From positions 1 through 42,499 of the forward strand of contig CANESK010000007.1 of assembly GCA_947441075.1 (NCBI GenBank): a stretch of DNA of 42,499 nt. Direction: 5' to 3'. Of this stretch, positions 1 to 42,499 are shown one piece after another (the stretch's first letter is position 1; every line of letters begins with the position of its first letter). The position numbers and the translations under genes are program-made. A model generated the notes under the pieces. That model had not been told where the DNA came from. It saw only the letters and a list, made by a program, of their open reading frames with translations, and ran no database searches. This DNA is from Verrucomicrobia subdivision 6 bacterium (GTDB lineage: Bacteria; Verrucomicrobiota; Verrucomicrobiia; Methylacidiphilales; Verrucolacustridaceae).

Positions 1-1109
1 AGGGAGGGGGAGTGGCCTCGGCAGAGGATGCGGATAGTGAGGGTGCGGAGGGAAAGTTTTATGTTTGGACAAAAAAAGAGATGGCTGAGTTAGCTACGGT
101 CGAGGAGATGAAGTTAGCGGATGACCTCTGGGGATTGACGGAGGAGGGGAACTTCATGGATCCTCATGCGCCCGAGAAGGGTTGGAATGTGCTGGCTCGA
201 AAACGAAATCCAAAAGAAGAAGAGAAGTGCCAATTGGAGAATTTGAGAGTGAAGTTGGAGGAACGAAGGACGAATCGAATTCGGCCGAGCAAGGATGACA
301 AGGTGCTGGTCTCATGGAACGCGCTGGCGATTTCGGGCTACGCGCGGGCGGCGAGGTGGGGTGGAGGGCAGAGGTATGCCACAAGGGCGGAGGAGATTTG
401 GAAATTCTTGGATAAGAATCTTGTGAGGGAAGATGGAACGCCGAGGCATCGGTGGCGGAACGGGGAAGTAGATGATGCTCGGTTATTGGAGGACTACGCG
501 GGGATGTTGCAGGCGCTGGTCGATCTGCATCAGGCCACGTGGGAGGCAGGGTACTTACAAAAGGCGGTGGTTTTGGCGGGGCAGATGTTGGAAACCTTTG
601 AGGATAGGAAGGAGGGAGGATTATGGGCGAGTGTCGATGGCAGCTTGATTGCTCGAATGAAGGATGATTATGACGGGGCAGAGCCGAGTGGAAATGCGGT
701 AGCGGCCTTGGCTTTGGCGGAGTTGGGGAGATTGACGGATGAACCGAAGTGGACGGAGGCGGCGAAGAGGATTTTGGATTGGCTGGGTGAGCGGATGCGA
801 AGATTGCCACAGGCGGTACCTCATGGACTCCTGGCGTTGCAACGGGTGAGTGAGGGGCAGGCACGGTTGGTGCTAGCGGGACCGAAGGCGGACAGAGAAA
901 GTTGGGCTGCGGCTATAGAAAAAGTGTATCGGCCTGATGTTCTAGTCACGTGGGCGACGGACGATCACCCGAGCGAATTTGTGCGGGGCTTAGCTAAGCA
1001 GGCTAAGCTGGTGACCGCGTATTTATGTGAGGGCCAGAGTTGCCAAAAGCCAGTGCAGAAAATAAGCGATCTGGAAAATCTTCTACGCAATTTCATAAGA
1101 ATCACCTGA
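1..1109 (+). CDS. Thioredoxin-domain / YyaL (DUF255, spermatogenesis-associated protein 20-like) protein, C-terminal part; truncated by window start
   Basis: Frame is open to the window edge. Family-typical 'DADSEGAEGKFYVWTKKEM', 'DDKVLVSWNALAISGYARA' and 'LEDYAGMLQALVDLHQAT' (alpha/alpha toroid) are present. Confidence 0.85.
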   Translation, partial: GGGVASAEDADSEGAEGKFYVWTKKEMAELATVEEMKLADDLWGLTEEGNFMDPHAPEKGWNVLARKRNPKEEEKCQLENLRVKLEERRTNRIRPSKDDKVLVSWNALAISGYARAARWGGGQRYATRAEEIWKFLDKNLVREDGTPRHRWRNGEVDDARLLEDYAGMLQALVDLHQATWEAGYLQKAVVLAGQMLETFEDRKEGGLWASVDGSLIARMKDDYDGAEPSGNAVAALALAELGRLTDEPKWTEAAKRILDWLGERMRRLPQAVPHGLLALQRVSEGQARLVLAGPKADRESWAAAIEKVYRPDVLVTWATDDHPSEFVRGLAKQAKLVTAYLCEGQSCQKPVQKISDLENLLRNFIRIT

Positions 1110-1166
1110 CCAGATTAGCCTGTTCGCAAATATACTAACCTTAGACAGAGTAAGAAGAAGGGGTGA

Positions 1167-3011
1167 CTACTTGGCGGTACGGAAGCCGATACGGGTTGAG
1201 CCCCCAGGTTTCGAAGCGGTGCGGACAGCATCCAAGTTGCTCACAGAAGCCTCATCTAAAAAGTTTCCACCGATGAATAACGGTTCGAGGGGATTGGGGG
1301 AGGCGATCCATTCGCTCAAATTGCCACCGAGGTCGCGATGTTGGTATGGGCCAGTGTCGTCGGGGACCGACTCGGCGGGGAGGACATGAACATAGGTGTC
1401 AGGGTTGGTACCTGCGGGCAGATGAATGCCGAGATTGATATTGGGGGCGGTGGCGCTGGTGCCCCATGGGTAGGGTAGGTTGCCCTTTCCGGACGCGGCA
1501 CGGATCCACTCGCCTTTGGAGGGGAGACGACGACCTAGCCACTTGGCGTAGGCGCAAGCACTGGGGTAGTCGACTCCGAAAACGGGGGTATCACGAGAAA
1601 TACGGATTTGGCCATTGTATTTGTCCACCTTACGGGCGCGGGTGATCATCTCCTGCCAATCGTTGGGTTGGAAATCTTCGGGCTTCGTTTTGGATGCGGC
1701 GGTACCGAAGGGAAGATAGGTTTTCCAATTCTTCTCCGACTGCATGGCGGTGAGAAACTTTTCGTACTGACCGATGGTGACTTCGTGGCGATCGAGTTCG
1801 AAGTCGTGGACATGGATAGATTCTTGGCCCGAAAGATATTTACCTTTAGGCACTGGGATGGATTCGTTGCCGAGCTTCCCTGGGAGGTCGGTGAGGAAAG
1901 CCCAAAAGAGGACGCGAACAAAAAGAGCGAAAAAAGCGGCGACACAAATGGATGTGATGATTATCGTCCGTTTTCTTCGGATACGAGCGCGGATGGCTTT
2001 TTGAGTCGCTTCAATTTCCTCTTGGCGAACGTGAACGGCTTGGACTCCTGCGAGTTGACGTTCGAAGTCCCGAGTTCGGCGCATGAAATCGAAGGCAGAA
2101 GTGCCTGGATCGCGTAAAAGTTGGAGGAGGGAAGCGGTTTGGGAAGATTTGGGAAGAAGCGGTTCCAAGATAGAGGCGAGGTTGCTGGAATTATCATGGA
2201 GGGTAGCTTCGGGGGCGCCGGGGTAGGCGGCGGGGTTGCGGAGGCGTGGGGTGCCACGGGTGGAGAGGGTGTAGTCGTAGGCGCTCAGGATGCGGGCGGG
2301 GATGGAGGAGGATTCCATTTCCCAGAGGACGGAGCCAAGGGCAGAGGCAAGGCGAGCACAGGAGACGAGATCAGGTTTTTCTTCTGCGAGATGGAAGTGG
2401 AGCAAAGAGGAGTTGGCGACGGGTTCTAGAGCAACAAAGATGCGTTCGTCAGAAGGAATGGATTCGTAAAGGGAGTAGATGGAGGCGTGATTGAGACGGG
2501 CGTAGTTGCGAATGGCTTTAGTAAAATGGGGTGAGCCAGCGGGTGGAACAAGAACTTGGACATTTCGTTCAAGTTGATGGTGTCGAGCCCAGTAGAGCCG
2601 ACCCAGCGGATGAGGACCTGCGGGAGAGATGATGTGGTAGGGGCCGAAGCTACGACCCGAAAAATTCTCCATAAGTTCAGCCATGGCGAGGGGGAGTTGT
2701 TCCTCGGCAGGAAGGCAGGGGATAGGAAAAGCGGAGGGTAGAGTACCGCTCAGGTCGAAGCGACTGATGAGTCCAACGGATATCTCAGGGCCGGCTTCGG
2801 CCAGGAGAAGAATCTCTTGGGCGCGGTTTTGATCGGCCCAGAAGATATCGGTCAAGAGAAGGGCGGCGTGGCGGTTTGAAGTCAGAGCTGTGGTGAGAGC
2901 AGCAAAATCGGAGAGGGGTTCAAGGGTGGCGGTGGGAAAGAATTCGCGAAGAAGGGCGGCGAGATTCGCCGCGGCTTCTGCATCCTCTTGGGCGAGGAGA
3001 ATCGTGGGCAC
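1167..3011 (-). CDS. Multidomain protein: degenerate receiver-like N-terminus, pseudokinase-like middle, one TM helix, C-terminal SUMF1/FGE-sulfatase-like domain
   Basis: 614-aa ORF. 'GRSFGPYHIISPAGPHPLGRLYWARHHQ' resembles a kinase P-loop. TM is 'TIIITSICVAAFFALFVRVLFWAFL'. SUMF1 hallmarks include 'VTIGQYEKF', 'PVFGVDYPSACAYAKWLGRRLPSKGEWIRAASG', 'YPWGT', 'GGNLSEWIASP' and 'TRIGFRTAK'. Confidence 0.8.
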   Translation of the reverse strand: MPTILLAQEDAEAAANLAALLREFFPTATLEPLSDFAALTTALTSNRHAALLLTDIFWADQNRAQEILLLAEAGPEISVGLISRFDLSGTLPSAFPIPCLPAEEQLPLAMAELMENFSGRSFGPYHIISPAGPHPLGRLYWARHHQLERNVQVLVPPAGSPHFTKAIRNYARLNHASIYSLYESIPSDERIFVALEPVANSSLLHFHLAEEKPDLVSCARLASALGSVLWEMESSSIPARILSAYDYTLSTRGTPRLRNPAAYPGAPEATLHDNSSNLASILEPLLPKSSQTASLLQLLRDPGTSAFDFMRRTRDFERQLAGVQAVHVRQEEIEATQKAIRARIRRKRTIIITSICVAAFFALFVRVLFWAFLTDLPGKLGNESIPVPKGKYLSGQESIHVHDFELDRHEVTIGQYEKFLTAMQSEKNWKTYLPFGTAASKTKPEDFQPNDWQEMITRARKVDKYNGQIRISRDTPVFGVDYPSACAYAKWLGRRLPSKGEWIRAASGKGNLPYPWGTSATAPNINLGIHLPAGTNPDTYVHVLPAESVPDDTGPYQHRDLGGNLSEWIASPNPLEPLFIGGNFLDEASVSNLDAVRTASKPGGSTRIGFRTAK

Positions 3012-3092
3012 GGTTCAGCTTGGGCGAGAATAGGAAATGGAGGAAGGGTGGATTTGAGGCGGCGAAGAGGAACGTGAGGGGAGAGAGGACGG

Positions 3093-3797
3093 TCAGCGTC
3101 TTGGGTGCCGTGAAAGAGCGAGGCGATGGATGGCGTAGGCTGCGCCGAATCCATTATCGATATTCACAACGGTGACGCCAGGGGCGCAGGAGTTGAGCAT
3201 ACCGAGAAAGGCGGTGAGTCCTTGAAGGTGGGCACCATAGCCAACGGAAGTGGGGACAGCGATGAGCGGATGGCGTAAGAGGCCCCCAAGGACGCTGGGC
3301 AGGGCGGCTTCCATTCCAGCAACAACGATAAGGGCGTCAACGGATTGCAGTTTAGGTAAATGGCGGAGGGTGCGATGGAGGCCAGCGACCCCAATATCAT
3401 AAAAACGTTCGGGCCGGTGGCCGAGAAATTGGAGCGTGACGAAGGCTTCTTCGGCTACGGGATGATCGGAGGTTCCTGCGGCGCAGATAGCGACATGGAG
3501 AGAAGGGGTGAGGGTGCGAGGTGGGCGAGATGCTGCAAGAGTGAAAGTGCGGGCGGCGGAGTGATACTTCCCCTTAGGAAAAAGCCGACAAAGAGGTCGG
3601 GCTTTGGCAGATTCGACACGAGTGACGAGGACAGGCTGTTTTTCGGCATGAAGGCGACGAGTGATGGCGGCGATTTGTGAAACGGTTTTGCCTGCGCCGT
3701 AAACAATTTCCGGGGCGCCTAGGCGCTGCTGTCGCTGCAGATCGAGCTCGGCAAAAGCGCGAGGCAGAAGGGCGCGGGAGGGGCGACGGCTCGCCAT
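3093..3797 (-). CDS. larB: LarB-like nickel pincer cofactor biosynthesis protein (PurE/AIR-carboxylase superfamily)
   Basis: 'GAPEIVYGAGKTVSQIAAI', 'AAGTSDHPVAEEAF', 'DIGVAGLHR', 'VDALIVVAGMEAALPSVLGGL' and 'PTSVGYGAHLQGLTAFLGMLNSCAPGVTVVNIDNGFGAA' match the LarB pattern. Confidence 0.87.
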   Translation of the reverse strand: MASRRPSRALLPRAFAELDLQRQQRLGAPEIVYGAGKTVSQIAAITRRLHAEKQPVLVTRVESAKARPLCRLFPKGKYHSAARTFTLAASRPPRTLTPSLHVAICAAGTSDHPVAEEAFVTLQFLGHRPERFYDIGVAGLHRTLRHLPKLQSVDALIVVAGMEAALPSVLGGLLRHPLIAVPTSVGYGAHLQGLTAFLGMLNSCAPGVTVVNIDNGFGAAYAIHRLALSRHPRR

Positions 3798-3802
3798 AAG
3801 AA

Positions 3803-5176
3803 TTAGGCGAGGGCGACTTGCAAGCGGGGAAGTAGATCGGTGATAGCTAATCTTTCCTGCTTCATGGAGTCACGATGGCGGAGGGTGACCGTATCTTTTT
3901 GGCCTGCGAGGGGGCCGTCTTTGGCGCCTTCAAGGGTCTCAAAGTCGACGGTGATTCCAAAGGGTGTTCCGATTTCGTCTTGGCGGCGGTAGCGGCGGCC
4001 GATGGCGCCAGCCTCATCATAAAACACAGGAAAGTGTTGGCGAAGAGTTGCGGTGATGGAGCGGGCTTTTTCGACAAGTTCAGGCTTATTTTTGAGGAGG
4101 GGAAAGATGCCAGCTTTAATCGGGGCCATGCGCGGATGAAAGTGGAGAACGACGCGGGTTTCTTTGGCGCCTTTATCGTCGGCAACTTCTTCCTCATCGT
4201 AGGCTTGGCAGAGGAGGGCGAGTGCGGTGCGATCGACACCTGCGCTGGGTTCGACGACGTGAGGTAAAAACTTTTCTCGGGTTTCTTCGTCAAAATATTC
4301 CAAGGGTTTCCCGCTAGCTTCTTGATGCTGTTTTAGATCGTAATCGGTGCGGTAGGCGATTCCTTCGAGTTCCTCAGTGCCAAAGGGAAATTCGTAAAGG
4401 AGGTCGTAGGTTCCTTGGGAGTAGAAAGCACGGTCAGCCTCTGGGACGTCGAGGACAGTGATCTTGCTGCGGGGGATGCCGATGGATTCGTACCAGGCGA
4501 GGCGATCGGCAAGCCATTTCTCAAGCCAGACTTTGCCTTCGGTGGGGCGGACAAAAAACTCTACTTCCATCTGTTCAAATTCACGGGAACGGAAGGTGAA
4601 GTTCCGAGGATTAATTTCGTTGCGAAAGGCTTTGCCGATCTGAGCGATGCCGAAGGGAAGTTTTTTACGCGATACTTCGAGGACATTTTTGAATTGGACG
4701 AACATGGCTTGGGCGGTTTCGGGGCGGAGGTAGGTAAGGTTGCGTTCGTCTTCCACGGGGCCGACGTAAGTTTTGAACATGAGGTTGAATTGGCGAGGCT
4801 CGGTGAGCTCACCTCCGCAGGTGTTGACCAATTTGCTGGGTTTTTGGGGGCAGGGGGTGGTGGCTAGCTGATCAGCGCGAAAGCGACTCTTGCAGGTTTT
4901 GCAATCAACCATTGGATCGGTGAAGGTGGCCTCGTGTCCGCTGGCCTGCCAGACGGCTCGACTCATGAGGATAGAACCATCCATGCCGACGATATCGTCG
5001 CGGAGTTGGGTCATGGCCCGCCACCAGTCGGCTTTGAGGTTGCGTTTGAGTTCGGCGCCGAGCGGACCGTAATCCCAGGCTCCGTTGAGGCCGCCATAAA
5101 TCTCGGAAGATTGGAAAATGAAGCCTCGGCGTTTGCAAAGGGCGACAATCTTTTCCATGCGGTTATCGGTTTTCAT
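3803..5176 (-). CDS. glyS: Glycine--tRNA ligase, class II homodimeric type
   Basis: 'MEKIVALCKRRGFIFQSSEIYGGLNGAWDYGPLGAELKRN', 'YLRPETAQAMFVQFKNV', 'AFRNEINPRNFTFRSREFEQMEVEFF' and 'VVEPSAGVDRTALALL'. Five bases separate its stop from the larB start. Confidence 0.95.
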   Translation of the reverse strand: MKTDNRMEKIVALCKRRGFIFQSSEIYGGLNGAWDYGPLGAELKRNLKADWWRAMTQLRDDIVGMDGSILMSRAVWQASGHEATFTDPMVDCKTCKSRFRADQLATTPCPQKPSKLVNTCGGELTEPRQFNLMFKTYVGPVEDERNLTYLRPETAQAMFVQFKNVLEVSRKKLPFGIAQIGKAFRNEINPRNFTFRSREFEQMEVEFFVRPTEGKVWLEKWLADRLAWYESIGIPRSKITVLDVPEADRAFYSQGTYDLLYEFPFGTEELEGIAYRTDYDLKQHQEASGKPLEYFDEETREKFLPHVVEPSAGVDRTALALLCQAYDEEEVADDKGAKETRVVLHFHPRMAPIKAGIFPLLKNKPELVEKARSITATLRQHFPVFYDEAGAIGRRYRRQDEIGTPFGITVDFETLEGAKDGPLAGQKDTVTLRHRDSMKQERLAITDLLPRLQVALA

Positions 5177-5225
5177 ATGCTTTTTTGGATTCTAGAAAGG
5201 AAGTTGTTAGCGATGATCGTAAAGG

Positions 5226-7586
5226 ATGAACACTCCAATATTAACTCAAATCCGTCGGAGGATACAACGCCCGACCTCGGGGTCGGGCTGGCGCTGGTTG
5301 CAGAGGGTGGGATGGATGGGGTTGGGACTATTTGTGGGGTTAGCAATTTTTGGGCGTCTGGTAGGTGTGCCGGAATCATGGAAGAACCGGTTTGTTCGTG
5401 AGCTGTCGTTGCGTGGTTTAGAGGTGGAGGCACGAAAGCTGACGATTGATCCTTTGGGTGGGTTGGTAGCGAGGGATCTGGTGGTCTATCGGGATGCCGC
5501 TCGCAAAGAAGAGCGATTGCGAATCGGTCGGGTGGAGTTGAATCTAAATTGGCTCTCATGGCGAGCGGGTGAGCCGATTTTATCGGGGGCGCGGCTTCGA
5601 GATGCCCATGTGGCTTGGCCCTTGGGGGAAGGTGTGGAGGTTGAAGCGCGGAGGGTGGAAGCGACGATTGAGTTTCGTGCTGATGAGATTCGAGTCCAAA
5701 GACTGCGGGGACAGGTGTTGGGATTTGATGTGGATTTGCAGGGCAGGCTTGGGACAGAGATGGGAAGGATGGTTCCTCCTCAAGCGATGCCTTTGGCTTC
5801 CATCTGGCGAAGTTTAGAGAGGGCACTGCAGGATTTGGGCGGGCCAGCGCCAAAGATTCAAGCGGAGTTTGATTTGGAGATTGGGCGACCTGAAGAGAGT
5901 CGTGCGGAGATCCTGATGACGGCATCTCGGAACGTGTGGAAGGGGGTGGCTTTGCGGCAGGTGGAGTTACGGGCGACGATGGCGGGAGGTGGGATTAAGC
6001 TGGAGAAATTTAGAATTGGGTTGGAGAGGGGAGAAGTGGAAGTGGTAGGGTGGGCCGAACTGCAAGCGGGACGAGGCGGGGTCGAGTACACCGCGAGTAC
6101 GGATTTAGCCCAATGGGCCCCCGCTGCAGGTAAACTGGGACCAGCTCTGGCGGAGTTGAGAAGTCAGGCACCGCCCCAAATCACGGGAAAGATGGAGTTT
6201 AGTTGGAAGGAGTCGCCAAGTTTTCTTTGGCAGAGCCGGTTGGAGTTGGGAGAATTCCGCTTAGGGCAGACGTCCTACCAAAGCCTAGTTTTTCCGTGGG
6301 TCAGCGATGGGAAACAGTGGATGGTGCAGGGGTTCAAAATAGAGGCTGTGGCGGGGGGGAGTTTGCTTGCGCAGTTGGCGTTTGATGGAAAAGCCAATGT
6401 GATAGGAACCTTGAAGAGCAGTCTCGATCCGAAGGGATTGGCTTTACTTTTCGGCCCTGAGGCAGGGCCTTTCTGGAGAAGTATTGATTTTGCGACGCCA
6501 CCAATGATTGAAGCGAAGGTAACTGGGGCCAGCCTAACGGAGAATCTTTGGCGATTGGAGGGAAGATTAGAAGCGGGTGGAGTGAAATATAAGAGAGTGG
6601 AGTTAGACGAGATTATGGCGAACTTTGTTTGGGGCGGGAATCAGGTGGTGGTGACGGATTTGCAGGTCAGTTCGGGTGGGGGACGAGGCAGTGGGGAGTT
6701 TATCTACGAAATTTCACCTGAAAGCGTACTTCTGAAAAATATCGTGGCGACCTTGCCTGTGCAGGAAGTTGCGCCGATTTTCGGGGAGAAGTTTGTTACG
6801 AGTATGAAGCCGTACATCTTTGTAGGTCGCCCTACGATCACGCTGGATGGAAAAGTCGATCTGGAGGAGAAAGGGAGATCGGATATGCGAGCAACGGTGG
6901 TGAGCAAGGAGGGGATGGATTATGGGGTGGCGGGACGGAATCTTCGCTTTACAGATTTGAATATGACGGTGGAGATTGTGGGAAAAAAGGTCATCGTGAA
7001 GACAATTCCAAAAATGCTGGCGAGTGTTTTAGGTGGAAAGGTGGAAGTGGAGGTGGAGGTGGAGTCGAAGTGGAAGGGGAGTGAAACGCATCAAATAACG
7101 CGGGCTCGAATGAAACGAGTGGGGTTTGGTCCGTTGGTAGAAACCTATTTTGGTAACACGGGGTATGCGGGGGAAATGAGCGGTTCCTTTCTGATGGAGG
7201 GTCCTTCGAAGAATTGGCGGGATTGGGAGGGAAGTGGAAAGTTAGCGGTGGAGGATGGAGTCTTGCCTGGGATGGGGGCCTTTGCACAAGCGATGAATGC
7301 TCCTGCGGATTGGGTGGGGGCGACAGGGCAGGAGGCAGAGATGGATTTTACTTTGAAGAAAGGAAAGTTAGAGGTGGGACAGTTGCAAATTACTTCGGTC
7401 TTGGTGGTGACGACGGGTCGAGGGGTTTACGATATTGCCAATGATCAGCTAGAGAACTTTATCATGCGACAGAATTTGAGAGGGCCTGCGGGAGTCCCCT
7501 TTTTCTTTGTCAGCCAAATGTTCCAAGTGGAGGGAAGTGGTTCTTTAAAAAACCCAGTTTGGAAAGCACGCAACTTCGAGGAGTGA
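5226..7586 (+). CDS. AsmA/YhdP/TamB-like large envelope protein (AsmA-like C-terminal region)
   Basis: 786 aa with an N-terminal TM 'GWMGLGLFVGLAIFGRLVG', repetitive beta-rich body, and C-terminal 'GSGKLAVEDGVLPGMGAFAQAMN...VRGxYDIANDQLENFIMRQNLRGPAGVPFFFVSQMFQVEGSGSLKNPVWKARN' style AsmA-like tail. Confidence 0.7.
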   Translation: MNTPILTQIRRRIQRPTSGSGWRWLQRVGWMGLGLFVGLAIFGRLVGVPESWKNRFVRELSLRGLEVEARKLTIDPLGGLVARDLVVYRDAARKEERLRIGRVELNLNWLSWRAGEPILSGARLRDAHVAWPLGEGVEVEARRVEATIEFRADEIRVQRLRGQVLGFDVDLQGRLGTEMGRMVPPQAMPLASIWRSLERALQDLGGPAPKIQAEFDLEIGRPEESRAEILMTASRNVWKGVALRQVELRATMAGGGIKLEKFRIGLERGEVEVVGWAELQAGRGGVEYTASTDLAQWAPAAGKLGPALAELRSQAPPQITGKMEFSWKESPSFLWQSRLELGEFRLGQTSYQSLVFPWVSDGKQWMVQGFKIEAVAGGSLLAQLAFDGKANVIGTLKSSLDPKGLALLFGPEAGPFWRSIDFATPPMIEAKVTGASLTENLWRLEGRLEAGGVKYKRVELDEIMANFVWGGNQVVVTDLQVSSGGGRGSGEFIYEISPESVLLKNIVATLPVQEVAPIFGEKFVTSMKPYIFVGRPTITLDGKVDLEEKGRSDMRATVVSKEGMDYGVAGRNLRFTDLNMTVEIVGKKVIVKTIPKMLASVLGGKVEVEVEVESKWKGSETHQITRARMKRVGFGPLVETYFGNTGYAGEMSGSFLMEGPSKNWRDWEGSGKLAVEDGVLPGMGAFAQAMNAPADWVGATGQEAEMDFTLKKGKLEVGQLQITSVLVVTTGRGVYDIANDQLENFIMRQNLRGPAGVPFFFVSQMFQVEGSGSLKNPVWKARNFEE

Positions 7587-7588
7587 GG

Positions 7589-8443
7589 ATGCCAGCGGAC
7601 AAAAAAACGCGTTGTGGCTTGCACACTTCAGTAGCGGGGGGGTTTTTGGAAATGCTGATTCGAGCTAAGGCTTTAGGTGAAGATGCGGCACAGATCTTTG
7701 TAAAAAGCAATCGCCGCTGGGAAATGCCTAAGCTGGATGAGGAGGAGGCGGGTCAATTTCGGCAAGGAAAGAAAGCGCATGATTTGTGGATATGTGCGCA
7801 CGCGGGCTATTTGATTAATGTGGCGGGCGGGGCGGAGACGAGGAAGAAGTCTATCCATGCTTTAGCAGAGGAGATTCGGCGGGCGGAGGAACTGGGTTTG
7901 GATGCGGTGGTGGTGCACTGCGGGAGTCGTGGGGAGAGAGAAGCAGCCGAGGCGAGGCGTAAAGCTGTGGAGGGTTTTCGGGAGGCCTTGAAGCGTTCGG
8001 AGACGAAGGACGTTCGGTTAGCTTTAGAAAACTCGGCGGGTCAGGGTTCGTCCTTGGCGCGGGACTTGGCGGAGTGGGGGGAGTTGGTTTGGGAGTTACC
8101 GACGGGGAGGCGAGCGGCCTGCTTAGATACGGCGCATGCTTTTGCGGCGGGCTATGATTTGCGGACGGAGGAGGGGAGGGGTCGATTGGTGGGGGAGATG
8201 GGGAAGGAAATCGGGCAGGAGAATTTGGTGGTGATTCATGCGAACGATTCGAAAACGGAGTGTGGGTCGGGGGTGGACCGACACGAGCATTTGGGTAGGG
8301 GAAAAATCGGAGCGGTGGGTTTGCGGGCCTTTTTGCGGGAGAAGATTTGGCGGGGAATTCCGCGGTTGGGGGAGCTGCCGCCAGGAGATATTGAGGACAG
8401 GGAGAACTTGGACTTTTTGCGAGGATGTTTGCCTGAGAGTTAA
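7589..8443 (+). CDS. nfo: Deoxyribonuclease IV / AP endonuclease (xylose isomerase-like TIM barrel)
   Basis: 'CGLHTSVAGGFLEMLIRAKALGEDAAQIFVKSNRRW', 'HAGYLINVA', 'LALENSAGQGSSL', 'ACLDTAHAFAAGYD', 'IHANDSKTECGSGVDRHEHLGRGKIG'. ATG at 7589 just after the upstream stop is preferred to the 7559 start. Confidence 0.93.
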   Translation: MPADKKTRCGLHTSVAGGFLEMLIRAKALGEDAAQIFVKSNRRWEMPKLDEEEAGQFRQGKKAHDLWICAHAGYLINVAGGAETRKKSIHALAEEIRRAEELGLDAVVVHCGSRGEREAAEARRKAVEGFREALKRSETKDVRLALENSAGQGSSLARDLAEWGELVWELPTGRRAACLDTAHAFAAGYDLRTEEGRGRLVGEMGKEIGQENLVVIHANDSKTECGSGVDRHEHLGRGKIGAVGLRAFLREKIWRGIPRLGELPPGDIEDRENLDFLRGCLPES

Positions 8444-8482
8444 GTTTGTCTAAGACTTCGAAAAGATGCTAAAAAACAGGTT

Positions 8483-9760
8483 ATGAAGGCGTCTGATCTG
8501 CGGGGAATTTTGACCTACATTCCGAGTTTTCGGGACAAGCTTTTCGTGCTTTGCGTAGACAGTGCTGTTTTGGAAGACGAGAGAGCGGCGAGTTTATTTT
8601 TAGATATTTCGGTTTTGCGGAGTTTGAATATTCGGGTGGTGCTAGTGCATGGAGCCAGTGCGCGGATTAAAAAGATGGCGGCGGAAATGAAGGTAAAGCC
8701 CTCGGATGTGGATGGTTTGGGGGTGACGGATCTGGATACTTTGCGGGTGGCCGAGCGGGCGGCGAATTCTTACAGTCACGATATTTTGCAGAACTTGGCG
8801 GATGCTGATCTGAAGGGGGCGGTGACAAATGCGGTGATAGCGCATCCTGCGGGCATTTTGGGTGGGGTAGATCAACTATGGACAGGAAGGGTGGAGCGGG
8901 TGGATACGCGGTTTTTGGAGACCCTGTTGGAGAATGGAATTATTCCGGTGATCCCGCCGATGGGAGTGGATGGGGATGGGCGGACGTATCGGGTGAACTC
9001 GGATGGAGTGGCTTTGGAGGTGGCGGAGGCTTTGAAGGCGGAGAAGTTGATTTTTCTGACGGGGAGTGGTTCTTTGCCAATGAAGGGAAAGGAGCCGGCT
9101 CAGTTATCGGTAGAGGAGGCGACGGAGTGGTTGAAAAAGAGAAAGGGCGAGATCAGTGGGGAGATGGCTTCGAAGTTGGAGCATGGGTTACGGGCCTGTA
9201 AGGAGGGGGTGAGTCGGGCGCATATTTTGGACGGTCGGGAGGACGAGGCTTTGTTAGAGGAGCTTTTCTCGAGTGAAGGGGTGGGGACGATGATCTATGC
9301 GGATGAGTACACGGAGATTCGGAAGGCGCTAAAAAAGGATGTGCGGTCGATTGTACGGTTGATTGGGAGTTCGGTGGCGGCAGAGGAGTTGGCTCGGAGA
9401 AATCGGACGGAGGTTTCTGCGGCGATTGCGGACTACAGCGTCTTTGAAATTGATGGCAACATGGTGGGATGCGTGGCGGTGCATCCTCTTGAGGGCAAGA
9501 CGGCGGAGATGGCTTGTCTCTTTGTAGCGCCTGGGCATGAGAACATCGGGATTGGTCGGAAATTAATGCTTTATGCGGAGAATCGGGCGAAGGAGTTGGG
9601 GATGAAGCGGTTGTTGGCTTTATCTACGCAGGCCTTTAATTATCTACAGAGTAAGGGCGGTTTTGTGGAGGGGGCGGCAGAGATGTTGCCGGGGGAGAGG
9701 AAAGCGACCTATGAGGCGAGCGGGCGGAATTCGAAGATTCTTTGTAAAGACTTGAGTTAA
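8483..9760 (+). CDS. argA: N-acetylglutamate synthase (AAK kinase-like + GNAT), ArgA type
   Basis: 'FRDKLFVLCVDSAVLEDERAASLFLDISVLRSLNIRVVLVHGA', 'GRVERVDTRFLETLLENGIIPVIPPMGVDGDGRTYRVNSDGVALEVA', and C-terminal GNAT 'CLFVAPGHENIGIGRKLMLYAENRAKELGMKRLLALS'. Confidence 0.88.
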   Translation: MKASDLRGILTYIPSFRDKLFVLCVDSAVLEDERAASLFLDISVLRSLNIRVVLVHGASARIKKMAAEMKVKPSDVDGLGVTDLDTLRVAERAANSYSHDILQNLADADLKGAVTNAVIAHPAGILGGVDQLWTGRVERVDTRFLETLLENGIIPVIPPMGVDGDGRTYRVNSDGVALEVAEALKAEKLIFLTGSGSLPMKGKEPAQLSVEEATEWLKKRKGEISGEMASKLEHGLRACKEGVSRAHILDGREDEALLEELFSSEGVGTMIYADEYTEIRKALKKDVRSIVRLIGSSVAAEELARRNRTEVSAAIADYSVFEIDGNMVGCVAVHPLEGKTAEMACLFVAPGHENIGIGRKLMLYAENRAKELGMKRLLALSTQAFNYLQSKGGFVEGAAEMLPGERKATYEASGRNSKILCKDLS

Positions 9761-10107
9761 GCTGGGGTTGCCTTGAAGAGGGCGAGAAGAGTGATGCCGA
9801 TGAGAATAAAGATAATCCCAAAAATCTGAGGGAGGGCGAGTTGGCGGAGTTCATGGCGAAAGGTGATACCGATGAGAATAGGACCAGCAACGATGAGGCT
9901 ATTGGTTAGACTGGAGGCGCGGGCTAGACCGAAGTGGCTGCCAATGTAACCGAAGGAGAGAAAGACGAGTGGGGAAAGAGCAATGGTGGCGATCAGGAGG
10001 GAAGTTTGTTTACGTTCCCACCAGAGCGTGCCGAGGGTATCGGTGAGGGTGCTGAGGATGGTGCAAACGAGGATGGCGGTCCAAGGGGAGAGGAGTAGAT
10101 TTCTCAT
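9757..10107 (-). CDS. Small multi-TM protein, DMT/EamA-half or SMR-like transporter
   Basis: 116 aa with four hydrophobic segments ('WTAILVCTILSTLTDTLGTLWW', 'LLIATIALSPLVFLSFGYIGSHFG', 'SLTNSLIVAGPILIGITF', 'IFGIIFILIGITLLALF'). Confidence 0.6.
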   Translation of the reverse strand: MRNLLLSPWTAILVCTILSTLTDTLGTLWWERKQTSLLIATIALSPLVFLSFGYIGSHFGLARASSLTNSLIVAGPILIGITFRHELRQLALPQIFGIIFILIGITLLALFKATPA

Positions 10108-10154
10108 CCCTCTAGGTTAAGTCAATTTTGGCTAAACGAGAAGTAGAGTCCTAC

Positions 10155-10499
10155 TTATCCTGGGGGCCAAGAGAGGGGGCGACCTCCGAGGAGATGGAGG
10201 TGAAGGTGGGGGATGGTTTCTCCGCCATCGGGGCCGTTATTGATGACGAGGCGGTAGCCGGTTTTTTCAAGTTGGCATTGACGAGCGACCCGCTGAGCGG
10301 CGACGAAGAGATGAGTGAAGAGGGGATGATCCTCGGGAGGGACGGTGCCGTGGCGGGTGTGATGTTTTTTTGGGATGATAAGAATGTGAACGGGGGCTTG
10401 GGGGGCGAGATCACGAAAGGCGAGGACGTGATCATCCTCGTAAAGAATATCGGCGGGGAGTTCGCGGTCGACGATGCGTTCGAAGATGGTTTTGGCCAT
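10155..10499 (-). CDS. HIT family (histidine triad, HINT-like) nucleotide-binding protein
   Basis: 'TIFERIVDRELPADILYEDDHVLAFRDLAPQAPVHILIIPKKH' plus triad 'IPHLHLHLLGGRPLSWPPG'. Confidence 0.95.
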   Translation of the reverse strand: MAKTIFERIVDRELPADILYEDDHVLAFRDLAPQAPVHILIIPKKHHTRHGTVPPEDHPLFTHLFVAAQRVARQCQLEKTGYRLVINNGPDGGETIPHLHLHLLGGRPLSWPPG

Positions 10500-10507
10500 C
10501 GGGCCAG

Positions 10508-11068
10508 TTACCAGATCGTGAGTTCGAGAAGGGAAGGGCTAAGGGTACGGGCGCGGGCTCGGATAAAGTGAACAATGTCATCGCTGAGACGTTGGCATGA
10601 TGTACGCCAGGAGGCTGAACCGGTGAGGGAGAGGACGCAGGAGCGCAGTCCTTCAAGGCGAAGGACAGAGGCTAGGGAGGAGATTTTTTCATCCACAAGA
10701 TTAGCGAGGTGATGATAGAAGAGGATTTCAAGTGGGGCTTCCTTAGCGAGAGCAGCGAGATTGATGGATGGAGAGGAGGAGACGAGTTCGAAATGGCGGG
10801 CAATGGCGGGGCATCCAATACCGGTAAGGGAGCGGCGGAGGATGAGTTCTAGGGTGGCGCGTTCGATATGGGGGCGGGCGAAGTCGTGGCGCAGGTAGTG
10901 AAGAATGGCGCGGGCGACATCGGTGGCGAGGGGCCACTCTTCGTGGCCTGCGCGGATGGCAGCCTTCTCAAGCGAGAGAACTAGCCAAGTCTCGTTGAGA
11001 CGAGTCGGGGAAGCGCCTGGGATGGCCACCAGAGGCAGGGTTTCGAGGATGGGATCTTTAGCGAGCAC
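10508..11068 (-). CDS. Conserved-looking hypothetical protein, N-terminal half resembling a diverged ATP-cone
   Basis: 186-aa ORF overlapping the nrdR 3' end by 11 bp and ending 8 bp before the HIT gene. 'NETWLVLSLEKAAIRAG...VARAILHYLRHDF...IERATLELILRRSLTGIGCPAIARHFEL' aligns by eye with the NrdR ATP-cone. Confidence 0.65.
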   Translation of the reverse strand: MLAKDPILETLPLVAIPGASPTRLNETWLVLSLEKAAIRAGHEEWPLATDVARAILHYLRHDFARPHIERATLELILRRSLTGIGCPAIARHFELVSSSPSINLAALAKEAPLEILFYHHLANLVDEKISSLASVLRLEGLRSCVLSLTGSASWRTSCQRLSDDIVHFIRARARTLSPSLLELTIW

Positions 11069-11510
11069 CTAGATTTTTTACTTCACTGACAAAGTCGCGA
11101 GCATCACGGAATTGGCGGTAGACGGAGGCAAAGCGGACATAGGCGACGTCGTCCATTTTTTTGAGGCACTCCATAATCTTTTCGCCGATGGCGGTGGTGG
11201 GGATTTCACGCCCATACTTTTGTTCGAGCTCCTCCATTACTTTATCAACTGTTTTTTCGATGAGTTCGGGACTGACAGGGCGTTTCTCACATGCTTTTTG
11301 GAAGCCGAGAACGAGTTTACGACGATCGAAAGGTTCGTAACGTCCATCGCGTTTGACGGCTCGAAGATCTTCACGTTCAATCTCTTCGTAGGTGGTAAAG
11401 CGGTAGTTACAGGATAGGCATTCGCGGCGTCGGCGGACGACGGCGCCATCCTTCCATGGCCGTGAATCGATCACCTTATCTTCTTCAACATTACATTTTG
11501 GACATTTCAT
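11058..11510 (-). CDS. nrdR: Transcriptional repressor NrdR
   Basis: Zn ribbon 'MKCPKCNVEEDKVIDSRPWKDGAVVRRRRECLSCNYRFTTYEEIE' followed by ATP-cone 'AVKRDGRYEPFDRRKLVLGFQKACEKRPVS...VYRQFRDARDF'. Confidence 0.97.
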   Translation of the reverse strand: MKCPKCNVEEDKVIDSRPWKDGAVVRRRRECLSCNYRFTTYEEIEREDLRAVKRDGRYEPFDRRKLVLGFQKACEKRPVSPELIEKTVDKVMEELEQKYGREIPTTAIGEKIMECLKKMDDVAYVRFASVYRQFRDARDFVSEVKNLGAR

Positions 11511-11678
11511 ACTACTCCTTGTGTTGCGTTGAAACTACAAGTAGGTGGGGTGGGGTCAATTAAAATTTTTACATAAAAACTTGTTTATATGTATAAATCA
11601 AATTCAGAATTTTCTATCCGGAGTAACGCGTTTTTATAGCTGGGTGTTGAAGGCTGAGCGAAAGCGGGTTGAGGAAAG

Positions 11679-11702
11679 ATAGGCAACCAGGGAGGTTGCT
11701 AT
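11679..11702 (-). terminator. Hairpin downstream of the PEP-CTERM gene; weak intrinsic-terminator candidate
   Basis: ATAG(G)CAACC-AGGGA-GGTTGCTAT pairs with one bulged G, 17 bp past the minus-strand stop. Only a short T-rich stretch (CTTTCC) follows on the minus strand. Confidence 0.3.
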
Positions 11703-11719
11703 GGGGCGGGGCGGTGAAG

Positions 11720-12604
11720 CTAAACCGAGGGAGTGCGGCGGCGACGGAGGAATGCGCCGATAGTGAGTGAAACAAGGACGAGTGAACCGGTGGTGGGTTC
11801 GGGTATGGTCAAGACCGTTGCATTTAGCATCATAGTGCCGTTCCAGACGGAGTTGTCACCCGATGCGAAGGTATCGGCAGCTGTGCCACCTTCCCAACTA
11901 TTGTCGAACTTGATCGGTTGAATGAAATTATCTGGCGCTGTAAAGAGAACATCACCTGGACGGTTCTGGGTGCCGAACCAGACTGCGTAGCTTGCGCCGC
12001 TTTTGACAGCCCAAGTATTGTTGGTGGTGGAGTCGAAAAGTTCAACGGGCGCGGTAAAGGAGAAGCCCGCTAAGTCGGAGCCAGAACGAATTCGAGAGTT
12101 CTCGTTGGTGGTGTACCACTGGATAGAGTAGCCGTAGGTGGTGGAGCCTGGAGTAAGACCCGCGTTGTTTTGATTCATGCTAACGACTTTGTAGTTCCAC
12201 CCTGCTCCTGCAGTGGCGGAGAGGACGGAGGCATCGTTCGAAGGATTTAGTTTGAGTTGCTGCCCCCAACTGGAGGCGTTGGCGTAATTTGAATAAAGGA
12301 AGATATTAAAGGAGGCGAGACCCTCTCCTGCGGAAAGACCGTTGGCCCAGCGGTCGTAATTTATGTAGGAGTTTGGCGAGGTGTAGGTTGCGGCCGAGTT
12401 AGCTGAATTTACGTTATAGACATCTTGGGCCACGACTTTTTGGTTGCCCGCTGCTTTGGAAGTGCCCCGAGAAATGGGTGAGGAAATCAGTCCACCGGCA
12501 TTGAAATCAAAGCGAGCATAACTGGTGACATCCGCGAAAGATGAGCTCCCCATGGCTACAAATAACAAAATGGGGAAGTGATGAAGGGACCGTACGGCTT
12601 TCAA
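11720..12604 (-). CDS. PEP-CTERM sorting-domain secreted protein
   Basis: Signal-peptide-like N-terminus 'FPILLFVAMGSSSFA'. C-terminal 'IPEPTTGSLVLVSLTIGAFLRRRRTPSV' has the PEP motif, TM segment and Arg cluster. Confidence 0.88.
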   Translation of the reverse strand: MKAVRSLHHFPILLFVAMGSSSFADVTSYARFDFNAGGLISSPISRGTSKAAGNQKVVAQDVYNVNSANSAATYTSPNSYINYDRWANGLSAGEGLASFNIFLYSNYANASSWGQQLKLNPSNDASVLSATAGAGWNYKVVSMNQNNAGLTPGSTTYGYSIQWYTTNENSRIRSGSDLAGFSFTAPVELFDSTTNNTWAVKSGASYAVWFGTQNRPGDVLFTAPDNFIQPIKFDNSWEGGTAADTFASGDNSVWNGTMMLNATVLTIPEPTTGSLVLVSLTIGAFLRRRRTPSV

Positions 12605-12752
12605 TATATGTTTAATAGAGCAGATAATTCCCAGAAAGCAAGGAAAATCTTTTTTGTATGTGACAATTTGGAGACAGAACTAATAACTGCAAGAGCCTAG
12701 CCATCAGAGGTTAAAGATATTAAAAGTAAGTGTATAAATACAATTTATATAT

Positions 12753-12896
12753 TTAAAGTTTAGGGAGTTGGGAGTTTTCTGGAAAACGGTTGTGGCGAAG
12801 GCCTTCTGAAATAATTAGCCAGATGACAATGCCACCACAAAGTGCGAAGGCACCTAAGATAAAAATAAGGCCTAAGCCAGTGTGTCCTTCGTCCAT
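12753..12896 (-). CDS. 47-aa small single-TM protein (below the supplied ORF size cutoff)
   Basis: My translation of the minus strand gives MDEGHTGLGLIFILGAFALCGGIVIWLIISEGLRHNRFPENSQLPKL-stop, with one clear hydrophobic helix flanked by polar ends. Confidence 0.5.
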   Translation of the reverse strand: MDEGHTGLGLIFILGAFALCGGIVIWLIISEGLRHNRFPENSQLPKL

Positions 12897-13213
12897 AAAG
12901 TTACTTTAGCGGACAATGGGGGGATTGTCATCTCTCGATTCAGAGAATAATGGCGCCGAGCACTTGGATTTGAGGGGTGCAGTAGGCTTAGTAGCTGGAC
13001 TGATATTTTATTTCAGATTCCACGGGGAGTTGCAGGGTGGTGGCCCACTCCTTGGCGGAGGTCTTTTCCCAAGTGGTCGGAGGAAGGAGGAGAAATCCAA
13101 AACCAAGGGAGGGAGATTGAGAGAAATCGCGGAAGGAGGGCTGGAGAGAATAAAGGCGAATGGCAAATGCGGTGAGGTTTGTCAGCGGGGTCGATCTGGG
13201 GCAAAATCTGGCT

Positions 13214-14137
13214 ATGACTCCTTTGCAGGAAAAATTTGTTCGCTTAAAGAAAGAGAGGGAGGCGGTAGTTTTGGCCCACAATTATCAGCCGCGGGAAATT
13301 CAGGAGGTGGCGGACTATGTAGGAGATTCGCTGGGGCTGAGTTACGAGGCGCAAAAGGCGAAGGGAAAATGCATTCTTTTTTGCGGGGTTCACTTTATGG
13401 CGGAGACAGCCAAGATTGTTAATCCAGAGAAGAAGGTCCTCATGCCTGATCTGAATGCGGGCTGTTCTTTGGCGGATTCTTGTCCCGCAGACAAGCTACG
13501 GGCCTACCTTGAGGAGAATCCTGGTCTCTACGTTGTTTCCTATGTGAACTGCACGGCGGCGGTGAAAGCGCAGAGCGATGTGATCTGCACCTCGGGCAAT
13601 GCGGAACGGATCGTGCAGAGAGTGCCAGCGGACCGAGAGATTCTTTTTCTACCCGATCGGAATTTGGGGGATTGGGTGATCCAGAAAACGGGTCGGTCGA
13701 TGCGGTTATGGGATGGGGATTGTTACGTGCACATGGAGTTTACGGCGTCTTCGATTGATAGGATGAGGCAAGAACATCCTGAGGCGCTAGTGGTGGCCCA
13801 CCCAGAGTGCACTCGGGCGGTGAGGGCTTTGGCGGATGAGGTGTGTTCGACCGAAAAGATGGTCGGGTACTGTCGCAATTCTTCGGTCCGTGCCTTTATT
13901 GTGGTGACAGAGGAGGGAATGTTGCATCGATTGCGCAGGGAGATGCCGGACAAGGAGTTTTTGGCGGGACCAACCGATCGCTGCGCTTGTGCAGAGTGTC
14001 GCTATATGAAGATGAATACATTGGAAAAGGCGTTAGGTGCCTTGGAAAACTTGGCGCCAGAGGTGAGTTTGAGTAAAGAAACAATCGAGAAAGCCAGATT
14101 ACCGATTGAGAGGATGCTGGAGTGGAGTCGTAACTAG
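13214..14137 (+). CDS. nadA: Quinolinate synthase A
   Basis: 'AVVLAHNYQPREIQEVADYVGDSLGLS', 'GVHFMAETAKIVNPEKKVLMPDLNAGCSLADSCPADKL', 'YVNCTAAVKAQSDVICTSGNA', 'CACAECRYMKMNTLEKAL'. The start at 13214 (MTPLQEKF) is more NadA-like than 13160. Confidence 0.96.
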   Translation: MTPLQEKFVRLKKEREAVVLAHNYQPREIQEVADYVGDSLGLSYEAQKAKGKCILFCGVHFMAETAKIVNPEKKVLMPDLNAGCSLADSCPADKLRAYLEENPGLYVVSYVNCTAAVKAQSDVICTSGNAERIVQRVPADREILFLPDRNLGDWVIQKTGRSMRLWDGDCYVHMEFTASSIDRMRQEHPEALVVAHPECTRAVRALADEVCSTEKMVGYCRNSSVRAFIVVTEEGMLHRLRREMPDKEFLAGPTDRCACAECRYMKMNTLEKALGALENLAPEVSLSKETIEKARLPIERMLEWSRN

Positions 14138-14238
14138 TTTATAATAAGAATTATGCGTTAATAATTCCGATAGGGAATATGCGGAAGGATTTCGCTGGGC
14201 AGATGGGGGAATTTAGCTAGTACTTTTTACGTAATCTC

Positions 14239-16719
14239 ATGAAAATAAACGCTTCATGGAGGGTTGTTTTCTGTGCCCTGATCCTGTCCTTGGCTCCGGT
14301 GGGGTGGGTTGTTGCACAGACCCAAGAGAGCCCCGAATCGGTAGAGCCACCGCTACAGATTACTTCGGATGGGGCGAATCGTTACGAGGGAGGAATTTAC
14401 TACGCGAAAGACAACGTAGTGGTGACCTACGGCGGGGACCTTCTGATGGCAGATGAAGTCCATTTCAATCCCAAAAGTAAAGAGGCCACAGCCAAAGGGA
14501 ACGTGCGGTTGTATATGACGGGGCAGATGTATCGAGGGGATCTGCTTACCTATAATTTTCGTACAAAAAAAATGCTCTCAGAAAAATTTCGTTTTTTAGA
14601 GGGGAAAATGATGGTGGAGGGTGATTCGATCAACACCCCCGAACTGGGCCACTACGAAATTGGAGATGGCATTTATAGTACCGACAACCGGGAAACACCC
14701 GGATGGAAAACAAAGGCATCCTCCCTCAGTATTTATCCAAAGGACAAAACCATTGTGGAAAATTCGGTGGGGTACTTCGGGGATGTGCCCTTTTTCTACT
14801 TTCCATCCCTGGCTCTTTACGAAAGAGACATGGGGGATTCTCCCGACATCTCCTTCGGTTCAGTCACCCGTCTCGGAACCTATGTCATCGGCACCTACCG
14901 CTTTGCCATCACCGACAAACTCAAGGGTGGGGTGACGGTAGCTAACTATGGCCGGCGAGGTTGGGCGGGAGGCGCGGAAGCATCGTACATCACTCCAAGT
15001 AAAAACTCGGATCATCCGGTGACTGAAGTTGCACTCCGTGGCTGGTATATTAACGATCGCGGTTACCAGATTTATGAAGGAGACAGCGAGCGTCCATTAG
15101 CGGCAGCTCCGCCCCGTGGCCGGTACTATTTTCCCTACAAACACAACACCACGATTCTCAAGGGGGGTAACCCAGTGGATGCAGACCGTGCCCCAGCCTT
15201 CGACACCCCCGCTCTGACTTCGAGATCCCACCTGAATGTTTTGAGCGATGCCTATGTGACCCAAGATTTCTTTGCGGATGAATACATGCGGGACCAGCAG
15301 CCCAACACTTATCTCGATGCAATGTATCAGGATGCTAATTTCACGGTGACGGCCAATGCTCGGACCCAGCTCAATAATCTATTCCAAACCCAGCAGCAGA
15401 AGCCCTCGGCTAAAATCGAATTTAAGCGCCAGTACATTCCAGGGACGTACGATGCAGAAGAACTGATTAAGGATCCCACCGCCAACCCTGGGTTGGCCTA
15501 CGAAGGGGAGTCGAGTGTGGGCTACCTCGGCACGCAGTGGAACCAAGTTTCTAATCAGACCGACTACACCGCAATCCGCTACGACACTTTTCATCAGCTG
15601 ATTTATCCCCGACAGTACTTCGATTGGCTGAATGTGGCGCCTCGTGCGGGAATTCGAGGAACGGTCTACACACGAAGCAACCTGACCCGAGATGGGGCCG
15701 TGCAGAATACATCTGGTGGACCGGGGTACGATGTGGGCAATAATCAAGCCCTCTCGGACACTTCGCTCTTGCGATATGTATTCAATTTTGGGATCGATGC
15801 CTCGACCAAGGCCTACGCAACTTGGACCGATATTAAAAACAAGGCATGGGCTATCGACGGCATCCGCCACGTCTTCGAGCCTTTCATCCAAGCGAGCTAT
15901 ATTCCACAGCCTAATGTTCGGCCAAACGAATTTGCTGGGTTCGATAATCGAGTGAATACAACCGAATCGCAGCCGCTCAATTCCTCCCTCTACAACTCGA
16001 TCGATTCGATCGACAAACTGCTAATCGTTCGGCCCGGAATGATGAATCGGATGATGACGAAAAGAGACGGTGCTCCGTATGAATTGGCCAACTGGAAAAT
16101 CTATACTGATTACCAGCCGATTCGGCCCGAGCTGACCAGCTTGAACTACGAAAGCGTGCAGGTTCCTGAAACAGTGCCCTCTGATTTGCCTGAACTGTAT
16201 AATGTGCTCAATGTCATGCCAGTGCCTTGGTGGACGGCGACGGTGGGAGCGACCACGGCGATTAGTGGCAATGGATTCAACTCGCTGAACCTTGGAAGTA
16301 TGTGGCAGGTGATGCCAGCCTTGCAGCTGGGGGGTAGTTACTCGTATCTGGAAAGCTTTTCCTATTTGGATGCTCTGAATAATGAGGTTTTGACCAATAC
16401 GCAGACCAGTTTAGTCAACGCGGTGGCGAGCTATCGGTTGAATGAAAGCTGGATGGTCAATGGGGGTTTGACCTACTCGGTTAATCCTGGCCTCTTGCAG
16501 CAGGTCAACCTTGGGGTCTATCGGGATATCGGAGCATGGATCGTGGGGGCGCAGGTTGGGAATCGTCAGAATGATGGAGCTCCATCCGAGTTTGTCGCTT
16601 TAGCTACGCTCACTTTAAAGGCGTTTCCTGATCTTCCCTTGGGATTCAATCAAAACCCGTCCAGTTCGGGGGTGGGCCTAGGGGGGAATCAGCAAGGGGT
16701 GGGAAGCACTTCTCCCTAG
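14239..16719 (+). CDS. lptD: LPS-assembly protein LptD (OstA-like)
   Basis: 826 aa with signal peptide 'VVFCALILSLAPVGWVVAQ', LptA-like N-domain 'LQITSDGANRYEGGIYYAKDNVVVTYGGDLLMADEVHFNPKSKEATAKGNVRLY', then a long beta-barrel-type body. Confidence 0.8.
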   Translation: MKINASWRVVFCALILSLAPVGWVVAQTQESPESVEPPLQITSDGANRYEGGIYYAKDNVVVTYGGDLLMADEVHFNPKSKEATAKGNVRLYMTGQMYRGDLLTYNFRTKKMLSEKFRFLEGKMMVEGDSINTPELGHYEIGDGIYSTDNRETPGWKTKASSLSIYPKDKTIVENSVGYFGDVPFFYFPSLALYERDMGDSPDISFGSVTRLGTYVIGTYRFAITDKLKGGVTVANYGRRGWAGGAEASYITPSKNSDHPVTEVALRGWYINDRGYQIYEGDSERPLAAAPPRGRYYFPYKHNTTILKGGNPVDADRAPAFDTPALTSRSHLNVLSDAYVTQDFFADEYMRDQQPNTYLDAMYQDANFTVTANARTQLNNLFQTQQQKPSAKIEFKRQYIPGTYDAEELIKDPTANPGLAYEGESSVGYLGTQWNQVSNQTDYTAIRYDTFHQLIYPRQYFDWLNVAPRAGIRGTVYTRSNLTRDGAVQNTSGGPGYDVGNNQALSDTSLLRYVFNFGIDASTKAYATWTDIKNKAWAIDGIRHVFEPFIQASYIPQPNVRPNEFAGFDNRVNTTESQPLNSSLYNSIDSIDKLLIVRPGMMNRMMTKRDGAPYELANWKIYTDYQPIRPELTSLNYESVQVPETVPSDLPELYNVLNVMPVPWWTATVGATTAISGNGFNSLNLGSMWQVMPALQLGGSYSYLESFSYLDALNNEVLTNTQTSLVNAVASYRLNESWMVNGGLTYSVNPGLLQQVNLGVYRDIGAWIVGAQVGNRQNDGAPSEFVALATLTLKAFPDLPLGFNQNPSSSGVGLGGNQQGVGSTSP

Positions 16720-16753
16720 CGGTGTTGGAGCTAGTTCCTTTAGAGTTTAGCGG

Positions 16754-18046
16754 ATGAAATTATCGATTATCGGTTCAGGGTACGTTGGACTTGTCACAGG
16801 GACATGCTTGGCGGAAGCGGGACACACGGTTCTTTGCGTAGATAACAATCAGGCCAAAGTGAAGGAGTTGCAGGCAGGTCATATACCTATTTACGAGCCA
16901 GGATTAGAGGAGCTCGTTCGGCGGAATGTTCAACTCAAGCGACTCTCTTTTACGGCATCGACCCAAGAAGCGGTGGCCAATTCGGAGGTGATCTTTATTG
17001 CCGTGCCCACTCCGCCACAAGATGACGGATCGGTTGACCTGAGCTACGTGGAAGCGGTGGCGCGTGAGATCGCTGAGGCGCTGCCTGCTTATCGGATCAT
17101 TGTCGATAAAAGCACCGTCCCAGTTAAAACAGGTGAGAAGGTAGCGGAAACGATTCGCCGATACGGGCCGAAAGGGATCGAATTTGATGTGGTGAGTAAT
17201 CCTGAGTTTCTTCGTGAGGGAAGTGCGGTGGCCGATCTACAGAAACCTGATCGAATTGTCATTGGGGTGGCTTCCCAGCGTCCCGTGGCGGCGATGCGTG
17301 CGGTTTACGAACCATTCAAAGCCCCGATTATCATCACCGATTTAAATAGTGCGGAACTGATTAAGCATGCGGCCAACAGTTTTTTGGCCCTGAAGATTAC
17401 TTATATCAACTTGGTGGCAGCGGTTTGTGAGGCGGGCGGGGCCGATGTGACCCAAGTCGCCGAGGGCATGGGGTCGGATGCACGAATCGGGCGGGCTTTC
17501 CTGCAGGCAGGACTCGGGTATGGGGGTTCCTGTTTCCCGAAAGATGTCAGCGCCTTTATTCGGATTGCAGAAGAGATGGGTGTGGATTTTGGCTTGATGC
17601 GTGAAGTAGAGAAAATCAACGCGGCAATTCCTGAGCGTTTCCTGAAAAAGATTCGGGCCTCCCTTTGGACGATGAGGGACAAGAAAATTGGGCAGTTGGG
17701 ATTAGCCTTCAAAGGAAACACGGACGACGTGCGGTGTAGTGTGGCGGTCGAGTTGATTCGGCGGATGGCAGCAGAGGGCGCGATCATCCGCTGCCACGAT
17801 CCCAAGGGAGGAGAGAAGGCCAAGGAGCTACTACCGAAAAATGTGGAGATTATGGCTGATGCCCATCAAGTAGCGGAAGGAGCGGATGTGCTTATTATAG
17901 CGACAGAATGGCCTGAGTATCGTTTACTCGATTGGAGTAAGATCAAAACCTTGATGAGAACCCCAAGAATATTCGATGGCCGGAACCTGCTCAATCCTGC
18001 GGAAATGATCTCTCTTGGTTTCGAGTACACGAGCATCGGACGTTGA
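16754..18046 (+). CDS. ugd: UDP-glucose 6-dehydrogenase (UDPGDH family)
   Basis: 'MKLSIIGSGYVGLVTGTCLAEAGHTVLCVDNN', 'IPIYEPGLEELV', 'VSNPEFLREGSAVADLQKPDRIVIGV', 'GYGGSCFPKDVSAF', 'LAFKGNTDDVRCSVAVELI'. Confidence 0.95.
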   Translation: MKLSIIGSGYVGLVTGTCLAEAGHTVLCVDNNQAKVKELQAGHIPIYEPGLEELVRRNVQLKRLSFTASTQEAVANSEVIFIAVPTPPQDDGSVDLSYVEAVAREIAEALPAYRIIVDKSTVPVKTGEKVAETIRRYGPKGIEFDVVSNPEFLREGSAVADLQKPDRIVIGVASQRPVAAMRAVYEPFKAPIIITDLNSAELIKHAANSFLALKITYINLVAAVCEAGGADVTQVAEGMGSDARIGRAFLQAGLGYGGSCFPKDVSAFIRIAEEMGVDFGLMREVEKINAAIPERFLKKIRASLWTMRDKKIGQLGLAFKGNTDDVRCSVAVELIRRMAAEGAIIRCHDPKGGEKAKELLPKNVEIMADAHQVAEGADVLIIATEWPEYRLLDWSKIKTLMRTPRIFDGRNLLNPAEMISLGFEYTSIGR

Positions 18047-19323
18047 AGCCCACCGTCACGATCGTTCTCGGTCTCCAATGGGGAGACGAAGGTAAGGGCA
18101 AAATCCTCGATGTGATGGCGGCGGAGGCGGATTGGGTTTTGCGGGCGCAAGGGGGAAATAATGCCGGCCATACGGTTGAAATCGGCAAGGAGAAGTACGT
18201 TTTGCACTTGATTCCCTCGGGAATTTTGCGAGGAAAAGTTTCCTGCCTGATTGCGGGTGGAGCGGTGGTCGATCCCACGGGCCTGGTCAAAGAAATTGAG
18301 GGACTGACGAAGCGGGGGATCCGTACGCGTGGTCGTTTGCATTTGGCAGCGCAGGCGCATCTGGTTCTCCCGCACCACCGAGCGGTGGATCAGGGATTCG
18401 AAAAACGTCGGGGAAGTGGAAAAATTGGCACGACAGGGAGGGGGATCGGGCCAGCCTACGCGGATAAAGCAGCTCGGGTGGGACTTCGCGCGGGAGAGTT
18501 GGCCTTGCCCTCCCGCGACTTGGCTCGGCGGATACGCGAGCGGGTGGCGTTGCATAACCGAGCCTCTCGTGGGCAAGGCTGGGTAAAAATCTCGGCGACC
18601 AAAACGATTCGAGAAGTGGAAGCGGCCGCTCGGTTTCTTCGACCTTACTTGGCAGATGGGGTGACCTTGGCTCATCGCGCAGTGGCCTCGGGGCAACGGA
18701 TTTTGATCGAGGGGGCACAGGGAACTTTTTTGGATGTGGATCATGGAACTTATCCCTTCGTGACCAGTTCCCATTGCACTGCGGGCGGGGCCTGCACCGG
18801 AACGGGAGTGCCACCGACGGCGATTCACCGAGTGGTTGGAGTATTGAAGGCCTACACCACACGGGTTGGGGGTGGTCCTTTTGTTACGGAAGATGGAACT
18901 CTGGGACATCTCCTGCATGGGATGGGCCGTGAATTCGGTTCGACGACGGGCCGAGCACGCCGTTGTGGTTGGTTCGATGCGGTGCTGGTGAGGCGGGCGG
19001 TTCAGCTCAATGGGGTGACGGAGATGGCCATGACTAATTTGGACGGTTTGGATGGGTTGGAAAAAATCCCCGTGTGCGTGGGTTATCGTCTCCGAGGAAA
19101 GTATTTGAAGGAGCCACCAGTTGATGCGGCTGACTGGAGTCGCTGTCGTCCCATTTATCGAAACTTCGAAGGATGGTGTCAGCCGACCACGGAAGCGCGT
19201 CACTGGAAAGAGCTTCCGCGCAAGGCACGGATTTATCTCTCTGCGATCAAGGATTTGGTTGGCGCTCCCCTCGGCCTGATTTCTGTGGGAGCTGGCCGTG
19301 ACCAGACCTTTCGGCATGGGTAA
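18043..19323 (+). CDS. purA: Adenylosuccinate synthetase
   Basis: 'VLGLQWGDEGKGKILDVMAAEADWVLRAQGGNNAGHTV', 'GTTGRGIGPAYADKAARVGLRAGEL', 'EGAQGTFLDVDHGTYPFVTSSHCTAGG', 'TRVGGGPFVTE'. Apparent TTG start overlaps the ugd stop (TTGA). Confidence 0.95.
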   Translation: MKPTVTIVLGLQWGDEGKGKILDVMAAEADWVLRAQGGNNAGHTVEIGKEKYVLHLIPSGILRGKVSCLIAGGAVVDPTGLVKEIEGLTKRGIRTRGRLHLAAQAHLVLPHHRAVDQGFEKRRGSGKIGTTGRGIGPAYADKAARVGLRAGELALPSRDLARRIRERVALHNRASRGQGWVKISATKTIREVEAAARFLRPYLADGVTLAHRAVASGQRILIEGAQGTFLDVDHGTYPFVTSSHCTAGGACTGTGVPPTAIHRVVGVLKAYTTRVGGGPFVTEDGTLGHLLHGMGREFGSTTGRARRCGWFDAVLVRRAVQLNGVTEMAMTNLDGLDGLEKIPVCVGYRLRGKYLKEPPVDAADWSRCRPIYRNFEGWCQPTTEARHWKELPRKARIYLSAIKDLVGAPLGLISVGAGRDQTFRHG

Positions 19324-20035
19324 GAAATCCAATCCGGCAGAGATTCCCCGTCACGTCGCCATCATTATGGATGGCAATGGCCGATGGGCGAGTCAGCACC
19401 ACCTTCCTCGTCTTAGTGGACATGAGGCAGGGCGCAAATCGGTAAAAGCTGTAGCACAAGCCGCCATCGATCACGGTGTGCGTTATTTGACTCTCTACGC
19501 CTTCTCGGTGGAAAACTGGCAGAGACCGAGGGATGAGGTTCAGGGATTGATGGGTCTTCTACGGGGTGTGATTCGGGAGGAGCTGAACGAAATGGGTAAG
19601 GAAGGGATTCGTTTGCGAACGATTGGGAGACGGCAGGACTTACCTGAAGCCGTAAGAGAGGAGCTGGAGGGTGCGATCGAAAGAACGAAAGCGAATACTC
19701 GCCTCGATCTGATTCTTGCTTTGAGTTACGGCTCCCGCGTGGAAATTACCGAAGCGATGCAGGCGATGGGACGCGAAATAAAGGCAGGCAAGCTGGATCC
19801 CGAGAAGATCACGGAGGAGACGGTCTCGGCGCACCTCTACACGGAGGGAATTCCTGATCCCGATCTCTTAATTCGCACCAGCGGCGAGATGCGGATCAGT
19901 AACTTTATGCTTTGGCAGATTTCCTACGCAGAGATTTATGTGACGCCTGTCCTCTGGCCCGATTTCGGGAAAGATGAATTTGCCAAGGCGTTGGCGGATT
20001 ATGCGGGGCGTGACCGCCGATTTGGAGGAATCTAG
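19316..20035 (+). CDS. uppS: Isoprenyl transferase (undecaprenyl diphosphate synthase family)
   Basis: 'IPRHVAIIMDGNGRWASQHHLPRLSGHEAGRKSVK', 'LTLYAFSVENWQRPRDEV', 'PDLLIRTSGEMRISNFMLWQISYAEIYVTPVLWPDF'. ATG at 19316 overlaps the purA end. Confidence 0.95.
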   Translation: MGKKSNPAEIPRHVAIIMDGNGRWASQHHLPRLSGHEAGRKSVKAVAQAAIDHGVRYLTLYAFSVENWQRPRDEVQGLMGLLRGVIREELNEMGKEGIRLRTIGRRQDLPEAVREELEGAIERTKANTRLDLILALSYGSRVEITEAMQAMGREIKAGKLDPEKITEETVSAHLYTEGIPDPDLLIRTSGEMRISNFMLWQISYAEIYVTPVLWPDFGKDEFAKALADYAGRDRRFGGI

Positions 20036-20037
20036 CC

Positions 20038-20886
20038 ATGCTGGGCTGGCGTCTACTCTCCTCGCTCCTGCTTTGGGGCATTATTCTTACGCTGGTCACC
20101 CTGCGTTATACCAACGGGGTTTTTCTGCTCATCGCCATCGTCGGGCTGGCTGCCCAGCGAGAGTTTTATCTTTCACAGCAGACTGCAGGACGCACCGTCT
20201 TCTTGAAAACTGGGCTCTTGGCGGGGGCACTGCTTTATGGGGCGACCTTCTTCTCAGTCGTCTCTCCCACGGGAGGATTTCCCGATGCTTTCTCGGGCGA
20301 GGCGGTCTTGGTGCTTTTAGTAATTTTGGGGGCACTGACGCGGAGAGTGTTTCATCCGAAGGTTGAGGGTGCGACTACTGCAATGGCTTTGACTCTCTTC
20401 GGCTTCTTTTACGTTCCATACTTGCTGAACTATGCGACTAAGATTCTTTACTGTGTGCCCCAAGGGGGTGGGGTGGCTCTCCTAGTTTATGCGGTGGCAG
20501 TGACTAAATTTACTGACGTTGGAGCCTACGTGGCAGGGAATCTCTTTGGGCGGACGAAACTAAGTCCAGTGATCAGCCCAAAAAAGACTTGGGAAGGACT
20601 GGTGGGTGGGGTGCTGATTGCTCTACTTACGAGCCTCGGCTTGATTCACTATTTTCCTCAATCCTTGGGCAGTCTAGCGGGGGTTCATGGCTGGATTTTG
20701 GGAATCGGCTTGGCGGTGGTCAGTGTGATTGGAGACTTGGGAGAATCGGTGGTCAAACGGGATGCTCGGGTAACCGACTCTGGGCAATTTCTCCCAGGAA
20801 TTGGCGGAGCCTTGGATCTAGTGGATAGCCTGCTCTTTAGTTTGCCTGTCTTCTACGGATATCTAGTTTTCACGGGGAGAATATGA
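20038..20886 (+). CDS. cdsA: Phosphatidate cytidylyltransferase
   Basis: Polytopic. C-terminal signature 'KLSPVISPKKTWEGLVGGVLIALLTS...GDLGESVVKRDARVTDSGQFLPGIGGALDLVDSLLFSLPVFY'. Confidence 0.95.
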   Translation: MLGWRLLSSLLLWGIILTLVTLRYTNGVFLLIAIVGLAAQREFYLSQQTAGRTVFLKTGLLAGALLYGATFFSVVSPTGGFPDAFSGEAVLVLLVILGALTRRVFHPKVEGATTAMALTLFGFFYVPYLLNYATKILYCVPQGGGVALLVYAVAVTKFTDVGAYVAGNLFGRTKLSPVISPKKTWEGLVGGVLIALLTSLGLIHYFPQSLGSLAGVHGWILGIGLAVVSVIGDLGESVVKRDARVTDSGQFLPGIGGALDLVDSLLFSLPVFYGYLVFTGRI

Positions 20887-22037
20887 AGCGGGTTATTCTT
20901 CTGGGCTCGAGCGGTTCGATTGGGGAGAGCACCTGCAAGGTTGCACGGGCGCTACCCGAAACGATGAAATTGGTGGGGTTGGGGGTGGCCAAAAGCGGTG
21001 AGCGAGTTTTAGCTCAGGCGCGGGAGTTTGGGGTGAAGGCAGTGGCAGTTTCCGATCTAGGTGCGGCGGAGAAAGTGAAAAAGGACTTACCCCAAGGAAC
21101 AAAATTTTACCCAGGAGCGGAAGGTTTGAGTCGAATGGTGGAAGAGACAGAAGCGGATATGGTCCTAGTGGCGGTGGTGGGGACGGCGGGGCTCGCTCCT
21201 GCTTTAGCGGCTTTGCGAACGGGAAAACATTTGGCGGTGGCGAGTAAGGAGATTCTGGTTCTGGCGGGTTCCGCAGTCATGGGGGAAGCAAAAAAGAATC
21301 AACGCCAAGTTTTGCCTGTGGATAGTGAACACAACGCTATTTTCCAGTGTTTGCAAGGGGCCAAGAGCCAGGAGGTTCGGAAAATCATTCTCACGGCGTC
21401 GGGCGGGCCGTTTCGAAAGAGCTCAGTCGAGGAGCTGAAGAAGGTCACGGTGGCGCAGGCACTGAAACATCCGACCTGGTCGATGGGGAAGAAAATCACG
21501 ATCGATTCCGCGACGATGTTCAATAAAGGGCTTGAAATGATCGAGGCCCACTGGCTTTTCGGGTTGCCGATGAGCCAAGTTGAGGTGGTGGTGCATCCGC
21601 AGAGTCTGGTTCACTCGTTGGTGGAGTTTGTAGACGGATCGGTCTTGGCCCAACTGAGTGTGACGGATATGTGTTTTCCGATTCAGTATGCGGTGACCTA
21701 TCCGCAGCGCCTACCCAGCGGGTTGCCGCCCTTGGATTTGGCAAAGATTGGCTCCCTGACCTTCGAAACCCCTGACGAGAAAAGGTTTCCTGCCTTGCGC
21801 TTAGCTCGAGAAGCGGGGGAGGCTGGGGGGACGTTGCCAGGAGTTTTTAACGCAGCTAACGAGGTGGCGGTGGAGGCTTTTCTTGAAGAAAAAATTTCTT
21901 TCCCGAGGATATGGGAAATGGTGGAAAAGGTCATGGCGGCTCACGCCAACGAGAAGAAGCCCGAACTGGCAGCAATTATTGCGGCCGATCAGTGGGCCCG
22001 CGCTCAGGCTAAAACCGCCCTGCAGGTAGCCGTATGA
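20883..22037 (+). CDS. dxr: 1-deoxy-D-xylulose 5-phosphate reductoisomerase
   Basis: 'MKRVILLGSSGSIGESTCKVAR', 'LPVDSEHNAIFQCLQG', 'LTASGGPFRKSSVEELKKVTVAQALKHPTWSMGKKITIDSATMFNKGLEMIEAHWLFGL'. ATGA overlap with cdsA. Confidence 0.97.
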   Translation: MKRVILLGSSGSIGESTCKVARALPETMKLVGLGVAKSGERVLAQAREFGVKAVAVSDLGAAEKVKKDLPQGTKFYPGAEGLSRMVEETEADMVLVAVVGTAGLAPALAALRTGKHLAVASKEILVLAGSAVMGEAKKNQRQVLPVDSEHNAIFQCLQGAKSQEVRKIILTASGGPFRKSSVEELKKVTVAQALKHPTWSMGKKITIDSATMFNKGLEMIEAHWLFGLPMSQVEVVVHPQSLVHSLVEFVDGSVLAQLSVTDMCFPIQYAVTYPQRLPSGLPPLDLAKIGSLTFETPDEKRFPALRLAREAGEAGGTLPGVFNAANEVAVEAFLEEKISFPRIWEMVEKVMAAHANEKKPELAAIIAADQWARAQAKTALQVAV

Positions 22038-23455
22038 GTTTTCTGGCTTCTTTGCCTTGGCTGGAAATCGTTACGGTGGCGGGAACGATTGTTTTGGCTC
22101 TTTTTCTTTTTGGCCTGACGGTGGCAGCGCACGAGTTCGGGCATTTTTGTGCCGCTCGAAGAGCGGGATTAGTGGTGGAGAAGTTTGCTATCGGATTCGG
22201 CCCTAAGATTTATGGCAAAGTGGTGGATGGGGTGGAGTGGCAGGTGAACTTACTCCCTCTTGGGGGATTTGTTCAGCTACCGCAGATGAGTCCTGCGGAG
22301 GGGATTGAAGGCAAATCGGAACAGGATGTGCAAGATCTGCCTCCTGCATCGCCTGGGGCGAAAATCTTTACGGCGTTGGCGGGTCCAGTGGCCAGTTTGG
22401 GGTTGGGGGTGCTTTGCGCGGTGGGAGTGTGGATCTTTGGGGTGCCGACGAATATGACTTATCGGACGACGACAATTGGCTGGGTGGAGCCAGGCACCCC
22501 TGCGGCCAAAGCAGGGATTTTGCCAGGGGATGTAATCCTGGCGATTGACCAGCAGCGACCTGAGCGTTGGGCGGGTCGCCCTGGGGCGGTGGTTGAGAGC
22601 ATTTTATTGGGAACGGATAAAGAGATACTGCTGGAACTGGATCGGGGGGGCAGGGAGATCGTGACCGCTAGGATTTTACCCGAGCGAGATGCGGAGATGG
22701 AAGGTCTGAGGCGATTGGGCTTTGAAATGTATCCCGCCCAATCGGCCGTGGTGGATAAAGTAATTGTGGATGGACCAGCTGACCGTGCGGGCATCCAAAG
22801 TGGGGATAAAATAGTGATGTTGGACGGGAAAAAATTGTGGAGCCCTGCAGCGGTCAAGGCGGCGGTGGATGCGGGCCAAGCGGTACTTACTCTGAGGGTG
22901 GAGCAGGCTTCGGGCGGGGAGATTTCGGTGAACCTCAGGCCAGAAAAAGCGACCAATCGGAAGGATAGGATGATCGGGGTGATCTGGAAGCCGAGTGAGG
23001 TTCAGATTACCCACCCGACCCCGCAGGAGCAGGTGAGTTCGGCGGCAGGGTTGGTCTTGCGCACCTTACGTGCGTTGGTCACTCCTGCCTCCAGCGTGGG
23101 GTTGCAACATCTGAGTGGACCACTGGGGATCTTTGAACGATTGGTTTCTCTTCTGCGCACTGACCCTAGGTTGGTTCTTTATTTTAGTGTGATTTTGAAT
23201 GTGAATCTGGCGGTGCTCAATCTTCTGCCGATTCCGGTTCTCGATGGAGGGCACATCCTTTTTTCGATTGTGGAAGCGGTACGGAGGCGACAGTTGCAAG
23301 CCAAAACTATTGGGATGATTCAGACCTGCTTCGTCGTCTTGCTGGCTGGATTCTTTCTTCTGGTCACTTACCATGACTCGATGCGTTTAAAGAGGCGGAT
23401 GGAAAAACCTACGGAGAGCGCGGATATGCCGATTTTTCAAAAGAGGACGAAATGA
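22034..23455 (+). CDS. rseP: RseP-like site-2 zinc metalloprotease with PDZ region
   Basis: 'TVAAHEFGHFCAARRAGLVVEKFAIGFGP' (HExxH), PDZ-like 'VEPGTPAAKAGILPGDVILAID', and 'AVLNLLPIPVLDGGHILFSIVEAVRRR'. Confidence 0.94.
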   Translation: MSFLASLPWLEIVTVAGTIVLALFLFGLTVAAHEFGHFCAARRAGLVVEKFAIGFGPKIYGKVVDGVEWQVNLLPLGGFVQLPQMSPAEGIEGKSEQDVQDLPPASPGAKIFTALAGPVASLGLGVLCAVGVWIFGVPTNMTYRTTTIGWVEPGTPAAKAGILPGDVILAIDQQRPERWAGRPGAVVESILLGTDKEILLELDRGGREIVTARILPERDAEMEGLRRLGFEMYPAQSAVVDKVIVDGPADRAGIQSGDKIVMLDGKKLWSPAAVKAAVDAGQAVLTLRVEQASGGEISVNLRPEKATNRKDRMIGVIWKPSEVQITHPTPQEQVSSAAGLVLRTLRALVTPASSVGLQHLSGPLGIFERLVSLLRTDPRLVLYFSVILNVNLAVLNLLPIPVLDGGHILFSIVEAVRRRQLQAKTIGMIQTCFVVLLAGFFLLVTYHDSMRLKRRMEKPTESADMPIFQKRTK

Positions 23456-25224
23456 AAAGTTACTGCGCTAGCGCTTATCGCTACCTAAGGCGCCCAACTC
23501 GTGAAGTGAAAGTGGGAAAGGTTGGGATTGGAGGAAGCCATCCGATTCGGGTGCAGAGTATGATTACCTCGGACACCATGGATACGGCGGCTTCGGTCAA
23601 GCAGACCCTTGAACTGGTGAAAGTGGGATGTGAGATCGTAAGGATTACGGCACCGACGATTAAGGATGCGGCTAATCTTCAGAAAATAAAAAAGGAGCTA
23701 CTGGCCGCTGGATGTGACGTGCCGATCGTCGCCGATATTCATTTCAAGCCAGATGCGGCTCTGGAAGCAGCTCAATGGGTCGAGAAAGTTCGGATTAATC
23801 CTGGGAATTTTGCCGACAAGAAAAAGTTCGCGATTCGGGAGTATACCGATGAGCAGTATGCTGAAGAGTTGGGCCGAATTGAGGAGACGTTCACCCCTTT
23901 GGTAAAAATCTGCGCCGAGAGAAAGATTGCGATTCGGATTGGGACAAATCACGGCTCCCTCTCGGACCGGATTATGAATCGCTATGGGGATTCTCCGCAC
24001 GGGATGGTGGAGAGTGCACTGGAGTTTGCGCGAATCGCGAGAAGGCTAAATTTTCACAATTTCCTCTTCTCGATGAAGTCATCCAATCCAAAGGTGATGA
24101 TTGAGGCTTACCGTCTGCTGACGGCAGCGCTGGAGAAAGAAGGGGCAGATTGGAATTATCCTTTGCATCTTGGTGTGACGGAGGCGGGGGACGGGGAGGA
24201 TGGGCGAATTAAGAGTGCGATTGGCATCGGCTCGCTCCTGCTGGATGGTCTTGGCGATACCATTCGAGTGAGTTTGACAGAAGACAGTATTCACGAGATT
24301 CCCGTAGGGCGGGCGTTAGTAAAATACTTGGAGGAGAGAGCTCAGGGGAGTTTCGATTCGACGACGGTTCTTTCCTACGATCCGTTTAGTTTTACAAAAC
24401 GGGCGAGTTCGAAGGTGTTGAGATCGGGTGTGGCCCTCGGAGGGGAGGAACCGCCCAGGGTTTTTGTTTCGGCTAAGGTGGAGGAGGCTTTGCGCCCGCG
24501 TTTGGCGCAGTTGGGTGATTTGGCGCCTGAGTTGGTTTATGAAAAGACCTCTGTGGTGGAAGTAGATCCGCGTAACGACGCGGAGATCGCGGCTTTGGAG
24601 GCGATGAAGGAGGCGGTGGTTGTGGCGGTTAAGGACGGGCTCGATTTGAATCTCGTTTCAGCCACGCGGATGCTGGCGGCAAGAATCCCGGCAAGACACC
24701 CGATTCTTCTGAAGGACACTTTGAAGCCAGACTCCTCGGAGGGCGGACTGAGTGGGCTGATTCGGGCCTCGATTCATCTTGGGGCATTGCTTTGCGATGG
24801 AATTGGGGATGCGATTCTGGTTAGGGGTGAGCCAGCGCCAGGAGCCTGTTTGCGATTGGGGTTTAATATTTTACAGGCGGCGGGTAGTCGGATCTTTAAA
24901 ACCGATTATGTGGCGTGTCCCTCCTGCGGGCGGACTCTTTTTGACCTGCAAAGCACGACGGCCAAGATTAAGGCGGGAACACAGCATCTGAAGGGGGTTA
25001 AAATTGCAGTGATGGGTTGTATCGTCAACGGACCGGGGGAGATGGCGGATGCGGATTTTGGCTATGTAGGAGGAGCGCCTGGAAAAATCAATCTCTACGT
25101 CGGCCGGACGCCAGTAAAATTTAACATTCCTGAGGCGGAAGCGGTGGAGCGGTTGCAGGATTTGATTCGAGAACATGGCAAGTGGGTCGATGCGCCCGTG
25201 GGTGGTGTTCCGGTGGTTGTTTGA
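23452..25224 (+). CDS. ispG: 4-hydroxy-3-methylbut-2-en-1-yl diphosphate synthase, long (three-domain) form
   Basis: 'VKVGKVGIGGSHPIRVQSMITSDTMDTAASVKQ', 'ADIHFKPDAALEAA', 'RINPGNFADKKKF', 'YVACPSCGRTLFDLQ', 'KIAVMGCIVNGPGEMADADFGYVGG'. The 590-aa length exceeds the short form. ATGA overlap with rseP. Confidence 0.96.
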   Translation: MKSYCASAYRYLRRPTREVKVGKVGIGGSHPIRVQSMITSDTMDTAASVKQTLELVKVGCEIVRITAPTIKDAANLQKIKKELLAAGCDVPIVADIHFKPDAALEAAQWVEKVRINPGNFADKKKFAIREYTDEQYAEELGRIEETFTPLVKICAERKIAIRIGTNHGSLSDRIMNRYGDSPHGMVESALEFARIARRLNFHNFLFSMKSSNPKVMIEAYRLLTAALEKEGADWNYPLHLGVTEAGDGEDGRIKSAIGIGSLLLDGLGDTIRVSLTEDSIHEIPVGRALVKYLEERAQGSFDSTTVLSYDPFSFTKRASSKVLRSGVALGGEEPPRVFVSAKVEEALRPRLAQLGDLAPELVYEKTSVVEVDPRNDAEIAALEAMKEAVVVAVKDGLDLNLVSATRMLAARIPARHPILLKDTLKPDSSEGGLSGLIRASIHLGALLCDGIGDAILVRGEPAPGACLRLGFNILQAAGSRIFKTDYVACPSCGRTLFDLQSTTAKIKAGTQHLKGVKIAVMGCIVNGPGEMADADFGYVGGAPGKINLYVGRTPVKFNIPEAEAVERLQDLIREHGKWVDAPVGGVPVVV

Positions 25225-25367
25225 ACTAGGCATTGCGAATTATTTAATGGCGAGTAGCGGCTCGGTCCGTTTTGGGCAACTTTTCGTATTTGGGTTTCTA
25301 TGGGGTTAAAGGGGGATGGGCTTCCTATTTAGACGGACTCCATTGAATTCTCAGGTATCCTAAGACG

Positions 25368-27812
25368 ATGAGTACTTCTGGGGTAAAAAAGGGACGAAGG
25401 CAATCGAGTCAGCCGAGAAAGTCTAAAGAGACAGGGACTACCTCGTTGAACGGTTCTGGGCGGGTCAGAAAAGTTTCTAAATCGGTAGGAAAAACAAAGC
25501 GGAACAACGGCGCAAAGGTGAAAACCGGAACCGACACTTCCTCGGTACCCAAGCGCATAGCATTTCTGGGGGACTATTTGCCGAGACTTTGTGGGATTGC
25601 GACCTTTACGAGTGATTTATGCGAAGCGGTGGCGGGCGCTGCCTTGGGTTCGGATTGTTACGTCGGGGCAGTCAATGACCGGGCGGAAGGCTATGCCTAC
25701 CCTCCTCGGGTACGATTTCAAATGGCGGAGAAGAAGCTAGATTCCTATCGGCGTGCGGCTGACTTTCTTAATTTCCACAATGCGGATGTGTTAAGTGTGC
25801 AGCATGAATTTGGGATCTATGGAGGGACGGCAGGAAGTCATCTTTTGGCCTTATTAAAAGAGGTGCGCATGCCGGTTGTGACAACCTTACACACCGTCTT
25901 AACGAAGCCGAATGATGCTCAGCGGGAAGTGATGCAGGAGTTAATTAAGCGGAGTGATCGATTGATCGTAATGGCACGCAAGGGGGCAAAGATTCTTGAG
26001 GAGGTATATGGAGTCTCGATGGAGAAAGTGGATATCATTCCGCACGGAATTCCGAATACGAAGTTTCTCGATTCAGAATTATTTAAGGAGCGATTGGGGG
26101 TCGAGGGTCGAAAGGTCCTATTCACCTTTGGTTTAATCGGACCGGGTAAAGGAATTGAGCATGTGATTGAGGCGCTGCCTAAGATCGTCCAGCAGCATCC
26201 CGAGGTGGTTTATCTGGTGTTAGGGGTGACGCATCCCCATCTTTTGGCGCAAGAGGGGGAGAGTTATCGCTTAAGTTTGGAGCGATTGGCGGACGATCGT
26301 GGGGTGAAGGAGCATATTATTTTCTACAATCAGTTTTTAGAGTTGGAGGAGTTGCAGGAGTTTATTGGGGCGACGGATATCTATCTGACCCCTTATCTCG
26401 AGGAGAGCCAAATTACCTCGGGCACGCTGGCCTATGTCTTTGGTGCGGGCAAAGCGGTGGTTTCTACTCCGTATTGGCATGCGCAGGAGCTACTCGCGGA
26501 GGGGCGGGGAATGCTCGTGCCGTTTCGAGATGCTGGGGCAATTGCCAAAAGTGTTTGTGCCCTACTGGACGATCCTGCTCATCTGAATAAGATGCGCCGT
26601 AACGCCTATGCTCTCGGCCGGGAGATGATTTGGCCTGCGGTAGGAGAGCGTTATCTGGAGTCATTTCAGCGGGCCCGAGCAGATCGTAAAGCCAACCCGC
26701 GGGCGGCTTTCGAGGGATGGACCCTTGACCATCGGCCGTATGACCTGCCGCCAAGTCGTTTGGATCATCTGATCCATATGAGCGATGGCACGGGTATTTT
26801 TCAGCACGCAACCTTCACGGTTCCAAACTTTAGCCAAGGTTACTGTACGGACGACAACGCCAGAGCGTTTATTCTTTGTCATGTTCTTGAAGAGCTCGGG
26901 GATCCTGCGCCTGAGGGAGTCTTGGAGCAGTTGGCAACGCGGTATCTCGCGTTCCTGAGCGCAGCCTGGGACGCCGAGCAAAGTCGGTTCCGCAACTTTA
27001 TGAGCCACGGTAGGGAGTGGTTAGAGCCTTGTGGAAGTGAGGATAGTCAAGGGCGTGCCTTGTGGGCCTTGGGTTCAGGGGTTGGACGTTCCAAGCATCA
27101 AGGTCATCGGCGGTTGGCAGCTCGATTATTCGAAGCGGGCCTACCCATCGTAGAAACATTTTCTTCTCCGCGGGCCTGGAGTTTCGCTCTTTTGGGAATT
27201 CATGAATATTTACGTACCTTTCCTGACGACCAACAGACGAAGGCGATTCGAGCAGTTCTGACGGAAAAGCTGATGCAACGTTGGCGAGATTGCCAGTCGA
27301 AGGAGTGGCCTTGGTTCGAATCGAGGGTGACGTATGAAAATGCGCGACTTTGCCAAGCACTCATTTTAAGTGGGCAGTGGATGCCGTGCGGGGATGCTTT
27401 GCAGGTGGGATTAGCTTCGTTGCGTTGGTTGGTATCGATTCAGAAAACACAGGCTGGGTGTTTCCGGCCGATTGGTTCGAATGGTTTTTATGAGAGGGAT
27501 GGGGCACGGGCAGATTTCGATCAGCAGCCGGTGGAGGCTCAGGCTATGGTGTCCGCCTGCCATGAAGCCTTTCGAGCGACCCAAGACCCTCAGTGGACAA
27601 AAGAGGCGCGAAGAGCGTTCGAGTGGTTTTTAGGGCGAAATGATCTTGGCCTGGCCTTGTATGACTCAGGGACGGGTGGTTGTAGCGACGGGTTACATGC
27701 CGATCGGGTGAATGAGAATCAGGGGGCGGAGTCTTCTTTGGCCTTCCATCTTTCTTTGGCAGAAATGAACTATGCGGAGCAGTTAATTGCTCGTCCACCG
27801 AGCCTCTTCTGA
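25368..27812 (+). CDS. GT4-family glycosyltransferase with a C-terminal alpha-helical (toroid-like) domain
   Basis: GT-B 'GDYLPRLCGIATFTSDLCEAV', 'LSVQHEFGIYGG', 'TFGLIGPGKGIEHVIEALPKIVQQHPEVVYLVLGVTHP', 'YLTPYLEESQITSGTLAYVFGAGKAVVSTPYWHAQELLAEGRGMLVPF'. C-domain includes 'YCTDDNARAFILCHVLEELG'. Confidence 0.88.
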   Translation: MSTSGVKKGRRQSSQPRKSKETGTTSLNGSGRVRKVSKSVGKTKRNNGAKVKTGTDTSSVPKRIAFLGDYLPRLCGIATFTSDLCEAVAGAALGSDCYVGAVNDRAEGYAYPPRVRFQMAEKKLDSYRRAADFLNFHNADVLSVQHEFGIYGGTAGSHLLALLKEVRMPVVTTLHTVLTKPNDAQREVMQELIKRSDRLIVMARKGAKILEEVYGVSMEKVDIIPHGIPNTKFLDSELFKERLGVEGRKVLFTFGLIGPGKGIEHVIEALPKIVQQHPEVVYLVLGVTHPHLLAQEGESYRLSLERLADDRGVKEHIIFYNQFLELEELQEFIGATDIYLTPYLEESQITSGTLAYVFGAGKAVVSTPYWHAQELLAEGRGMLVPFRDAGAIAKSVCALLDDPAHLNKMRRNAYALGREMIWPAVGERYLESFQRARADRKANPRAAFEGWTLDHRPYDLPPSRLDHLIHMSDGTGIFQHATFTVPNFSQGYCTDDNARAFILCHVLEELGDPAPEGVLEQLATRYLAFLSAAWDAEQSRFRNFMSHGREWLEPCGSEDSQGRALWALGSGVGRSKHQGHRRLAARLFEAGLPIVETFSSPRAWSFALLGIHEYLRTFPDDQQTKAIRAVLTEKLMQRWRDCQSKEWPWFESRVTYENARLCQALILSGQWMPCGDALQVGLASLRWLVSIQKTQAGCFRPIGSNGFYERDGARADFDQQPVEAQAMVSACHEAFRATQDPQWTKEARRAFEWFLGRNDLGLALYDSGTGGCSDGLHADRVNENQGAESSLAFHLSLAEMNYAEQLIARPPSLF

Positions 27813-29278
27813 TGAATGCCATTCGCCTGCGTCGCCACGATTTGTCCATTGTCCCTCAGAGCAGAAGGGTCCTCCTGCGGCCTTTTATCCCATCTGAGGT
27901 GCACCGAATCACCACGACCTTGGGAAGAGTTCTCGCCTTAACTGAGGAGGAGGTAACGCAGGAGCTAGGTAAGGTCTGGAAAGATTTCGAATCGCGCCAT
28001 CGCGACCTGGGAACACTCCTTTTGGCGAACTTTAAGCGCGTAGAAGGACATGTTTTTACCCAGCGACCGCTTTCGGAAAAAAGAAAGCTACTCCTTGGGG
28101 CACTATTTTCTGGCGAGTACGCTCTGGAGTCGGCAGCGATTTTTAATCCATCGATCGTGGCCCATCCTGATCAAAGTGGAGTAGCCCAAGGGGCGGTGCG
28201 ATTCCTCATGAGTTTGCGTGCAACGGGCGAAGGACATATCTCGTCGATAGAGTTTCGTACGGGACTGATTTCGCCTTCAGGGGAGATCACGATGGATCCT
28301 ATTTCTGATTACGTGACGGCGCCTGAAATCGTGGCGAATCCTAGTTATAAAAAGAAACGGTTCAGTATTAAGTTGGCGGAAATGGGATTTGATAATAGCT
28401 ATGCGGACGCAGTCATGACCCCGTTGGGGGAGACTTTCACGCTAGTTGATTTAACAAAAATGCTCAGGGTGGTTCGGCAGGAAACGAAACCGGAGACCCG
28501 CGATTTGAAGCGCACCTTGGAATGTATTCAATGGTTAGCGGATTCTAATTATGAACTGCATTTTCCCGAAACCTTAGCTTTGAGTGAACGGATCATCTTT
28601 CCGGTATCTCCGAACGAGACGAACGGAATTGAGGACGCACGTTTTGTCCGTTTTACGGAGGACGATGGATCGGTTATGTATTACGCCACGTACACCGCCT
28701 ACAACGGCAGGGCGATTCTACCTCAGTTTATTGAGACCTTAGATTTTCTTAATTTTCGGATTCTTACTTTAAATGGAGGCAGAGTGCAGAATAAGGGAAT
28801 GGCTCTCTTTCCGCGTCGAGTGGGTGGTCGCTACGCCATGCTTTCTCGGTATGACGACGAGAATCTGTTTCTGATGTATTCCGATAGTCCTTACTATTGG
28901 GCGGATCCTCAGCTTATTTTGCGACCTGCCGCTATGTGGGAATCGGTCAAGATTGGAAACTGTGGGTCCCCGATTGAGACGGAAGAGGGTTGGTTGGTTA
29001 TCACCCATGGGGTTGGCCCGATGCGGAAATATTGTATTGGGGCGACCCTCTTGGATCTTGATGACCCCAGCCGGGTGATTGGGCGTTTGCGAGAGCCCCT
29101 CTTGGCGCCTGAGGGGGCGGAGCGAGAGGGGTATGTTCCGAATGTGGTTTATAGCTGTGGTTCGATGGTGCACGGTCGGGAATTAATTTTACCTTTTGCA
29201 GTCAGTGATTTGGCTTCGACCATCGTCAGTGTCTCGCTGGATGAATTACTGGCGACGTTGAAGGCTGGAGGGAGCTGA
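27812..29278 (+). CDS. GH130-like glycoside hydrolase/phosphorylase family protein
   Basis: 'NGIEDARFVRFTEDDGSVMYYATYTAYNG', 'KGMALFPRRVGGRYAMLSRYDDENLFLMYSDS', 'IGNCGSPIETEEGWLVITHGVGPMRKYCIGATLLDLDDPSRVIGRLREPLLAP'. Start overlaps the upstream stop (TGATG). Confidence 0.85.
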   Translation: MNAIRLRRHDLSIVPQSRRVLLRPFIPSEVHRITTTLGRVLALTEEEVTQELGKVWKDFESRHRDLGTLLLANFKRVEGHVFTQRPLSEKRKLLLGALFSGEYALESAAIFNPSIVAHPDQSGVAQGAVRFLMSLRATGEGHISSIEFRTGLISPSGEITMDPISDYVTAPEIVANPSYKKKRFSIKLAEMGFDNSYADAVMTPLGETFTLVDLTKMLRVVRQETKPETRDLKRTLECIQWLADSNYELHFPETLALSERIIFPVSPNETNGIEDARFVRFTEDDGSVMYYATYTAYNGRAILPQFIETLDFLNFRILTLNGGRVQNKGMALFPRRVGGRYAMLSRYDDENLFLMYSDSPYYWADPQLILRPAAMWESVKIGNCGSPIETEEGWLVITHGVGPMRKYCIGATLLDLDDPSRVIGRLREPLLAPEGAEREGYVPNVVYSCGSMVHGRELILPFAVSDLASTIVSVSLDELLATLKAGGS

Positions 29279-29309
29279 GATGCACTCCAACCCGTAAGTC
29301 CTTTCAGGA

Positions 29310-29528
29310 TTAAGAGGAAATGTAGGGCTGGGCTAGAACGGCTTGGGTGTGGTTCTCGAAAATAGTTAAGACTGTGGTTAACCGGGATAGTTCGAAAACA
29401 CTGCGCACTCGGGTGGAAAGATTACAAACGATGAGCTTCGTCTTTCGGGCGCGAGTAATTTGCAGGGCTTTGATGAGAGTCGAGAGGCGGCAAGAATCCA
29501 TATAGGGAGCTAAGGCCAGATCGACCAC
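29310..29528 (-). pseudogene. STAS-domain (anti-sigma factor antagonist-like) ORF lacking its N-terminal strands
   Basis: 'IVVDLALAPYMDSCRLSTLIKALQITRARKTKLIVCNLSTRVRSVFELSRLTTVLTIFENHTQAVLA' fits the C-terminal two thirds of STAS. A frame-matched TAG at 29577-29579 leaves no room for the first part. Confidence 0.45.
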
Positions 29529-29556
29529 GATACGCGCGGGGACATTCTTGCCTGAT

Positions 29557-30108
29557 TTATCTAGAGAAAGTGGAGACTATTTTCATGAGGGCGGCGTAAG
29601 ACTTGGGGCGACGGTGGGAGAGGTCGTCAAGAAGGGAGCGGGCGGTACGATTGGCCTGGTTGGTGCCGAGGGTTTTTAGGACTGCTCGTTCGAATCTTTC
29701 GACGAGTAGGGCGTGGGGATCTTTTTTATCGAGCCACGTAAGTGCGGATTGGAGAAGAGTGTGAAGGGAACCGAGATCGGCGTCGGGTTCTGCGAGGTGC
29801 TCGATGGTTTGGGAGAAGTAGGTGGCGGCAAGAAGGCGCGAATACGATTGGCGGAGTCCGGCGTGGGTTTCCCTAAGGCGGGCTTCTTTGAGATGGTGCA
29901 AGTGGCCTCGGCGGGAGCGGTCCCAAGAAATCTCGCATTCGTGAAAAAGATCGAGGTGCCCTTTCAGGGGACTTCCTGGTTTGGCGGCACCGCGGGCAAG
30001 GGTACGAACGACTCCGTGCTGGCGGGTGAGCCAGACGGCGAGGAAGCTGGTTTCCCCTTGGCGGCGAAGATGGAACAGAATCCCCTCATCCTGAACAGGT
30101 TGGCTCAA
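29557..30108 (-). CDS. recO: DNA repair protein RecO-like (short form)
   Basis: 'DEGILFHLRRQGETSFLAVWLTRQHGVVRTLARGAAKPGSPLKGHLDLFHECEISWDRSRRGHLHHLKEARLRETHAGLRQSYSRLLAATYFSQTIEHLAEP' follows the RecO OB-fold/helical pattern. No Cys-rich zinc motif. Confidence 0.75.
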   Translation of the reverse strand: MSQPVQDEGILFHLRRQGETSFLAVWLTRQHGVVRTLARGAAKPGSPLKGHLDLFHECEISWDRSRRGHLHHLKEARLRETHAGLRQSYSRLLAATYFSQTIEHLAEPDADLGSLHTLLQSALTWLDKKDPHALLVERFERAVLKTLGTNQANRTARSLLDDLSHRRPKSYAALMKIVSTFSR

Positions 30109-30195
30109 GGAGGTACCCTAGCAGAGGAGGGCCAAGGGGTGAAATGGGGGAGATAAGGGGGATGACTCAAGGGGAAAAAATGTGTAGAAAGTGGA

Positions 30196-31512
30196 ATGGC
30201 AACTCCACGTGAATCCACCGTAGAGCATGAAGCGAGCATGACGGGAACCTCCCTGCACAGCGGGGCCAAGGTCCGCTTGACGGTGAAACCTGCGCTAGCG
30301 GGGTCAGGGTACCAGTTCCGCAGGATGGATTTGGCGGATCAACCGACGATTCCCGCCTTTTTAGAGAAAGTGAAGCAGGTGGAGCGTGCGACGACCTTGG
30401 CTGAAGGCAGTGTCAAGGTGAGCACAGTTGAGCATCTTCTCTCGGCGCTACGCGGGTTGGAGATTGATAACGCACTGATTGAGTTGGATGCGAACGAACC
30501 TCCGATTGGCGATGGGAGTGCCGCTCCGTTCTTGGAGATGCTGGCCAAGGCGGGTCGAAAAGAGTTGGAAGCTCCGCGAACTGTTTTTGAGATTCGCGAG
30601 CCAGTTTGGGTGACGACTCCTGATGGAGGCTACATGGCGGCCTTGCCCCACGATGGTTTCAAGGTTTCCTGTACCAACGCCAATCATACTCCTTTCCATA
30701 CTCAGTATCTGAGCATTGAGGTGGGTGCTGAAAATTACGCGAAGGAGATTGGTCGGGCGCGAACCTTTGTTTTTTACGAAGAAGTGGAACCTCTTTTGGC
30801 CAAGGGGCTGATTAAGGGCGGGAGTTTGGAAAACGCCATCGTGATTCGTGGCGAGTCGGTCATGAGTAAAGAACCGCTCCGCTACCCAGACGAATTCGTT
30901 CGGCACAAGATTTTGGACATCATGGGGGATTTGGCTTTGTTCCCCGTGCCGATTCGTGCGCATATTTTGGCTTCGAAAACCAGTCACGGGCTGAACCTGC
31001 TTTTCGCCAAAGCCCTCTACAAGGCGTACCGTGCCTACCAGTCCGCGTTGATGCCTGTGGAAAATATTCCAGTGGGCGAGAGGTCGATGGATACGAACGA
31101 GGTAATGAAGATTCTGCCTCATCGTTATCCGTTTCTGATGGTCGACAGGATTCTGCGATTTGAAGGGGCAACTAAAGCGGTGGGGATGAAGCTGGTGACG
31201 ATCAACGAACCTTATTTCCAAGGACACTTTCCTGATCATCCGATTATGCCTGGAGTGTTACAGATCGAGGCGATGGCGCAGGTAGCCAGCATCCTTTTGT
31301 TACGGAATACGGAGAATGCGGGGAAATTGGGATATTTCATGAGCGTGGATAAAGCTAAATTTCGTAAGCCAGTGATGCCAGGGGACGTTTTGACCATGCA
31401 TGTGGAATTGACCAAATCACGAGGGAAGATTGGCAAAGCTGCCGGGCAGTGTTTGGTGAACGGGGAAGTGGTTTCGGAAGCGGAGCTGATGTTTGCGATC
31501 ATCGATCGCTGA
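30196..31512 (+). CDS. lpxC/fabZ: Bifunctional UDP-3-O-acyl-N-acetylglucosamine deacetylase / 3-hydroxyacyl-ACP dehydratase
   Basis: LpxC: 'TSLHSGAKVRLTVKP', 'STVEHLLSALRGLEIDNALIELDANEPPIGDGSAAPF', 'FVRHKILDIMGDLALF'. FabZ: 'IMKILPHRYPFLMVDRIL'-like region and 'FQGHFPDHPIMPGVLQIEAMAQVA'. Confidence 0.96.
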   Translation: MATPRESTVEHEASMTGTSLHSGAKVRLTVKPALAGSGYQFRRMDLADQPTIPAFLEKVKQVERATTLAEGSVKVSTVEHLLSALRGLEIDNALIELDANEPPIGDGSAAPFLEMLAKAGRKELEAPRTVFEIREPVWVTTPDGGYMAALPHDGFKVSCTNANHTPFHTQYLSIEVGAENYAKEIGRARTFVFYEEVEPLLAKGLIKGGSLENAIVIRGESVMSKEPLRYPDEFVRHKILDIMGDLALFPVPIRAHILASKTSHGLNLLFAKALYKAYRAYQSALMPVENIPVGERSMDTNEVMKILPHRYPFLMVDRILRFEGATKAVGMKLVTINEPYFQGHFPDHPIMPGVLQIEAMAQVASILLLRNTENAGKLGYFMSVDKAKFRKPVMPGDVLTMHVELTKSRGKIGKAAGQCLVNGEVVSEAELMFAIIDR

Positions 31513-31525
31513 GGAGGCGACCAGC

Positions 31526-32299
31526 GTGGCGGTTCATTCTTCTTCCGTGGTACATGCGAAGGCCAAGGTGGCGGCCTCGGTGGAGATTGGACCCTTCTGT
31601 GTCGTGGGGGCTGGGGTGGAGTTGGGGGAAGGGTGTGTTTTACGTAGCCACGTGAATTTGGAGGGACCGAGTATCTTTGGCTCCAAGAATATCTTCCATC
31701 CGTTTTGCTCGATCGGTGGCCGGACCCAGGATTTGAAGTATACGGCAGAGCCAACGTTGTTGCAGGTGGGGGATGAAAATAACTTTAGGGAATTTGTTAC
31801 GGTAAATCGTGGGACGAGTCCTGGAGAGAAAACGGTGATTGGGAGTCGCAACCATTTCTTGGCGTACGCTCATATCGCCCATAATTGCGTGGTGGGGAAC
31901 GATTGTATCTTTTCGAATAATGGGACTTTGGCGGGCCATGTGGTGGTGGGGGATTTTGCGGTGGTAGGGGGTTTATCAGCGGTGCACCAGTTTTGTCGAA
32001 TTGGGCGGCACGCGATGATTGGGGGATGCACCAAAGTGGTGCAGGACGTGTTGCCCTACATGATTGCGGATGGGAATCCTGCGGTGACCCGTGCGGTCAA
32101 TCTGACGGGGCTTCAGCGGAAGGGGTTTTCGGAGGATTCGATTCGTGGATTGAAAGAGGCGCTGAAGGTATTGCTCAATCCTAAGTACAATCTGTCTCAG
32201 GCTCGGGAGTATTTATCGGAGAAGGGGGCGAAGACAGAGGAGGTGCATGAGCTGATCGAGTTTCTTAAGACATCGGAGCGGGGCGTGGTCTTGCGCTAG
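31526..32299 (+). CDS. lpxA: Acyl-ACP--UDP-N-acetylglucosamine O-acyltransferase
   Basis: Left-handed beta-helix hexapeptides and 'NNFREFVTVNRGTSPGEKTVIGSRNHFLAYAHIAHNCVVGNDCIFSNNGTLAGHVVVGDFAVVGGLSAVHQFCRIGRHAMIGG'. GTG at 31526 follows GAGGAGG. Confidence 0.95.
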   Translation: MAVHSSSVVHAKAKVAASVEIGPFCVVGAGVELGEGCVLRSHVNLEGPSIFGSKNIFHPFCSIGGRTQDLKYTAEPTLLQVGDENNFREFVTVNRGTSPGEKTVIGSRNHFLAYAHIAHNCVVGNDCIFSNNGTLAGHVVVGDFAVVGGLSAVHQFCRIGRHAMIGGCTKVVQDVLPYMIADGNPAVTRAVNLTGLQRKGFSEDSIRGLKEALKVLLNPKYNLSQAREYLSEKGAKTEEVHELIEFLKTSERGVVLR

Positions 32300-32356
32300 A
32301 CGGATAGAAAAAAGGCAACGACCTACGGCCGCAGGGTGGGGAAGGTAAGCGGGTAG

Positions 32357-32740
32357 CTAGGCGAGTTTGAGTCCGTGGGTAAGGAAGGGGGTAAAATCTT
32401 TGCGGTTCGCAGTAGCCAGGTGAGCTTCGTGGAGAAGAGCGGTTCCTGCGATCATGCAATCGACTCGCAGTTTGCGGGATCTTCCTATCAGGTGAAAGAG
32501 GCGAGCCGCCTCCGCGCTTTCGTTTTCGGTGAAGGGAATAATCTGGTGGAGAAGAGATCGAACTCCTTCAGTCTGGGTGGAGGAGACGGGTCCGCCAAGA
32601 AACTCGTACCAGCAGATTGCTGAGGTGGTGAGAAGTTGACCTTGTTCGACCCAAGCGAGGATTTCGCCAACTTCGTGACTCCCTTGAACCAGGGATCGGA
32701 TGAGGTAGTTCGTATCGAGGCAGATCACGAGTTGCGCCAA
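32357..32740 (-). CDS. PIN-domain toxin, VapC-like
   Basis: 127 aa 'VICLDTNYLIRSLVQGS', 'WYEFLGGP', 'KLRVDCMIAGTALLHEAHLATANRKDF' carries the PIN acidic residues. Confidence 0.88.
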   Translation of the reverse strand: MAQLVICLDTNYLIRSLVQGSHEVGEILAWVEQGQLLTTSAICWYEFLGGPVSSTQTEGVRSLLHQIIPFTENESAEAARLFHLIGRSRKLRVDCMIAGTALLHEAHLATANRKDFTPFLTHGLKLA

Positions 32741-32994
32741 GCTTCACGATCTCGGGTGACCTCCGAAAGGTATGAGTTGGCGGCTTCTAGCGTGAGACCC
32801 TGGCCATGGTCATGAAGCTCCTTGAGGATTTGAGCGGGATTTTTGAATTGGAGGGAAGGTGATTTGGCCGCTTGCCCTACGGCACGGCGGACGACTTCCG
32901 CTTGGGAAATATTCCAGGCCGAGGATAGGGTTTTCAGTCGCCGAGAGGTTTCTTTGTCCAAGGCGAAGGTTTTTCTGTAAGTCATAACTGCCAT
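32725..32994 (-). CDS. RHH-type antitoxin-like protein upstream of, and overlapping, the PIN toxin gene
   Basis: 'MTYRKTFALDKETSRRLKTLSSAWNISQAEVVRRAVGQAA' is ribbon-helix-helix-like. Overlaps the PIN gene by 16 bp. Start uncertain (33006, 32994 or 32985). Confidence 0.8.
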   Translation of the reverse strand: MAVMTYRKTFALDKETSRRLKTLSSAWNISQAEVVRRAVGQAAKSPSLQFKNPAQILKELHDHGQGLTLEAANSYLSEVTRDREAWRNS

Positions 32995-33012
32995 ACCACA
33001 TACCATACCATA
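32990..33012 (-). promoter_or_regulatory. Short tandem ATGGT repeats at the antitoxin start; candidate autoregulatory operator
   Basis: Minus strand reads TATGGTATGGTATGTGGTATGGC, i.e. repeated TGGTAT at close spacing. Confidence 0.35.
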
Positions 33013-33162
33013 AAAATTATGTTAGGCAAGGAGAGATGACTTACGACCCAATCTTTAAAAAGCAACATCGCAAACAAATGCTAGTCAGTAACTTACAATA
33101 CATCCGAACCCATATAAGGGGTTGATGCACAATCCTTTGAAAGGGAACTTTTAAATTTGGAC

Positions 33163-33999
33163 CTACGACCCCAGGGTAGGGATGTGGGGGATCAGGCCTG
33201 ACTGGTGGGCGCGGCCGAAGAACTCTTTTAATCCTGCACGGCCTCGGGGGCCGAAATCTAAGGTGAGTTCGTTAACATACATTCCGATAAACTTATCAGT
33301 GCGCTGTTCGTCCATCCCGCGACTGAGGGGAAGCGCATGGCGAACTCCCGCCTGGCGGTGGTCTAAGGCGTAACGAACACTTTCCTTCAGGGTTTTGGTG
33401 GCATCGGCGATGACTTGCTCGCCGAGAGAACGCCGCACGACGTTACCTCCGAGGGGAAGGGGTAATCCCCCGGTGTCTTGGGCCCACCAAGTGCCGAGGT
33501 CTGCGCAGAGAAAGAATCCTTCCTCCTGATAGCTGAGTTGGCCTTCGTGGATAATCAGGCCTGCATCGATATGGCCCGCTAGGATTTCTTCTTGGATCTT
33601 ATCGAACGGAAGATTGATGGCGGTAAAGGAGCCGTGGGGTAGACCGAGGTAGAGTTGCAGAGTGAGATAAGCGCTGGTGAGAAGCCCGGGAATGCCAATG
33701 CGCATTTTCTTCATTGATTCACGATCGATCTTTTTCTTGGCGACTAAGCACGGGCCGTAGCCATCACCGAAGCTCGCCCCGCAGGGCATGAGAGCATAGT
33801 GATCGGCGATCTTGGTGTAAGCGTGGAAAGAGACGGCGGAGATATCGAGTTCGCCTGCTTGGCAGCGGCGGTTGAGAGTCTCGATGTCTTGCAGAACATG
33901 GGTAAATTCGTGTCCACGCAGATTCACCAGATTCTTTGCCATGGCATAGAACATGAAGGCATCGTCAGCGTCGGGACTGTGACCGAGAAGGAGTTTCAT
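33163..33999 (-). CDS. mqnD: 1,4-dihydroxy-6-naphthoate synthase-like (futalosine menaquinone pathway, MqnD)
   Basis: 'LGHSPDADDAFMFYAMA', 'VLQDIETLNRRCQAGELDISAVSFHAY', 'MPCGASFGDGYGPCLVAK', 'AGLIIHEGQLSYQEEGF', 'WWAQDTGGLPLPLGGNVVRRSLG'. Confidence 0.92.
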   Translation of the reverse strand: MKLLLGHSPDADDAFMFYAMAKNLVNLRGHEFTHVLQDIETLNRRCQAGELDISAVSFHAYTKIADHYALMPCGASFGDGYGPCLVAKKKIDRESMKKMRIGIPGLLTSAYLTLQLYLGLPHGSFTAINLPFDKIQEEILAGHIDAGLIIHEGQLSYQEEGFFLCADLGTWWAQDTGGLPLPLGGNVVRRSLGEQVIADATKTLKESVRYALDHRQAGVRHALPLSRGMDEQRTDKFIGMYVNELTLDFGPRGRAGLKEFFGRAHQSGLIPHIPTLGS

Positions 34000-34064
34000 G
34001 AAATGAGCTTACAGAAATCGATTCCCAATGCATCGGTAAGATGAGGGGTCGGAGGCGGGGAGGA

Positions 34065-34240
34065 CGCAGAAGCGTGAATTGCTCACGCCAAGGTCGCTAA
34101 GGACGGAAAGGTGTGAAAGTGCAAATGTTAGAATGTGAGAAGGTGGTGGTAGGGCCGATGGTCTCCATCGGCCGATCGAGCGATTTAGGTTTGAGAGATT
34201 CAGTGGTTCAATCAGCGCATCAAAGATGATGCACCCTACC
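34065..34240. repeat. Cluster of palindromic intergenic elements (REP-like)
   Basis: GCGTGA-ATTGC-TCACGC; GGCCGATG-GTCTC-CATCGGCC (34153-34173); GCATCA-AAGA-TGATGC (34217-34232). Outer GGTAGGG (34148-34154) faces CCCTACC (34234-34240). Confidence 0.55.
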
Positions 34241-34419
34241 GAGGATTAGGTTTTGAGTTTTGCAGCGAAACGTGCAGACGATTAATTTCGAAGGCTTGGG
34301 TAGGCCTTGCCATAATTAACAAGGACTGTAAGCAGCTCTCTGTGAACTATATATAACTATCTTTTGTTGATATAATAGTCAGACTAGAAAAAGTAGGGTG
34401 GATGCACTAAGGTGGACTT

Positions 34420-34971
34420 ATGAGTAATTGCATTAAAATGATATCACCTTCGCAAAAAAGATTGGTGGCAAGTCTAGTTGTTGGCGCATTTATTTTTCTA
34501 GCTCGACCAATCAACGCACTGGCGGAAACGACATTTGTCTACACTTTCAATGATGCCATCAACCTAACGTTGAGTGGGTCGTTTGGAGAGAGGTATAGCA
34601 CCTTCATTCCCGTCGCACCGAATATTTTAAATGCCGACGCGTTTGTATCTTTGAGCGGCGGGGGTTTAACTGGAGCGGAGGGTCTTGCAACGCTTTTTGC
34701 TCGTTTCTTGGAGCAACCTGATGTCCAACTTGGTAATTGGAATGCTTTCCAGCCAGCGGATTTCGCTTCGGACCTTACGCCTCTTACCTTTTCAGGTTCA
34801 GCTACCTTTACCGGACTTGTGATCGAGTGGATACCAGTGCCGCAAAGTAGGCAGTTAAGTATTCCTGTTGGAACTGCACTGACAGTGAGCGTGCCTGAAC
34901 CCACCACCGCGGCATTTTTGGCTGCTGGCGCTGTGGTGATTGTTAGCTTAGCTCGTCGCCGTAGAGATTGA
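34420..34971 (+). CDS. PEP-CTERM sorting-domain secreted protein (small)
   Basis: N-terminal signal 'LVASLVVGAFIFLARPINALA' and C-terminal 'VPEPTTAAFLAAGAVVIVSLARRRRD'. Confidence 0.88.
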   Translation: MSNCIKMISPSQKRLVASLVVGAFIFLARPINALAETTFVYTFNDAINLTLSGSFGERYSTFIPVAPNILNADAFVSLSGGGLTGAEGLATLFARFLEQPDVQLGNWNAFQPADFASDLTPLTFSGSATFTGLVIEWIPVPQSRQLSIPVGTALTVSVPEPTTAAFLAAGAVVIVSLARRRRD

Positions 34972-35000
34972 GAGACGGTTTCGAAGTGGGTCCCGGCGTT

Positions 35001-36389
35001 TTAAAGGGACGGATTTAGTTCGTTGGTAAATTCGGCAAATTTCCCACTTTCCTGGCGAAGAATTTCTTTGCAATAGACGATGCGTAGTTCGTGCGCTGTC
35101 CCAAGACCTGCACGGGCGATGGAGATGAGCTGGGTCTCCTCGGCGACGGTCAGGGGGCGGCGGACGACAAGGCGGATCTCAATTTGGTTGATGGTGGTCT
35201 GTGCGACTTGGTGCTGAACGATCGCGTCGAGCTTCATCATCTCGCCGTGGCTGTAAAAGGGAAAGCGGCGTTCGCCCGTGGGGGTGGTGATCATATCCCG
35301 AGCCCGTCCTGGAATGGTGCTAAGAACAGGTAAGGCACGTCCACAGGAACAGGGAACTCCGAGAGTGGCGCGGTCGCCCAGTTCGTAGCGAATCAGGGGC
35401 ATGACAAAATTATGGAGTGGAGTGAGGACAACCCTCCCTTCTTCGCCTGATGCGCAGGGGGTTCCATCGTCGCGAAGAATCTCAAGAAAGACCCCCTCCG
35501 ATTGGACGTGTAACGCATTTTGTTCGGGGCAGGGAATGGCGATGATTCCGATTTCGGCGGCGCTGTACATTTCGGACACCTTGGCGCCCCAAAGTTTCTC
35601 ACAGTGGGAACGAATTTCTGTGGAGAGGGCTTCCCCGGTGGAGCGGACCTCAAGCAGGCCCTGGGGTAAAACGCCGGAAGCGCGGGACTCACGTAATAAT
35701 TCACGCAACAGAGAGGGGAAGGTGGTGAGATAAGCGGGTTTTTCTTTGATGATGATGCGGAACATCTCCGCGACATCGACTCGGTAGTCGAGAAGCAAGC
35801 CGGGACCAGTGGGATAGATGGCGGCCAAGGGCTCCCCCCAATCGGGGAAGCGCCGGAGCGGGTTGGAGTGTGCGGGATCGGTGCGGAGGTCATCTCGGAG
35901 GATAGTCATCCAAAGGGCAGAGAAGTCGCGCCCCTGCCATTCATGTTCTCGTATGACAAAGCATTGCCAGAAAAACTGAGCGAGTGCGGTTTTACGAATC
36001 GTGACGGGGCGCCCACTGGAACCGGATGTCGTCGCGGTGGAAATGGAGCCATGGCCTTGGGGCAACTCGCGTGCATGGAGGGCGGCACCTGCTTCCTGGA
36101 CGGCCTGTCGGGTGAGAATGGGTACCTTGTGCCAGATTTCCCGGGAGATGGGTTGAGTGAGTTTGATCCCAGATTGACGGAGAAGGTTGGCATAAAAAGG
36201 GACAGTGCGGCAGGCGTGGGAGGTGAGCTCGCTGAGTTGGCGGAATTGTAAGGCTTGAAGCTCGGCGGGTGGGAGAAGCTGGGTGGAGCGAAGTTGGTGG
36301 AGGACGCCGAGCATCATTGAGGCAGCGGTGGACGATGGAACGGCGGGAAAGGTAGCGCCGGGAATGCCGGTTTTGGGTAGGGGGAACAT
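35001..36389 (-). CDS. PaaK/CapK-like adenylate-forming enzyme (phenylacetate-CoA ligase family)
   Basis: 'VPFYANLLRQSGI', 'TTSGSSGRPVTIRKT', 'VSEMYSAAEIGIIAIPCPEQNALHVQSEGVFLEIL', 'VVLTPLHNFVMPLIRYELGDRATL', 'GRARDMITTPTGERRFP'. Confidence 0.85.
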   Translation of the reverse strand: MFPLPKTGIPGATFPAVPSSTAASMMLGVLHQLRSTQLLPPAELQALQFRQLSELTSHACRTVPFYANLLRQSGIKLTQPISREIWHKVPILTRQAVQEAGAALHARELPQGHGSISTATTSGSSGRPVTIRKTALAQFFWQCFVIREHEWQGRDFSALWMTILRDDLRTDPAHSNPLRRFPDWGEPLAAIYPTGPGLLLDYRVDVAEMFRIIIKEKPAYLTTFPSLLRELLRESRASGVLPQGLLEVRSTGEALSTEIRSHCEKLWGAKVSEMYSAAEIGIIAIPCPEQNALHVQSEGVFLEILRDDGTPCASGEEGRVVLTPLHNFVMPLIRYELGDRATLGVPCSCGRALPVLSTIPGRARDMITTPTGERRFPFYSHGEMMKLDAIVQHQVAQTTINQIEIRLVVRRPLTVAEETQLISIARAGLGTAHELRIVYCKEILRQESGKFAEFTNELNPSL

Positions 36390-36485
36390 CAGTAGGAACT
36401 CTAACTACGAACTCCGAAATAAGGAAATTGGAGAATTGCAACGGAAGTAAAAGCGTTAAAAAGGCGAAGTTCGATAGGTTAAGGC

Positions 36486-36499
36486 CAGACACGTGTCTG
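36486..36499. promoter_or_regulatory. Perfect 14-bp palindrome upstream of secA
   Basis: CAGACACGTGTCTG, followed by a second GTCTGAG half-site (AGGCGTCTGAGG). Confidence 0.4.
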
Positions 36500-36558
36500 A
36501 GGCGTCTGAGGATGAGGGGCTTGGAATGGAGAAGAGGTTTGGGTAGAGTAGAAAGTTC

Positions 36559-39531
36559 ATGATTGGATGGGTCATCAAGAAAATCTTAGGGACGCAGAAC
36601 CAGCGGGAGGTGAAGCGTCTGCTCCCGCTTGTCGAAGAAACAAAAAGACAGGGAGAAGCTCTAGGTAATCTCTCGATCGAGCAACTCCGAGCCAAGACGC
36701 CGCTCTTTCGTGAGCGTTTGGCAAAGGGAGAGACCTTGGATCAACTTTTACCTGAAGCTTTTGCTACGGTGGTGGCGTTGTGCCGGAGGTTAACCGAGGA
36801 GAAGAGAAAGATTCGGGTGCGAGGGCAGGAGATGAAGTGGGAGATGGTACCCTTTGATGTCCAGTTGATTGGTGGGATCGTGCTGCACTCAGGTCGGATT
36901 GCGGAGATGGCTACGGGCGAAGGCAAAACCTTGGTGGCGACTTTGCCGACCTATTTGAACGCTTTGGCGGGTAAGGGGGTGCATGTGGTGACGGTGAACG
37001 ATTATCTGGCGGCGCGGGATGCGGAATGGATGGGGGAGGTCTATCGGGAGTTGGGATTGACGGTGGGATGCCTTCAACATGGCCAGACCCAGGCGGAGCG
37101 GCGGGCGCAGTATGCCTGTGATATTACCTACGGGACGTGTTCGGAATTCGGCTTCGATTATTTACGGGATAATGGAATGGCGACGACCCCTGAGGATCAG
37201 GTTCAGCGGGGTCACTTCTTTGCGATTATTGACGAGGTGGACAGCATTCTGATTGACGAGGCGCGGACGCCGCTAATCATTTCTGGTCCAGTAACAATTT
37301 CCACGCATCAGTTTGATAAATACAAGTCGGTGATTGATGGATTGGTACGAAAGCAGAATGGATTGTGTACGGATTGGGCGAATCAAGCGAAAGCTAAGGG
37401 GGAAGCGGGCGATCTGCCTGGAGCAGGGCGGTTGCTTTATCGGGTGAAGTTAGGTTCCCCGCGAAATAAGCTGCTCTTAAAGTTTCAGGAAGATCCTGCG
37501 ATGCGCCGAGCGATTGATGATGCCGAATTGGAGATGTATCAAGACACGAGGCGAACGGAACTTTATAAGACCAAAGAGGAGATGTACTTCTCGATTGATG
37601 AAAGAAACAGCGAGGCGGACTTATCGGAAATGGGTCGGACGTTCCTCAATCCGAATGATCCTAATTTCTTTTTGGTGCCTGATTTGATTACGAAGAATCA
37701 CGATATCGAAACGAATCGGGCGTTGAGTGAGGAGGAGAAGTTAAAAGAGAAGCAGGTGGCGCAGGCGGAATATGAGGATGCGAGTCAACGGATCCATAAC
37801 ATCAGTCAACTTTTGCGGGCCTACTGTGTTTTCGAGAAGGACGTCCACTACGTGGTCCAGGAAAACAAGGTGATGATTGTGGATGAGTACACGGGGCGGT
37901 TGATGCCTGGGCGGCGTTGGAGTGATGGTTTGCATCAGGCGGTGGAGGCGAAGGAAGGGGTGCAGATTGATCGGGAGACGCAGACCTTAGCGACGATTAC
38001 GATTCAGAATTATTTTCGACTCTATGAGAAGCTGGGCGGAATGACGGGAACGGCGGAGACGGAGGCGAATGAGTTTAAGGATATTTATCGGTTGGGGGTG
38101 GTGGTGATTCCGACGAATCAGCCCTGCGTGCGGGTGGATGCGGATGATATGATCTTTAAAACACGTCGGGAGAAGTTGAATGCCTTGATTGAGGAGATTA
38201 AAAAACGGAATGCGGTGGGGCAACCGATGTTGGTCGGAACGGCCTCAGTTGAATCCTCTGAAATTATTAGCCGAATGCTTCGGCGTGAGAATATTCCGCA
38301 CAGCGTGCTCAACGCGAAGCAGCACCAGCAGGAGGCGGAGATTGTCACGCGAGCGGGGGAGCGGGGTGCGGTGACGATTGCCACGAATATGGCAGGACGA
38401 GGGACCGACATTAAGCTCTCGGCGGGGGTGGCGGAGTTGGGCGGATTGCATGTGGTGGGGACGGAGCGTCATGAATCGAGGCGGATTGATCGGCAGTTGC
38501 GAGGGCGGTGTGCGCGGCAGGGGGATCCTGGCTCGGGTCAGTTCTTTATTTCCTTCGAGGATGATTTGATGCGGAACTTCGGCGACTCGCGGAGGATTGG
38601 GGGGTTGATGACGAAGTTAGGGATGGAGGAGGACGAGGGGTTGCAGCATCCGTGGCTGAATCGATCGGTGGAAACGGCACAGAAGCGGGTCGAGGGCAGG
38701 AATTATCAGATTCGTAAGCACACCTTGCAGTATGACGATGTGATGAATCAGCAGCGGACGGTGATTTATGCTTGGCGTACCGATATTTTGAATTCGACCG
38801 ATCCGAGACCTGAGGTGTTTGAGACGGTGGATGAACGGATTGCGGCAGAGGTGGAAGCGCGGGCGGGGACGGATCCGGTGGATCTGGAAGGACTTGTACG
38901 TTGGGCGAATGCGGCCATGCCGGTGGGGTTATCGAAAGAGGATTTGTTGGGAGCGGGGGGGAAGGAGGAGTGGACGAAGTTTTTGAAAGCGAGAGTGCGG
39001 GAAGCGTATGAGGTGAAGTTGAAGTTTGAGAATCCTGAAGCGGTCAAGGCGTTGGAGAGGTTTGTGGTGTTGGGGGCGATTGATCGGTTATGGCAGGAGC
39101 ATCTCTATGCGATGGATGGCTTGAGGACTTCAATTAATTTGCGGGCGTATGGACAGAAGGATCCGTTGATTGAGTATAAGAATGAGGCGTATGGGATGTT
39201 TGGGGAGTTGATGGGGCGAATTAAGGAGGAAGTGGTGCATAATCTGTTTCGGTCGGCGTCGAGTCTTTCGGCGTTTGAGCATTTCTTGGCAGCGTTGCCT
39301 CAACGGACGGGTCGGGGTGAATTACCTGGACAGGATCAACCGACGGAGGGTTCGATGAGTATGGGGGGAGGTGGTGGGGGGAGCACCGTGGTGGAGGAGG
39401 CGTTGGTGCCGGTGAAGAGGCAGGGACCGAAGTTAGGGCGGAACGATCCATGCCCGATTGATCCCAAGAAAAAATTTAAGAACTGCTGTGGGGCGACCGG
39501 TGCCAAGGGGTGTTTGAAGGTTTCAGCATGA
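36559..39531 (+). CDS. secA: Preprotein translocase subunit SecA
   Basis: 'MATGEGKTLVATLPTYLNALAGKGVHVVTVNDYLAARDAEWM', 'DEVDSILIDEARTPLIISGP', 'MTGTAETEANEF', 'IATNMAGRGTDIKL', 'GRCARQGDPGSGQFFISFEDDLM'. Confidence 0.98.
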   Translation: MIGWVIKKILGTQNQREVKRLLPLVEETKRQGEALGNLSIEQLRAKTPLFRERLAKGETLDQLLPEAFATVVALCRRLTEEKRKIRVRGQEMKWEMVPFDVQLIGGIVLHSGRIAEMATGEGKTLVATLPTYLNALAGKGVHVVTVNDYLAARDAEWMGEVYRELGLTVGCLQHGQTQAERRAQYACDITYGTCSEFGFDYLRDNGMATTPEDQVQRGHFFAIIDEVDSILIDEARTPLIISGPVTISTHQFDKYKSVIDGLVRKQNGLCTDWANQAKAKGEAGDLPGAGRLLYRVKLGSPRNKLLLKFQEDPAMRRAIDDAELEMYQDTRRTELYKTKEEMYFSIDERNSEADLSEMGRTFLNPNDPNFFLVPDLITKNHDIETNRALSEEEKLKEKQVAQAEYEDASQRIHNISQLLRAYCVFEKDVHYVVQENKVMIVDEYTGRLMPGRRWSDGLHQAVEAKEGVQIDRETQTLATITIQNYFRLYEKLGGMTGTAETEANEFKDIYRLGVVVIPTNQPCVRVDADDMIFKTRREKLNALIEEIKKRNAVGQPMLVGTASVESSEIISRMLRRENIPHSVLNAKQHQQEAEIVTRAGERGAVTIATNMAGRGTDIKLSAGVAELGGLHVVGTERHESRRIDRQLRGRCARQGDPGSGQFFISFEDDLMRNFGDSRRIGGLMTKLGMEEDEGLQHPWLNRSVETAQKRVEGRNYQIRKHTLQYDDVMNQQRTVIYAWRTDILNSTDPRPEVFETVDERIAAEVEARAGTDPVDLEGLVRWANAAMPVGLSKEDLLGAGGKEEWTKFLKARVREAYEVKLKFENPEAVKALERFVVLGAIDRLWQEHLYAMDGLRTSINLRAYGQKDPLIEYKNEAYGMFGELMGRIKEEVVHNLFRSASSLSAFEHFLAALPQRTGRGELPGQDQPTEGSMSMGGGGGGSTVVEEALVPVKRQGPKLGRNDPCPIDPKKKFKNCCGATGAKGCLKVSA

Positions 39532-39593
39532 AGGCAAGAAGGGTAAAGCTTGGTAGGATTTGATAGGTTTCGGAAAGAGGTTGATTTAAGAAG

Positions 39594-40682
39594 ATGAAGT
39601 CGACGATTTTAGGTAGTTTGCTTGGAGGTATGGGACCTTTGGTTGCTTCGGTTGGGGTGGCGTTGGTGGTGGGTTTTGGGGTGGGAAGGGTCTCCGACCC
39701 ATCAAGGCTTACAGGTTCGCAAGAGGTTGAAGCCACGAAAGTGGCGCAAGGAGCGGAGGAGAGTGAGGAGCCCAAGTGGCAGTCGGTTGGAGGATCGGAC
39801 AAGTCGGAACTGGTTTCCGAGTTAGCGGGTGCTGCGGCGATTAGTTCGCTAAAAGATCGGTCTCGTGCGCTGGAGGATATTTTAGCCAAGGCAGGTTCAG
39901 AGGATGTGAAAAAAGCTTTGGCGTGGGCTAATGCGTTGCCCGATGGGCCGATGAAGAAGTCGGCATTAGCGAAAATTATGGAGCGTTGGGGGCAGTTAGA
40001 CGGACCAGGGGCAGTGGCGTATGCCGCTCAATTATATGCTGAAACAGGAAATGCGAGTTTGATTCGAGAGGCCCTCAGCGGTTGGGCCACGAAAGATCCC
40101 AAATCGGCTTATCAACAGGCTGCCGAACTTGGTTTATCCAAAGGGCTGCAAAGAGATATTCGGTATGGTCTACTCCAGCAGTGGGCGGAGCAAAATCCAA
40201 ATGATGTGGCTGGATATGCTTTGGGCAACCGGAATCCCGAGAACTGGGGAGGGATAGTAGGAACAGTGGCGGAGGAATGGGCCAAACAAGACCCGAAGTC
40301 GGCGGTAACGTGGGCGGCGTCGCTGACCTCAGGAAAAGACAAAAAAAGTGCGATTTATGAGGCTATTTCAAGCTGGGCAGATCAGGATGTTAGTGCGGCT
40401 GCCTCTTACATAACGTCTCAACCTCCTGGGGAAGGGCGCGATACGATGGCTGGTACGCTTGCCCGACACATTGGGCAGGAGAACCCTGAAGCCGGAATCA
40501 AATGGGCGGCGATGGTAGGGGATCCGGCCACGCAGGAGAGGGCGGTGGCGGGGGCGTTGATTGATCTGTACCGAAAAGATGAGGTGCAAGCTCGGAAGAT
40601 TCTACAAACCTCCGCAATTTCTACCCAAGTTCAGCAGGCCGCGTTGGTCCGAATGACGAATCCCGGTCCGTGGTGGAGGTGA
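39594..40682 (+). CDS. N-terminally membrane-anchored repeat protein (tandem WA-x-x-DP-x-x-A units)
   Basis: TM 'MGPLVASVGVALVVGFGVGRVS', then recurring 'SGWATKDPKSAYQQAAELG', 'QQWAEQNPNDVAGYALG', 'EEWAKQDPKSAVTWAASL', 'SSWADQDVSAAASYITS', 'GQENPEAGIKWAAMV'. Confidence 0.7.
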   Translation: MKSTILGSLLGGMGPLVASVGVALVVGFGVGRVSDPSRLTGSQEVEATKVAQGAEESEEPKWQSVGGSDKSELVSELAGAAAISSLKDRSRALEDILAKAGSEDVKKALAWANALPDGPMKKSALAKIMERWGQLDGPGAVAYAAQLYAETGNASLIREALSGWATKDPKSAYQQAAELGLSKGLQRDIRYGLLQQWAEQNPNDVAGYALGNRNPENWGGIVGTVAEEWAKQDPKSAVTWAASLTSGKDKKSAIYEAISSWADQDVSAAASYITSQPPGEGRDTMAGTLARHIGQENPEAGIKWAAMVGDPATQERAVAGALIDLYRKDEVQARKILQTSAISTQVQQAALVRMTNPGPWWR

Positions 40683-40847
40683 TTTTTTGTTTTGGTTTTA
40701 AGTTGGCCTTGAGCCTGTGATCGGGAGGGTGCGGAAACGGGTCAGGGTTGGAGTTTTAATGACCGGCTACGACCTCATGTTTCGAAATTTGCCTGATAAG
40801 TAATTGGTATGAGATACTTGTGCTACCTACGACTCCCTGGTTTGGGG

Positions 40848-41600
40848 TTAAGGAAGGATCATGCTTCGATCTAGATTTCCGACGCAGGCGGAGGGAAGGC
40901 GGGAGTTGAAGGAGGAGCGGTTGCCAAGGACTTCCCTCTGGGTGCCGTCGGCAAAGGCGACGATGGCATTGCCCGAGTGACGAAAGTGGATGGTGTTTGC
41001 GCAATCGGTTGTGTTAAAAAAATAAAACTCTTCGAGCATGGGATTTTTCCCGGAGGCAGGGGCTTGGAAGGTGTTGATCTGGGCGCAGGTGGCGAAGAGA
41101 GCGATCTGACCAGGACGTTCCAGCTGATTGATTTGTTTGATTTTCGACGTCTCCTGAACTTTAGGATCGCCGGTGAGCTCTGTGTTTACCCCAAAGCCGA
41201 AGTAGCCATTTTTAAACTTGGGTTTGAAACTGGCCCCCATCGAGGTGAAGGCAAAATCTGGAACATTTCCTGCAGAATCGGCGATGTAGGGGCCGAGCGG
41301 TCCGCGAGATTTATCTAAAACACGCTGACCTTCGGTCTTGGAACTTGAGGCACTTTCAAAGCCGAACCACCACTGAACCCCGGTGGGAAGACTTTCCCGA
41401 GAGCGAAAAAAACGGCCATTATTCTCACCCAGATAAGTTTGCGCAGCGATACTCAGCTGGCGAAGTGCGCTGGAGGAAGTCGCAAGAGTCGTTTGTCGTT
41501 TGACGGCTAAGGCAGCGGGAGCGAGGAGGGTCATGAGGACGCCCAGAATTACTATGACGGCGAGGAGTTCGATGAGAGTGAAGGAGCGGGAGTATTTCAT
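40848..41600 (-). CDS. Type IV pilin-like / pseudopilin protein with prepilin N-terminal methylation motif
   Basis: 'MKYSRSFTLIELLAVIVILGVLMTLLAPAALAVKRQ' is a class III prepilin motif. C-terminal 'HFRHSGNAIVAFADGTQREV' is typical of Verrucomicrobiota/Planctomycetota pseudopilins. Confidence 0.9.
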   Translation of the reverse strand: MKYSRSFTLIELLAVIVILGVLMTLLAPAALAVKRQTTLATSSSALRQLSIAAQTYLGENNGRFFRSRESLPTGVQWWFGFESASSSKTEGQRVLDKSRGPLGPYIADSAGNVPDFAFTSMGASFKPKFKNGYFGFGVNTELTGDPKVQETSKIKQINQLERPGQIALFATCAQINTFQAPASGKNPMLEEFYFFNTTDCANTIHFRHSGNAIVAFADGTQREVLGNRSSFNSRLPSACVGNLDRSMILP

Positions 41601-42490
41601 TCTTTTCTTAGCAGTCGGAAGAACCCCTTTTTGGATGGGTTGTCGGTTGGGAGGGTGAATATTTTCTGGGAAGAGGTGGCGGTGAAAGACTCTCCGCGAT
41701 TTTGCCAGCCATTGGGGTTTAAGCTTTCCTGTTCTTCGAGCTGGTACAGGGCGCCTTCGATAACGGTGAAAGTAATCTCTAGCTGTGCATTGGGGAGTGC
41801 TCTAACGGATTGGACGGTGGGAGCTGTCCGAAGGCTTGGGACCGAGCCTGAATAGACGCCATCGGAAACGGACTGGGTATTTCCGAGGGTGTCGGTGAAA
41901 TAGCGGGTATCACTTGACGTGCCAGTGTAGGAGTACGGTGAAATGGTCCAAGCGTCATACGAATTATTGGTTAAGTAGCGAGTATCGGAAGAGGCAGGTG
42001 AGACAATGAAGGAGTTTCCGACTGAAAAAGTAAAACTTCCAGCATCACCGTATTCTACAAACTCAGTTCCTCCTTGAATCCAATATGTCCAAACGGGGCT
42101 TGAAAGTGGATCGACTTCAGTGGAGGTGGCGGAACCTATGGAGTAGCTAGTGGTAAGACCGTAGGCGCCGACGGTGTAACTTAAAGCCCACGTAGTTCCG
42201 GCAGTTTCTGAGATGACGGCGTTAAGAAGATCGGTGCCAGTGCGAGGTGTTCCGTCAGGGTTAGTCAGATCGTTGTAGTGCCAGGCGTAGATGACGGGTT
42301 TTGATCCGAGAGAGGATTCGGCAAAGGCGAGGTAAGAGACGTTGGAACCGTCGCCAAGGTGGATGGTAATGGAGTCGGATAGTTCCTTGACGGTGAGAGC
42401 GGCGTGAAGGTGGGGGGCAGTAAGAGATAAGAAGATGAGGATGGTCGAGAAACTGTGATGTTTCGTCCAATTTAGGATGGGGTGTGACAT
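41597..42490 (-). CDS. Secreted hypothetical protein with C-terminal Verrucomicrobiota-type 'YQLEEQESLNPNGWQ...GFFRLL' domain
   Basis: Signal peptide 'FSTILIFLSLTAPHLHAA'. C-terminal pattern resembles the common 'YQVQ...W...FYRV' tail. ATGA overlap with the pseudopilin gene. Confidence 0.65.
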   Translation of the reverse strand: MSHPILNWTKHHSFSTILIFLSLTAPHLHAALTVKELSDSITIHLGDGSNVSYLAFAESSLGSKPVIYAWHYNDLTNPDGTPRTGTDLLNAVISETAGTTWALSYTVGAYGLTTSYSIGSATSTEVDPLSSPVWTYWIQGGTEFVEYGDAGSFTFSVGNSFIVSPASSDTRYLTNNSYDAWTISPYSYTGTSSDTRYFTDTLGNTQSVSDGVYSGSVPSLRTAPTVQSVRALPNAQLEITFTVIEGALYQLEEQESLNPNGWQNRGESFTATSSQKIFTLPTDNPSKKGFFRLLRKE

Positions 42491-42499
42491 GCTGGCTCC

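Follow-up and report, generated by a model that had tools for sequence, protein, structure and literature searches.

The window, that is, the whole stretch of 42,499 nucleotides analysed here, carries on its minus strand a gene of a freshwater Verrucomicrobium for a protein in which a receiver-like domain, a kinase-like domain, a transmembrane helix and an FGE/SUMF1-like domain follow one another. The gene, its parts and the two genes upstream of it are as follows.

1167 to 3011, minus strand: whole gene, encoding a 614-residue receiver-pseudokinase-TM-FGE-like protein (open reading frame; same architecture in relatives)
3011 to 3009 and 1169 to 1167, minus strand: GTG start and stop codon of this gene
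2658 to 3011, minus strand: N-terminal receiver-like domain, residues 1-118 (AF2 domain model, pLDDT 83.8; Foldseek; relatives score PF00072)
2103 to 2657, minus strand: predicted pseudokinase domain, about residues 119-303 (AF2; Foldseek; relatives score PF00069/PF07714; table of catalytic residues)
1977 to 2102, minus strand: helical juxtamembrane linker rich in charged residues, about residues 304-345 (AF2 secondary structure; low pLDDT at 323-328)
1896 to 1970, minus strand: single transmembrane helix, about residues 348-372 (hydropathy 2.55 at 350-368)
1170 to 1865, minus strand: FGE/SUMF1-like domain, predicted extracytoplasmic, about residues 383-614 (PF03781, E 2.1e-25; PDB relatives)
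3093 to 3797, minus strand: LarB-like gene (by reading of the sequence), upstream and co-directional (open reading frame; cluster c9)
3803 to 5176, minus strand: glyS, glycyl-tRNA synthetase (by reading of the sequence), upstream of larB (open reading frame; cluster c3)

The 614-residue frame accounts for all motifs quoted by the first-pass annotation, which had given the gene its correct coordinates; the strand was corrected to minus, and the plus strand from 1167 to 3011 contains many stops. ILLAQED (residues 4-10), ALLLTD (50-55), ISVGLIS (77-83), IPCLPAE (97-103), VQVLVPP (151-157) and TASKPGG are present where expected, as are the Gly-rich-loop-like stretch GPHPLGRLYWARH (residues 132-144) and the HRD region PARILSAYDYTL (residues 238-249), and the positions assigned to these motifs agree with alignment to Pfam-scoring relatives and to the canonical kinase L121. 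Since a single codon and then a stop directly precede the GTG, there is hardly room for another start; the other members of the genus share this start context. Promoter and terminator scans returned nothing above chance.

Throughout the genus genomes examined, the gene comes after glyS-like and larB-like genes. The LarB-like cluster c9 adjoins it in four other genomes of the genus (L048, L050, L051 and L052), and the glyS cluster c3 lies beside it in a member of another family of the order (L043) and nearby, in divergent orientation, in L082. Elsewhere in the window, two proteins (11720-12604 and 34420-34971) end in a PEP motif, a hydrophobic stretch and an Arg cluster and appear PEP-CTERM-like by eye, and a single 438-residue frame (30196-31512) reads, also by eye, as an LpxC-FabZ fusion. 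The genome carries several receivers and one canonical Ser/Thr kinase above the Pfam cut-off (L147:1444-2280, G000:C3), with VALK, HRD and DFG intact.

FGE-sulfatase is the one domain that Pfam detects in the window protein (90.3 bits against a cut-off of 23.3), so the identity of the receiver-like and kinase-like parts rests on relatives, in which receiver, kinase and FGE domains exceed their Pfam cut-offs in the same order. Among members of the order less divergent than the window protein, L029 scores for the receiver (3.6e-9), L023 for PF00069 (7.9e-8) and L030 for PF07714 (5.5e-9), and the FGE domain scores as well; L081 carries a receiver (5.8e-17), DUF4388 (4.8e-20), a kinase (5.1e-13) and an FGE domain (1.2e-40) on one chain, and relatives reach 5.8e-17 for PF00072 and 4.1e-14 for PF00069. 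Structure prediction agrees with the earlier reading of two folds upstream of the membrane helix: in Foldseek searches the AlphaFold model of the window protein matches solved kinases (PknA, 5.7e-10; AMPK, TM 0.65 normalised by target), and a model of residues 1-119 alone matches receiver domains (best E 5.5e-5, TM mostly 0.6-0.75). A linker of about 400 residues rich in Pro, Ala and Val lies between receiver and pseudokinase in L035:5117-8275, so the two domains are separable. Two further proteins, L040 and L041, have the receiver, membrane helix and FGE-like domain and no kinase-like domain.

The receiver retains its phospho-acceptor, Asp55, and has Ser82 in place of the Thr; Asp55 is present in 15 of 15 aligned members of the genus. 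The acid pair reads QE, and the conserved Lys, whose usual Lys-Pro setting had already been reported missing, is gone by alignment, the region reading FPIPC. The label "all-degenerate" given to the protein by the first-pass annotation does not hold for the receiver, which is only partly degenerate. How intact the receiver is differs greatly between members, and a single mechanism may therefore not hold for the whole family: acid pair and acceptor Asp are retained in L068, L084, L085, L089 and L090, and the domain is fully intact (acid pair, Asp and Lys) in L068, L084, L085 and L090. These four would suit an inside-out arrangement, in which a histidine kinase phosphorylates the receiver and so controls what the outer FGE-like domain binds. 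Such signalling fits poorly, however, with the window genus, which lacks the acid pair and the Lys, with family f9, where Glu replaces the acceptor Asp, and with the examined members of family f11, from which the receiver is absent and some of whose genomes we presume to be Akkermansia; we consider it improbable.

Loss of the VAIK and HRD residues, read previously from the letters alone, is borne out by alignment, and the catalytic residues of the kinase-like domain are not intact. The VAIK Lys is replaced by L154, HRD reads ARI (A239-R240-I241), the DFG Asp has become Asn (N259-P-A) and the Gly loop is altered to GPHPLG. With D246 at the HRDxxxxN position, the two metal-ligand positions carry D246 and N259, their order swapped. 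The domain is predicted to be dead, unable to transfer phosphate in the usual way.

Catalytic positions were counted in a 77-member class-wide alignment with L121 as the reference kinase, leaving out the alpha-C Glu column, at which the reference row is out of register. The DFG Asp is kept in none of the 77 members and the HRD Asp in at most one; Asn occupies the DFG position in 72 and Asp the first metal-ligand position in 38, and the VAIK Lys is retained in 10, all outside the order. The near-complete absence of both Asp residues across the class argues that kinase loss is not local decay, and what had been taken as particular to this gene is a trait common to the family. Most simply, the dead kinase would be ancestral to the family, with the VAIK Lys lost later in part of it. 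In a tree of 64 members, rooted at the midpoint only, the window genus forms one clade adjoining family f2 of the order.

The prevalence of Asn at the DFG position, the swapped D246/N259 pair and the 10 class members with a VAIK Lys could also be read as signs of a kinase fold with another chemistry, such as transfer of AMP or glutamate as in SelO or SidJ. Both of these enzymes, however, retain ATP- and metal-binding residues (PMC12599244), whereas the window protein lacks the Lys, the HRD Asp and the DFG Asp and has an altered Gly loop, which makes this explanation highly improbable in our view.

When 60 genomes were searched, partial or complete matches to the protein turned up in 20 of the 21 genomes of the genus, some of them broken at contig ends. 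Matches also came from several families of the order; the genomes sampled from families f7 and f8 gave none. The query for the class-wide search was L029, a more canonical member of the order, chosen in view of the divergence of the window protein; it yielded some match in 229 of 286 genomes, not all of them full-length family members. Relatives with the same architecture, for which the first-pass annotation had suggested a search, were found across the genus, order and class. Matches outside the class were rejected as family members: among the matches listed, the best cover the kinase N-terminal part or the FGE domain alone.

Comparison of close relatives gave dN/dS values of about 0.13-0.2 for all three domains (receiver, kinase and FGE), which argues that the gene is maintained by purifying selection; FGE-part values for L001-L005 and L005-L006 were ignored as an indel artefact of the ungapped comparison. 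The number of lost catalytic motifs might suggest a decaying pseudogene fusion without function. This is already contradicted by the intact frame, by the presence of at least part of the gene in nearly all sampled genomes of the genus, by these dN/dS values and by the occurrence of the family throughout the class, and its probability is next to negligible.

One strong hydrophobic stretch (about residues 348-372) agrees with the membrane helix placed after the kinase by the first-pass annotation. Its flanks hold seven Lys or Arg residues on the N-terminal side and one on the other, which by the positive-inside rule points to an N-in/C-out topology, with the receiver and kinase predicted inside and the FGE-like domain outside. 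PDB relatives of the latter are CalU17, SUMF2 and FGE, with weak matches to PorK/GldK. As had been noted, its C-terminal region contains no Cys, C486 being the sole Cys of the whole domain. Formylglycine chemistry is unlikely here, since no Cys stands where FGE enzymes carry their pair. Missing FGE cysteines are common in the superfamily and say little by themselves.

In about 20 of the loci examined, the gene immediately 5' of the family gene encodes a TPR-type membrane protein; this holds for most class loci examined and, within the order, for L032 and L042. This partner protein has a TPR-like stretch and a conserved C-terminal domain without a Pfam family (L086:4038-5114, cluster c1, alignment A2). 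Downstream, in seven class loci, there is a gene for a putatively secreted protein, also without a Pfam family (cluster c4; L078:6708-7634, L086:6927-7904); a gene that reads as amidase-like comes after it in L078 and slightly further on in L081. In the window genus, family gene and usual partner gene are mostly unlinked. The window genome's partner homologue (L141:6745-7683) lies on contig C55, away from the family gene, and adjoins genes reading as Gld-type ABC transporter, DUF4340 and nadB; in another genome of the genus (G008, L143), partner, nadB and family gene stand side by side. The partner gene is also present in the f7 and f8 genomes where the family gene was undetected. Given the scarce linkage in the genus and the partner's occurrence by itself in f7 and f8, the two genes need not act together.

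Linkage of the family gene itself to the Gld-type ABC cluster was considered and rejected, as in the window genus, and in some members of the order, it is the partner gene that this cluster adjoins. GldG/GldF/DUF4340-like genes were found beside the family gene in none of the 38 loci searched and on its contig only in G008 (L143). Neighbouring genes were clustered and in part Pfam-scanned, and none resembled type VII secretion components. These observations bear on the alternative that the protein has a structural place in an envelope or secretion complex: its pseudokinase would hold a ring or platform on the cytoplasmic side and its FGE-like domain would sit in a periplasmic assembly, much as GldK/PorK does in type IX secretion, with no sensing involved. 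The FGE-like domain of PorK/GldK, which the protein's own domain matches weakly, has a structural role, a membrane pseudokinase of a secretion system is known in EssB/YukC, and there is a TPR membrane partner, which in the window genome is beside Gld-type ABC transporter-like genes. Among the neighbours of the family gene in the examined loci, however, nothing was recognised as a secretion-system gene, and in the 38 loci searched Gld-like genes do not adjoin it; a purely structural role appears rather unlikely.

Among known proteins, Pkn1 comes closest in architecture and EssB/YukC in mechanism. PMC1262709 describes an FGE-bearing chlamydial kinase, which we take to be Pkn1. In this protein of the wider PVC group a kinase-like domain is likewise followed by a C-terminal DUF323/FGE-like domain (PMC1262709). 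Pkn1 autophosphorylates and is predicted to be cytoplasmic (PMC5177608), whereas the window kinase is predicted to be dead and has a membrane helix between it and the FGE-like domain; no receiver is described for Pkn1. EssB/YukC, the type VII secretion membrane pseudokinase that acts as a scaffold, is, like the window protein with its predicted topology, a single-pass membrane protein whose cytoplasmic pseudokinase lacks all three motifs (PMC12599244). It differs in having neither receiver nor FGE-like domain and in its phylum and gene context. The mycobacterial MviN pseudokinase is fused to a multi-pass flippase. A member of the ActPs3 family, it is also membrane-linked (PMC12599244), but its motif losses are different, and FGE-like and receiver domains are absent from it. 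SUMF2 (pFGE) and other Cys-less FGE-like proteins resemble the window protein in sequence and in having an FGE fold apparently without formylglycine chemistry, although SUMF2 is a stand-alone lumenal protein without kinase or receiver fusion.

Seven bacterial pseudokinase families (ActPs1-3, GLW, CP1, DYD and DLHK) are annotated in a 2025 review, whose text names neither Verrucomicrobia nor FGE, sulfatase, receiver or response regulator (PMC12599244), and our literature search found no paper on such a family in Verrucomicrobia. We rate the proteins described here as a putative new pseudokinase family with unusual architecture, judged against the seven published families by the text of the review. 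They appear to be non-catalytic membrane scaffolds or relays that have so far gone undescribed, and not broken enzymes.

For the window protein itself, a role as a non-catalytic transmembrane scaffold or relay is, on balance, somewhat probable. It would be an inner-membrane protein with one membrane helix, its FGE/SUMF1-like domain exposed outside the cytoplasm and its pseudokinase and receiver-like module on the cytoplasmic side. The outer domain, with formylglycine chemistry lost, would probably bind a protein or a small ligand, and it is at this point that the "ligand-binding relay" suggested by the first-pass annotation enters, as a conjecture. Binding outside, or to the TPR membrane partner, may then alter the docking of putative cytoplasmic partners by the pseudokinase and receiver. 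Where the receiver is intact, as in some relatives, phosphorylation by a histidine kinase could provide an input; in the window genus this input appears to have been weakened or lost, and the receiver may serve as a docking module. Only tentatively do we extend the scaffold or relay reading to a whole family of so far unrecognised transmembrane signalling or scaffold proteins. Their kinase would have been dead since the family's ancestor and would link a ligand-binding FGE-like domain on the outside with a receiver on the inside, acting jointly with a TPR membrane partner; the family would extend across much of the class, apparent Akkermansia genomes included.

Few bacterial pseudokinases have a known job. 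In this family a dead kinase is joined to a receiver, a membrane helix and an FGE-like domain; together with its spread through much of the class and its recurrent gene partner, this makes the role testable, possibly in a cultivable relative. The family could teach whether a kinase fold can provide the coupling within a membrane receptor, and which purpose Cys-less FGE-like domains serve.
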